DNA of 52,984 nucleotides from Dehalococcoidia bacterium (GTDB taxonomy: Bacteria > Chloroflexota > Dehalococcoidia > UBA2979), in contig JAIBBD010000008.1 of the NCBI GenBank assembly GCA_019694855.1, forward strand, positions 1 to 52,984. The letters run 5' to 3'. The position numbers and the translations under genes are program-made. Each line of letters begins with the position of its first letter. Within the stretch, counting starts at the first letter, position 1. The notes under the pieces were generated by a model. It was not told the DNA's origin and made no database searches. It saw only the letters and a list, made by a program, of their open reading frames with translations. Of this stretch, positions 1 to 52,984 are shown piece by piece.

Positions 1-647
1 GTCGCGTACACGAGGGCGCGGCCGTAGCCGGCGACGACCGTCGTGCCGGCCGAGAGTCTGCCGGGGGCAGCGAGGCCCTGAATCGCCTCGACCGGTTGCG
101 GTTCCTTCTCGACGGGCAGCGCCTCGCCAGTCAGCAACGCTTCGCTCACGAGCAGCCCGTGGCTCTCGACGACGAGGGCGTCAGCCGGGACGGTGTCGCC
201 CTCGCCGACCACCACGAGGTCTCCGCGCACGACCTCGAGCGCGGAGATCTCCTCACGGCGGCCCGCGCGGACGACCTCGGCGCGCAGGGCGGTGAGGTCG
301 CGCAGGGCAGAGATGGCGCGCTCGGAGCGGAACTCCTGCGCGAAGCCGAGCGCGACCGACGCAACGATCGAGATGGCGATGGCCGCGCCATTCACCCACT
401 CGTGGAGCAGGAGCGACGCCAGCATGGCCGCGACCAGGACAAGGATGATGGCGCTGCGCAGCTGACGGAACAGCAGCAGTCGCCAGCTGCGGCCGACCAC
501 GGGCGCGGGATCGTTCGGCCCCCAACGCTCCAGGAGCGCCGCGGCCTCGGACGGCGTCAGGCCGTCGCGTGGGTTGCTGTCGCGGAGGAGGCGCGCCAGA
601 TCCTCGACCGCAGGTTCGAAGGTGGCCGCGCGTGGTTCTGAGGTCAT
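1..647 (-). CDS. P-type cation-transporting ATPase, N-terminal part (runs off window start)
   Basis: About 215 N-terminal residues are present; the rest lies beyond base 1. Visible parts are an N-terminal cytoplasmic region with a cation-ATPase N-domain look (residues about 10-50), two membrane helices (about 65-81 and 86-104), and the start of the actuator domain. The actuator holds the VRGD(L)V...GD.VPAD pattern (about 140-156) and the TGE dephosphorylation loop at 173-175. The phosphorylated Asp and ion-binding helix 4 are outside the window, so the transported ion cannot be told. The ATG overlaps the TGA of the upstream histidine kinase (ATGA at 644-647), which implies translational coupling. 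The pump is thus probably made together with, and controlled by, the two-component system beside it. The family call is firm; the subtype is unknown. Confidence 0.88.
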   Translation of the reverse strand, partial: MTSEPRAATFEPAVEDLARLLRDSNPRDGLTPSEAAALLERWGPNDPAPVVGRSWRLLLFRQLRSAIILVLVAAMLASLLLHEWVNGAAIAISIVASVALGFAQEFRSERAISALRDLTALRAEVVRAGRREEISALEVVRGDLVVVGEGDTVPADALVVESHGLLVSEALLTGEALPVEKEPQPVEAIQGLAAPGRLSAGTTVVAGYGRALVYA

Positions 648-1927
648 GGCGCGGCGTCCGCGAGCGCATCGACGGTCGCGCGCGGGAACGTCACCTCGAC
701 GCGCAGGCCGCCGAGCGACGAACTGCTGGCGGCTGCGTGGCCGCCCCGTCGCTGAGCGATGGCCCGTACGATGGCGAGTCCGAGGCCGGCACCTCCGCCA
801 GCGCCGGGCGTGCGGGCTGCATCCAGCTGGGTGAACCGCTCGAAGATGCGCTCCAACTCGGCGGCCGGGACGCCCGGCCCGTCATCTTCGACCAGCAGGC
901 GTGCCGCATGGCGGTCGACCGAGGTCGCCACGACGAGCCTCGTGCCCGGCGGGGTGTGGGCTACGACGTTCTCAATGAGGACCCGCACGACACGCATGGC
1001 CTCCGACTCGGACAACAGCGCGGGCGCTGGCTCGAGGTGGCGTTCGACCTCGGAATCGTGGTCGCCGAGGCGGATGCCCATACGGTCGCAGGCGAGACCC
1101 GCCGCACGAGCGAGATCCGTCGCTGCGGGCGCCGCCGGGGCGTCGCCGTCCTCGGAGAGCCGGGCGAGAGTCAGCAGGTCGTCGATCAGCGCGCTCGCTT
1201 CGTCGGACACCGCCACGAGGTCGTCCGTGGTGGCGCGCTGGTCCGGCGTGAGGTCATCGCGTTGCAGCAGCTCGGCCAGCGCCCGGATCAGCGTCACCGG
1301 GGAGCGCAACTCGTGTGAGGCGTCGCCGATGAACGTCCGCTGGCGTTCGATCGCGAGACGGAGGGGCGCCAGCGCACGGCCCGCGAGGACATACCCGGCC
1401 GCGAGCGCCAGTAACAGCCCGCCCCCGGAGACGAAGCCCAGCACGATCACCAGGGTGCGGACGCTCTCGTCGCGCCCGGCGAGATTGCGGCCGGCGACGA
1501 CGGCTCCCACCACCCGCCCACCCTGCACGAGTGGCGCCGCGCGCACCCGGAGCCGGCTTCCGTCGCGCGAGAGTGTCTCCCACACGTCCTGGCCGCCGAG
1601 CGCCACCTCCACCACGCCGCTCTCGAGCAGCTCCTCCGCCTCGAGGCCACGCGGATTCGCGACGAGCGCGCCGTCCGAGCGGAAGACCACGAGGAACACA
1701 TCGCTCGGTGCGCCGTCGCGGTGAGCTTCGAGGTCGAGCGGCTGCAGGGAGCCGAGCGGCGGCGCCGCGGCGACCCAGTCGTCGGACACGGCCTCGATGC
1801 TGGCATCGACCTCGCGGTCGATGGCCCAGACCAGTCCGAGGTAGGTACCGACGCCGAGGACGATCAGGACCACGAGAAATGCGGCGGCGTACCAGATGGT
1901 GAGCCGAAGGCGGGCTCGCCGGTACAT
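644..1927 (-). CDS. Sensor histidine kinase (OmpR-partner type)
   Basis: A 427-residue membrane kinase. Helix 1 lies at about residues 10-33, then an extracellular sensor of about 120 residues with no recognised domain, helix 2 at about 158-183, and a HAMP-like linker. The HisKA domain has phospho-acceptor His205 in the ASHELRSP box. The ATPase domain carries the N box (Asn320), the DDGPG box (about 348-352) and the GLGLA box (381-385). The longer upstream reading frame is rejected because the ATG at 1927 overlaps the TGA of the response regulator (ATGA), and its first residues lead straight into helix 1. Its own stop overlaps the start of the cation ATPase in the same way. The order regulator-kinase-pump suggests sensing of an ion or envelope stress that the pump relieves; this is inference. 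Confidence 0.93.
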   Translation of the reverse strand: MYRRARLRLTIWYAAAFLVVLIVLGVGTYLGLVWAIDREVDASIEAVSDDWVAAAPPLGSLQPLDLEAHRDGAPSDVFLVVFRSDGALVANPRGLEAEELLESGVVEVALGGQDVWETLSRDGSRLRVRAAPLVQGGRVVGAVVAGRNLAGRDESVRTLVIVLGFVSGGGLLLALAAGYVLAGRALAPLRLAIERQRTFIGDASHELRSPVTLIRALAELLQRDDLTPDQRATTDDLVAVSDEASALIDDLLTLARLSEDGDAPAAPAATDLARAAGLACDRMGIRLGDHDSEVERHLEPAPALLSESEAMRVVRVLIENVVAHTPPGTRLVVATSVDRHAARLLVEDDGPGVPAAELERIFERFTQLDAARTPGAGGGAGLGLAIVRAIAQRRGGHAAASSSSLGGLRVEVTFPRATVDALADAAP

Positions 1928-2589
1928 CAGACGCCGTCGATGCGGTAGCCGACGCCACGCACCGTGCGAATCGGCGATGCGGCACCGAGCTTTCGTCGCA
2001 GGTAGTGGACGTAGAGGTCCACGTTGCTCTCGACGGGCTCCTCGTCGTAGCCCCAGACGCCCGCGAGGATCGCCCCGCGGCTGAAGGTGCGTCCGCGATG
2101 GCGGGCGAGGAACTCGAGCAGCCGCCACTCAGTGGGGGCGAGTTCCACCCGTTCACCGTCCCGTCGCACCTCGTGCCGGCCCAGGTCAACCTCGAGGTCG
2201 CCGACGCGAAGCACCTCTGGTTGCAGCTCCGCGCGGCGGCGGCCACAGGCGCGCACGCGCGCCTGCAGCTCCTCGAGCGCGAAGGGCTTGGTCAGGTAGT
2301 CATCCGCGCCAAGATCCAGGCCGCGCACCCGATCCTCGACTTCGCCCTTCGCGGTGAGCATCAAGACCGGAGTGGCGACACCGGTCCGCCGCAGAGCGTC
2401 GAGGACGGCGAATCCGTCGAGGCCGGGCATCATCACGTCGAGCACGAGCACGTCGAACGTGTCCTCCGAGGCGAGAGCGAGCGCATCGTCGCCGGCATGG
2501 GCGACGTCCACGACGTGGCCGTCCTCGGTCAAGACGCGCGCCACGACGCGCGCGAGGCGACGGTCATCCTCGGCGAGGAGTACATGCAT
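1927..2589 (-). CDS. OmpR/PhoB-family response regulator
   Basis: A 220-residue DNA-binding regulator. The receiver domain occupies residues 1-115, with acidic pocket Asp8/Asp9, phospho-acceptor Asp51 in VLDVMMPG, and the conserved Lys in YLTKPF. A winged-helix output domain (about 125-220) ends in the typical VRGVGYRI motif. I start at the ATG at 2589 (MHVLLAEDD) because the receiver fold begins there; an extension of 12 residues to 2625 is possible but adds no domain. It is first in a translationally coupled operon with the kinase and the P-type ATPase. The operon is divergent from the ApbE/ferric-reductase genes across a 114-base intergenic region. Confidence 0.93.
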   Translation of the reverse strand: MHVLLAEDDRRLARVVARVLTEDGHVVDVAHAGDDALALASEDTFDVLVLDVMMPGLDGFAVLDALRRTGVATPVLMLTAKGEVEDRVRGLDLGADDYLTKPFALEELQARVRACGRRRAELQPEVLRVGDLEVDLGRHEVRRDGERVELAPTEWRLLEFLARHRGRTFSRGAILAGVWGYDEEPVESNVDLYVHYLRRKLGAASPIRTVRGVGYRIDGV

Positions 2590-2648
2590 GTGCGGATGGT
2601 GGGCGCCTCGGTGGGCAGGTGGCAACGGTCAAAGGTAATTCCAATGCA

Positions 2649-2668
2649 GTGACGCGAGGATCGGTCAC
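2649..2668. promoter_or_regulatory. Inverted repeat GTGAC-N10-GTCAC between divergent operons
   Basis: GTGAC at 2649-2653 and GTCAC at 2664-2668 form a 5-base dyad with a 10-base spacer. It lies between the response-regulator gene (minus) and the small membrane-protein gene (plus). Its place suggests an operator, perhaps for the adjacent OmpR-type regulator, but 5-base arms can arise by chance. Confidence 0.25.
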
Positions 2669-2703
2669 AGGCAGCTGAACTTACCTCGAAAGGAGCGTTG
2701 CCA

Positions 2704-2964
2704 ATGCCTCGAAAGCCGGTCCTCGCGTACGCCATTGGCGGCACCGCCGCCGCGGTGGCGGCAATTGTCATCACGGCCTCGACTGTCGGGTTGCACCCGA
2801 CCAGCTCCGAGGGCGCGCCGAACGAATCCACCTCGACGGCGGTTGTCGCGGCCGCGGGGGCGAACGCCGTGCTGACCTCGTACCAAGACGGTGACCACGG
2901 CGCCTACACGCTAACGACACGTTACGGCGAGCACGAGGGACGCGAGCACGACGATGACGACTAG
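2704..2964 (+). CDS. Small exported/anchored protein, possible truncated FMN_bind relative
   Basis: An 86-residue protein with an uncleaved-looking N-terminal membrane segment (about residues 7-28) and a Ser/Thr/Ala linker. A short stretch DGDHGAYTLTTRYGEHEG resembles the first strand of FMN-binding domain proteins, which often read DGTYTG...DTRYG. A very acidic His/Asp tail follows. A Shine-Dalgarno sequence AGGAG at 2691-2695 favours the ATG at 2704 over the TTG at 2698. It is the first gene before ApbE and the ferric-reductase-like protein, and its end overlaps the next small gene. A full FMN_bind domain would need about 60 more residues and the (S/T)GAT flavinylation site; neither is present. 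The gene is probably real; its function is unknown. Confidence 0.7.
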   Translation: MPRKPVLAYAIGGTAAAVAAIVITASTVGLHPTSSEGAPNESTSTAVVAAAGANAVLTSYQDGDHGAYTLTTRYGEHEGREHDDDD

Positions 2965-3214
2965 CACTCCAGCACGACCGAGCACAACCGCCCGCGCCGA
3001 GCGTCGCCTGCTCGTACAGCTCTCGGTTGCCGCGGTGTCCATGCTGACGCTGGCGGCGTCCTGGCTCGGGATCATGAGCGCCGAGCGCGCGGTGGTCGCA
3101 CAGCCCACCGAGGTGCAGGCCGAAGCGACCACCACGAACGGGTCGCTGACAAGCGTGGTCCCGGCCCCGGCGACTTCGAACACGACCGTCGTGCGCCGGT
3201 CGCGGGCCTCCTAG
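2954..3214 (+). CDS. Small single-pass membrane protein, unknown function
   Basis: An 86-residue protein with a basic N-terminus (Arg17, Arg18), one membrane helix at about residues 21-42, and a Thr/Ala-rich extracytoplasmic tail ending in basic residues. The ATG overlaps the end of the preceding small gene by 11 bases, and the stop is 9 bases before the ApbE start. This indicates one transcription unit: small protein, small protein, apbE, ferric-reductase-like. I recognise no family. An accessory or anchoring role in a flavin/haem membrane electron-transfer unit is a guess from position only. Confidence 0.65.
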   Translation: MTTSTPARPSTTARAERRLLVQLSVAAVSMLTLAASWLGIMSAERAVVAQPTEVQAEATTTNGSLTSVVPAPATSNTTVVRRSRAS

Positions 3215-3223
3215 GAGCCGGCG

Positions 3224-4066
3224 ATGGAGCACGAATTCAAGGCGACCGGGACCACGTGGTGGCTACGCTCGGACGGGGCGCCACGGAGTCTGCTGCTGCT
3301 CGTGGAACAGCTCGTGCGCGAGTATGAGGCCAGGCTCAGCCGCTTCCTGCCGGATTCGGCCCTCTCGCGCCTGAATCGCGAGCGGCGCGTGGAGGACGAC
3401 GTCGTGGCGGCGGTCGTCAGTGCAGCGGAATCCGCGCGACGGCTCACCCGTGGCGCCTTCGACGCGCGGGCGGGCGCGGCGCTGGTAGCGGCCGGCTACG
3501 ACCGCTCCTTCGAGGAGATGGACGGGGCGCAGAACTCCGGCCCGGAATCCAGCCGGCCCACCGTGCTGCTCCTCGGTACGACCGTGCTGCTCCTCGGGCA
3601 CGGGCAGATCGACCTCGGCGGGATCGCCAAGGGCTGGATCGTCGACCGGGCGGCGGAGCTGCTCGGGGAGGCCGGCGCCTGCGTCGTCGACGGCGGCGGC
3701 GACATCCGGACCGTGGGCGGCCCCGCAGCCGAGGAATGGCCGATCGGCGTCGGCGACGACCTCGCGGTCGGGCTCGCCGATGGGGCCGTGGCGACCTCGT
3801 CGACACGAAGCCGCCGCTGGCAGACCCCGTCCGGCGAAGCACACCACATCATCGACGTCTCGGCCGGCGTACCTGCTCGCGAGGTAGTGACGACCGCGGT
3901 GGTCGTCGCGAGCGATGCGATGACCGCCGACGCGCTGGCCACCTCGATCCTCGCTGACGAGCGGCGGGGCATGCGCGCGGTCGCGGCCCGGGGTGGCCAG
4001 GCACTGATTCAGCGTGTCTCGGGAGCGTGGGAAATGACACCGGGGATGTCGAGGTACCTGCGATGA
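3224..4066 (+). CDS. apbE: FAD:protein FMN transferase (ApbE family)
   Basis: A 280-residue ApbE-like enzyme, which links FMN covalently to Thr/Ser in target proteins of extracytoplasmic electron transport. Family marks seen are an N-terminal segment with SALSRLNR, DLGGIAKGWIVDRA, VDGGGDIRTVG, an HHIID motif near residue 207, and the C-terminal DAMTADALATS motif holding the Mg-binding Asp/Thr. I see no clear signal peptide or lipobox, so the protein may be cytoplasmic, or the true start may differ. Two copies of TVLLLG lie 7 residues apart (from about residue 113), coded by a 17-base direct repeat with period 21. The stop overlaps the next ATG (ATGA). No FMN_bind substrate with an (S/T)GAT site is visible nearby. 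Confidence 0.9.
   Translation: MEHEFKATGTTWWLRSDGAPRSLLLLVEQLVREYEARLSRFLPDSALSRLNRERRVEDDVVAAVVSAAESARRLTRGAFDARAGAALVAAGYDRSFEEMDGAQNSGPESSRPTVLLLGTTVLLLGHGQIDLGGIAKGWIVDRAAELLGEAGACVVDGGGDIRTVGGPAAEEWPIGVGDDLAVGLADGAVATSSTRSRRWQTPSGEAHHIIDVSAGVPAREVVTTAVVVASDAMTADALATSILADERRGMRAVAARGGQALIQRVSGAWEMTPGMSRYLR
3560..3597 (+). repeat. In-frame tandem duplication (17-base copies, period 21) inside apbE
   Basis: The 17 bases at 3560-3576 recur identically at 3581-3597, giving TVLLLG twice, exactly seven codons apart. The reading frame stays open. It looks like a slippage duplication just before the conserved DLGGIAKG motif. Confidence 0.8.
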
Positions 4067-4725
4067 GCGAGCGGAATCTGCAGGCGACGTTCAACGTCGC
4101 CGTGTGGGGATTTGTTGCCCTGGTGCTCGCCGCGCCGTGGATGCTCGCGGGCGGGACCCAGGTGCCGACGCTGTGGTGGGCGTCGCGCGCGTTCGGCTTC
4201 GTGTCGTATGTGGCGCTGTGGCTGTCGATGTTCACGGGTGTGCTGCTGAGCACCCAGCGTCTCCCGAAACAGCTCGACCGCAAGGTCCTGTTCGAGCTGC
4301 ACCAGCAGTGGACACTCGCAGCCGTCATCGCTACCGCGCTGCACGTGCTCGCGGTGGTCACGCATCCGGAGGCCGGCGTCGGACTTGCTGGGGCGCTGGT
4401 TCCGTACGCCTCGAACGAGCTGACGGGGCCGGTCGCTCTGGGCGTGCTCGCCTTTTGGGGACTGGGGCTCGTGGCAGTCAGCAGCTGGCTTCGCTCACGG
4501 ATCTCGTCCACCACCTGGCGGCTGATCCACACGGTCGCGTTCGGCGCGTTCCTCGTGGCGATCGCGCACTCCGTCACGGCAGGGTCAGACAGCGCGGCCC
4601 TCGCGGTGCAGTGGCTGTACGCACTGACGGGATCGACCCTTGCGGGCGCGATCGTGCTGCGCGTCGCCAGCGCCCTGATGGGGCGTTCGAGAGCCGCGGT
4701 GCGCCGCCCGGGGCACGCGCGCTAG
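4063..4725 (+). CDS. Ferric-reductase-like transmembrane haem protein
   Basis: A 220-residue protein with about six membrane helices and the pattern of the ferric-reductase-like membrane domain. Candidate haem ligands are the histidines in ELHQQWTL and ALHVLAV on one helix pair, and those in RLIHTVAF and AIAHS on a later helix. There is no FAD/NAD(P)H-binding domain, so electrons must come from another protein. The start is the ATG at 4063, whose ATGA overlaps the apbE stop. The pairing with ApbE fits the widespread flavin/haem transmembrane electron-transfer modules; electron donor and acceptor are unknown here. Confidence 0.85.
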   Translation: MSERNLQATFNVAVWGFVALVLAAPWMLAGGTQVPTLWWASRAFGFVSYVALWLSMFTGVLLSTQRLPKQLDRKVLFELHQQWTLAAVIATALHVLAVVTHPEAGVGLAGALVPYASNELTGPVALGVLAFWGLGLVAVSSWLRSRISSTTWRLIHTVAFGAFLVAIAHSVTAGSDSAALAVQWLYALTGSTLAGAIVLRVASALMGRSRAAVRRPGHAR

Positions 4726-4815
4726 TGCTTTACAGCCAACGACAGTGGATCATGGAAGCTCCGACCTGAGGCTCCCACATCCTTCGAGACGCCGGTGGAG
4801 TGGAAAGGGACGAAC

Positions 4816-5292
4816 GTGGAACTCGGATCGATCGTCGGACTGCCCGCGCATCCGTTGCTCGTGCACGGCGCCGTCGTGCTCGTGCCGCTTGCGATCCTCG
4901 GATTCATCGCGGTCGGCTGGCACGACGGCTGGCGACGCCGTTACCTGCTGCCGGTGCTGGCGCTGGCGGTCGGAGGCTGGGCGCTCGCCTTCCTCGCGAC
5001 CCAGAGCGGGGAACCGATGGAGGAACATGTGCGCAGCGCGGCGGCCGCCGCCGGACAGCCACGACCGCGCTTCGGCGAGCACCCCGACCTGGGAAACACG
5101 GCGGCGATCCTCTCGTTCGTGTTCGCCCTCGCCGTTGCAGGGGTGTTCGCGCTCGAGCGCTGGGTGCCCTCGTTCCATGCATCGAGGCGATCGATGCTCG
5201 GCGCGTACGCGGTCTCGGCGGTTATCGGCCTCGTAGCGCTGATCTGGATGGTGCGCGCCGGCCACACCGGGGCCAAGCTCGTCTGGGGCTAG
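4816..5292 (+). CDS. DUF2231-family membrane protein
   Basis: A 158-residue protein with four predicted helices. The family signature GLPAHPLLVHGAVVLVPLA at the N-terminus puts two His residues at the edge of helix 1. The start is a GTG at 4816, preceded by AAGGGA at 4805-4810; an in-frame GTG at 4795 lacks such a site. DUF2231 proteins are poorly understood, but are often found beside haem or electron-transfer membrane proteins. Here it follows the ferric-reductase-like gene after about 90 bases, so it may extend that unit. A strong hairpin terminator follows. Confidence 0.85.
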   Translation: MELGSIVGLPAHPLLVHGAVVLVPLAILGFIAVGWHDGWRRRYLLPVLALAVGGWALAFLATQSGEPMEEHVRSAAAAAGQPRPRFGEHPDLGNTAAILSFVFALAVAGVFALERWVPSFHASRRSMLGAYAVSAVIGLVALIWMVRAGHTGAKLVWG

Positions 5293-5316
5293 CACCGAGA
5301 CACTCGAGGACGGACG

Positions 5317-5340
5317 ACGGCCGGGCGCTTGCCCGGCCGT
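5317..5340. terminator. Hairpin terminator between convergent genes
   Basis: Perfect 10-base stem: ACGGCCGGGC at 5317-5326 and its complement at 5331-5340, with loop GCTT. It lies between the DUF2231 gene (plus) and the yceI-like gene (minus), so it could serve both strands. There is no T-run, which is common in high-GC genomes. Confidence 0.7.
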
Positions 5341-5343
5341 TCG

Positions 5344-5859
5344 CTACGCAGGCGCGGAGGGCTCCTCCGAGACCTCCGCGTTTACGGTGATGGTGACCGT
5401 CTTGCCGACGAGAACGCCGCGGATGCCAAAGGTGAGATCGAAGTCGGCGCGGTCAACCTCGGCGGCAAGGATGAAGCGTACCCGGCGAGGCGCGGCCTCG
5501 AGCAGCTCGAAGCGGCCGCGACCGAGGATGCCACGGGTGATGCCGTGCATCGTGAGGTCGCCGCGCACGAGAAACGTCTGCTCATCGAGGCGGGTCACAT
5601 CCGAGCTGACGAAGCGGATCTCCGGGTAGGCATCAGCGTTCAAGAAGCCTGGTGACAGCAGATCGCGGTCACGCTCGGCGTTGTCGGTGCGGAGACTGGC
5701 CGTGGCAATCGTGGCCGTCACGTGAGAACGCTCCGGCTGATCCGGATCGAGCACGATGTCGGCCTCAAACTCCGTGAAGCGACCGTGCACGGTGGCGACC
5801 ATGAGGTGCTCTACGGAGAAGGAGACCTCGGTACGCGCGTCGTCGAGCTGCCACGTCAT
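5344..5859 (-). CDS. YceI family protein (isoprenoid/lipid-binding lipocalin-like fold)
   Basis: A 171-residue protein covering one whole YceI domain. It begins WQLDDARTEVSFSVEHLMVATVHGRF, split here as WQLDDARTEVSFSVEH then LMVATVHGRF, and continues with LRTDNAERDRDLLSPGF-type and YPEIRFVSSDV patterns and a GDLTMHGITR strand. It has no signal peptide, unlike E. coli YceI, so a cytoplasmic form is likely. YceI proteins bind long isoprenoid or amphiphilic ligands in a beta-barrel. It stands alone, separated from the DUF5671 gene upstream by 72 bases. The family call is firm; the ligand is unknown. Confidence 0.92.
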   Translation of the reverse strand: MTWQLDDARTEVSFSVEHLMVATVHGRFTEFEADIVLDPDQPERSHVTATIATASLRTDNAERDRDLLSPGFLNADAYPEIRFVSSDVTRLDEQTFLVRGDLTMHGITRGILGRGRFELLEAAPRRVRFILAAEVDRADFDLTFGIRGVLVGKTVTITVNAEVSEEPSAPA

Positions 5860-5931
5860 ACGCTCTCCTCGGGCTCCTCCGGCTCTGTCTCCATTGAACC
5901 ACAGCGCCGTCGCGCCCTCGCAGCCCGGCCT

Positions 5932-7746
5932 TCAGAGCTCAGCGGCGCCCGCGAGCAGCGGCACGAGCTGTGCATTGCCGTGTTCGTCGACGAGCAGGAG
6001 GCAGTCGTCCTCGCTGCCGGCGACGAGTGAGCGCAGCCCCGCGAGCTGTTGCTCGCTCCACGGCGCGACGGCCGCAACGCCCGCCCTCCGCCAGACGCGG
6101 ATGCGGGTTCCCTCGAGGTCGACGAACGCGGCGGCCAGCCCGTCTCCGCCCGGGGGGACGACGAGGACCACCGTACGGCGCCGACGCCGCCGCGCGAGCG
6201 CCTCGGCCGGCGCCGCTGCCTGGTCCTCGCGCAGTACCACCCAGTGGTAGCCGGCGACGATGCCCGCGGCCAGCACGAAGGCGACACTCCAGCGCACGTC
6301 GACGAGCAGCTCGCGCGTCAAGCCGTCGCCGAGCAGCGCATCGAAGAAGCGGAAGAGCACGATCGTGAGGTTCACGAGCAAGGTGACCGTGGCCGCACCG
6401 AAGATGGCGAACAGGTAGGTGCGCCTCGGCAGGGCGACGCGCTCGGCAGGGTCGAGCGCCGTGATGCGCTGGACGCCGAACCAGAACCACGCCCAGACCG
6501 GTGCGCCGACCATCACCAGGGTGAGCGTGAGCACGAGCTGTTCGCGCCACCAGCCAGAACTGCGGATGAGGCCGCCGTCCTCGGGAGCGCCGGCTTCGAC
6601 GGCGAGTGCCAGCCCGGCGACGATGCCCCCGGTCAGCACCAGCAGGCCCGCGGCCGTCACGAGGTAGCGGTAGACCCGCTCCGCGTCGCTGCGCGCGACG
6701 TGTTCCGCACGACCCTCCCAGAGCAGCGAGCGGAAATAGCCCCAGACGCCGAGTCCGAGCAGCGCGACGCTCAGTGCCCCCGGGAGCCCGGCGAAGTGAC
6801 TCGCCGCGCCGCCCACCGGGTTCCCGATCCACCAGTCGAGCAGCATGTGCAGGCCGATGGCAGCGGGGATGAGGGTCATGGCGACGCCGGGCAGGACTCC
6901 GAAGAGGAAGACAACGACCTGCCAGATCGCCTCGCTCCGCGGCTCGCGGCGAAGTCGCAGCAGCCAGTGGACGCCCCAGACCATCGCGCCTACCAGCGCT
7001 GGCGCTCCGGCCTCGCGGAGCCCTCGGCTCCAGTCCCCGTGTACGAGGGTCGAGCGGAAGAGTCCGTCGTAGGCGGCGGAGAGCACCGAGCCGAGGCCGG
7101 CGCCGAGGCCGCTGAGGAGGAACAGGAGCCCGACCACCGAGGCGAACCCGAGGTAGAGGTGATCGAGCCACGCCGTCGCGGGCGTCCGGTGCTCGCCCCG
7201 CACGATCAGGTCGTGCAGAAGCCAGATTGCCAGCCAGACGGCCAGCCAGCCGACGGCGCGGCCGTCGAAGTCGGAGATCCGCAGCACGAACTGGAGGACC
7301 GTGATGGCGTTGACCGCCACGACCATGAGCGCGATGCCACGGGCCAGGTTGAGGTAGAGGCGACGCACCTCGGAGCCCACTTCGGCTTCGCGGGCGCTGG
7401 CCAGCGAGCGCTGCGCGAGGAGCGCGGCAATCAGCCAGGCGGGAAGCCCGACGATGCTGAAGGCGAGGGCGAACGCCAGCTCTGTGTCGCTTTCGGAGAT
7501 CACGGTCGCGCCACCGAACGAGTCGATCAGGCCACCGAGCAACAGCGACAGCCCGACGCCCGAGAAGATGAGCGCGAGCAACCCGATACCGTAGAGGAAC
7601 AATCGCCGGATGGTGCCGAGGCCGACATCGGAAGTGGGGTGCCCGTCCTCGCGGGGCTGGCGCCGCCGGATGAGCATCACGACGACGCCAATGATGACCA
7701 ACAGCGGGACGAGTGAGACGACCAAGCCGATCACATCCCTAGCCAC
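5932..7746 (-). CDS. DUF5671 multi-pass membrane protein
   Basis: A 604-residue integral membrane protein with roughly 14 to 16 helices in repeated four-helix blocks. Each block starts with a (R)(R)LYLYxxxxxALL-like strand pattern (for example RRLFLYGIGLLAL near residue 47, RRLYLNLARGIAL near 127, RVYRYLVTAAGLLVL near 360, and RTYLFAIFGAATV near 445). This repeat pattern is what suggests the DUF5671 family. A soluble C-terminal tail of about 80 residues follows. The start is a GTG at 7746 directly abutting the stop of the upstream gene, so the two are co-transcribed. Function is unknown. Confidence 0.8.
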   Translation of the reverse strand: MARDVIGLVVSLVPLLVIIGVVVMLIRRRQPREDGHPTSDVGLGTIRRLFLYGIGLLALIFSGVGLSLLLGGLIDSFGGATVISESDTELAFALAFSIVGLPAWLIAALLAQRSLASAREAEVGSEVRRLYLNLARGIALMVVAVNAITVLQFVLRISDFDGRAVGWLAVWLAIWLLHDLIVRGEHRTPATAWLDHLYLGFASVVGLLFLLSGLGAGLGSVLSAAYDGLFRSTLVHGDWSRGLREAGAPALVGAMVWGVHWLLRLRREPRSEAIWQVVVFLFGVLPGVAMTLIPAAIGLHMLLDWWIGNPVGGAASHFAGLPGALSVALLGLGVWGYFRSLLWEGRAEHVARSDAERVYRYLVTAAGLLVLTGGIVAGLALAVEAGAPEDGGLIRSSGWWREQLVLTLTLVMVGAPVWAWFWFGVQRITALDPAERVALPRRTYLFAIFGAATVTLLVNLTIVLFRFFDALLGDGLTRELLVDVRWSVAFVLAAGIVAGYHWVVLREDQAAAPAEALARRRRRRTVVLVVPPGGDGLAAAFVDLEGTRIRVWRRAGVAAVAPWSEQQLAGLRSLVAGSEDDCLLLVDEHGNAQLVPLLAGAAEL

Positions 7747-8226
7747 TCAGCGGCCGAGTCCGCCGGCAGACGACAGCTTCGGCGCGCAGTACAGCGGCCA
7801 GGGAGCCTCGGTAAAGCGCCACTGGCCCTCGATTTGCTGGAGTTCAAAGGTAAGGCTCTGTTTCGGGTCGCTCGTGCCGAAGGGAGCGTTACCGAACGTC
7901 TCCGATAGGCCAACGCGCACCGTGGCACGGTCGCCGTCGACGCGCACCTCATCCAGCGTCGCGCGGATGGACGAGCTGCCGCGCTGCGTGATTTCTTCGC
8001 GAGGGAACGACGCGCATCGAGCCGAAAGCGAGGGGGCCAGGTAGGAGAAGGCCTCGGTGGCGTCGTGATCCTCGACGGCCTTCAAGTAAAGCTGCACCGT
8101 CCGCTCGGGTGTCCCCGCGGGCAGCTCGTCCTCGCCCGAGCGGAGCGAGGCGATCAGCGCCGCTGCGCCCACCGCGATCACGAGGAGTGCGGCCATGACG
8201 AGGAGCGAGAGCGTAGACCGTGACAC
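7747..8226 (-). CDS. Membrane-anchored protein with NTF2-like/DUF4878-type extracytoplasmic domain
   Basis: A 159-residue protein: one N-terminal helix (about residues 6-27), then about 120 exported residues. The segment TPERTVQLYLKAVEDHDATEAFSYLAPSL (residues about 39-67; here cited only by ends TPERT and APSL) reads like the start of an NTF2-like domain. The C-terminal half has the strand pattern ending EGQWRFTEAPWPLYC. Such domains often act as lumenal partners or receptor parts. Its stop abuts the GTG of the DUF5671 gene, so they form a two-gene operon. The divergent promoter region upstream contains the dyad at 8318-8333. Confidence 0.7.
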   Translation of the reverse strand: MSRSTLSLLVMAALLVIAVGAAALIASLRSGEDELPAGTPERTVQLYLKAVEDHDATEAFSYLAPSLSARCASFPREEITQRGSSSIRATLDEVRVDGDRATVRVGLSETFGNAPFGTSDPKQSLTFELQQIEGQWRFTEAPWPLYCAPKLSSAGGLGR

Positions 8227-8317
8227 GGATGACTCCCCACACTCAACCGGCAGACCGCTCCTGCTCAGGATTCATCAGTGCGCGAGAGCGCGCCAGAGCC
8301 CCTGTGAAGGACATCGA

Positions 8318-8333
8318 GGTGACGTTTGTCACC
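8318..8333. promoter_or_regulatory. Palindrome GGTGAC-GTTT-GTCACC, candidate operator
   Basis: Six-base perfect arms at 8318-8323 and 8328-8333 with a 4-base spacer, in the 245-base region between the DUF5671 operon (minus) and the PAS-protein/cation-ATPase genes (plus). The core GTGAC-N4-GTCAC differs by one base from the two GGGAC-N4-GTCAC sites upstream of the DevR/DosR-like regulator gene. It also fits a CRP/FNR-type half-site pair (GTGA-N6-TCAC), so the binding protein is not certain. Confidence 0.5.
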
Positions 8334-8471
8334 CTCCGGCGTCGGCGATGGCAGTCCCGAACGGTCGATGACCTTCGGCCCTCCGGCGGTCCAAGGGCGC
8401 AGACCTACAGTGAATCCACGCGGAATGATTCGGCGTATCAACATGAGAGTTCAAGGCGTCGGCGGGACATC

Positions 8472-9116
8472 GTGACTGGGCAGGGTTCGCCGGCAGCCAA
8501 TACCGCTCTGCTCGAGGCGATCGTAGAGTCCGCCCCCGACGGAATCCTCGTCGTAGACTCTGACGCACGGATTCACCTCGCGAACCGGCAAGCGGAAACG
8601 CTATTCCAGTACCCCCGTGACCAGCTCATTGGCGAGCCCCTGCACCGGCTGCTGCCGGCTCGCTACCACGCCAGCCACCTTCGAGCGGTGGATGCGTTTG
8701 GCCGCCAGCCCACGATGCGTCCCATGGGCTCCGGCCTGCACATCGTCGCGCAACGCCGTGACGGCACGGAGTTCGCCGCCGACATTGCTCTCAGCCCGGT
8801 GACGACCCCCACTGGCTCCTTCGTCATCGCGTCCGTGCGCGACGTCTCGAGTCACCAGCTTCTGCAGCAGGAGCATCAGCAGCTTTCCGACCGCGTGCGC
8901 GTGCACTCGGAGCGGGAGCGGGCGGCACTGGGCCTGCAGGACTCGCTCATCCAGGTTTCGTATGGCGTAGGCCTCAACCTCATGAAGGCGAAGGAGCTCG
9001 TCGGCGGGTCGAGCTCCGACGCTGGGCAGGTGCTCGACGAGGCAATCGAGGAGTTGAACAACCTGATCCTCCGGGTGCGGCGGCTAATCCTCGACATCTC
9101 CGGGGCCGTCGAATAG
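8472..9116 (+). CDS. PAS protein with degenerate HisKA_3 helix and no ATPase domain
   Basis: A 214-residue soluble protein. A PAS domain (about 13-125) is followed by a coiled-coil and a helical region (about 128-212). That region aligns with the dimerisation helices of the intact kinase at 13880-14905: RERAALGLQDSLIQVSYGVGL here versus RERIARDLHDGVMQSIYAVGL there. The phospho-acceptor His is Gln156 in this protein, and it ends where an ATPase domain would begin. It therefore cannot act as a normal kinase; it may be a sensor that heterodimerises with the intact kinase. The start is taken as the GTG at 8472, matching the paralogue's start; longer frames look non-coding. The P2-type ATPase follows after 10 bases. 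Confidence 0.78.
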   Translation: MTGQGSPAANTALLEAIVESAPDGILVVDSDARIHLANRQAETLFQYPRDQLIGEPLHRLLPARYHASHLRAVDAFGRQPTMRPMGSGLHIVAQRRDGTEFAADIALSPVTTPTGSFVIASVRDVSSHQLLQQEHQQLSDRVRVHSERERAALGLQDSLIQVSYGVGLNLMKAKELVGGSSSDAGQVLDEAIEELNNLILRVRRLILDISGAVE

Positions 9117-9126
9117 CTCGTCTCCC

Positions 9127-11799
9127 ATGCGCCCGGCGTATCGTCGAGCGATGAGCAAGCGCGAGCTCGGCTCCGAGGATTCCCACCGGCAGGCAGCGCC
9201 GGAGGGCCTGCCGGACCCTCGCAGCCTCGCCCCCAAGCTCGCGGGGTTGAGCCCTGCGGACCGTTTTCGCCGGCTGGACTCGACGCCAAGCGGGCTGTCC
9301 TCAGGGGAGGTAAGGGCTCGCCGCGAGCGTGACGGCTGGAACGACCCCGTGGCGCCAGCGGCGCGGCATCGCCTCGTGCCGCTGCTGCGCAACTTCACGC
9401 ACACCCTCGCGCTGCTGCTGTGGTTCGCGGCCGGGCTCGCGCTCGCGGCGCGCATCTACGAACTGGCGTTTGCCGTCGTCGCCGTGATCGCGGTGAACGG
9501 CGTGTTCGCAGCGGCGCAGGAGTATCGCGCCGAGCAGGTCGTCGAGGGCCTGATGCGGCGGGTCGCCGTGCGCTCACGCGTGCTCCGAGACGGGACATGG
9601 CAGGTGCTGCCGGCGCGCGACCTCGTGCGCGGCGACGTGGTGGCGCTGGCGGCGGGGGACATCGTGCCGGCCGACGGCGTGCTCGTCGAGGGCGACGAAG
9701 TGACGCTCGACCTCTCGATGATCACGGGCGAGACCGTCCCGGTCGGGCGGACGCCTGAAGTCGCCCCCGCGGAGCCCGAGGCGCACGTGAGCGAGGTGCC
9801 GGCGATCGCGCCAGCGGGCGCTGCCGTCGTCACCGGGTCAGCAACCGCGCTGGTTTGGGCGACCGGGCCAACGAGCACCCTCGGGCAGATCGCGTCGCTC
9901 GTCGAAAGTGTGCAGCGAGGCGAGTCGACCCTCGAGCGGCAGGTGCGCGCGTTGTCCTGGACGACCGCCGTGATCGCCGTGCTCACCGGGACGGGGACGC
10001 TTGCCCTCGCCACAGCGTTCACGGACACGTCATTCGTGTCGGCGCTCACCTTTGCGACGGGCGTCATCGTGGCGCTCGTGCCGGAGGGCATGCTGCCCAC
10101 CCTGAGTGTGGCGCTTGCGATCGGCGCGCGGCGGATGGCCGAACGCGGCGCCGCGGTACGTCGGCTCGCGGCGGTTGAGATCGTCGGGTCCGCGACGGTC
10201 ATCTGCACGGACAAGACCGGCACCCTGACGGAGAACGTCCTGTCCGTCCTCGGCGTGGACGGGGTCGATGGGCAGGCGGTCCGCGCCAGCACCCGCGCGG
10301 GCCTGGCGGCCGGCCTGTGCAACAACGCACGCATCGAGGGCGATGGACGCTTCACCGGCGACCCGATCGACGTGGCGCTGGCCGAATGGATGAGGGTGGG
10401 CGGCGTGGACCTCGAAGCGCTGCGTGCGCGATCGCCGCGGCTCAGCGAGACGCCCTTCGATGCTCACCTCCGCTTGATGACGACCACCCATCTCGTCGAC
10501 GGGCACGCCACCGAGTTCATCAAGGGCGCGCCCGAGGCGGTGCTGGCCACACTGGAGACCGAACCCACCCCGGCGCTTCGGGCCGCGCTCGACGCGGCCG
10601 CCGAGGCGGGCGAGCGCGTGCTCCTCCTGGCGAGCCGGCCGGAGGGCTCTCCCGCACACATCGAGGGGTTAGTGCGCTTCTTTGACCCACCGCGCCACGA
10701 AGTGCCGGGAGCGATCGCGGCCTGCCGGGCCGCAGGCATCGGCGTGGTGATGCTCACGGGAGACCATCCGGCGACCGCGCGCTTTGTGGCGTCGCAGGTC
10801 GGGCTCGAGGGCGACGGAGGCCTTCCCGTGATCGAGGGCGCGACCCTCGACCGGATGGGCGACCAGGCGGTGATGCGTGTGCTGCGCGGGAACGCGATCT
10901 TCGCGCGCATTCATCCGGAGCAGAAGTTGCGCATCGTCAGACTGCTGCGTCAGTCGGGCGCAGTTGTGGTGGTGACAGGAGACGGCATCAACGACGCCCC
11001 CGCGCTGCGCGCCGCCGACGTCGGCGTCGCCATGGGCCGGCGAGGCACCGAGGTGGCCAAGCAGGCGGCGGACATCGTGCTCGCCGACGACAACTTCGCC
11101 ACCCTCGTCGCGGCGATCGAGGAGGGGCGCTCCCTGAAGCGGAACATCCGGCGCTTCGTGAGCTACGTGTTCACGAGCAACGTCGCCGAGGTGATGCCGT
11201 TCCTCTGCTACGTCTTCCTGCAGGTGCCGCTGCCGCTGGCAGTGATCCAGGCGCTCGCCATCGACGTGGGGACGGACCTTGCGCCCGCGCTGGCGCTCGG
11301 TGCGGAACCACCGGCGGCAGCCACCATGCAGTCGCCGCCGGAATTGCCGGGCCGGCCCCTGATGACGCGGCGGCTCGCGACGCGAACCTTCCTCGTGTTT
11401 GGCCTCATCGAGGCGGCCCTCGGGCTGGCCGCCTACCTCGCGTTCTACGCGCACGCTGGCTGGCGCCCGTTCGCGGACCTCGATGACCTGCTCGTGCACG
11501 AGGCGTCCACGCTGACCTTCCTTGGCATCGTGGGCGGACAGGTCGGATGCCTGTTCGCACAACGGGACGGCTCGTTGCGGCGGCGCCTGTCGTTCCGCTC
11601 GAACCGGCTGCTCGGGATCGGGCTCGCCTCGGAGCTGCTGCTGGCCCCCGTGCTTGTCTACGTCCCCGGCCTCAACCAGACGTTCCAGATGGCGCCGGTG
11701 CCGCCGCCATGGCTGCTCGCTATCCCCGTCTGCGCTATCGCGTTTCTCGGATTCGATCTCCTGCGCCGGTCCATCGAGGGGCGCGCCGAGGAGGGATAG
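9127..11799 (+). CDS. P2-type cation-transporting ATPase (Ca2+/Na+-pump like)
   Basis: An 890-residue complete P-type ATPase. Marks are an N-terminal cation-ATPase domain, the TGE loop (200-202), helix 4 with VPEGM (about 318-322) as in P2 pumps, phosphorylated Asp362 in DKTGTLTEN, the TGD loop, and the hinge GDGINDAP from 618. Four or more C-terminal helices follow. There are no CPC or HP signatures of heavy-metal pumps, so a Ca2+, Na+/K+ or Mg2+-like substrate is likelier. ATG 9127 and ATG 9151 are both possible starts; neither has a strong ribosome site. It follows the PAS protein by 10 bases and precedes a universal stress protein. This combination recalls the ctpF and stress-protein members of the mycobacterial DosR regulon. 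Confidence 0.92.
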   Translation: MRPAYRRAMSKRELGSEDSHRQAAPEGLPDPRSLAPKLAGLSPADRFRRLDSTPSGLSSGEVRARRERDGWNDPVAPAARHRLVPLLRNFTHTLALLLWFAAGLALAARIYELAFAVVAVIAVNGVFAAAQEYRAEQVVEGLMRRVAVRSRVLRDGTWQVLPARDLVRGDVVALAAGDIVPADGVLVEGDEVTLDLSMITGETVPVGRTPEVAPAEPEAHVSEVPAIAPAGAAVVTGSATALVWATGPTSTLGQIASLVESVQRGESTLERQVRALSWTTAVIAVLTGTGTLALATAFTDTSFVSALTFATGVIVALVPEGMLPTLSVALAIGARRMAERGAAVRRLAAVEIVGSATVICTDKTGTLTENVLSVLGVDGVDGQAVRASTRAGLAAGLCNNARIEGDGRFTGDPIDVALAEWMRVGGVDLEALRARSPRLSETPFDAHLRLMTTTHLVDGHATEFIKGAPEAVLATLETEPTPALRAALDAAAEAGERVLLLASRPEGSPAHIEGLVRFFDPPRHEVPGAIAACRAAGIGVVMLTGDHPATARFVASQVGLEGDGGLPVIEGATLDRMGDQAVMRVLRGNAIFARIHPEQKLRIVRLLRQSGAVVVVTGDGINDAPALRAADVGVAMGRRGTEVAKQAADIVLADDNFATLVAAIEEGRSLKRNIRRFVSYVFTSNVAEVMPFLCYVFLQVPLPLAVIQALAIDVGTDLAPALALGAEPPAAATMQSPPELPGRPLMTRRLATRTFLVFGLIEAALGLAAYLAFYAHAGWRPFADLDDLLVHEASTLTFLGIVGGQVGCLFAQRDGSLRRRLSFRSNRLLGIGLASELLLAPVLVYVPGLNQTFQMAPVPPPWLLAIPVCAIAFLGFDLLRRSIEGRAEEG

Positions 11800-11823
11800 C
11801 GCGGGACGCATCCCGAGGGCCGG

Positions 11824-11837
11824 GGGACGTTCGGCGG
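11824..11837 (+). promoter_or_regulatory. Degenerate GGGAC-GTTC-G site upstream of stress-protein gene
   Basis: GGGACGTTCG at 11824-11833 is identical to the first ten bases of the site at 32268, but the second half-site decays (GCGG instead of TCAC). It lies about 60 bases before the universal stress protein start. Weak on its own. Confidence 0.25.
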
Positions 11838-11895
11838 TGCGAGCCGCTCGGTCGAGCGCGATGATGGCAACTGCGGACGGGAGAGGAGTGAGTGC

Positions 11896-12369
11896 ATGTA
11901 CCGGAAGATCCTGATGACCCACGACGGCTCAGAGCTGGCGTCCGAGGCGGTCGCTCATGTGGTGGAGCTGGCCCGCCTCGGGCAGTCCGAGGTCCTCTTG
12001 CTGCGCGTCACGGACACGCCGGGACAGACCCTGACGCGCCTCGGCGGCGGGTGGGCAGCGGCTGGTGAGGTCGCGGCCGAGGCGGCGGTTGAAGAGACGC
12101 AGCGACACGACACGGAGGCCGTGGCGCAGCTGTCGGATCTACGCGAACAGCTGCACGCTCGCGGCGTCGAGCGCGTGTCGATCGAAGTCGTCGAGGGAGC
12201 CCCCGGACCCGCGATCATTGAGGTCGCCGCACAGCAGGGCTGTGACCTCATCGTGATGGCGACGCACGGACGATCCGGACTCGGCCGAGCGGTGCTGGGA
12301 TCGGTGGCGGACCACGTGATCCGCCACTCCTCGATCCCGGTGCTGCTGGTGCGGCCGGCCTCCGCCTAG
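11896..12369 (+). CDS. Universal stress protein (UspA family)
   Basis: A 157-residue single USP domain. It opens with MYRKILMTHDGSELA, and near the C-terminus has the nucleotide-binding pattern ATHGRSGLGRAVLGSVADHV (THG, nine residues, GS), followed by the PVLLVRP strand. This pattern predicts an ATP-binding USP. A purine-rich ribosome site (GGAGAGGAG) precedes the ATG. Its TAG shares the 4-base palindrome CTAG (12366-12369) with the stop of the convergent USP gene, so the two genes end on the same bases with no terminator between. It is probably co-expressed with the cation ATPase 96 bases upstream. Confidence 0.93.
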   Translation: MYRKILMTHDGSELASEAVAHVVELARLGQSEVLLLRVTDTPGQTLTRLGGGWAAAGEVAAEAAVEETQRHDTEAVAQLSDLREQLHARGVERVSIEVVEGAPGPAIIEVAAQQGCDLIVMATHGRSGLGRAVLGSVADHVIRHSSIPVLLVRPASA

Positions 12370-12851
12370 CCGGAGCGCGAACCCGCGAGGATCAGCGCGC
12401 GGTTTCCCGCGTGGCGGAGCACGTACTCGGCGACCGACCCGACGACGTCGCGGCCAAGGCCGCCGTGCCCGCGAGTCGCCATCACGATGGCGTCCACGTC
12501 GTGGCGGTCGGCCGCGTCGAGGATGGCGTTGCCAGGTACCCCTTCACCGACCTCGGTCGTGACGGCGGCGCCGACGGCGCGGAGTTGCTCGGCGGCGGCT
12601 TCGAGTTCCTCGTGGGCGCGGTCACGCTGCATGAAATGCTGGCTCTCGGCGAGTTCGGCGATCGCCTCGGGGCGGCCGCCTGTGAACTCAAACGACTCGC
12701 CAATGAACCGGTTACGCAACGCCGCGACCGTGTCGATCGCCTGGAACACGACGACCTCGGTGCTCGAGCCCTGGACGAGCGCGATGGCCTGCGGGATCGC
12801 TGAACGGGACAGCTCGGAACCATCCAGCGTCAGCATGATGCGTCGATACAT
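12366..12851 (-). CDS. Universal stress protein (UspA family)
   Basis: A 161-residue USP. It opens MYRRIMLTLDGSELS, has a longer central insertion than its neighbours (about residues 45-75), and the binding loop ATRGHGGLGRDVVGS (TRG, nine residues, GS). The start at 12851 has the ribosome site AAGGAGGA just upstream; the seven extra residues up to 12872 do not. It is the last gene of a minus-strand run (PAS kinase, GyrI-like, small Trp-rich protein, USP). Its sequence is clearly different from the convergent USP, so they are not a recent duplication. Confidence 0.93.
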   Translation of the reverse strand: MYRRIMLTLDGSELSRSAIPQAIALVQGSSTEVVVFQAIDTVAALRNRFIGESFEFTGGRPEAIAELAESQHFMQRDRAHEELEAAAEQLRAVGAAVTTEVGEGVPGNAILDAADRHDVDAIVMATRGHGGLGRDVVGSVAEYVLRHAGNRALILAGSRSG

Positions 12852-12911
12852 CCGATCCTCCTTCGACTGCAACGAGATCGTGCAGCCCTCGGCAGCGGCC
12901 GGGCAGGTGCA

Positions 12912-12936
12912 TTCGTCATGCCTCGAGGATGACGAA
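12912..12936. promoter_or_regulatory. 8-base inverted repeat between small gene and USP gene
   Basis: TTCGTCAT at 12912-12919 and ATGACGAA at 12929-12936 are perfect complements around a 9-base centre that holds the palindrome CCTCGAGG. It lies after the stop of the 64-residue gene and 61 bases before the USP start. Either a weak terminator/processing hairpin or an operator. Confidence 0.35.
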
Positions 12937-12941
12937 CGGCG

Positions 12942-13136
12942 TCAGCGGCGGCGGCGGGAGCCACGGGCGGGGCCGGCGAATAACGAACCGGCGCCAATCA
13001 GGAAGCCGAACTGGTACCAGCCAGAGTCGCGGCCGACGTTGTAGACCGGGAACCGCTCCCACCAGTGGAAGGCGTGCGCAATGAGCAGCGGCCAGGCCGT
13101 CAGGCCGTTCCAGAAACCCCAGAGGAAATCGCCCAT
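12942..13136 (-). CDS. Small Trp-rich protein with membrane segments, conserved-looking
   Basis: A 64-residue protein. It starts MGDFLWGFWNGLTAWPLL, has a central HAFHWWERFPVYNV stretch, then a hydrophobic helix (YQFGFLIGAGSLF) and a basic tail. Small proteins of this pattern, ending in a GAGS-type helix, occur widely in bacteria as I recall, but have no assigned role. A strong ribosome site (GGAAGGAGAG) precedes the ATG at 13136 and lies inside the end of the GyrI-like gene, which overlaps it by 37 bases. That overlap suggests coupled translation. Conserved Trp and aromatic residues at the membrane surface are the main visible feature. Confidence 0.75.
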   Translation of the reverse strand: MGDFLWGFWNGLTAWPLLIAHAFHWWERFPVYNVGRDSGWYQFGFLIGAGSLFAGPARGSRRRR

Positions 13137-13786
13137 GCCTGCTCTCCTTCCGACGGCGCCCACACGTTCTCACGTGCGCAAACAGGCTGCCGAAGGATCG
13201 TCTTTATGCGCTCGGGGGCGGTGCGGTTGGGGTCACTCAGGTAGATCTCGTGGTGGCGGCCGGCCGGCGCCAGGCACTGCGCTGCGATGAAGGCCTTCAG
13301 GGCGTCGACCGCCGGGGCCTCCGTTGAGTACGGCCCGATGTGCATCACCTGGGCACAGCGGCCCTCGGCCAGGTCTTCGAGGCGGAGCCGTTCGAGCAGC
13401 GAGCCGCGCGCCTTCGCCGCAACCTGCGCCCGCACGACCTCGACGTGCGCGGCCGTTACCTGCTCGGGCTGCCGGATCATCAACGTCCAGGTCCAGTCCG
13501 CGGGGCGGCCGGGGTCGAAGGCCGGGCTGCCGCGGGATGACCAGAGCCCCTCGAGGGGCGCGACAATCCAGTCGAGGCCAAGCGTCCGCTTCAGGCTGAA
13601 CTTCAGGCTGTACGAGGCTGTGTAGAGGAGACTCACGGCCGCGTCGAAGTCGGGTGAGCCTGTCGCGGGGCCGCAACCGTCGACCATGAGGAACTTGAAC
13701 CTCGGGACGTCGACCAGCACCGGGTGGCGCGGCGGCGCATACAGCTCTCTGGCCTCGCGCTTGAAGTCGATCTTGCAGAGATCCAC
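13100..13786 (-). CDS. GyrI-like small-molecule-binding domain protein
   Basis: A 228-residue soluble protein of the stand-alone GyrI-like type (AraC effector-binding fold without a DNA-binding domain). Visible marks are PVLVDVPRFKFLMVDGCG near residue 22 and a central SYSLKF segment, with later strands VMHIGPYSTEAPAVDALKAF and a C-terminal HHEIYLSDP, which is the typical final strand of this fold. The start is a GTG at 13786 with a strong AGAGGAGG site; the longer frame to 13813 lacks one. It sits between the PAS kinase gene (93 bases upstream) and the small Trp-rich gene. Members sequester or sense cationic ligands; the ligand here is unknown. Confidence 0.82.
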   Translation of the reverse strand: MDLCKIDFKREARELYAPPRHPVLVDVPRFKFLMVDGCGPATGSPDFDAAVSLLYTASYSLKFSLKRTLGLDWIVAPLEGLWSSRGSPAFDPGRPADWTWTLMIRQPEQVTAAHVEVVRAQVAAKARGSLLERLRLEDLAEGRCAQVMHIGPYSTEAPAVDALKAFIAAQCLAPAGRHHEIYLSDPNRTAPERIKTILRQPVCARENVWAPSEGEQAWAISSGVSGTA

Positions 13787-13879
13787 GTTGGCCTCCTCTG
13801 CGCGCGCGATCAAGGTGCGCGCCCGCGTCGGGCACGGAAGGTGCCATAGGTCACGAGGGAATCGGGACTCGGCGGGCGG

Positions 13880-14905
13880 TCAGGCGGAGGCGGGCGCCTC
13901 GAGGGGCACGTGGACGAGCACGGCGGTGCCGGAGCCCGGTTCGCTCCGGAGCTCGATCGACCCGCCCAACGACGCGACACGGTCGCGCATGTTGCGCAGG
14001 CCCATGTGCCCCCGCTCGACGGCCGCGCCGGTATCGAACCCGCAGCCGTCGTCGCGCACCTCGAGCAGGACGCCATCCGCAGCGGTGGTGAGCGCGACGC
14101 TGGCGTGGTGGGCGCCCGAGTGCTTGCGCACGTTCGTCAGCGCCTCGCGGGCGAGGTGATAGACGGCCTGGGTCAACGCGTCGCTCAGACTCGGGAGGTC
14201 GTCGGCAACGTCCAGGGCGACCTCGAGGTCAGATCCGGCGTGGGTTTCCGCGATCACCTCGCGCAGCAACGTAGTGACGTCCGAATCGAGCCGTTCGAGC
14301 GACAGCCCCATGACGTAGCGGCGGATGTCGTCGATGACCTGGCGCAGCTCCCCAACCGCCTCGTCAAGAGCGGGGACGGCCTCGGGCGCGGCGGCCTCGA
14401 GCGTCGTGCGCGTTTCGATGAGGCTGAGGCCAACGGCATAGATCGATTGCATGACGCCGTCGTGCAGGTCTCGGGCGATGCGTTCGCGGTCCCGCTGCAG
14501 TTCGGCCTGGGCCACGAGCTGACGGCGTTCCTCCTCGAGCGCCCGACGCTCAGTCATGTCCCGCACGATCGCGGTGACGTAGACGCCTTCTTCAGTAGGA
14601 ATGGAACCGAGGCTAATCTCGACGGGCAGTTCGCTGCCGTCGCTGCGCTCGGCGAACAGCTCGAGGCCGGTGCCCATCGGCCTCGCGACGGGGTGCGCAT
14701 GATAGGCCGCCTGGTGCTGGTGATGCGTAGCGCGGAAACGCGCCGGCACCAGCTCGTCGACCGTGCGGCCGACGAGTTCGTCCGCCTGGTAGCCGAAGAG
14801 ACGCTCAGCCTGGCCGTTCACGAACACGATCCGGCCGCTTGGGTGGACGAGGAGGATGCCGTCCGGGGCGAGGTCAACCAGGGCCTGAAGCAGGACGCTA
14901 TCCAC
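13880..14905 (-). CDS. PAS sensor histidine kinase, NarL/DevS class (HisKA_3)
   Basis: A 341-residue soluble kinase. The PAS domain spans about 5-118; a coiled-coil linker (120-140) follows. The HisKA_3 domain has phospho-acceptor His148 in DLHDGVMQ. The ATPase domain has the N box around Asn258 (EALTNVRKH), Asp286 (DDGCGF) and the MGLRNM lid. There are no membrane segments. Tandem His61/His62 in the PAS domain fall where FixL-type PAS domains hold the haem-ligating His, so gas or redox sensing is possible but unproven. The start is a GTG at 14905; longer frames run into the divergent CoA-transferase promoter. Its natural partner would be a LuxR/NarL-type regulator, and the only one in the window is at 32445. 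Confidence 0.9.
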   Translation of the reverse strand: MDSVLLQALVDLAPDGILLVHPSGRIVFVNGQAERLFGYQADELVGRTVDELVPARFRATHHQHQAAYHAHPVARPMGTGLELFAERSDGSELPVEISLGSIPTEEGVYVTAIVRDMTERRALEEERRQLVAQAELQRDRERIARDLHDGVMQSIYAVGLSLIETRTTLEAAAPEAVPALDEAVGELRQVIDDIRRYVMGLSLERLDSDVTTLLREVIAETHAGSDLEVALDVADDLPSLSDALTQAVYHLAREALTNVRKHSGAHHASVALTTAADGVLLEVRDDGCGFDTGAAVERGHMGLRNMRDRVASLGGSIELRSEPGSGTAVLVHVPLEAPASA

Positions 14906-15049
14906 GATGGCGGTTCCCGGTGTGCAGTTGCCCGATGGTGCTCTGCCACGAGTGTACCGGCTGCCGACGGCAAGCACCCGGCGTCTCCGCGGCGGCTCGT
15001 GTAGGGTGTGCGCGGAGAGCTTGCCCCGCCGAGGAAAGGCCACCGTGCC

Positions 15050-16336
15050 ATGAGGTCCGTGTCCGCGAGCGAAGCACTGGAGGCGGTGCAGAGTGGCCAG
15101 CGCGTGTATTTGCACGGCGGCGCCGCGACGCCCACACCGCTGCTATTCGCGCTCGCGGACCGCGCTCGTCGTCTCAGCGGAGTTGAGACCGTTTCGCTGC
15201 ACCTCGACGGCCCCGCGCCGCACGTGGCACCGGAACTGGCGGGGCACCTGCGACACAACGCGCTGTTCATCGGCGCGAACGTCCGGGCCGCCGTCGGCGA
15301 AGGACGAGCCGACTTCACCCCGGTCTTCCTCTCCGACATCCCTCAACTCTTTGCCGGCGGGACGCTGCCCATCGATGTCGCGTTGATCCAGGTGTCCCCG
15401 CCCGACGCGCATGGCTACTGCTCGCTCGGCGTCTCCGTGGATGTGGCGCACTCCGCGGTCCATCACGCCGACGTCGTCGTGGCCGAGGTCAACCGCCAGA
15501 TGCCGCGCAGCCTCGGCCGTTCCTTCCTGCATGTTTCGCAGATCGACCTCGCGGTGGAGACAGACCGGCCGCTCGTCGAGGTCCCCGCCCCACCCCTCGA
15601 TGACCGCTACTACCAGATCGGACGGCACGTGGCGTCACTGATCGAGGACGGGGCGACGCTGCAGCTCGGCATCGGCGCCGTGGCGGAGGCAGTACTGCTG
15701 CAACTCTTCGACCATCGTGACCTGGGCGTGCACACGGAGATGTTCTCGGATGGCGTCGTCGACCTCTTCGAGGCGGGAGTGATCACCGGCGCGAAGAAGC
15801 GCCGCCACACCGGGGAGATCGTGACGTCGTTCGTTCAGGGGACGCGCCGGCTATACGACTTCGTCGACGACAACCCGGTCGTCTCGATGCACCCCTCGGA
15901 CTACACGAACAACCCGGCCGTCATCGCAAGCCACGTCGAGATGGTCGCCGTGAACTCAGCGATCGAGGTGGACCTGACGGGACAGGTGTGCGCCGATTCC
16001 ATCGGCGGACGGTTCTACAGCGGCATCGGCGGGCAGCTCGACTTCATCCGTGGGGCCGCGCGAGCAGTGCAGGGACGGCCGATCATCGCGCTGCCGTCGA
16101 CCACCGCTGACGGGCGCATTTCGCGCATCGTGAGCCGCCTGGCGCCGGGCGCGGGCGTAGTCACCACGCGCGGCGACGTGCACTTCGTGGTCACCGAGCA
16201 CGGCATCGCCGAGCTGCACGGCCGGAACGTCCGGGAACGCGGACAGGCGTTGTTGCGGGTCGCCCATCCAGCGTTCCGCGACCAGCTCGCTCGTGAGGCA
16301 TTCGAGACATACGGGATGCGGCTCAGCGGCGCCTGA
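15050..16336 (+). CDS. Acetyl-CoA hydrolase/transferase family (4-hydroxybutyrate CoA-transferase like)
   Basis: A 428-residue family I CoA transferase. It has both domains: the N-terminal half with LHGGAATPTPL, and the C-terminal half with HTEMFSDGVVDL, where Glu230 is the likely CoA-thioester-forming residue. GIGGQLDFIRGA and VTEHGIAELHG complete the signature. The ATG at 15050 has the site GAGGAAAGG upstream. Likely reaction: moving CoA between acetyl-CoA and a short-chain acid, or hydrolysing acetyl-CoA. It is divergent from the PAS kinase and followed after 100 bases by a CPBP protease, with no obvious pathway partner adjacent, so the acceptor cannot be named. Confidence 0.9.
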   Translation: MRSVSASEALEAVQSGQRVYLHGGAATPTPLLFALADRARRLSGVETVSLHLDGPAPHVAPELAGHLRHNALFIGANVRAAVGEGRADFTPVFLSDIPQLFAGGTLPIDVALIQVSPPDAHGYCSLGVSVDVAHSAVHHADVVVAEVNRQMPRSLGRSFLHVSQIDLAVETDRPLVEVPAPPLDDRYYQIGRHVASLIEDGATLQLGIGAVAEAVLLQLFDHRDLGVHTEMFSDGVVDLFEAGVITGAKKRRHTGEIVTSFVQGTRRLYDFVDDNPVVSMHPSDYTNNPAVIASHVEMVAVNSAIEVDLTGQVCADSIGGRFYSGIGGQLDFIRGAARAVQGRPIIALPSTTADGRISRIVSRLAPGAGVVTTRGDVHFVVTEHGIAELHGRNVRERGQALLRVAHPAFRDQLAREAFETYGMRLSGA

Positions 16337-16436
16337 GGTCCTTGGTGCGACCTTCGTCCTTCCCACGGGAAGGCCAACGACTCTACCTCGCATTGGGAGG
16401 CCGGCCAGAATCGAGGGGTATCTCGAGCAGGCACAT

Positions 16437-17348
16437 ATGCGCCTCGAAGCCGTCCACCGCCATCCGCTGCTCGCCTACTTCGGGCTCGCGTGGGCGATCT
16501 CATGGCTGCTCTGGCTGCCCGCAGTCGCCTCGCGGCAGGGCTGGTGGGAGATCGACGTGCCCATCGCCTGGCACTACGCCGGGGCGGTGGGGCCAATCAC
16601 GGCGGCCATCGTGGTCGCATTCATCGTGGAGGGCCAACAGGGCGTCTTCGCCCTCGCTCAGCAATACCGTCCGTCTCGCGCCTCACTGCCGTGGCTCGTC
16701 GGCACGCTGGGCGGCATGCTGGTGCTCTTCGGAGCCGGTCTGACGGCTGCCCGACTCGCCGACGGCGAATGGCCCGCTTACGAGGAGGTCGCGAACGCCG
16801 GGAACCTGCCGGCCCTGGGGCTGCCGTTGACCTTCCTCGTCCATCTGGTCACCTTCGGCATCGGCGAAGAGACGGGCTGGCGGGGATTCGCGTTGCCCCG
16901 GCTGCAGGAGCAGCGCAGCGCTGCCCGCGCGACGGCGCTGCTGTTCGTCGGCTGGTCACTGTGGCACGTGCCATCGTTCTTCGAGAACCCGGACTACACT
17001 GACATGAACGCCGGCACCGTCGTTGGCTGGGCGATCGGTCTCGCCCTTGGCGCGGTCTTCCTCACCTGGTTGTACAACAGCACGCGCGGCAGCCTGCTGA
17101 CGATTGTCCTCTGGCATGCCACGTTCAACACCATCACGGCGTCCGAGGCGGCTTCGGGGGCCCTCGCAGCCGTGGCGACCACAGGGATCATGGCCATGGC
17201 GGTGGTCGTGTTCTTGCTCGCGGGCCCAGCGGAACTGCGCGGCTGGTCTCGTCGAGCCGGGCCACGGGTGGGCTGGCGCCAGCTCGGGCTCGAAGCCGAA
17301 GGTGCCCGGCGCCGGGAAGCTGCCACCCCGGCCAGCGGCGTCCGCTAG
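16437..17348 (+). CDS. CPBP-family intramembrane metalloprotease
   Basis: A 303-residue membrane protein with about eight helices. The CPBP (Rce1-like/ABI) motifs are in place: EETGWRG with Glu144-Glu145, then His177 in LWHVP, and His227 with Asn231 in LWHATFN. Together these form the presumed metal/active site within the membrane. The ATG at 16437 is chosen because helix 1 follows directly; the longer frame to 16293 overlaps the end of the CoA-transferase gene and looks non-coding. Roles in this family vary (prenyl-protein processing, bacteriocin immunity, signalling). No peptide or bacteriocin gene is nearby. A strong terminator follows. Confidence 0.88.
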   Translation: MRLEAVHRHPLLAYFGLAWAISWLLWLPAVASRQGWWEIDVPIAWHYAGAVGPITAAIVVAFIVEGQQGVFALAQQYRPSRASLPWLVGTLGGMLVLFGAGLTAARLADGEWPAYEEVANAGNLPALGLPLTFLVHLVTFGIGEETGWRGFALPRLQEQRSAARATALLFVGWSLWHVPSFFENPDYTDMNAGTVVGWAIGLALGAVFLTWLYNSTRGSLLTIVLWHATFNTITASEAASGALAAVATTGIMAMAVVVFLLAGPAELRGWSRRAGPRVGWRQLGLEAEGARRREAATPASGVR

Positions 17349-17375
17349 ACGCCCGGTTTTCGCTCGCTCAAACGT

Positions 17376-17408
17376 CGAGAGGGGCGGCCCAGATGGCCGC
17401 CCCTCTCG
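17376..17408. terminator. Strong hairpin terminator between convergent genes
   Basis: Perfect 14-base stem: CGAGAGGGGCGGCC at 17376-17389 and its complement at 17395-17408, with a 5-base loop. It lies between the CPBP gene (plus) and the propeller gene (minus) and can serve both. Confidence 0.78.
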
Positions 17409-17435
17409 CATCAACCATGCTGAAGCGCGCTTCGG

Positions 17436-18416
17436 CTAGTTGAGGCTGCTCACGTTGTCGATGCGCCAGACGTCGCCGCCGAGCGTGGTGACGTAGGCGG
17501 TGTCGCCGATCACCTCGAGCGAGGTCGGCATCGTCAGGTTGGCAACAAGGATCTGGAAGGAACCGTCGCCGACCAGCAGCAGCTTGCCGCTGAACGGGTC
17601 AGCCGGAGGCCCTTCCGGGTTGTTGGGCTGCGTGCCGAACGACAGCGCGTAGAGCCGGCTTGAGGGGCCCTTCTCGACGTCGATGATGAACGGGGTGCCG
17701 GCGGCGACGAGCGACGCCTCACCCTCGGGCAGGGTCACGGCCCAGACCCGACCGTCCTCCGGCTTGTGCGGGAAGGCGCCGATCTGGGAGAGGTAGAGCA
17801 CGTTGTCCGCGAGCGCCGTCCCGGTGGGCACGATGTTCTGGAACTGTGCGAGCTGCGAGATGTCGCCGTCGTCGGTCTCCACGACGAGCAGGCGGTTGTG
17901 GTTCGAGTCCACCACGAGCAGGCGGCCCGCGTCGAGGACGTCGAGGCGGAACGGGTTGCCAGTCGGCGCGGCGTCGGCGAACCCGACGGGGTGCGCCTTC
18001 GAGTACGCGCCGAGGTCGGCGAGAATCTCCCACTTGCCATGCTTCGGCAGGTGGTAGATGCCGACCACGCCGGGCGAGTCAACGCTTGTCGTCAGGGCGT
18101 ACAGGTCGAAGCCGATGAAGGCGATGTCGGAGACGCCGCCCTCCTCGCTCGTGGGGAGGCCCTCAGCGAACAGGGTCTTCTTGCCGCTCTCCGGATCGAC
18201 GCGCCAGACCGAGCCCGTGGAGGCATCAGCGACGTAGAGCGCGTTGTCCGGCCCGACCGTGGTGCCGAGCACCATGCCGAAGCCAGTCGCGATCTTCGTG
18301 CCGGCGGTTGGCGTGGGAGCGGCGGGCGGATCGGCCGCCCCGGCGCCAGCGGTCAGCATGACCGCCAGTGCCACAAAGAGCCCGGATGATAGGACGAGCG
18401 CTATCCAACGTTTCAT
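17436..18416 (-). CDS. Secreted ScyD/ScyE-type beta-propeller protein
   Basis: A 326-residue protein with a signal peptide (basic start MKRW, hydrophobic core to about residue 24, cleavage probably after AGAGA). A repeated six-bladed propeller pattern follows: blades contain GPDNALYVADASTGSVWRV-like, LLVVDSNHNRLLVV-like and LYVxxx strands, ending DTAYVTTLGGDVWRIDN. This matches the ScyD/ScyE family, named from scytonemin clusters but widely found outside them with unknown roles. No scytonemin genes are here. It is monocistronic: terminator downstream and the divergent STAS gene 253 bases upstream. An extracellular binding role is likely. Confidence 0.85.
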   Translation of the reverse strand: MKRWIALVLSSGLFVALAVMLTAGAGAADPPAAPTPTAGTKIATGFGMVLGTTVGPDNALYVADASTGSVWRVDPESGKKTLFAEGLPTSEEGGVSDIAFIGFDLYALTTSVDSPGVVGIYHLPKHGKWEILADLGAYSKAHPVGFADAAPTGNPFRLDVLDAGRLLVVDSNHNRLLVVETDDGDISQLAQFQNIVPTGTALADNVLYLSQIGAFPHKPEDGRVWAVTLPEGEASLVAAGTPFIIDVEKGPSSRLYALSFGTQPNNPEGPPADPFSGKLLLVGDGSFQILVANLTMPTSLEVIGDTAYVTTLGGDVWRIDNVSSLN

Positions 18417-18669
18417 AAGCCCTCCTTGCTTAACTGCGGACGCTCTTGCGCATTATGCCGTTCGCGTGAGCATACGCACCATCCCTGCCGTGATGTCTCG
18501 CCCCCTGTCGCCGGACCACCCTCGATCCGGGTGATACCGACTGCGATTGGCTCTCAATCCGGCAGAGCGTCGCGTGCACAGCGGGACATGAGGCGCCCGG
18601 CGGCTGTAAGGTAGTGGCACCACGAATGCGCAGGCTCCGGAATGCTCTCGCCCGAGGAAGGGGGACCGC

Positions 18670-19005
18670 ATGCGCATCCTGCTCGAGACTCCATCCGACG
18701 GCGCGGCCGTTCTGCACATCCACGGTCGCCTGGACCTGACCGCCGCCTCGGACGTGAAGAGCGCGATCCTGCGCGCCGTCGACAACGGGCGGCCGCAGGT
18801 GGTCGTCGACCTGAAGGACGTGCCCTTTATCGACAGCTCCGGCCTGGGAGCGTTGATCGGCGGACTCCGCGCCGCTCGCACCGCCGGCGGGGACCTCCGC
18901 ATCGCAAACCCGGGCCCCCAGGCACGCATGATCCTCGAGCTGACCACGCTCGACCGCGTGCTCGTCACGCACGAGACGGTTGAGGCGGCCCTTGCAGCTG
19001 ACTAG
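18670..19005 (+). CDS. STAS-domain anti-sigma factor antagonist (RsbV/SpoIIAA-like)
   Basis: A 111-residue single STAS domain. It has the diagnostic phosphorylation loop IDSSGLGAL with candidate Ser56/Ser57, and an N-terminal beta-strand HIHGRLDL. In partner switching, the unphosphorylated form binds the anti-sigma kinase and frees a sigma factor or other target. It overlaps the start of the anti-sigma kinase gene by 14 bases. The membrane SpoIIE-type phosphatase gene is convergent immediately beyond, so all core parts of the switch are present. The ATG at 18670 follows an AGGAAGGGGG ribosome site. Confidence 0.92.
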   Translation: MRILLETPSDGAAVLHIHGRLDLTAASDVKSAILRAVDNGRPQVVVDLKDVPFIDSSGLGALIGGLRAARTAGGDLRIANPGPQARMILELTTLDRVLVTHETVEAALAAD

Positions 19006-19432
19006 CCCCCCCGTGGTCGTGCGCCGGGCCCAACTGCAAGCGCGGGTCGACCGCCTCGAGGGCGTCCATGGCGCGCTCGAACACTTCTGGTCGAATGCCG
19101 AGGACCGTGGAGCACAGCCGCCGTACAACGCGCGGATGCAGTTCGACCTCGCAGTGATCGAAATCGCGGCCAACATCTGCGAGCATGCCGCGCACGGCGG
19201 CGGGGTCACGCTCGAACTCGAGTTGAGCCTCTACGGTGACCGCGTCGAGGCCAGATTCGACGACGATGCAGGCCCGGCGAGCTTACCCGCGACGAGCGAA
19301 ATGCCGTCCCAGGCGGCCGAGTCGGGCCGGGGACTGGCAATCGTCCGCAGGATCGTCGACGAGTTGCGTTACGAACGGGTGGGCGAGCACCACAACAGCT
19401 GGTTCCTCAGGAAGCAACTCCAGCCGGAGTAG
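18992..19432 (+). CDS. Anti-sigma regulatory factor, serine kinase of the RsbW/SpoIIAB type
   Basis: A 146-residue GHKL ATPase. The N box is VIEIAANICEHA (about residues 54-65 from this start), a D-box region follows around EARFDDDAG, and the C-terminal box reads GRGLAIVRRIVDELRYE. It lacks any sensor domain, as anti-sigma kinases do. The start is uncertain: a TTG at 18992 has GAGG upstream and overlaps the STAS gene; TTG 18980 and GTG 19013 are alternatives. Its last 26 bases overlap the end of the convergent SpoIIE-type phosphatase gene. No sigma factor gene is found in the window, so the target is elsewhere or is not a sigma factor. Confidence 0.87.
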   Translation: MQLTSPPVVVRRAQLQARVDRLEGVHGALEHFWSNAEDRGAQPPYNARMQFDLAVIEIAANICEHAAHGGGVTLELELSLYGDRVEARFDDDAGPASLPATSEMPSQAAESGRGLAIVRRIVDELRYERVGEHHNSWFLRKQLQPE

Positions 19433-21242
19433 TGACCGAGGCTGCAGGCCGCCCCGTGCCATCGAGGCGGAGCAGTACCACGGTGATGTCGTCCTCGGGC
19501 GTGCCCGCGTCCAGAGCCGTCATGACGGCGTGGTCGACGACCTGTGAGGCATCGAGGGGCGCCACGAGCAGCGGGCCCAACGCCGCAGGCGTCATGATCT
19601 CGGGCATCAGGTCCAGCAGCCCATCGCTGCAGATGAACAGCGAGTCTCCCTCGGCCAGCCGAACCTCGGTACTCGTGAAGCGGTGCGCGCCGTCCAACGT
19701 GCCGAGGGGCAGGTCGGTCGCCGGCAGCCGCCTCACCTCGCCCGCGTGCGTGAGGACGAAGGCCAGGCCGTGGCCGCAATCGACATACGTCAGCGAGTGC
19801 GTCGCTGCCTCGAAGCGAGCGTAGAACAATGTGCTGAACGCTGAAGCATTTGCGAAGTCCTGAGCCATCAGGTTCGCCGCTTTCGCGATCGTCTCCGCGG
19901 CATCGCAACCAACCGAACAAGCCCGCAGCGCGGTGCGCATGGAGGCCATGAGCAGGGCGGCCGCCATGCCTTTGCCCATCACGTCGCCGAACGAGATATG
20001 AAGCGTCCCCGCGGGCTCCTCCCACCAATCGTAGAAGTCGCCGCCGAGGTTCCTTGCGGGGAGGTACCGCGCGGCCAGCTGGTAGGTGTCACTCGCGTGC
20101 GTGGGCGCGGGCAGGAGCGTGGTCTGCAGGTCGGCGGCACGCCGCAGTTCCTTCCGCGTGTCGAGCAGGACCTCGACGTTATCGGTGAGCCCGAGCAGGA
20201 CGCGCGCGGCGACGCTCACGCCCCCGACCGCGGCGACGAACCCCAACGCGCGGTCGAGCTGAAATCCGGCACCGACCCCGAGCGCATCGCTCGCGAACAG
20301 CGCGCCAACCACGAGGAGCACCAGAGCGGGAGCCACACGCAGCCAACGAGCACGACGCTGCTCGGAGAGCACGACTCGGTAGTCGGGATCGAACAGCAGT
20401 TGGAGGCCCGCGGCGTAGCTCATCAGCAGGAACCCGATCACCCAGGCGGGGTCAGTGACGAGGTTGCCCGAGACGTACTCGTCGTTCAGGTCCAGGTAGG
20501 CGAACACGAGGTCGGCGGTAAGAAAGGCGAGCAGCCCGATGAAGAGCACCGCCAGGATGATGCCCGCCGCGCCGCGCCATACCTTGCGCAGCGCGAGCGC
20601 CAGCACCGCCAGGAGGAGCAGGTCGCCGATGGGATAGGCGGCCGACAGTGTCTTCTGGAGAGCGCCCGTGTCGCCTTCCGCGAAGATGTCCCTGACGACG
20701 AAATGCCAGACGAGGGCCGCACCGACCAGGGCGGTCGCGCCGGCGCTCGCAACGTCCGCCCAGTGACGGGCGTCCGACTCGCGCGGCATCAGCATGACGA
20801 TGCCCCCGAGCATGAGCGGTACCGCGGCCAGGTATCCGACGTCGACGAGCGAGGGGAACGGCGTCTCGACGCGCAGGATGACCTCGTACACGGCCCACGT
20901 GGTTTCGCCGAATCCCCAGGCGAGCCAGCCGAGTCCAAGCAGCAGCCATCCTCGGCGGGGGCGCCCCGAACAGCGGCGGCTGGCGAGCAAACCGAGGGAT
21001 CCGGCCGCCAGCGGCGGCAGCAGGCTCCCGACGTCAGAGCCGGCGAGAAAGGCGAGGCTGTCGCGGCCAAATGGACGCACAGCAGTCCAGAACGTGTACG
21101 TCGCCGCGTAGACGACGAGCGTGACAGCCAGGGCCGCGTGGAGCCGCCACGCGAGGCCGCCCGAACCGGCGCGGCCAATGCCATCGGCGGACATGTGAGT
21201 GAACGAAGCCGTCGGTGAGGTACTGGACAAGGCGCCTGCCAA
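19407..21242 (-). CDS. Membrane SpoIIE/RsbU-type PP2C phosphatase
   Basis: A 611-residue protein. The N-terminal half (about 20-340) has around nine helices of unassigned type. A helical linker with RRAADLQTTLLPAP, the usual lead-in, precedes the SpoIIE phosphatase domain. Metal-binding motifs are NLGGDFYDW, SFGDVMGKGMAAALLMA, FICSDGLLDL and DDITVVLLRL. It would dephosphorylate the STAS antagonist in response to a membrane signal. The start is the TTG at 21242, with AAGGTGA just upstream, or the ATG at 21194 without a ribosome site. The 3' end overlaps the kinase gene end. The leader holds alternative hairpins (21246-21284) that may cover the ribosome site. Confidence 0.9.
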   Translation of the reverse strand: MAGALSSTSPTASFTHMSADGIGRAGSGGLAWRLHAALAVTLVVYAATYTFWTAVRPFGRDSLAFLAGSDVGSLLPPLAAGSLGLLASRRCSGRPRRGWLLLGLGWLAWGFGETTWAVYEVILRVETPFPSLVDVGYLAAVPLMLGGIVMLMPRESDARHWADVASAGATALVGAALVWHFVVRDIFAEGDTGALQKTLSAAYPIGDLLLLAVLALALRKVWRGAAGIILAVLFIGLLAFLTADLVFAYLDLNDEYVSGNLVTDPAWVIGFLLMSYAAGLQLLFDPDYRVVLSEQRRARWLRVAPALVLLVVGALFASDALGVGAGFQLDRALGFVAAVGGVSVAARVLLGLTDNVEVLLDTRKELRRAADLQTTLLPAPTHASDTYQLAARYLPARNLGGDFYDWWEEPAGTLHISFGDVMGKGMAAALLMASMRTALRACSVGCDAAETIAKAANLMAQDFANASAFSTLFYARFEAATHSLTYVDCGHGLAFVLTHAGEVRRLPATDLPLGTLDGAHRFTSTEVRLAEGDSLFICSDGLLDLMPEIMTPAALGPLLVAPLDASQVVDHAVMTALDAGTPEDDITVVLLRLDGTGRPAASVTTPAGVAS

Positions 21243-21245
21243 CGA

Positions 21246-21284
21246 TCACCTTCGCGGTGAGCCGGGTGATCTTATCACCGGCTC
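21246..21284 (-). promoter_or_regulatory. Overlapping alternative hairpins in the SpoIIE-phosphatase leader
   Basis: Hairpin A pairs 21246-21250 (TCACC) with 21256-21260 (GGTGA). Hairpin B pairs 21259-21270 with 21274-21284 (11 pairs, one bulged G). The two share bases 21259-21260, so they exclude each other. On the minus strand, hairpin A contains the AAGGTGA ribosome site of the TTG start. It may be an attenuator-like switch or a clustered operator built from GGTGA units. Confidence 0.4.
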
Positions 21285-21435
21285 CCGAAGAGGAACCCCC
21301 AAATCTGGACGTGAGGCGCGCATTCGGGAGCTTGCCCGACTCGGCGCGCAATTACAAGCGCGTTCGAGCGTGATGGTCGGGCGTCCCGTCCGCCCCGTGT
21401 GACAATGGAACCACGCCTATCCGGAAAGGGCTCCC

Positions 21436-22527
21436 GTGCAATTCGGCATCTTCTCCGTTGGGGACGTCACACCCGACCCGCTCAGTGGCCGCGCACCCGG
21501 TGAGGCCGAACGTATCCAGTCGATGGTCGCGATCGCACTGAAGGCGGAACAAGTCGGCCTCGATGTGTTCGCGACGGGCGAGCATCACAATCCACCCTTC
21601 GTGCCCTCGTCGCCAACGACGCTCCTTGGGTACATCGCGGGGCGGACGAAACGCATCGTGCTCTCAACGGCGACGACGCTGATCACGACCAACGACCCGG
21701 TCAAGATCGCCGAGGACTACTCGATGCTGCAGCACCTTGCGGGCGGCCGGGTCGACCTCATGCTTGGGCGCGGCAATACGGCGCCGGTGTACCCCTGGTT
21801 CGGGCAGGACATCCGGAACGGCATCGCGCTTGCGATCGAACACTACGCACTGTTGCACCGTTTGTGGCGCGAGGAACGCGTGGACTGGGAGGGCCAGTTC
21901 CGGACGCCGCTCCAGTCGTTCACCTCGACGCCGCGGCCGCTGGACGGCGTGCCGCCGTTCGTGTGGCACGGGTCGATCCGCAGCCCGGAGATCGCGGACC
22001 AGGCCGCGTTCTACGGCGACGGCTTCTTCCACAACAACATCTTCTGGAACATCGAGCACGTGCAACGGCTCGTCGGGTTCTACCGGGAGCGGTTCGAGCG
22101 CTACGGGCACGGCGGCGCGGACGAGGCAATCGTCGGACTCGGCGGCCAGTTCTTCGCGCGGCCGCGCGCGGAGGACGCCGTGCGTGAGTTTCGTCCGTAC
22201 TTCGACAACGCGCCCGTGTACGGGCACGGGCCATCCCTCGAAGAGTTCAGCCGCACGACCCCGCTCACGGTCGGCACGCCCCAGCAAGTCGTCGAGCGAT
22301 ACGCCTCGATGCGGGAGTACGTCGGCGACTACCAGCGTCAGTTGTTCCTCGTCGACCACGCAGGCCTGCCGCTCGAAACGGTGCTCGACCAGGTCGAGAT
22401 CCTGGGCACGGAGATCGTGCCGGCGCTGCGGCACGAGATGGCCATCGGGCGGCCCGCACACGTCCCGGACGCGCCGACCCACGAGTCGCTGCGAGCGCGC
22501 GTAGCGGCAGCGACGGCCGCTAGCTGA
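21436..22527 (+). CDS. Luciferase-like (LLM class) flavin-dependent monooxygenase
   Basis: A 363-residue TIM-barrel enzyme of the bacterial luciferase-like family. It opens FGIFSVGDVTPDP, with GLDVFATGEHHNPPF (His residues near the flavin pocket), LSTATTLITTNDPVKIAEDYSML (cited by parts LSTATTL and AEDYSML), and GGRVDLMLGRGN. The start is a GTG at 21436 with GGAAAGGG upstream. These enzymes use reduced FMN or F420 delivered by another protein; the substrate cannot be predicted. It is divergent from the SpoIIE phosphatase and convergent with NAD kinase, whose stop overlaps its end by 8 bases (22520-22527). Confidence 0.92.
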   Translation: MQFGIFSVGDVTPDPLSGRAPGEAERIQSMVAIALKAEQVGLDVFATGEHHNPPFVPSSPTTLLGYIAGRTKRIVLSTATTLITTNDPVKIAEDYSMLQHLAGGRVDLMLGRGNTAPVYPWFGQDIRNGIALAIEHYALLHRLWREERVDWEGQFRTPLQSFTSTPRPLDGVPPFVWHGSIRSPEIADQAAFYGDGFFHNNIFWNIEHVQRLVGFYRERFERYGHGGADEAIVGLGGQFFARPRAEDAVREFRPYFDNAPVYGHGPSLEEFSRTTPLTVGTPQQVVERYASMREYVGDYQRQLFLVDHAGLPLETVLDQVEILGTEIVPALRHEMAIGRPAHVPDAPTHESLRARVAAATAAS

Positions 22528-23395
22528 GACCCGCCTCGGCGGGGTCGTCGTTGCCGACAACGTGGTCGATGCGCAGCCAGCCCAGCCGCCGCGCGAGGTT
22601 CGCGTAGAACTGGCGCTCGGCTCCCAGGCGGAGGAACAACGCCTCGCGCGGTGACCGGGTCACGCGGACGAACGTGCCAGACGTGACGGCCTGCTCGTGC
22701 CCCCCGTCGACCAGCAGCACCGCCTCGTAGCCGCGCGCGACCTCGAACTCGATGCTGGCATCGCCGGGCAGCACGAGGGCGTTCGGGTAGGAGAGGTGTG
22801 GGGCGACCGCCGTGACGATCAGGTCGTCGGACGTCGGATGCAGAATCGGCCCGCCAACGGAGAGCGAGTAACCAGTCGACCCCGTCGCCGTGGCAGCCAT
22901 AACCGCGTCCGCCCGGTACTCCGCCAGCAGCACGCCGTCGACGCGCAGGCCCACGGTCACCGTGCGACCGAGGTGCATGCGCCCGATCACGACGTCGTTG
23001 AGCGCGTGCTGCGGCGCGGCCTCTCCGACCTGGGCCTGCAGCATGACGCGCCGTTCGAGGCGACCTTCGCCGCCGATGATGCGCGTGAGGGCGTCTTCGG
23101 CCTCGCCTGCAGTCGCCTCGGCCAGAAAGCCGAGGCGGCCCATGCGCACGCCAAACACGGGCACGCCGGCACTCGAAGCGATGCCGGTAGCGTGCAGGAC
23201 CGTGCCATCGCCACCGACGCACACGAGCACGTCGGCACCGACGAGGTCAGCGCCGAGATCCTCATCGCTGCCATCGCGCGACAACTGTGACACCAGCGTC
23301 TCGGCGCCCGCGGCTTCGGCGACCGCGCGCAGACGGCCCGTCATCGCCTCGGCGCCGGGGACGGATGGGTGATAGCAGACGCTCACCCGTTTCAT
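22520..23395 (-). CDS. nadK: NAD kinase
   Basis: A 291-residue ATP-NAD kinase, which phosphorylates NAD+ to NADP+. Motifs are GGDGT at 61-65, the NE/D-type segment ALNDVVIGR, and the glycine-rich TATGSTGYSLSVGGP loop followed by LIVTAVAPHL. I start at MKRVSVCYHP (23395), where the fold begins. An alternative ATG at 23419 overlaps the stop of the rRNA methyltransferase gene (ATGA) and would add eight residues. The tlyA-nadK order is a common bacterial arrangement. The end overlaps the monooxygenase gene by 8 bases. Confidence 0.95.
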   Translation of the reverse strand: MKRVSVCYHPSVPGAEAMTGRLRAVAEAAGAETLVSQLSRDGSDEDLGADLVGADVLVCVGGDGTVLHATGIASSAGVPVFGVRMGRLGFLAEATAGEAEDALTRIIGGEGRLERRVMLQAQVGEAAPQHALNDVVIGRMHLGRTVTVGLRVDGVLLAEYRADAVMAATATGSTGYSLSVGGPILHPTSDDLIVTAVAPHLSYPNALVLPGDASIEFEVARGYEAVLLVDGGHEQAVTSGTFVRVTRSPREALFLRLGAERQFYANLARRLGWLRIDHVVGNDDPAEAGLS

Positions 23396-23418
23396 TACGC
23401 CTCGCGAGGGCGACATCA

Positions 23419-24165
23419 TCAGCCGATCCGTTCGAGGAGAAGAAAGAACTCCTGGTTGCCCGCCGGACCCAGGAGCGGCGACCGGACGACCCCTCGCACC
23501 CGCAGGCCGTGCTGCACCGCCCACGCCGCGACGCGGGCGACGCAGGAGGCGTGCACGAGCGGGTCGCGCACGACTCCGCCACGCGCGACTTCGTCGCGGC
23601 CCGCCTCGAACTGGGGCTTCACCAGGGCGACGACGCGCCCGCCGACGCGGAGCGACTCGACCACGGCCGGCAGCACGGCGGTCAGGGAGATGAACGAAAC
23701 GTCGATGGTGGCGAGGTCGGCCGGTGGCTCGAGGGGCGGCATCGACCGGGCGTTGATGCGTTCGCGAACCTCGACGCGCGGGTCGTCGCGCAGGCGGGAC
23801 GCCAGTTGGCCGTAGCCGACATCGACGGCCATGACGCTGGCCGCGCCTCGTTGCAGCAGGCAGTCCGTGAAACCGCCGGTCGACGCGCCCACATCGAGGC
23901 AACGCAGTCCCCGGGGGTCGATACCCGAACGGTCGAGGGCGTGGGCCAGCTTTTCGCCCCCGCGGCTGACGTAGGGTGACGTCGCGCGCAGCGAGAGTTC
24001 GGCATCGGCTCGGATCGCCTCGGCGGGACGGGCCGCGGGCGCGCCGTCGACCAGGACGTCACGCGCGAGGATGAGGGCGCGCGCGCGCTCCCGCGTGGGC
24101 GCGAGGCCACGTTCGACGAGTAGCACATCAAGGCGCTGGCGGGGGGGTCGTTTGGTCGCGGTCAC
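23419..24165 (-). CDS. tlyA: TlyA-family rRNA (cytidine-2'-O)-methyltransferase
   Basis: A 248-residue protein. An N-terminal S4 RNA-binding domain (about 9-65; RLDVLLVERGLA and ARALILARDVLVDG) precedes a FtsJ-like methyltransferase domain. The latter has the AdoMet motif CLDVGASTGGFTDCLL, PYVSRGGEKL, the ATIDVSFISL segment, and VALVKPQFEAGR. This domain order is diagnostic of TlyA, which methylates 16S and/or 23S rRNA and influences capreomycin sensitivity in mycobacteria. The start is a GTG at 24165, 47 bases after the MFS gene. It is coupled to nadK. Confidence 0.94.
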   Translation of the reverse strand: MTATKRPPRQRLDVLLVERGLAPTRERARALILARDVLVDGAPAARPAEAIRADAELSLRATSPYVSRGGEKLAHALDRSGIDPRGLRCLDVGASTGGFTDCLLQRGAASVMAVDVGYGQLASRLRDDPRVEVRERINARSMPPLEPPADLATIDVSFISLTAVLPAVVESLRVGGRVVALVKPQFEAGRDEVARGGVVRDPLVHASCVARVAAWAVQHGLRVRGVVRSPLLGPAGNQEFFLLLERIG

Positions 24166-24212
24166 GTCGACGCCGAGGATAGCATCGGCGGGCCGCTCCC
24201 ACCCGCCGTCCG

Positions 24213-25565
24213 TCAGGCAGGAGGCAGCGCGGCCTCGGCGGCGGCCCGTGCGGCGACGGACGGATGCACAGGGCGGTGGGCGAAGAGGATGACGACGGCC
24301 GCGACCGCCCAGGCGCCGGCAACGGCGTACATCGCACCATCGTAGTTGCCGACCTGGTCGTAGTAGGTCGCTACGAGGAGTGGGCCGGCTGCCGAGAACA
24401 GCATCGTGAACGGCATCGCCGCCGAGCGGACGGCGCCGATGTAGCGACGACCGAAGTACGAGCCCCAGATCGTCTCCTGAAGCGGGATCTGGCCGCCGAT
24501 ACCCCACCCAACGATGAAGTAGCCGACCGTCAAGGGCGCCGTCGAGCGGTTCTTCGTGGCAAGCACGATGAGGACGAGGCCGACCGTGTTCATGACGAAG
24601 CTGAGCGAGGTCGAGAAGCGGTCTGACCAGCGGTCGCCCATGAAACCCCACACCGGCTTCGAGATCGCCGCGGGAATGGCGAGGACCGAAACCATGAGGG
24701 CGGCGGTGCCGCGACTGAATCCCGAGTCAGTGAGGTACGGGATCGTCAGGACGATCATCGTGATCAATCCGAGGCTGGAGAGGCCGAACGCGATCACGAG
24801 GAGGTAGAGGACTCTGGTGCGCAGCGCCTCGGCACGGGTGAATGAGTTCTGGAAGTCGGCAAGGGCCGCCGCCCCGCCGCCCGAGGCCATCTCGTGGTCC
24901 GTCTTCCCATCGGGGTGCAGACCGAGGTCTTCCGGCACGCGCTTCATGACCAGCGCGCAGGAGTAGCCGAGGATGATCACGCCGACCGCCAGCGCCTGCC
25001 AGCCGGCCCGCCAGCCGAACCGGTCGATGTACCACGTCATGGCGGGCGGCATCGTGATGCCGGCCATCGAGACGCCGATCGACGCGAGCCCGATGGCCTG
25101 CCCTCGCCGTTCGACGAACCACTTCGAGAGCGTCACGTTGACGACCAGGTTGCCAAGCAGCGCCGAGCCGAGCATCGCGACGGCGCCCCGCAAGAGGATC
25201 CACTGCCACAGCTCATGGATTTGGCTCGTCGCGAGCAGCGAGACCGCGAGGATCGTCGCGCCGATGAGCATCAGTGGCTTCGCGCCCCAGCGGTCGACCC
25301 AGGTGCCGACGAAGAAGCCGGCGAAGGCCATCACAAACTGGCCCACTGTCTGCCCGTAGAGGAACTGCGCGCGCGTCCAGCCGAGGTCGTCGCTCATCGG
25401 GACGAAGAAGGCGCCAGCCACGTACGCCTGGACGCCGGCGGTCGTGAACGACGCCACGAAGGCGGCGCCGACGAGACGCCAGCCGTAGAAGAAGCGCGGC
25501 CTTGCGACGACGCTCGCCGCGCCTTGAGCCACCTGTGGCTCGACCTCGGTCGATCCGATGCTCAT
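24213..25565 (-). CDS. MFS transporter (OFA-like family)
   Basis: A 450-residue 12-helix major facilitator. The N-terminal half starts with FFYGWRLVGAAFVASF, the loop 2-3 motif GTWVDRWGAKPLM is present, and the second half has the matching GFMGDRWSDRF loop. The FYGWxxV start and overall layout resemble the oxalate/formate-antiporter-like group, a loose label covering many monocarboxylate carriers. The substrate is not predictable. The ATG at 25565 follows a GGGGGG ribosome-like site and a promoter with a dyad. The tlyA gene follows 47 bases downstream, so read-through is likely. Confidence 0.9.
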   Translation of the reverse strand: MSIGSTEVEPQVAQGAASVVARPRFFYGWRLVGAAFVASFTTAGVQAYVAGAFFVPMSDDLGWTRAQFLYGQTVGQFVMAFAGFFVGTWVDRWGAKPLMLIGATILAVSLLATSQIHELWQWILLRGAVAMLGSALLGNLVVNVTLSKWFVERRGQAIGLASIGVSMAGITMPPAMTWYIDRFGWRAGWQALAVGVIILGYSCALVMKRVPEDLGLHPDGKTDHEMASGGGAAALADFQNSFTRAEALRTRVLYLLVIAFGLSSLGLITMIVLTIPYLTDSGFSRGTAALMVSVLAIPAAISKPVWGFMGDRWSDRFSTSLSFVMNTVGLVLIVLATKNRSTAPLTVGYFIVGWGIGGQIPLQETIWGSYFGRRYIGAVRSAAMPFTMLFSAAGPLLVATYYDQVGNYDGAMYAVAGAWAVAAVVILFAHRPVHPSVAARAAAEAALPPA

Positions 25566-25577
25566 GCGAGCCCCCCG

Positions 25578-25595
25578 CTGCGCACTATAGCGCAG
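25578..25595 (-). promoter_or_regulatory. Dyad CTGCGC-N6-GCGCAG around a TATAGT -10-like box
   Basis: Six-base perfect arms at 25578-25583 and 25590-25595 flank the minus-strand sequence TATAGT, a good -10 match 19-24 bases before the MFS start codon. No clear -35 box is seen. Probable repressor-controlled promoter of the transporter gene. Confidence 0.4.
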
Positions 25596-25648
25596 GGGTG
25601 TTCGTGCGATACGGCTCCGGCGGAGGCACGGCCCACAGCCGCACCCGA

Positions 25649-26308
25649 CTACATCTGATCCCGAGGACCCTGGCCAGGCCAGTGCAGAGTGCCGTTCGTC
25701 AGTTCGATCGGCTCCCCATCGTACGACGCGCTCAAGAGTCGCCCGCCGCGCTCCACGTCGACGTGGGCCGGCCGCGTGGGATTCTTGAGGCCGGGCGACT
25801 CACCAAGCGGAATGATCTCGGCATGCACGTGATCCCGCGTGACCTCGAGCAGGACGACGGAGCCCAGGCGGACCGTCTGGTTGTGCGGCAGGGTCAGGCT
25901 GCCCGAGTTGATGATGAGGGTGTTGTCCTCGTATTCGAGCCGCTCGTAGTGGGTGTCGCCAGCGATCAGGATGTTGAGCTCGGTGTCGCCGTACCCGCGC
26001 CGTTTGAGGTGGCCGACTCGCTCCTCGCCCCGGTGACGGTGGTCGAGGACGATGTGCGCCATCCCCATCCGCCAGCCTTCGCGCTCCAGCAGGACGACGT
26101 CCTCGAGGCGCGGGTCGTCGAAGGTGTCGTGGTTGCCGCGGTTCACGATCAGCGGCCCGAACTGCTCCATCCAGTCGAGGACGAGCGGGCCGGTGACGTC
26201 TCCCGTGTGGACGATGAGGTCCACCGACGCGAGGAATTCGCCCGGCCCGGGGCCGAACTCATCGAGTGGTCTGCCGGTGTGCGTGTCCGAGAGGATGCCA
26301 ATGCGCAT
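25649..26308 (-). CDS. Calcineurin-like metallophosphoesterase (YfcE/MJ0936-like)
   Basis: A 219-residue enzyme. Metal-binding motifs are Asp8 and His10 in SDTH, HTGDV, NRGNHD, a His in the MGMAHIVLDHRH segment, and GDTHYER. The last motif is normally GHTH, so its first His is replaced by Asp here, while the second His remains. Members hydrolyse phosphodiesters; the substrate here is unknown. It lies between the MFS gene and the CaiB/BaiF gene, all on the minus strand with short gaps (83 and 70 bases), but no functional link is evident. Confidence 0.9.
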   Translation of the reverse strand: MRIGILSDTHTGRPLDEFGPGPGEFLASVDLIVHTGDVTGPLVLDWMEQFGPLIVNRGNHDTFDDPRLEDVVLLEREGWRMGMAHIVLDHRHRGEERVGHLKRRGYGDTELNILIAGDTHYERLEYEDNTLIINSGSLTLPHNQTVRLGSVVLLEVTRDHVHAEIIPLGESPGLKNPTRPAHVDVERGGRLLSASYDGEPIELTNGTLHWPGQGPRDQM

Positions 26309-26378
26309 CAGCCGACATTACACCATTCATGGATTGCGGGCCGCTGGCCTCGTTGGGGCGCGGGAGCTGCAGGTGGCG

Positions 26379-27656
26379 TCAGTGCACGACGCCGCCCGCC
26401 CGCAGGCCGGCGATTTCATCGGCAGTCAGTCCGAACTCGCCCAGCACCTCGTCCGTGTGCCAGCCGAGGGGAGGCGACGGGCGGGTGCTGCCCACCGGCG
26501 TCTTCGAGAGCTGCACCACGGGGCCGACCATGCGCTCCGGGCCCGTCAGCGGGTGGTCGAAGTCCATCATGTAGCCCATCGCCTCGACCTGCGGGTCGTA
26601 GGCCAGCTCCTCGGGGAAGTTCACCTTCGAGACGGGCGCGCCGAGGCTGTCGAAGCGCTCGATCCACTCGTCCATCGTGCGGGTAAGCATGATGTTGCGG
26701 ATGCGTTCCCGCACCTGGTCAACAACGATGTCATTCGCGGGGTCCAGGGCATTGAAGTCCGGCGAAGCGGTCGGGTCGTCCTCGAGGCCAATTGCCTGGC
26801 GCATCTGCTGCTGGTTGAGGGGAGTAAGCGCGCCGAGGATGAGCGCACCGTCCTTCACACGGTAGCCGCCGTACCAGAGGCGGAACGCCTTGTTGAGGAT
26901 GCCCGCCTGCGCGCGGATTGCCAGCTGCTCCTCGTAGGACTGTCCCTGAGCTCGGGCTTCCTGGACGCGGTCGAACATCGGGCCGATCGCCATCGCGTCG
27001 AACACGGGCAGCTTCGCGACGAACGAACCCTGCAGCACCAGTCCGGACTGTAGCAGCGAGGTCGAGACCTTCTGCCCCTCGCCGGTCAGGCTGCGGTGAA
27101 AGAGGGCCGCGCACGCGCCGACCGCGGCGGACACCGCCGCGAGGTAATCGGCAGGCGCTGTGGCCGTGATCATCTGCGGCGCGCCCCACTCGTCGATCTT
27201 GGCGTCGCCGGCCATCAGCCCCGAGTAGGCCTGCGCCACGATGTCCGAGCCAGAGCGGTCGGCGCCCGGCCCTTCGGTGCCGAACCCGGTGTTCTCGATG
27301 TAGATCAGGTCCGGCCGGAGCGCGCTGAGCGTCGCGTAGTCGAGCTGCAGTTTCGCCGGCACCGAGGGCCGTGCATTGATGATGAAGATATCGACCGAGG
27401 GCATGAGGCGGTGGATGAGCGCCTTCCCCTCGGCCTTGGTCAGGTCGACGACGAGGCTGCGCTTGCCTCGATTCAGGGAGTGGTAGCCCTTGCTTTCGCC
27501 GGGGATGAACGCGCCGTTCACGCGCGTGCTCTCGCCGCCCGGCGGCTCGACCTTGATTACGTCGGCACCGAGGTCCGCGAGCACCACGCCGCAGAACGGC
27601 CCGGCGACGACCTGAGTTACGTCAAGTACCTTGATACCAGCAAGTGGACCCGGCAT
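26379..27656 (-). CDS. CaiB/BaiF-type (family III) CoA transferase
   Basis: A 425-residue enzyme. The N-terminus reads PLAGIKVLDVTQVVAGPFC, then LADLGADVIKVEPPGG, NRGKRSLVVDLT and the GTEGPGADRSGSD segment. The likely catalytic Asp, which forms a mixed anhydride with the acyl group, is in TAPADYLAAV. The C-terminal half ends with PPLGWHTDEVLGEFGLT, a common family end. It moves CoA from an acyl-CoA to a carboxylic acid. The substrate is unknown; nearby acyl-CoA dehydrogenases and a second, fused CoA transferase suggest breakdown of organic acids. It is divergent from an aldo/keto reductase. Confidence 0.92.
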   Translation of the reverse strand: MPGPLAGIKVLDVTQVVAGPFCGVVLADLGADVIKVEPPGGESTRVNGAFIPGESKGYHSLNRGKRSLVVDLTKAEGKALIHRLMPSVDIFIINARPSVPAKLQLDYATLSALRPDLIYIENTGFGTEGPGADRSGSDIVAQAYSGLMAGDAKIDEWGAPQMITATAPADYLAAVSAAVGACAALFHRSLTGEGQKVSTSLLQSGLVLQGSFVAKLPVFDAMAIGPMFDRVQEARAQGQSYEEQLAIRAQAGILNKAFRLWYGGYRVKDGALILGALTPLNQQQMRQAIGLEDDPTASPDFNALDPANDIVVDQVRERIRNIMLTRTMDEWIERFDSLGAPVSKVNFPEELAYDPQVEAMGYMMDFDHPLTGPERMVGPVVQLSKTPVGSTRPSPPLGWHTDEVLGEFGLTADEIAGLRAGGVVH

Positions 27657-27729
27657 GTCGAGACTCCCCTCCTGAGCGTGACGCCGCGATTATAGGGGTG
27701 ATGACGCGCCCGCCAAGCCCGTTGCCACG

Positions 27730-27758
27730 TTGACGGAGGCTGCGGCCGGGAGTACGTT
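27730..27758 (+). promoter_or_regulatory. Putative sigma70-type promoter for the aldo/keto reductase
   Basis: TTGACG at 27730-27735 and TACGTT at 27753-27758 are 17 bases apart, upstream of the ATG at 27826. A second TTGACA at 27766-27771 is closer to the gene but has no good -10 at the right distance. Confidence 0.35.
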
Positions 27759-27825
27759 CCGCCGGTTGACACATACCCGGAGGGGGTACTGAGTCGCTGC
27801 GAGGACCAGCGGAAGGGAACGGGCC

Positions 27826-28767
27826 ATGGAAATCCGTCAGATGGGACGCTCGGGGTTGCGCGTCTCGGTGGTTGCGCTCGGGGGCAACACCTTCGGGCCG
27901 GCGGTAGACGCCGCGCAGACCGCGAACATCCTCGCGGCCGCGCACGACCGCGGGATCAACGCCGTCGACACCGCCGACATCTACAACAACGGGATGTCCG
28001 AGGAGCACATCGGCAAGGCAGTGGCGGGCAACCGGCACGAGTGGGTCATCATGACCAAGTTCACCGGGGTCATGCGGGATTCGCCGTACAAGACCAATAA
28101 CTCTTCGCTCGGATACATGCGCAGGGCCGTCGAGGCGTCCCTGCGGCGCCTGAACACGGACTACATCGACCTCTACCAGGTGCACCAGTGGGACCCGACG
28201 ACGCCACTCGAGGAGACGATGGCGGGCCTCAACGACCTCGTGCGCGAGGGCAAGGTGAACTACATCGGCATCTCGAACTGGCCCTCCTGGGCGGTCGCCG
28301 AAGCGAACACGCTCGCGCGGCAGCACGGTTGGGCGCCGCTGGTCTCCTCCCAGCCGCGCTACAACGTGATTGACCGCACGGTCGAGGCGGAGCACATCCC
28401 AGCCTGCCTCCGCTTCGGGCTGGGACTGATCCCGTGGAGCCCCCTCGCCGGCGGCTTCCTCACCGGCAAACATCGGCGCGGCGAGGAGCCCGCCGAGGGC
28501 ACGCGCATGGCCAACAGCGCGTGGGCGCGCCAGGTGATGACCGACCGCAACTGGGACCGCCTCGAACGGCTCGAGGCATTCGCCGCGCAGCGCGGCATCA
28601 CGATGACCCAGCTCGCCATCGGCTGGCTCGCGGCGCAGCCCGTCGTCTCGACGATCATCATCGGCGCCACAAAGCCCGAGCAGATCGTGGAGAACGCGGA
28701 GGCCGTCGAGGTGGAGCTGAGCGCCGAGGACATTGCGGGCATCAACGCGGCCTACCAGGGGGAATAG
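27826..28767 (+). CDS. Aldo/keto reductase
   Basis: A 313-residue NADPH-dependent aldo/keto reductase with the catalytic tetrad Asp48 (AVDTAD), Tyr53 (DIYNNG), Lys78 (IMTKF) and His120 (YQVHQWD). The C-terminal part has the cofactor-binding SQPRYNV and IIGATKPEQIVENA segments. The layout resembles the YajO/GPR-like subgroup, which acts on aldehydes and ketones. The ATG at 27826 has GGAAGGGAA upstream. It is divergent from the CaiB/BaiF gene, and a small unknown gene follows. The substrate is not predictable. Confidence 0.93.
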   Translation: MEIRQMGRSGLRVSVVALGGNTFGPAVDAAQTANILAAAHDRGINAVDTADIYNNGMSEEHIGKAVAGNRHEWVIMTKFTGVMRDSPYKTNNSSLGYMRRAVEASLRRLNTDYIDLYQVHQWDPTTPLEETMAGLNDLVREGKVNYIGISNWPSWAVAEANTLARQHGWAPLVSSQPRYNVIDRTVEAEHIPACLRFGLGLIPWSPLAGGFLTGKHRRGEEPAEGTRMANSAWARQVMTDRNWDRLERLEAFAAQRGITMTQLAIGWLAAQPVVSTIIIGATKPEQIVENAEAVEVELSAEDIAGINAAYQGE

Positions 28768-28835
28768 CGGCCCAGGACGGCGTGCCGATGGCCATGCGGC
28801 ACGCTCGCGGTCGGTGCCGTAGAATCCGGCCTGCT

Positions 28836-28862
28836 CTAGCTCGAAGCGGGGCTTCCAGCTAG
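28836..28862 (+). promoter_or_regulatory. 5'-UTR hairpin of the small gene (or terminator of the reductase gene)
   Basis: CTAGCT (28836-28841) pairs with AGCTAG (28857-28862) and GAAGC (28843-28847) with GCTTC (28851-28855). There is one C-C mismatch and a GGG loop. A TAGAAT -10-like box at 28820-28825 would start the mRNA right at the hairpin. The absence of a T-run argues against termination. Confidence 0.4.
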
Positions 28863-28889
28863 TGTCGTTTCCGCGAAGAGAGGACTCCG

Positions 28890-29135
28890 ATGCCCACGTA
28901 CGTGCGCCGCGATGCGACCGGCAAGATCAACGGCCCGCACATCTCGCTGCCCGAAGACCCGAACCGGACATTCGTGGGCGAGGTCCACGAAGTGCTCAAA
29001 GAAATCGACCTGCTGCGTGAGAGCCACGACATTACTGTCGAAGTCGAGGAGTGGCTCATGCGCATCGTTGACGCGGCCGTCGGCGTCGGATTCGACTACG
29101 GCGTCGCCTACGGAAAGAGCGGCGAGGCCAAGTAG
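28890..29135 (+). CDS. Small conserved-looking hypothetical protein
   Basis: An 81-residue soluble protein, acidic in the middle (VHEVLKEIDLLRE, VEVEEWLMRIVDAA). Its regular start PTYVRRDATGKINGPH and its C-terminal Gly/Tyr segment show no signal peptide or membrane helix. It has its own ribosome site (GAGAGGA), a likely promoter and a T-flanked terminator hairpin, so it is probably an independent, well-expressed gene. I recognise no family. Confidence 0.65.
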   Translation: MPTYVRRDATGKINGPHISLPEDPNRTFVGEVHEVLKEIDLLRESHDITVEVEEWLMRIVDAAVGVGFDYGVAYGKSGEAK

Positions 29136-29161
29136 TCCTCGCGCCACACGCGTCTCAACTG

Positions 29162-29185
29162 CGAGGTGCCCTCCGGGGCACCTCG
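29162..29185 (+). terminator. Hairpin terminator after the small gene
   Basis: Perfect 10-base stem: CGAGGTGCCC at 29162-29171 and its complement at 29176-29185, loop TCCG, followed by TTT. Confidence 0.75.
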
Positions 29186-29279
29186 TTTGGTGCTGCGCTC
29201 CTTCGCCGGGCAGACCGCCGGAGTACACTCGTGCATCGAGATAGCCGCACCTCCGCGGACGCACGCGGGACCGAGGACG

Positions 29280-30110
29280 ATGAGCGGACGTAAGCCAGTC
29301 GACGGGCTGTACGAGCTGGCTGACGGCGTCTTCGACTTCGTGATCGAGGGCGTGATCCAGTTGAACGCGGGCATCGTCGTGGGCGACGAGGCCGTCGCTG
29401 TCATCGACACCGGCACGACCGAGGACGATGCTCGTGCACTCCTCGAGGCGGTTCGCAGCGTCACGGACCTGCCGGTGCGCTACGTCATCAACACGCACCA
29501 CCACGGCGATCACTCGTTCGGGAACTGGTGGTTCCTGCCGGCAGTGGTCCTCGGCCACGCGCGCTGCCGGCTGAGACTCGTGGGCAGCGAAGGCTTCACG
29601 CACCGCGAGACCATGGCGGCGCACCTGCCGATGGCGCGTGAGCAGATCCGGGCGGTACCACTCGCTCCACCTGACGTGACGTTCGACGGCCACCTCGACC
29701 TGCACCTCGGAAAGAACAGCATGCGGCTCGCGTACCTGGGACGTGCGCACACCGACAACGACATCGCGATCGGCATAGATGACTCCGGCGTGGCGTTCGC
29801 GGGCGACCTCGTAGAGTCGGCAGGGCCGCCGATCGTGAACGACGGCTACCCGGCCGAGTGGGGCCCGACGCTGCGCAAGCTCGGCGCCGCGATGGTGCAG
29901 ATGTTCGTACCCGGCCACGGCAACGTGGTCGACGGGATGTTCGTCGCCGAGCAGGCGGGGGCCTTCGAGGAGCTGACGCGCGTCTGCGCCCAGGCGCAGA
30001 CACCAGCCGAGGCGATGCACGCGATGCCCCGGTCGGTCTTCGAGGTGCTCGACTTCCAGACAGCCGCTGCCGTGAAGCGCTACTTCGAGACAGTCACTCG
30101 TCCGTCATAG
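29280..30110 (+). CDS. MBL-fold metallo-hydrolase
   Basis: A 276-residue metallo-beta-lactamase-fold hydrolase. The zinc motif is THHHGDH (His73, His75, Asp77, His78), preceded by VIDTGTT. Further ligands are the His in GRAHTDND, Asp in FAGDLVESAG, and His in VPGHG. The start is the ATG at 29280 with GAGGA upstream; the longer frame begins inside the preceding terminator. The subgroup resembles quinoprotein-relay/lactonase-like MBL proteins, but the substrate is unknown. Its 3' end overlaps the end of the convergent APC permease gene by 17 bases. Confidence 0.9.
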   Translation: MSGRKPVDGLYELADGVFDFVIEGVIQLNAGIVVGDEAVAVIDTGTTEDDARALLEAVRSVTDLPVRYVINTHHHGDHSFGNWWFLPAVVLGHARCRLRLVGSEGFTHRETMAAHLPMAREQIRAVPLAPPDVTFDGHLDLHLGKNSMRLAYLGRAHTDNDIAIGIDDSGVAFAGDLVESAGPPIVNDGYPAEWGPTLRKLGAAMVQMFVPGHGNVVDGMFVAEQAGAFEELTRVCAQAQTPAEAMHAMPRSVFEVLDFQTAAAVKRYFETVTRPS

Positions 30111-31410
30111 GTCCCGCGCCCCCGCGTCCGAGGTACGGCGACGCCAGCCACGCGGCGACGCCGGAGGCGACCATGAGCAGGCCGAGGACCCATGCCGCCC
30201 GCTCGATGTAGAAGAGCAGAAACACGCTGGTCACCACGCCGAGCGCCGCGGTGAGCGGCACCGAACGCACCTCGAAGGGCGCGCGAAAGCGCCTCGGCAG
30301 ATCCGGTCGTCGCTGGCGCAGCCGGATCACGGCGAGGTTCACGCCCACGAAGAGTACGTAGATCGCAAAGTTGGTCACCTGTGCGATCAGCTCGATCCGG
30401 CCGCTGAGGGTGAACGGGATGGCAACCGCCGCGCCTGCCAGTGCGGCCAGCCAGGGGGTCCTCGCGCCGGGGGTAAGTCGCGCGAACACCGGCGGGAGCA
30501 CGTTCCCTCGAGCCATGCTGAAGATCATCCGAGCTCCGGCTGTCAGAACGAGGAGCGTCGTGTTCGTCGTCGAGGCGAGCGCGATCGCGGCGATCACGTC
30601 GCCCGCCCGCGACCCGATGTCCTGCTCCATCACGAGGCCGAGCGGCTGATCGGAGCGGCCGAGGGCGGCCGCGCCCACCGCGCTCACCGCGACCACACCC
30701 ACGGCGATGTAGAGCAGCGTCGAAATGCCGAGCGTGAGCAGCAACGCGCGCGGCACAGAGCGGGCAGGGTCGCGCGTCTCCTCGGAGAGCGTCACGACCT
30801 CGTCAAAGCCAATGAAGGCGAAGAAGACGAGGGCCGCCGCGGACATCACGCCGCCGATGCCAGCGCCCTCGCGCAGCGATTCGTCGCCGAGATGCGGTGC
30901 GCCCGCGACAATCACCACGAGCAGCCCGCCGACCTGCACCGCGACGAGGGCGACCGACAGCCAGATCGAACGCTCGAGGCCCGCGATGACGAGGAGCGTG
31001 AGCGCCACGATGAGCCCGATCGCGGCGACGCGCAGGTCGACGTCGACGAACCACTGCACATAGTGGGCGAACCCGACCGCGACGGCCGCGGCGCCGACGA
31101 GGAGCGCGCCGACCATCATCCAGCCGGCCATGAAGCCGATGGACTCGCCGAATGCCTGCCGCGCGAACTCGTACTCCGCGCCCGCGCGGGGGAACAGTGC
31201 CGCCAGCTCGGCGTAGCTGAGACCGGTGAGCGCCGCGAGTGCGCCGGAGACGAGGAACGAGACCCAGAGCAGCCCGCCCGCGTCCGCCGCCGCCTGTCCG
31301 ACCAGGACGTAAATGCCGGCGCCGACGACGATGCCCACGCCGGACGCGACAAGCTGCCACAACCGCAGCGACTGCTTCAGCTCGACGGGAGACTGCTTCG
31401 GGCTGCGCAC
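30094..31410 (-). CDS. APC-superfamily amino-acid permease
   Basis: A 438-residue 12-helix transporter. Helix 1 carries GVGIVVGAGIYVLVG, the unwound substrate-binding GxGIY segment. Helix 3 region has EYEFARQAFGE, and helix 6 has the FFAFIGFDEV motif shared by cationic amino-acid and related permeases. The start is a GTG at 31410 with GAGGA six bases upstream. It would import or exchange amino acids by proton or exchange coupling; the substrate is not predictable. It sits between the MBL hydrolase (convergent, 17-base overlap) and the flavodoxin gene (same strand, 83 bases apart). Confidence 0.92.
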   Translation of the reverse strand: MRSPKQSPVELKQSLRLWQLVASGVGIVVGAGIYVLVGQAAADAGGLLWVSFLVSGALAALTGLSYAELAALFPRAGAEYEFARQAFGESIGFMAGWMMVGALLVGAAAVAVGFAHYVQWFVDVDLRVAAIGLIVALTLLVIAGLERSIWLSVALVAVQVGGLLVVIVAGAPHLGDESLREGAGIGGVMSAAALVFFAFIGFDEVVTLSEETRDPARSVPRALLLTLGISTLLYIAVGVVAVSAVGAAALGRSDQPLGLVMEQDIGSRAGDVIAAIALASTTNTTLLVLTAGARMIFSMARGNVLPPVFARLTPGARTPWLAALAGAAVAIPFTLSGRIELIAQVTNFAIYVLFVGVNLAVIRLRQRRPDLPRRFRAPFEVRSVPLTAALGVVTSVFLLFYIERAAWVLGLLMVASGVAAWLASPYLGRGGAGPMTDE

Positions 31411-31493
31411 GGCCGTCCTCGTGCGCAGCCGGACAGCCGCGCCTCACGCCGGCACTCATCGCCGGCCGTGCACATGGTAGGGCGACGGTTGGT

Positions 31494-31970
31494 TCAGCGC
31501 CCGACTGGAGCCCGGAGCGTTGCCGCCCAGGCAGCCGCGCGTTCAAGTTCGCCCGGCCTGAGCGGGCCCTCTTTGCCCTCCACGAGGAAGCCTTCCGGCG
31601 GCGCGGTGAGATGGGCGCCCTTTGCCTCGAGCGCCTTCGCGATCTTCGGCGCGGCGTAGCCGATCGTCCGCATGAGCAGCCGCAACGCAAACCCGCGCTC
31701 ACCCATGGGAAGGCGGGTGTCGAACGCGGCCGCGCGAGTCGAGGCCAGCGCGTTCGATTCGAGCGAGGTCAGCAGCTTCGTCACACCGGCTAGCGGACGC
31801 CCACCCTGGGTCGGCGAGCCCACGACGAGCAGTTCGACACCCGCCAGGTCGCTCGCCGCGAGCGCGCTCGCACGCTCGACCGCCGTTTCGGGCCCAAGCG
31901 CCTCCGCCACGGCTCGTGCGACGGCCTCGGTGTTGCCCCACTGCGACTCGTAGACGATGAGTGTGCGCAT
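31494..31970 (-). CDS. Flavodoxin-domain protein
   Basis: A 158-residue protein with a flavodoxin fold. The phosphate-binding loop is YESQWGNTEAVA, and the second FMN loop region is VVGSPTQGGRPL. The C-terminal part has PEGFLVEGKEGPL. The length equals a free-standing flavodoxin, an FMN electron carrier. The start is taken at MRTLIVYES (31970); longer frames overlap the small upstream gene. It is 10 bases after that gene, so the two are co-transcribed. It might be the electron donor for a flavin-dependent partner, but none is adjacent. Confidence 0.87.
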   Translation of the reverse strand: MRTLIVYESQWGNTEAVARAVAEALGPETAVERASALAASDLAGVELLVVGSPTQGGRPLAGVTKLLTSLESNALASTRAAAFDTRLPMGERGFALRLLMRTIGYAAPKIAKALEAKGAHLTAPPEGFLVEGKEGPLRPGELERAAAWAATLRAPVGR

Positions 31971-31980
31971 AGCCCCGGCC

Positions 31981-32181
31981 CTAGCGTTTCGGATGCCCGC
32001 GTTCGAGGCGGGTTCGTTCGGGCTCATGGACCTGCTCGTGCAACTCGTGCGCTGCGGGTGGGCGAAACTCGGACGTCTGTTCCTGCTCGCGCGGGACGAC
32101 CGGCCCGGCCTTGCCGCCGAACCCAATCGACTGCAGCACACCGGTCATCGACTTCAACAGCTCGGTTAGTCCGCGTGCCAT
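31981..32181 (-). CDS. Small hypothetical protein, Glu/His-rich tail
   Basis: A 66-residue soluble protein. It starts MARGLTELLKSMTGVLQSIG, then has a Gly-rich turn and a charged C-terminal half rich in Glu, His, Gln and Arg. A very strong ribosome site (GGGAGGGA) lies just before the ATG. It shares an operon with flavodoxin and is divergent from the DevR-like regulator across 263 bases. That region holds two GGGAC-N4-GTCAC sites. I recognise no family. Confidence 0.6.
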   Translation of the reverse strand: MARGLTELLKSMTGVLQSIGFGGKAGPVVPREQEQTSEFRPPAAHELHEQVHEPERTRLERGHPKR

Positions 32182-32267
32182 GGCTTCCCTCCCCCGTCGC
32201 GTATCACCACAGCTGTAGGATCGCGCGGCGGCACAGGCGTTGCAGGTGCGAAACGTCGCCGGCGGGC

Positions 32268-32281
32268 GGGACGTTCGTCAC
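32268..32281 (+). promoter_or_regulatory. DosR-box-like site 1: GGGAC-GTTC-GTCAC
   Basis: An interrupted dyad in the divergent region upstream of the DevR/DosR-like regulator and the flavodoxin operon. It matches the mycobacterial DosR box core GGGAC-N4-GTCCC except one base. A second copy with identical half-sites is 101 bases further on. Confidence 0.5.
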
Positions 32282-32300
32282 GCCTCGAAAACGGGCGAGG

Positions 32301-32322
32301 CCCGCTGCCAGCCCGCTGCCAG
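32301..32322 (+). repeat. 11-base perfect tandem repeat
   Basis: CCCGCTGCCAG occurs twice back to back (32301-32311, 32312-32322) between the two DosR-box-like sites. It may only set spacing, or be chance slippage. Confidence 0.7.
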
Positions 32323-32368
32323 CGCGGGGGCCAATTCAGTCGGGAGGGCCATCAGTCCTGATTCCGGG

Positions 32369-32382
32369 GGGACTTCCGTCAC
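32369..32382 (+). promoter_or_regulatory. DosR-box-like site 2: GGGAC-TTCC-GTCAC
   Basis: Same half-sites and spacing as the site at 32268, 62 bases before the regulator start codon. The position suits activation or autoregulation of the regulator's own promoter. No clear sigma70 boxes are seen nearby. Confidence 0.5.
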
Positions 32383-32444
32383 GTGGCTCCCGAGGCGCGA
32401 GCAGCGAGACTGCCTGATAACGATAATCGGAGGAGGACCGTGCC

Positions 32445-33125
32445 GTGCCGGGAGGGGGACTCGTGACCACCGACCAGGAGCTGCGAGTGTTGCTGGTGGA
32501 CGACCACGCCGTCGTTCGGCGCGGTCTGCGGTCGCTGCTGACGCAGCCCGGCACGGCCATCGTGGGGGAGGCGGACACCGTCGCCTCGGCCGTGCAGGAG
32601 GCGATCCGGCTGAGCCCGGATGTCGTCGTCATGGACCTGCGGCTCCCGGATGGCTCGGGCATCGAGGCATGCCGGGAGATCCGCGCCGCCAAGCCGGACA
32701 CGAAAGTGCTGATCCTGACCTCGTACGCCGACGAGGACGCCCTCTTTTCCGCGGTCATGGCCGGCGCCTCAGGCTACGTCCTGAAAGACCTTGACCCGAG
32801 CCGGCTGCAGGACGCCGTGCGCACCGTCGGCGAGGGAGGCTCACTCCTCGACCCGAGCCTCACGACGACGCTCTTCTCGCGCCTGCGCCGGGGCATGACC
32901 GGCCATCCGGCCGACGACGTCTTCTCGGTGCTCACGCCCCAGGAGGACCGCATCCTCGACTTCATCGCCGACGGCCTCACGAACCGCGAGATCGCGGAGC
33001 GGCTCCACCTCAGCGAGAAAACCGTGAAGAACTACGTATCCGAGATCTACTCGAAGCTGAACGTCGAGCGGCGCTCGCAGGCGGCGACCATGGCGACCGA
33101 GCGCCGGCTGCGCAAACAGCAGTGA
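32445..33125 (+). CDS. NarL/LuxR-type response regulator, DevR/DosR-like
   Basis: A 226-residue regulator. In the receiver domain (about 12-130) are Asp19/Asp20, phospho-acceptor Asp64 in VMDLRLPDGSGIE, and Lys114. A long linker (130-160) precedes a LuxR helix-turn-helix (163-222) with GLTNREIAERLHLSEKTVKNYVS, cited in two parts: GLTNREIAERL and HLSEKTVKNYVS. From memory, the segments RLPDG.GIE.CR, ILTSY..., AGASGYV.KD, GGSLLD and EKTVKNYVS..., ERR.QAA..ATE follow mycobacterial DosR closely. The start GTG at 32445 has AGGAGG eight bases upstream. No kinase is adjacent; the PAS kinase at 13880 is the candidate partner. Two DosR-box-like sites precede it. Confidence 0.93.
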   Translation: MPGGGLVTTDQELRVLLVDDHAVVRRGLRSLLTQPGTAIVGEADTVASAVQEAIRLSPDVVVMDLRLPDGSGIEACREIRAAKPDTKVLILTSYADEDALFSAVMAGASGYVLKDLDPSRLQDAVRTVGEGGSLLDPSLTTTLFSRLRRGMTGHPADDVFSVLTPQEDRILDFIADGLTNREIAERLHLSEKTVKNYVSEIYSKLNVERRSQAATMATERRLRKQQ

Positions 33126-33141
33126 CGCGCCTGGTCAGCGG

Positions 33142-34092
33142 CTAGCCGCGCAGACGGCTCCACCAGCTCACACGCCCGGCCGGTGGCGGCGCGACCGGCA
33201 TCGAGGGCGTCAGGACCGTCGTTTGCTGTTCGCGGATCCCTCGCGCGACATACTCCATCTGCATGCGCATCGACGTGAGTTCATCCTGGAGCACGACGTG
33301 CGCGCGCACGTCGCGGGGGAGATCGGCCACGGCGACCAGCCGGTAGGCGTCGACCGGTGCGCGGTTGATGGCCAGCCCCTCGAAGGCGGCGTCGTGGAAC
33401 GCCGGAAGGGCGTATACGCCGCCTTCGCGCCCGTTGTGCGTGGCCCGAGCGAGCACCGGCTGCACCGTCCGCAGCATGGGATCGCTGGCGACCAGCCCGT
33501 AGACCGACCAGTCCCAGCCCCAGTTGAGTCGCCAGTTTGAGTGGATGCCGCCGTCGACGGCCTCGCGAGACAGCCACACGGGACGCACGTGCTTGAACCA
33601 CTCCTCGCGGCGCAGCACGAAGCCGATCGAATTGAACGTGCGGGCCTCGAACAGGAGCGACGGATAGTCCGCATTCGAGAGCAAGCCTGCCGAGCCGCAT
33701 GGACCTGCGAGCAGACTGAGGCAGAGCCACGAGTCGCGATGCTGCCGCTCATACCATTCTGCGAGCGCCAGGACGTCCGGCGACACGAGTAGATCTTCCT
33801 CGAGGTACAGGTTCAGCTCGGAACCGACCGCGAACGTCTCGTCGAGCGTGAGGAACGGGTTCAGGGTGATCCCGCGACGCTCCGAGTTGATGCGGAGGTC
33901 GTAGTCGACGCCCGCGAGCAGCTCGGCAGCGATGGGGGCGAACTCCTCGGCTCGTCCGCCGGGCTCGACGCGGACGATGACGCTCCACCCATCGAGGTCA
34001 TTCGTCACCAGTGATTCCAGCAGCCCTCGAAACAGGTGGGGCCGGCTCATCGCGGTGATCGTGATCGTCCGCTGGTACTGCATCATCGCCAT
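33142..34092 (-). CDS. GT-A-like glycosyltransferase-related protein
   Basis: A 316-residue soluble protein with features of a nucleotide-sugar transferase fold. The N-terminal strand RTITITAMSRP is followed by helix LFRGLLESLV. An acidic LYLEEDLLVSPDVLALAEWY motif at about residues 95-114 is placed like the metal-binding EDD of GNT-I-type enzymes. A later aromatic LNWGWDWSVYG segment and a disordered Pro-rich tail complete it. I am fairly sure of the fold and unsure of the activity. It stands alone, 16 bases beyond the convergent regulator gene. Its stop lies in a 12-base palindrome (GCGGCTAGCCGC, 33138-33149). Confidence 0.65.
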   Translation of the reverse strand: MAMMQYQRTITITAMSRPHLFRGLLESLVTNDLDGWSVIVRVEPGGRAEEFAPIAAELLAGVDYDLRINSERRGITLNPFLTLDETFAVGSELNLYLEEDLLVSPDVLALAEWYERQHRDSWLCLSLLAGPCGSAGLLSNADYPSLLFEARTFNSIGFVLRREEWFKHVRPVWLSREAVDGGIHSNWRLNWGWDWSVYGLVASDPMLRTVQPVLARATHNGREGGVYALPAFHDAAFEGLAINRAPVDAYRLVAVADLPRDVRAHVVLQDELTSMRMQMEYVARGIREQQTTVLTPSMPVAPPPAGRVSWWSRLRG

Positions 34093-34209
34093 CCTGATCG
34101 AGCCAAGCCGGGGCGCGCAAGCCGTAATGAGGGACTACGCCGTGCTTTGGGCCAGCGGCGACCCTAGAATCGGGAGCAGGTGTAGACCGCGAACGACAGG
34201 AGGATTCCG

Positions 34210-34665
34210 ATGTTTCGCAAGGTACTCGTGACGGTGGACCGTTCACCCTTCGCCGAGGCGGCCCTCGACCGCGTCCCTGACATCAACGCCGAGGCCGTCG
34301 TCATCCTGCACGTCGTCGAGCCGGTGGCGAGCATCCTCGCGCGCGAGGTGCCCGCCTTCGATGTTCCGCCCGACATCGCGACGAGCATCAGCCAGGCCGA
34401 ACGAGAAGCCGCGGCGGCATACCTCTCGGAAGCCGCGACGAAACTGCGCGGCGCGGGGGTCGGCCAGGTCAGCACGCTGATGCGCGAAGGGCGTCCCGGG
34501 CCAGAGATCGTCGCCGCCGCACGCGAGGAAGGCTGCGACCTGGTCGTGATGAGTACGCACGGCCGCTCCGGCATCCGCCGAGCGCTGCTGGGCTCGGTGG
34601 CGAACCACGTCACGACGCACGTCGAAGACGGCGCGATCCTCCTCGTGCGGCCGCCGCAGGACTGA
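34210..34665 (+). CDS. Universal stress protein (UspA family)
   Basis: A 151-residue USP: start MFRKVLVTVDRSPFAE, binding loop STHGRSGIRRALLGSVANHV (THG, nine residues, GS), ending ILLVRPP. The residue after VTVD is Arg instead of the usual Gly-Ser. A strong GACAGGAGGA site precedes the ATG. Upstream, GGGACTACG at 34131 resembles a single DosR-box half-site. It is monocistronic, with a strong terminator downstream. Confidence 0.93.
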   Translation: MFRKVLVTVDRSPFAEAALDRVPDINAEAVVILHVVEPVASILAREVPAFDVPPDIATSISQAEREAAAAYLSEAATKLRGAGVGQVSTLMREGRPGPEIVAAAREEGCDLVVMSTHGRSGIRRALLGSVANHVTTHVEDGAILLVRPPQD

Positions 34666-34692
34666 CCCGTCCGTCCCACGCGGCCAATACGA

Positions 34693-34722
34693 GAAGCGGC
34701 CTCCCTTTCGGGAGGCCGCTTC
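34693..34722. terminator. Strong hairpin terminator between convergent genes
   Basis: Perfect 13-base stem: GAAGCGGCCTCCC at 34693-34705 and its complement at 34710-34722, loop TTTC. It lies between the USP gene (plus) and the acyl-CoA dehydrogenase gene (minus). Confidence 0.8.
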
Positions 34723-34742
34723 GATTCGCGCCGAGAGCGGAC

Positions 34743-35963
34743 CTACCCGCGAGGCAGGCCGAGGCCGCGGGTGGCGATGATGTTGCGCTGAATCTCGTTG
34801 GAGCCGCCCGCAATAGTGATGACCACGGTGCTCACGTACTGCTGCGTGTGCTTGGCGTGCAGCGGCGCGTACGGCTCATTGGCAGCCCAGAGGTTGCCGT
34901 AGAGGCCGAACACCTTCGTGCCCGTACGGGCGATGCGCTGCGACAGCTCGGTCGAGTACGCCTTGCCCATCGAGGCCTCGTAGTTCGGGATGATGCCGCG
35001 CGACTGCATGGAAGCGATGCGCATCGAGAGGTTGTTGTTGACTTCGACCTCCGTGGCGCGGTCCGCGACCTCGCGGCGGAGCAGCCCGAGGCGGTTTGGG
35101 GTGTCGCCGTTGCGGACGTGGTCGACCATCTCGTCCACGAGACGCTTCTGCTGGGTGGCGCCGGCGATGTTCGAGCGCTCGAAGTCGAGCAGGGTCATGC
35201 CGACGTACCAGCCGCGGTTGATCTCACCGACCACCTGGTCGACCGGGACGCGCACGTCCTCGTAGAACGTCTCGTTCGTGGCGTGGTGCCAGCCCATCGA
35301 GATGATCGGGCGGACGCCGATGCCGGGCGTCTTCATGTCGACCATCAGGAACGAAATGCCGCGATGCTTCGGCGCATCGGGGTCGGTGCGCACCAGCATG
35401 TAGATCCAGTTCGACTTGTGACCGGCCGAGGTCCACAGCTTCTGGCCGTTGATGACGAACTCGTCGCCGTCGCGCACCGCGCGCGTCTGTAGCGACGCGA
35501 GGTCAGAACCGGCGCCTGGCTCCGAGTAGCCCTGCGCCCACAGGTACTCACCCGAGAGCGTCTTCGGCAGGAACTTCTTCTTCTGCTCCTCGGTGCCATG
35601 CACGAGCAGCGTCGAGCCGAGCTGGGCCACACCGCCGTTGCTGCCGGGGTCCGGAGCCTCCGCGCGGGATAGCTCCTGCTTGAGGATGAACTGCTCCATC
35701 GTCGACAGGCCGCCCCCGCCGTACTCCTTCGGCCAGCCCGCGGCCACCCAGCCGTGCTCCTGCAGCGCCGACGCCCAGTCGCGGGCGGCAGCCTGCGCCT
35801 CCGGAGTGCCATGCATCATGTCCTGCTGCCAGTCGGCCTCCGGCTGGATCGCTGCCTCGAGGCGGATTGCCGCGTCGCGGTAGTACGCCGGCAGGCGGTC
35901 GGCGATGTGCTTGCGCACCTGCTCTCGGAACGCGGCCTGCTCTGGCGTGTCGCTCCAGTCCAT
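34743..35963 (-). CDS. Acyl-CoA dehydrogenase (copy A of divergent pair)
   Basis: A 406-residue acyl-CoA dehydrogenase of the FadE type. It starts MDWSDTPEQAAFREQV. It has the FAD/substrate segment WAQGYSEPGAGSDLASLQT, then RDGDEFVINGQKLWTS, and the C-terminal IAGGSNEIQRNIIATRGLGLPRG, which I cite as IAGGSNEIQRNIIATR. It is strongly similar over its whole length to the divergent copy at 36136, so the two come from a duplication. The start at 35963 has GGGAGGA upstream; the longer frame is rejected. Such enzymes take part in beta-oxidation or in oxidation of branched/cyclic acyl-CoA, and often work as alpha-beta heteromers in Actinomycetota. Confidence 0.94.
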   Translation of the reverse strand: MDWSDTPEQAAFREQVRKHIADRLPAYYRDAAIRLEAAIQPEADWQQDMMHGTPEAQAAARDWASALQEHGWVAAGWPKEYGGGGLSTMEQFILKQELSRAEAPDPGSNGGVAQLGSTLLVHGTEEQKKKFLPKTLSGEYLWAQGYSEPGAGSDLASLQTRAVRDGDEFVINGQKLWTSAGHKSNWIYMLVRTDPDAPKHRGISFLMVDMKTPGIGVRPIISMGWHHATNETFYEDVRVPVDQVVGEINRGWYVGMTLLDFERSNIAGATQQKRLVDEMVDHVRNGDTPNRLGLLRREVADRATEVEVNNNLSMRIASMQSRGIIPNYEASMGKAYSTELSQRIARTGTKVFGLYGNLWAANEPYAPLHAKHTQQYVSTVVITIAGGSNEIQRNIIATRGLGLPRG

Positions 35964-36135
35964 CGATGTCCTCCCTCGCCTCAGGTTTGCGTGTATGTGC
36001 CTCGCGAGAATACAACGCGCGCGGATGCCGCGCTGCACTTCGCGAGGGCCTTTCCTGCCCCTCCGATTGGGAATTCGAGGCGGCCGGACGCGGACAGCCG
36101 TTATGATGGCGGCCAAAGCAGTTTAGGAGGACGAA

Positions 36136-37359
36136 ATGGACTGGAACGACACCCCGGAGCAGGCGGCCTTTCGCACCGAGGTGCGCCAGTTCATCGCCGC
36201 CGAGTTGCCTGCGTATTACCGCTCGATGGAGAAGCGCCGTGCCGCGGCGACCCGTCCCGAAGGCAACGACTGGATGACCGACCTCCTCCTGGGCGACGAC
36301 GAGGCGCGCGCTGCCGCTGCGGACTGGAACAACGCGCTCCTCGCGCGCGGCTGGGCGCAGCCCGGCTGGCCGAAGGAGTACGGCGGGGGCGGCCTGTCGA
36401 CGATGGAGCAGTTCATCCTCAAGCAGGAGCTAACACGTGCCGAGGCGCCCGAGGTAGGCAGCACCGGCGGCGGCGGCCAGATCGGCCCGACTCTCCTCGT
36501 GCACGGAACAGAGGAGCAGAAGCGCCACTACCTCCCTGGCACGCTCTCCGGGGAGTACCTCTGGGCGCAGGGCTACTCAGAGCCAGGCGCCGGTTCTGAC
36601 CTCGCGTCGCTGCAGACACGCGCGGTGCGCGACGGTGACGAGTGGGTAATCAACGGCCAGAAGATGTGGACATCGAACGCGCACAAGGCGAACTGGGTGT
36701 TCCTCCTCGTGCGCACCGACCCGCAGGCGCCGAAGCACCGCGGCATCTCGTTCCTGATGGCGGACATTAAATCGCCCGGCATCACGATCCGCCCCATCGT
36801 GAGCATGGGCGGCTGGCACGTGACCAACGAGGTCTTCTACGAGAACGTCCGCATTCCCGCCGACCAGATGGTGGGCGAGGAGAACCGCGGCTGGTACGTC
36901 GGCATGACCCTCCTCGACTACGAGCGCTCCGCGATCTCCGGCGCGATGCAGCAGCAGAAGTCGCTCGGCGAAATTCTCGACGAGGTGCGCGGCGGCCGAA
37001 CGCCGAGCAGGCGGGAGTTGGTACGCGCCGAGATCGCCGACCGCCACATCGAGATCGAGGTCAACACGAACCTGAACATCCGCATCGCGACGATGCAGGC
37101 GCGCGGGATGGTCCCCAACTACGAGGCCTCGATGGTGAAGGCGTATTCCTCGGAACTCTCGCAGCGGCTCGCACGAACGGGTGTGAAGACGTTCGGCCTC
37201 TACGGCCTGCTCTTCGACGCGGAGGAACCCCTGGCGCCGGTGCGCGCGAAGCACGTCCTCGCGTACGTCGGCAGCGTCGTTGGGACGATTGCGGGGGGGT
37301 CGAACGAGATTCAGCGCAACATCATCGCCACCCGCGGCCTCGGCTTGCCTCGAGGTTAG
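36136..37359 (+). CDS. Acyl-CoA dehydrogenase (copy B of divergent pair)
   Basis: A 407-residue paralogue of the 34743 gene. It starts MDWNDTPEQAAFRTEV and shares GWPKEYGGGGLSTMEQFILK, WAQGYSEPGAGSDLASL, and the GGSNEIQRNIIATRGLGLPRG end. Differences cluster in residues 30-60 and in the C-terminal helices (about 260-300). The ATG has TTTAGGAGGA upstream. It is divergent from copy A across 172 bases, with a TATGAT -10-like box at 36102-36107. Two closely similar enzymes facing apart suggest either isoenzymes for different acyl-CoA substrates or subunits of one heteromer. Confidence 0.94.
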   Translation: MDWNDTPEQAAFRTEVRQFIAAELPAYYRSMEKRRAAATRPEGNDWMTDLLLGDDEARAAAADWNNALLARGWAQPGWPKEYGGGGLSTMEQFILKQELTRAEAPEVGSTGGGGQIGPTLLVHGTEEQKRHYLPGTLSGEYLWAQGYSEPGAGSDLASLQTRAVRDGDEWVINGQKMWTSNAHKANWVFLLVRTDPQAPKHRGISFLMADIKSPGITIRPIVSMGGWHVTNEVFYENVRIPADQMVGEENRGWYVGMTLLDYERSAISGAMQQQKSLGEILDEVRGGRTPSRRELVRAEIADRHIEIEVNTNLNIRIATMQARGMVPNYEASMVKAYSSELSQRLARTGVKTFGLYGLLFDAEEPLAPVRAKHVLAYVGSVVGTIAGGSNEIQRNIIATRGLGLPRG

Positions 37360-37386
37360 TCCCTTCCTTGCTGACACCTCCGGTCG

Positions 37387-37417
37387 TTGACGAAATGCGT
37401 ATGTTATCGGCATACGC
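37387..37417 (+). promoter_or_regulatory. Promoter region with overlapping dyad before the peptide-binding lipoprotein
   Basis: TTGACG at 37387-37392 is a -35 match, and CATACG at 37411-37416 a poor -10 at 18 bases. A 7-base dyad (GCGTATG 37397-37403, CATACGC 37411-37417) overlaps the spacer and -10. TGTTATCG also occurs twice, at 37402 and 37427, 25 bases apart. This suggests an operator controlling the binding-protein gene. Confidence 0.4.
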
Positions 37418-37452
37418 GATTCGTTTTGTTATCGACGTAGTCGGAGGAAACC

Positions 37453-39237
37453 GTGCAGCAGGACAAACAAGGTGAAGCGGAGCGCCTGAGCGCCAACGTG
37501 CGGCTGGAGCGCCGCGCCGTACTGCGAGCCGGCTCGCTGGCCCTCGGCGGGCTCGCCGCCGCCGCACTGATCGGATGCGGCGGCGACGACGACAACGGAT
37601 CGGGCGAGGCGACGGGCACTGCCGCGGCGACGGGGACCGCGGCGGCCACCGGCCCGGGCCGCCTCGTCAAGGACGCCGACATGCCGTACCCGTACGAGTT
37701 TCCGGACCCCGCCGGGACCGCGAAGAAGGGCGGCAGCTTCGTCCACGGAAGCAACTTCCAGTTCACGCCGGCAGACCCGACGGTCAACCTCACCGGCGGC
37801 ACGCTGATCCAGTTCGCGCCCGTGTACGACCGACTGCTCGGCTACAAGATGGGGCCGACGGCAGACACGACGAAAGTCGATGTGATCCCTGGCCTCGCGG
37901 AGTCCTGGGAGCGTTCGCCGGACGGGCTCGCCATCACCTTCAAGCTGCGCGCGAACGCGAAGTGGCAGAACCGGCCGCCGCTGAACGGCCGCCCTTTCGT
38001 GGCCGAGGACGTGAAGTACGCCTACGAGCGCATGAAGGCGAGCGGCGCGGCCGCGAGCTTCTTCGTGGGCGTCAAGAGCATCGACGCGGTCGACCCGCGC
38101 ACCGTGAAGGTGTCGCTCGACCAGCCGCTGGTGGACTGGCTGACCGTCACGCCGCCGCGTCGAGAGGCGCCAATCTTCCCGAAGGAGACGGTCGACGCCG
38201 GGACGATCCAGAAGACGATCGTCGGCACCGCGGCGTTCATCGTGGACAAGCAGGAAGACCAGCGCATCACCTTCGTGAAGAACCCCGACTACTGGGGGCC
38301 TGCGCCCAACGTCGACGGCGGCGAGGTACGCGTAATCGTCGACCTCAATGCCCGCATCGCGGCGTTGCGCGCGGGCCAGCTCGACCACGCCGGCAACATC
38401 GCCAGCTCCTACCGCGACACGAAGTCGATCGCGGACACGATCCCGAACGTGCAGGTGCAGATGAGCCGCGTCACCTCAGGTGGCCATGGCTTCCTGATGA
38501 ACCCGGACAACCCGAAGTTCAAGGACGAGCGCGTCCGGCGAGCGCTGTCCCTCGCCGTGAACCGGGACGAGATGATTCAGATCGTGTATGGGGGCTACGG
38601 CCGCGTACACGGCCTCATCCCCTGGTTGTTCGCGTTCGAGCAGGAACCAAAGGGCGACCAGCTCGGCAAGTGGATGAAGTACGACCCGGCGCAGTCGAAG
38701 CAGCTCCTCGACGCCGCCGGTGTGAAAGACCTCGCGATCAACGAGGTGCACTACGACTACCTGCCAACCTGGAAACAGGACGGCGAGCTGCTCGTCGACC
38801 AGTACCGCAAGTCCGGAATCACCCTCAACCTGCGCACCGACGAGTACACCGCGTACACCTCGGTGCTCACGGGCCGCAAGATCGAAGAGGCGACCATCAC
38901 GGGCTGGGGCGTGAGCGGGACGACGCCCGACCCCTACGTCTACGACCAGCTCTACTCGAAGTCGCCGCAGAACCGGTGGCTCATCAATGACCCCGTCATT
39001 GACGACCTGTCGCAGAAGCAGCGGGTGGAGCTCGACCCGGCCAAGCGGCGCGCACTGATCAAACAGATCTACGACCGCGACATGGACATGGTGTACCGCT
39101 TCGCGTTCCCCGGCGGGAACGGCTTCTACCTCATGCAGCCGTGGGTGCGGAACATGCGTCCCTTCGGCGCGCTGGGCAGCAGCAGCGATGTCTGGGACAC
39201 GGGCATCCAGATGAAGGACCTCTGGATCGACAAGTAG
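37453..39237 (+). CDS. Peptide/nickel-type ABC transporter solute-binding lipoprotein (SBP_bac_5), Tat-like signal
   Basis: A 594-residue protein. The signal peptide has a twin-Arg-like motif (RRAVLRAG, near residue 20) and a lipobox LIGC (Cys near residue 40), so it is probably a folded, Tat-exported lipoprotein. A Gly/Thr/Ala linker with repeated TGTAAA follows. The binding domain has GLAESWERSPDGLAITFKLR (cited as GLAESWERSPDG), FVAEDVKYAYERM, and VRRALSLAVNRDEMIQ, typical of oligopeptide/nickel-type binding proteins. The start is a GTG at 37453 after CGGAGGAAA. No permease or ATPase genes adjoin. A strong terminator follows. Confidence 0.93.
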   Translation: MQQDKQGEAERLSANVRLERRAVLRAGSLALGGLAAAALIGCGGDDDNGSGEATGTAAATGTAAATGPGRLVKDADMPYPYEFPDPAGTAKKGGSFVHGSNFQFTPADPTVNLTGGTLIQFAPVYDRLLGYKMGPTADTTKVDVIPGLAESWERSPDGLAITFKLRANAKWQNRPPLNGRPFVAEDVKYAYERMKASGAAASFFVGVKSIDAVDPRTVKVSLDQPLVDWLTVTPPRREAPIFPKETVDAGTIQKTIVGTAAFIVDKQEDQRITFVKNPDYWGPAPNVDGGEVRVIVDLNARIAALRAGQLDHAGNIASSYRDTKSIADTIPNVQVQMSRVTSGGHGFLMNPDNPKFKDERVRRALSLAVNRDEMIQIVYGGYGRVHGLIPWLFAFEQEPKGDQLGKWMKYDPAQSKQLLDAAGVKDLAINEVHYDYLPTWKQDGELLVDQYRKSGITLNLRTDEYTAYTSVLTGRKIEEATITGWGVSGTTPDPYVYDQLYSKSPQNRWLINDPVIDDLSQKQRVELDPAKRRALIKQIYDRDMDMVYRFAFPGGNGFYLMQPWVRNMRPFGALGSSSDVWDTGIQMKDLWIDK

Positions 39238-39255
39238 CGGACAACTCGCGTTCCC

Positions 39256-39290
39256 ACGAACTTGGCCGGCCCGTCGCCGGCCAAGTTCGT
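39256..39290 (+). terminator. Very strong hairpin terminator after the binding-lipoprotein gene
   Basis: Perfect 15-base stem: ACGAACTTGGCCGGC at 39256-39270 and its complement at 39276-39290, with a 5-base loop. It isolates the binding protein from the following CoA-transferase gene. Confidence 0.82.
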
Positions 39291-39402
39291 TCCTCGACGC
39301 GTCTCGCGCCCCGCGCGCCGCCACTTGTCCCACCCGCGCCCGGACGAGTACACAGGGTGCGGGGGCCTCGATTGAGGCGCCGGCAGTGACACGGGGCAAT
39401 AC

Positions 39403-41910
39403 ATGACGACGATGCCTCTCGAGGGCGTGCGCGTGATCGATCTCACGCGGTACACAGCGGGACCGTTCTGCACGCGCATCCTCGGTGACTATGGCGCGGA
39501 CGTCATCAAGATCGAGGCGCCCGAAGGCGATCCCGGACGCCAGCTCCCGCCCTTCGTCAAGGACGAGCCCGGCACCGAGCGGAGCGGCACCTTCCTCTTC
39601 CTGAACACGAACAAGCGCAGCGTGATCCTCGATCTGACGACCGCCGAGGGGCGCGAGCGACTGCTCGACCTCGTGCGCACGGCGCAGGTCGTGGTGGAGA
39701 ACTTCGCCCCCGGCACGATGGAGCGCCTGGGCCTGGGCTACGACATCCTGGCGGAGGCGAACCCGCGCATCGTGCTCACCTCGCTGAGCAACTTCGGGCA
39801 GGAAGGCCCGTACCGCGACTGGCTCGCGACCGACCTCACCGTCTACGCGATGGCCGGCCCCATGCTGGCCACGGGCAACATCGAGCACGAACCCGTCCGA
39901 GTCGCCGGCCGGATGGCGACGTACCAGACGGCTTACATGGCGGCGCTCGCGACGGTGGTCGCGGTGCAGGCGGCCGAGCTGCGAGGCCGCGGCGAGCACG
40001 TCGACGTGAGCATGCTCGAGGCACTGACGAACAACGTCGACATGCGGCTCACCCAACTGCAGGCGTACCAGTACTCGGGGCGCATCGGCACGCGCTCGGG
40101 GCTGGCCTCGCTGGTCGGCAGCGGCGTCTTTCCCTGCGCGGACGGTTATGTGCAGCTCACCGGCGGGTTGCAGGGCCGGCTGATCCTGACGATGCGCATG
40201 ATTGGCTGCGAAGAGCTGATGGAGCGCCCGGAGTGGCAGGCCCCCGGCGCGCCGACTGACCCGGAGCGCATCGAGGAGTTCCTGGCGTACCTGCTGCCCT
40301 GGACGCTCTCGCACACGAAGCGGGAAATCCGCGACGCCTGCGAGCAGCACGGCGTCCTCGGCGCGCCGCTCAACACCGTGGCCGACATGCTTAGCGACCC
40401 GAACTTCGTCGCCCGCGAGTTCTTCCAGACCATCGACCACCCCTCGACGGGACCCGCGCAGTACCCCGGCTGGCACTTCCGCATGCACACGGACGAGGGC
40501 CCCATGCCGCCTCGACGGCGCGCGCCGCTGCTCGGCGAGCACACGGACGAGGTGCTGGCGGAACTCAGCCCCCGCCCAACGACTCCTGCCACGGGCCAGG
40601 ACCGCCTTGGCGACCGGTTGCCCCTTGAGGGGTTGCGCGTGATCGACTTCACCGTCGTCTGGGCCGGGCCTTACGCGACGATGCACCTCGCCGACTGGGG
40701 CGCCGAGGTCATTCGCATCGAATCACGACAGCACCTCGCGCCGAACACGCGCGGTCAGCTCGCGCACATGACGCGGGCGATGGTCGCGAACAACCCGGCG
40801 GCCGCGAGCTGGTACCCGGACGGCGAGCCCGGGGCCGACCCGTGGAACCGCAACGCGCTCTTCAACGGGCATGGCCGAGGCAAGAAGTCGATGACCATCG
40901 ACCTCAGCCGCCCCGAGGGCCAGGAGCAGTTCGAACGCCTCGTCGCGCAGGCAGACGCCCTCATCGAGAACAACCTGCCGCCCAACATCGAGAAGCAGGG
41001 CATCACCTGGGAGCGGCTCTCGAAGATCAACCCGCGCCTCGTCCTCGTGCGGGTGCCGGCGTTCGGTCTCGAGGGGCCGTACCGCGCCTACCGCACGCTC
41101 GGCAACCACATGGAGTCGATCGCCGGGCATCCCGTGATTCGGGCGTACCCCGACCTGTCCCTCGAGTACGCGCCCACGGGCGTACCGGCGGACGCTGCGT
41201 CTGGCATCGGCGGCGCGACGGCGCTGCTGCTCGGGATCCGCTACCGGGATCGGACTGGCAAGGGTCTGATGATGGAGCTGGCGACGGCCGAGAACATGGT
41301 GGGGCTCCTCGGCGAGTTCGTCATGGACTACACGATCAACGGCCGCGAATGGGAGCACATGGGCAACGACCACTGGTGGCTGGCCCCCCACAACGTGTAC
41401 CCGTGCCAGGGCGACGACACGTGGGTGACGATCGCCGCGCGGAATGACGAGGAATGGCGCGCCCTGTGCGGCGTCATGTTGCGCCCCGACCTCGCGAGCG
41501 ACCCGCGCTTCATCGACAACGCGAACCGCCACGCACACCGCCGCGAGCTCGACCGCATCATCGGCGCCTGGACGGTCAACGCGGACGCGCGGTGGATCAT
41601 GCACCGCCTCCAGGCCGCCGGCGTACCAGCCGGGGTGGTGAACACCGAGCCCGGCATCCTCGCCGATCCCCAGCATCGCGCGCGTGACTTCTTCCAGGAG
41701 ATCGAGCACCCATCGACCGGCCGTCAACTGCACCCGCGGCGCGCCTGGCGGGCCAGCCGCACGCCCGAGCGCCCGATGCGACACCCCCCTCGGCTCGGCG
41801 AGGACAACGAGTACGTCTACCGCGAGTTGCTCGGGTTCAGCGAGGAGCGCTACCAGGAGTGGGTGGCGTCGGGGCACATCGGCATGGCCTACGAGGACAG
41901 CGTGCCGTAG
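39403..41910 (+). CDS. Fused double CaiB/BaiF CoA transferase
   Basis: An 835-residue protein made of two family III CoA-transferase units in tandem. Unit 1 (about 1-395) starts LEGVRVIDLTRYTAGPFC and has DYGADVIKIEAPEGD. Unit 2 (about 405-835) starts LEGLRVIDFTVVWAGPYA and has DWGAEVIRIES. Single-unit enzymes work as interlocked dimers, so the fusion may form the ring from one chain. By eye, the catalytic Asp is present in unit 2 (GVPADAASG) but the matching place in unit 1 reads MATYQTA, with Thr in place of Asp. That predicts one active site per fused chain. Similar fused proteins occur in Mycobacterium. The substrate is unknown. Confidence 0.92.
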   Translation: MTTMPLEGVRVIDLTRYTAGPFCTRILGDYGADVIKIEAPEGDPGRQLPPFVKDEPGTERSGTFLFLNTNKRSVILDLTTAEGRERLLDLVRTAQVVVENFAPGTMERLGLGYDILAEANPRIVLTSLSNFGQEGPYRDWLATDLTVYAMAGPMLATGNIEHEPVRVAGRMATYQTAYMAALATVVAVQAAELRGRGEHVDVSMLEALTNNVDMRLTQLQAYQYSGRIGTRSGLASLVGSGVFPCADGYVQLTGGLQGRLILTMRMIGCEELMERPEWQAPGAPTDPERIEEFLAYLLPWTLSHTKREIRDACEQHGVLGAPLNTVADMLSDPNFVAREFFQTIDHPSTGPAQYPGWHFRMHTDEGPMPPRRRAPLLGEHTDEVLAELSPRPTTPATGQDRLGDRLPLEGLRVIDFTVVWAGPYATMHLADWGAEVIRIESRQHLAPNTRGQLAHMTRAMVANNPAAASWYPDGEPGADPWNRNALFNGHGRGKKSMTIDLSRPEGQEQFERLVAQADALIENNLPPNIEKQGITWERLSKINPRLVLVRVPAFGLEGPYRAYRTLGNHMESIAGHPVIRAYPDLSLEYAPTGVPADAASGIGGATALLLGIRYRDRTGKGLMMELATAENMVGLLGEFVMDYTINGREWEHMGNDHWWLAPHNVYPCQGDDTWVTIAARNDEEWRALCGVMLRPDLASDPRFIDNANRHAHRRELDRIIGAWTVNADARWIMHRLQAAGVPAGVVNTEPGILADPQHRARDFFQEIEHPSTGRQLHPRRAWRASRTPERPMRHPPRLGEDNEYVYRELLGFSEERYQEWVASGHIGMAYEDSVP

Positions 41911-41919
41911 CGAGCCGGG

Positions 41920-42360
41920 TCAGGCACGGCCGGCGCGCTCGACACGCGCCTTCAAGGCTGCGTTCATCGCCTCGTAGCCCGCGGGCAGGCCGCGGCCGAG
42001 CTGCCGCAACAACAGCGGCGCGAGCAGGCCGCGGAACTCCTCGCGGTTGACGACGCGAGTCCCGCCGTCGCTCGGCGTGAGCTCGAGGAAATGCGTCCCC
42101 GAAAAGAGCCAGGATCCGAGCAACTGCCCGCGCCAGGCGAGGCGTCGCGGCGCGTCGGCCTCGAGGATCGTGACGGGAGTCGTCCGGGGCTTGCTGCCGG
42201 GAATGGCGGCAGTGAGCCGCCCGTTCGTGTTCGCGACTGGACGGCCCTCGAATGCCGGCAGGAAGGGATTCCATTCTGCGTAGGCTCCGAAATCGGAGAC
42301 GACGCTCCAGACTGCCTCGAGAGGAGCGGCGATGGCTACTTCGGTGCGGATCTCACGCAT
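41920..42360 (-). CDS. SRPBCC-family protein (polyketide cyclase/START-like)
   Basis: A 146-residue single SRPBCC domain. The start REIRTEVAIAAPLEAVWSVVSDFGAYAEWNPF (cited as EVAIAAPLEAVWSVVSD and AEWNPF) is the usual first strand and helix. A central strand runs RLAWRGQLLGSWLFSGTHFL, and a long C-terminal helix ends the fold. This fold binds hydrophobic ligands, and the sequence resembles the general polyketide_cyc2 group. I start at MREIRTEV (42360); the longer frame runs through the adjacent MFS gene. It is 26 bases after that MFS gene and probably co-transcribed. Confidence 0.9.
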   Translation of the reverse strand: MREIRTEVAIAAPLEAVWSVVSDFGAYAEWNPFLPAFEGRPVANTNGRLTAAIPGSKPRTTPVTILEADAPRRLAWRGQLLGSWLFSGTHFLELTPSDGGTRVVNREEFRGLLAPLLLRQLGRGLPAGYEAMNAALKARVERAGRA

Positions 42361-42386
42361 GACCGCGGGACTCCACCGGCCCGCGG

Positions 42387-43709
42387 CTAGTCGAGGTTGC
42401 GCACGGTCGGCAGCGTCAGCGCCACGAGACCCATCGCGACCACCATCAGGAACGCGAGGCCGCCGATGGCGAGCTGCGGGCCGAGCAACTCGGCGAGGAT
42501 GCCCACAAAGAACGTCCCGAACTGCACGAGGTAGAACTGCATCATCCACACGGCGAGCGCGCGCCCTCGATACTCGGGAGCGGAATAGGCTTGGATGAGG
42601 ACCTGACCGATCGACATGCGGCCGGCCTGGCCGACGCCGATGATCAACATGATCGGCAGCGTGATGTAGAAGCTCGTCGATGCCGCGAAGCCGACGAGCC
42701 CGATGCCGAGCACGGCGCCCCAGACGATCATCATCCGGCCGCGGCCATGCCCCGACATCGAGGCTACGAAGAGCGATCCGGCGATGGCCCCCACGCCGGA
42801 CACCGCCATGAGCAACCCCTGGGCTCCGGCCCCGCGGCCGAGCACCTCGCGCACGAAGCCGGGGAGCAGCATCGTGTACGGCATCGCCACGACGACGATG
42901 AGGAAGTTCACCAGGATGAGCAGGCGTACAACCGGATCCTGCGCGACGTAGCGCAGCCCGCCCACCAGCTCCTTCATGCTGCCGCTGCCCCGCCGCCCCT
43001 TCGTCGCCGCCCGCGCGGGCTGCCGCTCGAAGGCGTAGAGCGGGCGGGCGGGGATACGCATGGTGAACGTGACGGCCAGCGCGTACATCGCGCCCATCAA
43101 CCAGAAGACCGCCGAGGGACTCCACAGCGAGATCAGCAGGCCGCCGAGTCCGGGGCCGATCAGCTGCATCAGGTTCTGGCCGGACGTGTTGATCGCCACG
43201 GCGTTCGTGAGCCGTTCGGCCGGCACGAGGTCGCTGATGATGGACTGCCTCGACGGCATCATGATCGAGTTCACGCCGCCCTGCAGCAGCGCGCTGAGGA
43301 AGAGGTGCCAGAACTGCAACTCCAGGCCGAAGAGACCGGCCGCGAGGATGGCGAGCACCGCGGCGTTGATCGCGTTGTACGCCTGCGCGAACTGGATGAC
43401 CGTCTTCTTCGGGGCGCGGTCCGCGACGACCCCGCCCACGGGCGCCAGCAGCAGGCCCGGGATGGCGTTCGCGAGGGCCATCGTACCGAGCGCTGCGAAT
43501 GACCCGGTCAGGTCGAAGACGAGATAGCCGCGCACCAGCAGCTGCATCTGCATCGAGCCGAACTGCAGCGTGTTGCCGAAGTAGAGGAGGCGGAAGTTCG
43601 AGTCCTGCAGCGAGCTGAATGTCCGCCCGAACCAGCCGGCGCCAGCGTGTGGCTGCGCCGGAGCCTCGAGCGTCAGCGTCGGTGCGTCTGCCTCAGTCGC
43701 GCGCGCCAT
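42387..43709 (-). CDS. MFS transporter (MFS_3/EntS-like exporter)
   Basis: A 440-residue carrier with 10 to 12 helices. The N-terminus LQDSNFRLLYFGNTLQFGSMQMQ, cited as SNFRLLYFGN, is the typical start of the enterobactin-exporter-like MFS_3 group. Loop 2-3 has GGVVADRAPKKTVIQ, and a large cytoplasmic loop contains RGSGSMKELVGGLRYV. Such carriers usually export small molecules or drugs. The start is the ATG at 43709 (MARATEADAP); the upstream extension is rejected. It is divergent from the second aldo/keto reductase and followed by the SRPBCC gene. Confidence 0.92.
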   Translation of the reverse strand: MARATEADAPTLTLEAPAQPHAGAGWFGRTFSSLQDSNFRLLYFGNTLQFGSMQMQLLVRGYLVFDLTGSFAALGTMALANAIPGLLLAPVGGVVADRAPKKTVIQFAQAYNAINAAVLAILAAGLFGLELQFWHLFLSALLQGGVNSIMMPSRQSIISDLVPAERLTNAVAINTSGQNLMQLIGPGLGGLLISLWSPSAVFWLMGAMYALAVTFTMRIPARPLYAFERQPARAATKGRRGSGSMKELVGGLRYVAQDPVVRLLILVNFLIVVVAMPYTMLLPGFVREVLGRGAGAQGLLMAVSGVGAIAGSLFVASMSGHGRGRMMIVWGAVLGIGLVGFAASTSFYITLPIMLIIGVGQAGRMSIGQVLIQAYSAPEYRGRALAVWMMQFYLVQFGTFFVGILAELLGPQLAIGGLAFLMVVAMGLVALTLPTVRNLD

Positions 43710-43831
43710 GAACGATCCCGATGTCCTACGTAATGAAGGCTGACTATACAACCTTCGCCTATTGGCGTCGCCCGAAATCGAGTGCATGCGTGCGCGTTCG
43801 TCGGTTGTCGATAATGGGATCGGGAGGCGCA

Positions 43832-44653
43832 ATGACGGGACTGCGACTGCGGCGGCTGGGTCGGACTCACCTGATGGTCACCGAGCTCGGGTTGGGCGCG
43901 ATGGACACCTCGACCTCGAGCGAGGGACAGGCGACCGTCGAGGCAGCGGTCGATGCCGGTATCAACTTCGTCGACAGCGCACGGGAGTACGCCGGCAGCG
44001 AGTTCCTGCTCGGTCAGGTCGTCCGCGCGCGAGGCGCGAAGCCCTTTCACATCGGCACCAAGACGTTCAGCCACAACATCGATGGCAGTCAGCGCGACGT
44101 GGACCGCTCGCTGAGCATGCTCGGCGTCGACCGCATCGACCTCTACCAGCTGCACGACATCTCCACGCAGGCCGCCTGGGACGAGGCAAGGGATGAGGAC
44201 ACCGGCGCGCTCGCCGGCCTCCAGATCGCAAAGTACCGAGGGCTCATCGGCCACATCGGGGTGTCTTCGCACAACCTTGACCTGCTGCCCGTGCTCATCA
44301 CGTCGGGCGCCTTCGACGCGGTCATGCTCGAGTACTCGGCGTTCTTCCCGCAGACGGCGGAGCTAATCGACCTCGCGGCCCGGCACGACGTCGGCGTCAT
44401 CGTCATGCGGCCGCTCGGCGGGTCGGGCCGCACCAGCGTCATGCGCGGCCGCATCGCGGAGGGCTACGACGGCCTGCTGACACCCGCGAACCTGCTGCGC
44501 TACGTCCTTTCGCACCCCGGCGTGTCGACCGCGATCCCCGGCGCCCGCTACCCCTCGCGCATCCACGACAACGTGCGCGTCGCCTCGGACTACACGCCGA
44601 TGACCGACGGCGAACGCGGTGCCATCGAGGCCGAAGCGCGCGAGCTGTACTAG
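43832..44653 (+). CDS. Aldo/keto reductase (second type)
   Basis: A 273-residue enzyme with the full tetrad Asp48 (FVDSAREY), Tyr53, Lys77 (IGTKTF) and His108 (YQLHD). It is shorter than the reductase at 27826 and lacks the long C-terminal loops. The order of motifs resembles the oxidoreductase group found with radical or ferredoxin-type aldo/keto proteins, but no 4Fe-4S tail is present. The ATG at 43832 has CGGGAGG upstream. It is divergent from the MFS gene and precedes the molybdenum hydroxylase by 88 bases. Confidence 0.9.
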   Translation: MTGLRLRRLGRTHLMVTELGLGAMDTSTSSEGQATVEAAVDAGINFVDSAREYAGSEFLLGQVVRARGAKPFHIGTKTFSHNIDGSQRDVDRSLSMLGVDRIDLYQLHDISTQAAWDEARDEDTGALAGLQIAKYRGLIGHIGVSSHNLDLLPVLITSGAFDAVMLEYSAFFPQTAELIDLAARHDVGVIVMRPLGGSGRTSVMRGRIAEGYDGLLTPANLLRYVLSHPGVSTAIPGARYPSRIHDNVRVASDYTPMTDGERGAIEAEARELY

Positions 44654-44688
44654 CTTCGGGGTCATCACGGTCGCGATTCCGGTATCAT

Positions 44689-44707
44689 CGTCGAGCCGTT
44701 CTCGACG
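44689..44707 (+). promoter_or_regulatory. 7-base hairpin next to a TATCAT box before the molybdenum-hydroxylase gene
   Basis: CGTCGAG at 44689-44695 pairs with CTCGACG at 44701-44707 around CCGTT. TATCAT at 44683-44688 could be a -10 box, placing the dyad at the transcription start. It could equally be a weak terminator of the reductase gene. Confidence 0.3.
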
Positions 44708-44741
44708 GCGTCGTTAGCCAACTCAGCGCAGGAGGAATGCG

Positions 44742-47024
44742 ATGGTTGCCACCGAACCACAGGGACAGCCGCTGGTCGGCACGCGGCCCATCCGGCCGGA
44801 TGGCGTCGACAAGGTGACCGGGCGCGCACGCTACGGCAGCGACATCAACCTCCCGGGCATGCTGTACGGGCGGGTGAAGCGCAGCCCGCACGCGCATGCC
44901 GTGATCAAACGCATCGACACCTCGCGCGCTCTCGCGCTCAAGGGTGTCCAGGCGGTCATCACCGCGCATGACTTCCAGGCTGCCGAGGACGAGGTCGCCG
45001 AGCTGGGCGAGACGATGTCCACGGCGAGGTGGCTGCAGGACAACGTGCTCGCCTCGGACAAGGCCCTGTACGTGGGGCACGCCGTTGCGGCGGTCGCCGC
45101 CACCGACCCGCACATCGCCGAGGACGCGCTCGACCTCATTGACGTGGAGTACGAGGTGCTGTCGCCCGTCCTCGATGTGCACGAGGCGATGGCGGAAGGC
45201 GCTCCGCTGCTCCACGACGGCCTACGCACCGTTGAGATGGCCGGGCTTTTCATGCCGGGTCCGAGCCAGGGCGATCAGCCCACGAACGTCGCGAGTCACA
45301 TCCGATTCGACCGCGGCGACGTCGAAGCCGGCTTCGCCGACGCCGACGCCGTGATCGAGCGCGAGTTCCGCACCGGCGTCGCGCACCAGGGCTACATCGA
45401 GCCCCACAACGGCACGGCGATGTGGAACGCCGACAACACACTCACCGTCTGGCTGAGCACGCAGGGCCACTTCGGCGTCCGCGACCAACTCGCGCAGGTG
45501 CTGCACCTGCCGATCGGCCGCATTCGTGTCGTGCCGATGGAGATCGGGGGCGGCTTCGGCGGCAAGATCCCTGTCTACATGGAGCCGATGGCTGCGATTA
45601 TGTCGCGGATGACCGGCAAGCCGGTCAAGATGCTGATGAGCCGTCAGGAGGTTTTCGAGGGCACCGGTCCGACCTCGGCGACCTACATCCGCTGCAAGGT
45701 CGGCGCGAAGCGGGACGGCACCATCACCGCTGCACAGGCCTACCTCGCCTTCGAGGCGGGCGCCTACCCTGGCTCGCCGGTCGGCGCGGCGGCGGCCTGC
45801 ATGTTCAGCACCTACGACATCCCGAACCAGCTCATCGACGGCTACGACGTCGTCGTGAACAAGCCCAAGGTACAGGCGTACCGCGCCCCCGGTTCGCCGC
45901 AGGGCGCATTCGCCATGGAATCGATCCTCGACGAGATCGCCGAACGCCTCGAGCTCGACCCGCTGGAGTTTCGCCTCAAGAACGCATCCTCCGAGGGCAG
46001 CCGCCGCACCGATGGCGCTCAGTTCCCGCGCATCGGGGCCGCCGAGGTGATGCAGGCCGCCCTCGACAGTCCGCACTATCGATCAGAGCTCTCCGGCGAG
46101 CACACGGGCCGCGGAGTCGCGGTCGGGTTCTGGTTCAACGGAGGCGGTGAGTCCTCGGCGTACGCCGCGGTCAACGCCGACGGCACCGTCTCCCTCACCA
46201 CGGGCTCGGTCGACATCGGTGGCCAGCGGGCCGGGCTCGCGATGCAGTTCGCCCAGAACATGGGCATCCCCTACGAGGACGTCCGGTCCTACGTCGCGGA
46301 TACCGATTCGATCGGTTACACCCGCGTCACGGGCGGGAGCCGCACGACCTTCGCTTCAGGCTGGGCGGTGCATGAGGCGGCGGCGGACCTGCGCCAGCGT
46401 CTCGAAGAGCGCGCCGCCTCGATCTGGGAAGTCGACCGCGAGCTCGTGTCGTACGCCGGCGGCGTCATGAGCGGGCCCGACGGCAGGCAAATGACCTTCA
46501 AGGAACTCGCGGCGCAGCTGCCGCACACCGGCGGCATGCTGCAGGGCCACGCCGACGCCTCGCCCTCGACGATCGGGCCAGCCTTTGCCTGCCACATCGT
46601 CGACCTCAAGGTCGACCCGGACACCTACAAAGTCGAGGTGATGCGCTACACCGCGATCCAGGACGTGGGCACCGCCATTCATCCCTCGTACGTCGAGGGG
46701 CAGATCCAGGGTGGGGCGGCGCAGGGCATCGGAATGGCGTTGAACGAGGAGTACCGCTTCGACGCCAGCGGGCGAATGCTGAACTCGTCGCTGCTCGACT
46801 ACCGCATGCCGACCGCCCTCGACGTGCCGATGCTCGAGACGATCCTTGTGGAGGTGCCGAATCCCGGACACCCGTACGGAGTGCGCGGCGTCGGTGAGGT
46901 CCCGATCGTGCCGCCGCTGGCGGCCGTCGCGAACGCGCTGACCCATGCCACCGGCACGCGCATCACCACGCTACCGGCCTCACCGGAGCGACTGCTGGAA
47001 TGGGTGGCGGACGAGTCCGTTTAG
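44742..47024 (+). CDS. Xanthine dehydrogenase-family molybdopterin-binding large subunit
   Basis: A 760-residue molybdenum hydroxylase large subunit. The N-terminal domain starts GTRPIRPDGVDKVTGRARYG, cited as DKVTGRARYG, and the Mo-cofactor domains have GGGFGGKIPV, AYRAPG (379-384) and the active-site GVGE with catalytic Glu719. The AYXCSFR loop of form I CO dehydrogenase is absent, so it is not a classical CO dehydrogenase. Form II-like, nicotinate- or aldehyde-type activity is likelier. The FeS and FAD subunits normally encoded beside it are missing. The ATG has CAGGAGGAA upstream. A classical terminator follows. Confidence 0.93.
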   Translation: MVATEPQGQPLVGTRPIRPDGVDKVTGRARYGSDINLPGMLYGRVKRSPHAHAVIKRIDTSRALALKGVQAVITAHDFQAAEDEVAELGETMSTARWLQDNVLASDKALYVGHAVAAVAATDPHIAEDALDLIDVEYEVLSPVLDVHEAMAEGAPLLHDGLRTVEMAGLFMPGPSQGDQPTNVASHIRFDRGDVEAGFADADAVIEREFRTGVAHQGYIEPHNGTAMWNADNTLTVWLSTQGHFGVRDQLAQVLHLPIGRIRVVPMEIGGGFGGKIPVYMEPMAAIMSRMTGKPVKMLMSRQEVFEGTGPTSATYIRCKVGAKRDGTITAAQAYLAFEAGAYPGSPVGAAAACMFSTYDIPNQLIDGYDVVVNKPKVQAYRAPGSPQGAFAMESILDEIAERLELDPLEFRLKNASSEGSRRTDGAQFPRIGAAEVMQAALDSPHYRSELSGEHTGRGVAVGFWFNGGGESSAYAAVNADGTVSLTTGSVDIGGQRAGLAMQFAQNMGIPYEDVRSYVADTDSIGYTRVTGGSRTTFASGWAVHEAAADLRQRLEERAASIWEVDRELVSYAGGVMSGPDGRQMTFKELAAQLPHTGGMLQGHADASPSTIGPAFACHIVDLKVDPDTYKVEVMRYTAIQDVGTAIHPSYVEGQIQGGAAQGIGMALNEEYRFDASGRMLNSSLLDYRMPTALDVPMLETILVEVPNPGHPYGVRGVGEVPIVPPLAAVANALTHATGTRITTLPASPERLLEWVADESV

Positions 47025-47053
47025 CGCCATCCTACCGGGCGAACCACATCCGA

Positions 47054-47078
47054 CCGCCCTGGGCACCCCCCAGGGCGG
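47054..47078 (+). terminator. Classical intrinsic terminator with T-run
   Basis: 10-base stem: CCGCCCTGGG at 47054-47063 and its complement at 47069-47078, loop CACCC, followed by CGTCTCTTTT. It ends the molybdenum-hydroxylase transcript before the binding-protein gene. Confidence 0.85.
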
Positions 47079-47106
47079 CGTCTCTTTTGTCGACTCGGAG
47101 GATTCG

Positions 47107-48303
47107 ATGACCGCTGCGTCCCGCCGCCACGTCCTCCCGCGCGTCGTGGCGGCGGCGCTCATCGGCCTGGCGCTGCTCGGCGCCGTCGCCTGCGGCGACG
47201 ACGATACCGCGACCGCGACCGCCGAGGCGCGGGCGACCGTCGGCGCCAGTTCGACCACCGGCGCGCAGCGGATCGTGACCATCGGCGTGGTGCAGTCGCT
47301 CACGGGCGCGGGCGCCGTCTACGGCAAGACGGTGGTCGAGGGCGTCGAGCTCGCGGCCAAGCAGATCAACGCAGCCAACCCCTCAAGCGGAGTGCGCTTC
47401 GAGTACACCGTCGTCGATGACGGAAGCTCGGTTGATGGGGCGAAGGCCGCGTTCGCGGGGCTCGTCGCGAGACGGGTGGACGCGATCATCGGCCCGACGC
47501 TCTCGCAGGTGGCGCCGGAGGCGCACCGGCTGGCACAGGAAGCGGGCATCCCCGTCCTCAGCGCGACGACGACGGCCGCGGGCATTACCGACGTCGGCAA
47601 CTTCGTCTTCCGAGTCGCGCTGCCCGAGTCGGTGGTCGTACCGGCCGCCCTGGCACGCGTCGCACGCGACACGTCGGTGAAGCAGGCGGTGCTGGTCGTG
47701 GACGGCAACGACGCCTTCTCGCGCTCCTCGGCGGCGGCGATGCGCACGGGCCTGACCGCTCAGGGCGGCGCGGTCGTCGCCGAGATCGATGTCTCGAAGG
47801 CGAACGTCGCGGATGAGCTGGCGCGCCTGCAGGGCCAACAGGTCGACGTCTTCCTGGTCACGCCGCTCGTGGAGACGTCGGTCCCCGTGCTCAAGGCGAT
47901 CCGCGACGGCGGCTTCAGGCAGCCGATCGTGGGCGGCAACAGCTTTAACACGCTGGACATCGCGCGCCTCGCGGGCCCGGCTGTCGAAGGGGCGTACGTG
48001 GGCGCCGCCTGGAACGCCGATGAGCAGGGGGCCACGAGCCGCGCCTTCGTGCAGGCCTACAAGGCCGCCTATGGCGCCGCACCGCAGCTGTTCGCCGCGC
48101 AGGGCTACAGCAGTGTGTACTTGCTCCTCGACGCAGCAAAGCGCGCGAGCGCGCCGACACCCGCGGCGCTGCGGGACGCCCTCGCCGCTACGCGCGACCT
48201 CGACACGCCGCTCGGTCGTCTGTCGATGTCAGACAAGCGCGAGGCGACCCACCCGCCCGTGACGCAGCAGTACCGCAACGGCCAGCTCGTGCCGCTCCCG
48301 TAG
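47107..48303 (+). CDS. Leu/Ile/Val-type ABC transporter solute-binding lipoprotein
   Basis: A 398-residue protein with a basic start, hydrophobic core and lipobox GAVAC (Cys near residue 27), followed by an Asp run and Thr/Ala linker. The binding domain reads like branched-chain amino-acid binding proteins: IGVVQSLTGAGAVYGK, GVELAAKQINAAN, DDGSSVDGAKAAF, IGPTLSQVA, and GAYVGAAWNADEQG. The ATG at 47107 has CGGAGGA upstream. No permease or ATPase genes adjoin, as for the peptide-type protein at 37453, so transporter parts must be elsewhere or the protein acts as a receptor. Confidence 0.92.
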   Translation: MTAASRRHVLPRVVAAALIGLALLGAVACGDDDTATATAEARATVGASSTTGAQRIVTIGVVQSLTGAGAVYGKTVVEGVELAAKQINAANPSSGVRFEYTVVDDGSSVDGAKAAFAGLVARRVDAIIGPTLSQVAPEAHRLAQEAGIPVLSATTTAAGITDVGNFVFRVALPESVVVPAALARVARDTSVKQAVLVVDGNDAFSRSSAAAMRTGLTAQGGAVVAEIDVSKANVADELARLQGQQVDVFLVTPLVETSVPVLKAIRDGGFRQPIVGGNSFNTLDIARLAGPAVEGAYVGAAWNADEQGATSRAFVQAYKAAYGAAPQLFAAQGYSSVYLLLDAAKRASAPTPAALRDALAATRDLDTPLGRLSMSDKREATHPPVTQQYRNGQLVPLP

Positions 48304-48313
48304 GGCCCGTGGC

Positions 48314-48976
48314 TCAGCGGCGGATGCCGACCTCGTCCAGGTGGTCGAGGAGGTCCGCCGGGTCGTCATAGACGCGGTAGGCGCCCGCTGCTTGCAGCTC
48401 GTCGCGACCGTAGCCCCCTGAGAGCAGCCCGACCCCGAGCGCGTGCGCCCGCCGCGCCGCCAGCAGGTCCCAGACGCTGTCCCCCACGATCACGCTGTCC
48501 TCGACCGGCTGTCCGAGGCGGCGCGCTGCCTCGATGAAGAGGTCGGGGTCTGGCTTGGCGCGAGACACATCGTCCCGCGTCACCAGCAGGCCGGTCCCGG
48601 GCGCCGGCAGCAGGTCGAGGACGGGGCGGGCCGTCGCCAGGCGGCCGCTCGTGGCGACCGTCCAGGGCACCGCCTCCGAGGTCAGGTACCCCAGCAGTTC
48701 GACCGCGCCGGGGAGGGGGCGGATGGAGCCAACGCGCGCGAGGTACTCCTCGCGATGCACGTCTTGCACCCGCCGCAGCGTCGCGTCATCGAGGTCGCGT
48801 CCCGCCTCGCGGAGGAGGGCGTGGGCGAGGAGGCCACCGCTCATGCCGATCCGCCGGTGAATGCGCCAGACGGCAAGCTCGATGCCGGCCGCGCGCAGGC
48901 CGGCCTGCCAGGCGACCACGTGCTGATACACGCTGTCGACCAGTGTCCCATCGAGGTCGAAGATCACCGCTGTCAT
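48314..48976 (-). CDS. HAD-superfamily phosphatase (beta-phosphoglucomutase/phosphoglycolate-phosphatase-like)
   Basis: A 220-residue HAD hydrolase with motif I FDLDGTLVDS (nucleophile Asp7, acid/base Asp9), a helical cap, motif II around VATSGRL, motif III Lys in RAKPDPDLF, and motif IV VIVGDSVWDL. The cap size fits small-phosphate substrates such as phosphoglycolate or sugar phosphates. The start is taken at the ATG at 48976; a GTG at 48985 adds three residues. It ends 10 bases from the convergent binding-protein gene, and is divergent from the alcohol dehydrogenase. Confidence 0.9.
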   Translation of the reverse strand: MTAVIFDLDGTLVDSVYQHVVAWQAGLRAAGIELAVWRIHRRIGMSGGLLAHALLREAGRDLDDATLRRVQDVHREEYLARVGSIRPLPGAVELLGYLTSEAVPWTVATSGRLATARPVLDLLPAPGTGLLVTRDDVSRAKPDPDLFIEAARRLGQPVEDSVIVGDSVWDLLAARRAHALGVGLLSGGYGRDELQAAGAYRVYDDPADLLDHLDEVGIRR

Positions 48977-49055
48977 CGCTTCCACGATACGCCCGGCCGA
49001 TCCCGGTCAGCCGCGCGCACCCGAGGTACCCTGCGGTCGGAGGAGGCCGACAACG

Positions 49056-50054
49056 ATGCTGGCTCAGCTGCTGAGACGCCCGCGTTCGATCGACCTCGCG
49101 CCACTCACGATCGAGGAGATCGAAGCGCCGGCGCCCGGGCCCGGAGAGCTACGCCTGCGCCTCGAGGCGTGCGCGGTCTGCCGCACTGACCTGCAGATCG
49201 TTGAGGGCGACCTCGCGCTGCATCGAGCGCCGCTGGTGCCGGGCCACCAGGCGGTAGGCATCGTCGAGGCGATTGGCCCGGGCGTGGAGGGCTGGGCGGC
49301 GGGTGACCGCGCCGGCGTCGGCTGGCTGGGCGACGTCTGCGGTTCCTGTGAGTACTGCACCACCGGCCGCGAGAACCTCTGTGAGTCCGCGACCTTCACG
49401 GGATGGGACCGCGACGGCGGTTATGCGCAGGCCATGCTCGTGCGGGCCGGCTTCGCGCTCCGCCTGCCGGCCGCCCTCGAAGCCGAAGCGCTGGCGCCGT
49501 TGCTGTGCGGCGGCGTCATCGGCTATCGCTCGCTGCGGGTGTCGGGAATCGGACCGGGCCAGCGGCTTGGGCTGTACGGCTTCGGCGCGTCCGCGTCGCT
49601 GGCGATCCAGGTGGCCGTGCACATGGGATGCGAGGTCTTCGTCGTGACGCGCTCCACCGAGGAGCAACGGCGAGCGCGTGCCCTCGGCGCTGCATGGGCC
49701 GGCGCCCTCGACGAGCAACCTCCGGCAAGACTGCACGCGGCGGTGACCTTCGCCCCGGTTGGGGAGGTCGTCCTTGCCGCGTTGCGCGCGCTCGCGCCCG
49801 GGGGCACGGTGGCGATCAACGCCATCCACCTCGACCGCGTGCCAGAGTTCTCGTACGACTGGCTGTGGCGAGAGCGCAGTCTGCGCAGCGTGGCGAACTT
49901 CACGCGGGCAGACGCGCGCGAATTCCTCGCGCTCGCAGCCGAGATCCCGCTGCGGACCGAGACGCAGCCGTTCGCGCTGGCGCAGGCGAACGAGGCGCTG
50001 CGAGCGCTGCGGCAGGGTGAGCTGCGCGGCACGGCCGTGCTTATGATCGAGTAG
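49056..50054 (+). CDS. Zinc-dependent alcohol dehydrogenase
   Basis: A 332-residue medium-chain dehydrogenase. Catalytic-zinc ligands are in CAVCRTDLQ and PGHQAVG; the structural-zinc lobe is CGSCEYCTTGRENLC with four Cys. The Rossmann motif LYGFGASASLA binds NAD(P). The overall motif set resembles the AdhA-type group that oxidises short-chain alcohols or reduces aldehydes. The ATG has CGGAGGAGG upstream. A universal stress protein gene follows after 43 bases on the same strand, so the two are probably co-transcribed. Confidence 0.93.
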   Translation: MLAQLLRRPRSIDLAPLTIEEIEAPAPGPGELRLRLEACAVCRTDLQIVEGDLALHRAPLVPGHQAVGIVEAIGPGVEGWAAGDRAGVGWLGDVCGSCEYCTTGRENLCESATFTGWDRDGGYAQAMLVRAGFALRLPAALEAEALAPLLCGGVIGYRSLRVSGIGPGQRLGLYGFGASASLAIQVAVHMGCEVFVVTRSTEEQRRARALGAAWAGALDEQPPARLHAAVTFAPVGEVVLAALRALAPGGTVAINAIHLDRVPEFSYDWLWRERSLRSVANFTRADAREFLALAAEIPLRTETQPFALAQANEALRALRQGELRGTAVLMIE

Positions 50055-50097
50055 GCGGGCGGTCACCTCGGTCGTCCGGATGGGATGCGGGGAAGCG

Positions 50098-50520
50098 ATG
50101 TACGAGAAGCTGCTCTACCCGGTCGACGGCTCGGACCTGTCCCTCGTCGCGTTGCCACATGTCGCGGAGATCGCGCGCGCCTCGGGCGCGATCGTGACGG
50201 TGTTGCAGGCCGTCGAGATCGTGACCGAGGCCGACGCGATCACGGTGCCGGAGCGCCGAGGCGAGGCAGACGAGTCCATCCACCGCATCGTGGCGAGCCT
50301 GCGGGACCAGGGGGTGACGGTCGCTGCCCCGCGTGTGATCGAGGGTGACGCCGGGCGCTCGATCGTCGAGGCCGCGGACGCCGATGCAGCGGACCTCGTG
50401 ATCATGGCGACGCACGGGCGATCCGGGGTGCGCAGGCTCGCGCTTGGCTCGGTCGCGGACTACGTGGTTGGGCACGCATCGTGCCCGGTGCTGCTCATCC
50501 GGCCCCCTCAGGACGGGTAG
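50098..50520 (+). CDS. Universal stress protein (UspA family)
   Basis: A 140-residue USP: MYEKLLYPVDGSDLS at the start, binding loop ATHGRSGVRRLALGSVADYV (THG, nine residues, GS) and VLLIRPP at the end. I start at the ATG at 50098; the ATG at 50080 adds six residues without better context. It is the shortest of the four USPs here, lacking the central insertion. Its end overlaps the end of the convergent GH65 gene by 13 bases. Confidence 0.92.
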   Translation: MYEKLLYPVDGSDLSLVALPHVAEIARASGAIVTVLQAVEIVTEADAITVPERRGEADESIHRIVASLRDQGVTVAAPRVIEGDAGRSIVEAADADAADLVIMATHGRSGVRRLALGSVADYVVGHASCPVLLIRPPQDG

Positions 50521-52886
50521 CTCGTCCCCTCGGGGCCGGGCCGCACGTGGAGCGGCTCGCGGCCCTTCGGCTGGCTCGGCCGCACCATCGGCGGCAGTGG
50601 CGGAATCGCGAGCACCATCGGGGTCCGCTCGCTCAGCGTGAAGCGCTGACCGTGGTGCAGCAGATCGAGCGGCGGCCCGGATCGCAGCTCGTAGCGCGCC
50701 TCTCCCGAGGTCACCTCCACCTGCAGCTGACGTCCCCGGAAGCGGACGCGGAACGCGAGGCGCACGAGGCCCGGCGGCACGCGCGGGGCGAACCCGATCT
50801 GGCCTTGCTGGCAGCGCATGCCGCCGCAGCCCGCGACAAGCAGTGACCAGACGCCCGCGAGCGCCGCGAGGTGCAGGCCGTTCCGGGTGTTGTCGTGCAG
50901 GTCGCCAAGGTCGAGCAGGGCAGTCTCCCGCAGGTAGTCGTAGGCAAGGTCGAGCTGCCCCACCTCGGCCGCGAGCACGCCCTGCGTGGCGGCGGACAAC
51001 GAGGAGTCGCGGACCGTCAGCGGTTCGTAGTACGCGAAGTTGCGCTGCTTCTCCTCGAAGGTGAAGGCATCGCCGCGGAGTTGCATCGCCAGGACGAGGT
51101 CAGCCTGCTTCAGGACCTGCTTTCGGTAGAGGTCGAAGTACGGGAAGTGCAGGAACAGCGGGTACTGGTCCGGGCGCGTCGCCTCGAAGTCCCAGACCTC
51201 GAGGGTGGTGTATCCATCAGCCTGCGGATGCACCCCGAGCTCAGGGTCGTAGGGGATGAACATGTCGCGCGCCGCGTCACGCCACGACGCTGCCTCTTCC
51301 TGGTCGACGCCGAGCGCCTGCGCCTCCGCCTCGTGGTGCTGCACGGCGTCCGCCGCCGCCGAGAGGTTCTGCTGGGCCATGAGATTCGTGTAGACGTTGT
51401 TGTTCTGCAGGGCGCTGTACTCGTCCGGGCCGGTCACGCCCGAGATGCGGAACTGCCCGGTGCGGTCGTGGTGGCCGAGCGAGCGCCAGAGGCGCGCCGT
51501 CTCCACCAGCAGCTCGAGGCCCGCCTCGCGCATGAACGCCTCGTCCTCGGTCGCCTCCATGTACCAGAGGACGGCCGCCGCGATGTCCGCGTTGATGTGG
51601 AACGCCGCGGTCCCGGCCGGCCAGTATCCCGAGCACTCGGCGCCTGCGATCGTGCGCCAGGGGAAGGCGGCCCCCGCGAGCCCGAGCGCGCGGGCGCGCT
51701 GCCGCGCGATCGGCAACGTCGAGTGGCGCCAGCGCAGCTCATGCGCCGCGACCTCGGGTGCGGTGTAGATCAGGACCGGCAGCACGAACGTCTCGCTGTC
51801 CCAGAATGCGTGCCCGTCGTAGCCCTGCCCGGTCAGGCCCTTCGCCGGTATGGCTCGCCGCTCCGCCCGGGCGCTGGCCTGCAGCATCTGGAAGAGCGCG
51901 AAGCGAGCGGCCTGTTCGACAGTCGGGTCGCCTTCCACCTCGATCAGCGCATCGTCCCAGAAGGCATCGAGGTAGGCTCGCTGCTCCTCGATCAGGCCTT
52001 CCCAGCCCGTGTAGCTCGCCGCGGTCAGCGCCGCGGCGACCTGGTCGCGCAGCGCCTGTCGAGAGCGCACGCCCGACCAGCCGTAGGCCAGGAACTTCAC
52101 GATGCGCAGCCGCTCTCCGGGCGCCAGCACCGTGGTGACCGTGACCCGCCCGATGTCGGGCGAGGTCTCCGCCGAAACATCTACCTTCTGCGGGGCCTCC
52201 ACGAGGTGGTCCATCGCGGCGGCCATGCGCAGACCGCTTCCGGCAGTGTGGTGTACGAGGACGACTCGCCCCGGATCGCGGGCGGCATCGTCCTCGGCGA
52301 CGAGGGGTGAGCGCAATGCTTCGGCCACGCGCGGGTCGCCGGTCGGCGCCGCGAGCGGCTCGTTCGCCACGAGTTCCGACTGCACGACGACGCGCGCCGC
52401 CGCGCCGACCGCTTCCACCTCGAAGCTGATGGCGGCGACCGCGCGCTGCGTGAACGACACCAGCCGTGTCGACGATACCTTCACCCGCTGTCCCGCGGGC
52501 GACTCCCATTCGACCTCGCGCTGCAGTGTGCCGGCCCGCAGGTCGAGGACGCGCTCGTGGTTGTGGAGCGTGCCATAGCGGATGTCGAACGGCTCGTCGT
52601 CGACCAGCAGCCGCAGCAGCTTCCCGTTGGTGACGTTGATCAGGGCCTGGCCCGACTCGGGATAGCCGTAGCCGCCCTCAGCGTACGGAAGCGGGCGCAG
52701 CTCGTAGAAGCCGTTCAGGTAGGTGCCGGGGATGCCGACTGGCTCGCCCTCATCGAGGTTGCCGCGGAGGCCGATGTGCCCGTTTGAGAGCGCGAAGATC
52801 GACTCGGTCTGCGCGAGCACCTCCAGGTCGAGGCCACACTCGCGGATACACCACGGGTCGGACGTGAAGCACTCGTGCGTGATCAT
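50508..52886 (-). CDS. GH65 family glycoside phosphorylase/hydrolase (trehalose/maltose/kojibiose type)
   Basis: A 792-residue GH65 protein. An N-terminal beta-sandwich (about 1-270) holds IFALSNGHIGLRGNLDEG, cited as NGHIGLRGN, the family start. The (alpha/alpha)6 barrel has KGLTGQGYDGHAFWDSE and GVTGPDEY with catalytic acid Glu489. A C-terminal beta-sandwich ends the protein. GH65 enzymes cleave alpha-glucosidic disaccharides such as trehalose or maltose with phosphate, giving beta-glucose 1-phosphate. The start ATG overlaps the stop of an upstream HAD gene (ATGA), fitting the usual pairing with beta-phosphoglucomutase. The exact disaccharide cannot be told. Confidence 0.94.
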   Translation of the reverse strand: MITHECFTSDPWCIRECGLDLEVLAQTESIFALSNGHIGLRGNLDEGEPVGIPGTYLNGFYELRPLPYAEGGYGYPESGQALINVTNGKLLRLLVDDEPFDIRYGTLHNHERVLDLRAGTLQREVEWESPAGQRVKVSSTRLVSFTQRAVAAISFEVEAVGAAARVVVQSELVANEPLAAPTGDPRVAEALRSPLVAEDDAARDPGRVVLVHHTAGSGLRMAAAMDHLVEAPQKVDVSAETSPDIGRVTVTTVLAPGERLRIVKFLAYGWSGVRSRQALRDQVAAALTAASYTGWEGLIEEQRAYLDAFWDDALIEVEGDPTVEQAARFALFQMLQASARAERRAIPAKGLTGQGYDGHAFWDSETFVLPVLIYTAPEVAAHELRWRHSTLPIARQRARALGLAGAAFPWRTIAGAECSGYWPAGTAAFHINADIAAAVLWYMEATEDEAFMREAGLELLVETARLWRSLGHHDRTGQFRISGVTGPDEYSALQNNNVYTNLMAQQNLSAAADAVQHHEAEAQALGVDQEEAASWRDAARDMFIPYDPELGVHPQADGYTTLEVWDFEATRPDQYPLFLHFPYFDLYRKQVLKQADLVLAMQLRGDAFTFEEKQRNFAYYEPLTVRDSSLSAATQGVLAAEVGQLDLAYDYLRETALLDLGDLHDNTRNGLHLAALAGVWSLLVAGCGGMRCQQGQIGFAPRVPPGLVRLAFRVRFRGRQLQVEVTSGEARYELRSGPPLDLLHHGQRFTLSERTPMVLAIPPLPPMVRPSQPKGREPLHVRPGPEGTSYPS

Positions 52887-52984
52887 GTCGCGCCCAGCAG
52901 CTCCCTCAGGTCGCGTACCACGATATCAGCTCCATGCTCACGTAGAGCGTCCGCCTGTCCTGCGCGATCTACCCCGACGACGTA
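52883..52984 (-). CDS. HAD/beta-phosphoglucomutase-like protein, C-terminal end only
   Basis: The last 33 residues of a gene whose 5' part lies beyond the window. It reads VVGVDRAGQADALREHGAD followed by IVVRDLRELLGAT and a stop. This is the usual tail of beta-phosphoglucomutase-like HAD proteins (VVGVDR...GAD.VV.DL.EL). The TGA overlaps the ATG of the GH65 gene. Together they would convert a disaccharide to glucose and glucose 6-phosphate; this rests on the pairing and the short tail. Confidence 0.75.
   Translation of the reverse strand, partial: YVVGVDRAGQADALREHGADIVVRDLRELLGAT

Follow-up and report, generated by a model that had tools for sequence, protein, structure and literature searches.

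The question raised by this locus is whether two palindromic sites upstream of a response regulator gene in a Dehalococcoidia bacterium (Chloroflexota) are operators of that regulator and, if so, whether the circuit is of the DosR (DevR) type. Work on DosR has centred on mycobacteria and, under the name OsdR, on Streptomyces; no paper linking DosR with Chloroflexi was found in the literature searched. The window referred to below is the whole stretch of DNA that was analysed (52,984 nucleotides), and its relevant features are collected in Table 1.

Two sites in a divergent intergenic region

The motif GGGAC-N4-GTCAC occurs twice in the 263-bp gap (32182-32444) that splits a minus-strand small-protein/flavodoxin pair from the plus-strand response regulator, both times in noncoding DNA, and the 53-kb window holds no further match to GGGACNNNNGTCAC. 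The positions of the two sites, as well as the divergent operon on their other side, are exactly those given in an earlier note made from the sequence alone. Box 1 is located 177 bp before the regulator start and 87 bp before the start of the divergent small protein; box 2 lies 76 bp before the regulator start, which is a GTG at 32445 with GAGGAGG at 32430. A promoter scan of the gap gave no sigma-70 match (see Table 1 for a possible −10 element). The peptide TRLERGHPKR ends small proteins at box-containing promoters in two genera, namely the one encoded at 31981-32181 and one at L133 (G020:C188, 3052-3330); outside this peptide the two proteins are unlike each other.

Table 1. Features of the window discussed in the text
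Feature	Positions	Strand	Remarks
Flavodoxin	31494..31970	-	Second gene of the divergent transcript; Flavodoxin_3/Flavodoxin_1 matches
66-aa small protein	31981..32181	-	First gene of the divergent transcript; without Pfam match
DosR-type box 1	32268..32281	.	GGGACGTTCGTCAC; fits GKGACSWWSGTCMC
DosR-type box 2	32369..32382	.	GGGACTTCCGTCAC; centre TTCC, not SWWS
Possible −10 element	32422..32427	+	GATAAT, by eye only; alternative GATAAC at 32416-32421
DosR/DevR-type response regulator	32445..33125	+	Receiver and GerE/LuxR HTH; recognition helix KTVKNYVS
Third candidate box	8319..8332	.	GTGACGTTTGTCAC; between divergent genes 8226- and 8472+
PAS protein	8472..9116	+	FixL-like PAS domain; without HATPase domain and H-box histidine
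PAS-HisKA_3-HATPase histidine kinase	13880..15115	-	Candidate partner of the regulator

The sites had been spotted by eye, and in dinucleotide-shuffled versions of the whole window GGGACNNNNGTCAC was found 0.20 times on average, with two matches reached in 2 of 100 shuffles; both points leave some room for a chance coincidence in GC-rich DNA. However, a first-order Markov simulation of the gap gave a mean of 0.0007 such sites against the two found, and none of 20,000 simulated gaps contained two, in agreement with the earlier claim that the pair is improbable by chance. Considering also the boxes at orthologs in other genera and the family-wide intergenic enrichment described below, we regard coincidence as extremely improbable.

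The regulator and its recognition helix

A domain search gave Response_reg and GerE matches for the regulator, and its top PDB match over the whole length was M. tuberculosis DevR/DosR (195 bits), followed by VraR (139 bits). The phospho-acceptor D of its VVMDLRLPDG stretch aligns with VAVLDVRLPDG of DosR. The bases bound by DosR are contacted by Lys179, Lys182 and Asn183 (PMC4082495, PMC5861037). These three residues are kept in the window regulator and in every full-length ortholog compared from the same family, as KT[VI]KNYVS, and also in most of the DosR homologs fetched; the set is not kept in the other NarL-type regulators of these genomes that were aligned. Orthologs are present in 14 of the 36 genomes sampled from the same family, with 13 relatives at 67-75% identity (one being a contig-end fragment), and the nucleotide pattern for K-T-[VI]-K-N-Y-V has exactly one match per genome in 14 family genomes and none in the other 22. 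Viral contigs contained no relative of the regulator.

A tree was built from 65 proteins, comprising the family orthologs, actinobacterial homologs, M. tuberculosis DosR and 18 other NarL-type regulators. M. tuberculosis DosR groups with the family proteins and the actinobacterial homologs in a single clade (support 100/100) that excludes the 18 other regulators; within it the family's own regulators form a 100/100 clade near other Chloroflexota sequences. Judged by its sequence, the window regulator is a DosR-family protein, and the closeness of its receiver and HTH residues to mycobacterial DosR, noted earlier, is borne out by the best PDB match, the kept base contacts and the clade. One genome (G015) carries a second DosR-like paralog (L064, G015:C298:601-1266), which branches with the ortholog of that genome and has a receiver with a degenerate acidic pocket (ILLIGHPDAEQ).

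Boxes across the family

Footprinting yielded the consensus GKGAC-SWWS-GTCMC with flanks that are not conserved; the choice of G or T at position 2 was fixed in advance by the pattern searched for and so says nothing about how freely this position varies. Window box 2 (centre TTCC) and the 8319 site (centre GTTT) are near-matches to this consensus. Boxes adjoin orthologs in two genomes of other genera than the window's: in G002, CGGACGAACGTCCC and GTGACCAACGTCCC lie 73 bp apart in the interval that separates the ortholog from a divergent USP gene, and in G025 GGGACGATGGTCCC is found 152 bp before the ortholog. The boxes of a further genome, G005, are GGGACCTTCGTCCC, 98 bp upstream of a PAS kinase gene, and GTGACGAAGGTCAC, 72 bp upstream of a USP gene. 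These positions make autoregulation the natural reading, with the reservation that the ortholog's own promoter lacks an exact box in roughly half of the cases or more. At actinobacterial and other DosR homologs GKGAC-N4-GTCMC was found at 7 loci, versus 0 for the reversed control, and their GGGAC/GTGAC-type boxes are mostly within about 140 bp upstream. The mycobacterial core had been given in the earlier note as GGGAC-N4-GTCCC, rightly, as the consensus string TTSGGGACTWWAGTCCCSAA is found in a DosR-regulon paper (PMC2275270). Each window box indeed has one mismatch to this core, as the note said, but the difference matters little and is normal family variation, since GTCAC/GTGAC variants precede actinobacterial DosR homologs too.

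The distribution of GKGAC-SWWS-GTCMC was then compared with that of the reversed pattern, used as a control, in the 36 genomes. The 14 ortholog-bearing genomes contain 48 sites versus 8 for the control, and the 22 genomes without ortholog 18 versus 4. Site numbers differ between the two sets (Mann-Whitney P about 1e-4), also when the seven seed sites that had suggested the motif are left out (P = 0.001) and when the comparison is confined to genomes of at least 2 Mb (P = 0.026). Since genomes without the ortholog are smaller on average, part of the association may be due to size or lineage. Within genus g12, genomes with the ortholog have 5 and 6 sites versus 0 without it, and within g8 they have 8 and 3 versus 0. 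By heuristic gene calls, 25 of 47 sites in ortholog-bearing genomes fall between genes, compared with a 17% background (P = 2e-8; 20 of 40 without the seeds, P = 2e-6), and 5 of 11 in ortholog-lacking genomes other than G020, where the background is 36% and the difference is not significant. At the family level, then, the motif is enriched as the earlier note had anticipated, in intergenic DNA and in ortholog-bearing genomes. Exact counts of GGGACNNNNGTCMC in 60 relatives were also tried as a discriminator and rejected; most matches lie in coding DNA, so the counts failed to tell regulator-bearing genomes from the rest.

Genome G020 (assembly 90% complete) has seven sites, several of them before USP and cupredoxin genes, and neither an ortholog nor a KTVKNYV regulator was found in it; the ortholog was possibly lost from the assembly. 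Its boxes with regulon-like targets are at L132, L133 and L135.

Operators of the CRP/FNR family (GTGA-N6-TCAC, the CRP consensus, and TTGAT-N4-ATCAA) overlap with the boxes in palindrome and spacing, and GTGAC...GTCAC contains GTGA-N6-TCAC. The boxes might thus belong to a regulator of that family, with the DosR ortholog merely one of its targets. Respiratory and copper redox targets would suit an FNR/CRP-type activator, the window's genome encodes two strong HTH_Crp_2 proteins, G020 combines Crp proteins and seven sites with the lack of a DosR, and site number tends weakly to follow the presence of Crp (P = 0.07). Yet the distribution of the sites does not seem to need a Crp protein: five sites occur in G011, which has no HTH_Crp_2 match, and others in G002, G012 and G017, none of which has a strong one; Crp is present in G008 and G015, which have no sites. 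Nor are the inner C...G and the GGGAC half features of CRP sites. The former, which CRP does not need, exceeds other inner pairs over the control (48:8 versus 167:80, odds ratio 2.9, P = 0.009), and the latter, unsuited to CRP, makes up half of the half-sites in a search that imposed G or T there. Ownership by a CRP/FNR protein appears very unlikely to us; it keeps some weight on account of the Crp trend and of G020, for which CRP is a better fit than DosR. In our view the two window sites most likely serve as operators for the DosR-family regulator next to them, a prediction made with good confidence from sequence comparison.

Predicted targets, sensors and circuit

In the window's own genome, convincing boxes are found at only about four or five promoters. 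Outside the gap, the third candidate box lies 140 bp before the PAS-protein gene at 8472, GGGACGTTCGTCCC is located 61 bp upstream of an AMP-binding acyl/acetyl-CoA synthetase gene behind an Rrf2 gene (L107), and GTGACGAAAGTCAC is associated with divergent COX2 and cupredoxin genes (L148). An ABC-transporter ATPase is possibly a further target: its promoter (C59:1115, L172) carries GGGACGTTCGGCCC, the best of the single-mismatch sites, and a homologous gene with a box occurs in G020. The single-mismatch sites otherwise added little and are mostly coding, so that the regulon in this genome would be small. Copies of the motif outside the window are likewise mostly coding, and one at C12:29829 was rejected as an operator, since it lies in an inverted repeat flanked by convergent genes and looks more like a terminator.

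The four USPs and the P-type ATPase of the window have no convincing box, and across this genome the motif is not broadly enriched upstream of genes for stress proteins, ATPases or nitroreductases. The wide regulon of the earlier note is therefore not visible here; of the autoregulated hypoxia/dormancy regulon that it had proposed, autoregulation stands as the natural reading and the breadth does not. Its interpretation as a whole is partly supported, being largely right within these limits. Three regions of the window (9127-12872, 34210-34665 and 48314-52886) recall by gene content the Dos/OsdR regions of actinobacteria, with a P-type ATPase, four USPs, a zinc alcohol dehydrogenase beside a USP, a HAD phosphatase and a GH65 enzyme; none of these genes, the last three included, has a convincing box.

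Predicted targets in relatives, named from Pfam where available, include a divergent cupredoxin and peroxiredoxin pair in two genomes of one genus (L075, L103), further cupredoxin genes (L106, L135, L076), a divergent thioredoxin-like protein and COX2 pair (L095), and USP genes (L048, L051, L133). A box is placed between a divergent molybdopterin oxidoreductase and a PAS/BTAD regulator in two genera (L094:2519, L102:2496), and others precede a PAS kinase gene (L074) and a PAS protein that looks Aer-like (L086). The boxes at L102 and L104 belong to a radical-SAM/SPASM gene; CtaA was rejected as their target, as gene orientation points to the radical-SAM gene. No nitroreductase or alpha-crystallin gene with a box was noticed among the predicted targets. 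The family target set leans to copper and respiratory redox genes rather than being a copy of the mycobacterial dormancy list.

Orthologs in other genomes adjoin DevS-type GAF or PAS kinases. The kinase beside the G012 ortholog has a DevS-type GAF domain (98 bits) in which HHPPM is kept, and it has relatives in G007, G015 and G025; a search of the window's genome with this kinase at E 1e-30 found none, so no heme-GAF partner of the DosS/DosT type was recovered there. The window's candidate partner, the kinase at 13880-15115, has no box at its gene. Alignments of its PAS domain to the heme PAS domains of DosP and FixL score up to 62 bits; a histidine is kept at the position that we take to be the heme ligand, and the arginine presumably located on the oxygen side is not kept. 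A histidine at this position is not rare in PAS domains generally. The box-preceded PAS protein at 8472-9116 resembles in its architecture the N-terminal half of a HisKA_3 kinase, with LGLQDSL lacking the H-box histidine, and might possibly be a kinase-dead partner of the 13880-15115 kinase.

We propose that an oxygen- or redox-sensing histidine kinase would phosphorylate the conserved receiver aspartate, whereupon the regulator would bind the 14-bp palindrome GKGAC-SWWS-GTCMC through its recognition helix KTVKNYVS and activate its own gene and the divergent small-protein/flavodoxin pair. A few more promoters would follow, namely those of the PAS protein at 8472, the COX2/cupredoxin pair and the AMP-binding synthetase. 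The signal may be low oxygen, NO or redox, and the circuit may also have a role in dormancy. The regulator could instead bind these sites in response to another signal, such as cell-envelope stress, nitrate or copper. Such a signal would be consistent with several cupredoxins among the targets and with the lack of boxes noticed at nitroreductase or alpha-crystallin genes; the DevS-type GAF kinase adjoining the G012 ortholog, the FixL/DosP-like PAS in the window's kinase and the COX2 and molybdopterin-oxidoreductase targets argue against it, and we think it unlikely. The circuit probably responds to low oxygen or to a similar redox cue, because the regulator is a relative of DosR, has boxes before its own gene and in relatives is accompanied by boxes before oxygen and copper-redox genes.

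M. tuberculosis DosR, a NarL-family response regulator with the box GGGACTWWAGTCCC, and the window regulator have in common the clade, the base-contact residues, a 5-4-5 palindrome with a GGGAC half-site, paired boxes before their own gene and USP genes nearby. In contrast, the family's box allows G or T at position 2 and has an S-W-W-S middle, the predicted targets are mainly copper and respiratory redox genes with a regulon that looks small in the window's genome, and the sensors are DevS-type GAF kinases in some genomes and PAS kinases in others. The nearest precedent is OsdR of Streptomyces. In S. coelicolor the DosR-type OsdR/OsdK system has the site AGGGCCGATCGGCCCT, and its targets include USPs, NarG2 and a zinc alcohol dehydrogenase (PMC5069765). 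Like OsdR, the window regulator is a DosR-type protein outside mycobacteria with a 14-bp core and an S-W-W-S middle, and one listed OsdR site contains GGGACGATCGTCCC. Unlike it, the Streptomyces system prefers the half-site GGGCC over GKGAC and has developmental targets that are not seen here.

What is new is a DosR-type system in an unexpected phylum, with targets centred on respiratory and copper redox proteins. Being a well-supported DosR clade that has a box of its own, these regulators of uncultured Chloroflexota provide a comparison group for the origin of dormancy regulons, and the predicted regulon (cupredoxins, COX2, peroxiredoxin, molybdopterin oxidoreductase and USPs) is testable in hard-to-grow organisms. 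Tentatively, and with more doubt than conviction, the circuit in Dehalococcoidia could be read as a distinct regulon in which oxygen sensing is coupled to copper-protein and terminal-oxidase respiration; the sensors would be kinases of the GAF or heme-PAS type and would include a PAS partner that is kinase-dead and among the targets itself. If this were true, the mycobacterial dormancy regulon would be an offshoot of an older respiratory switch common to Chloroflexota and Actinomycetota.
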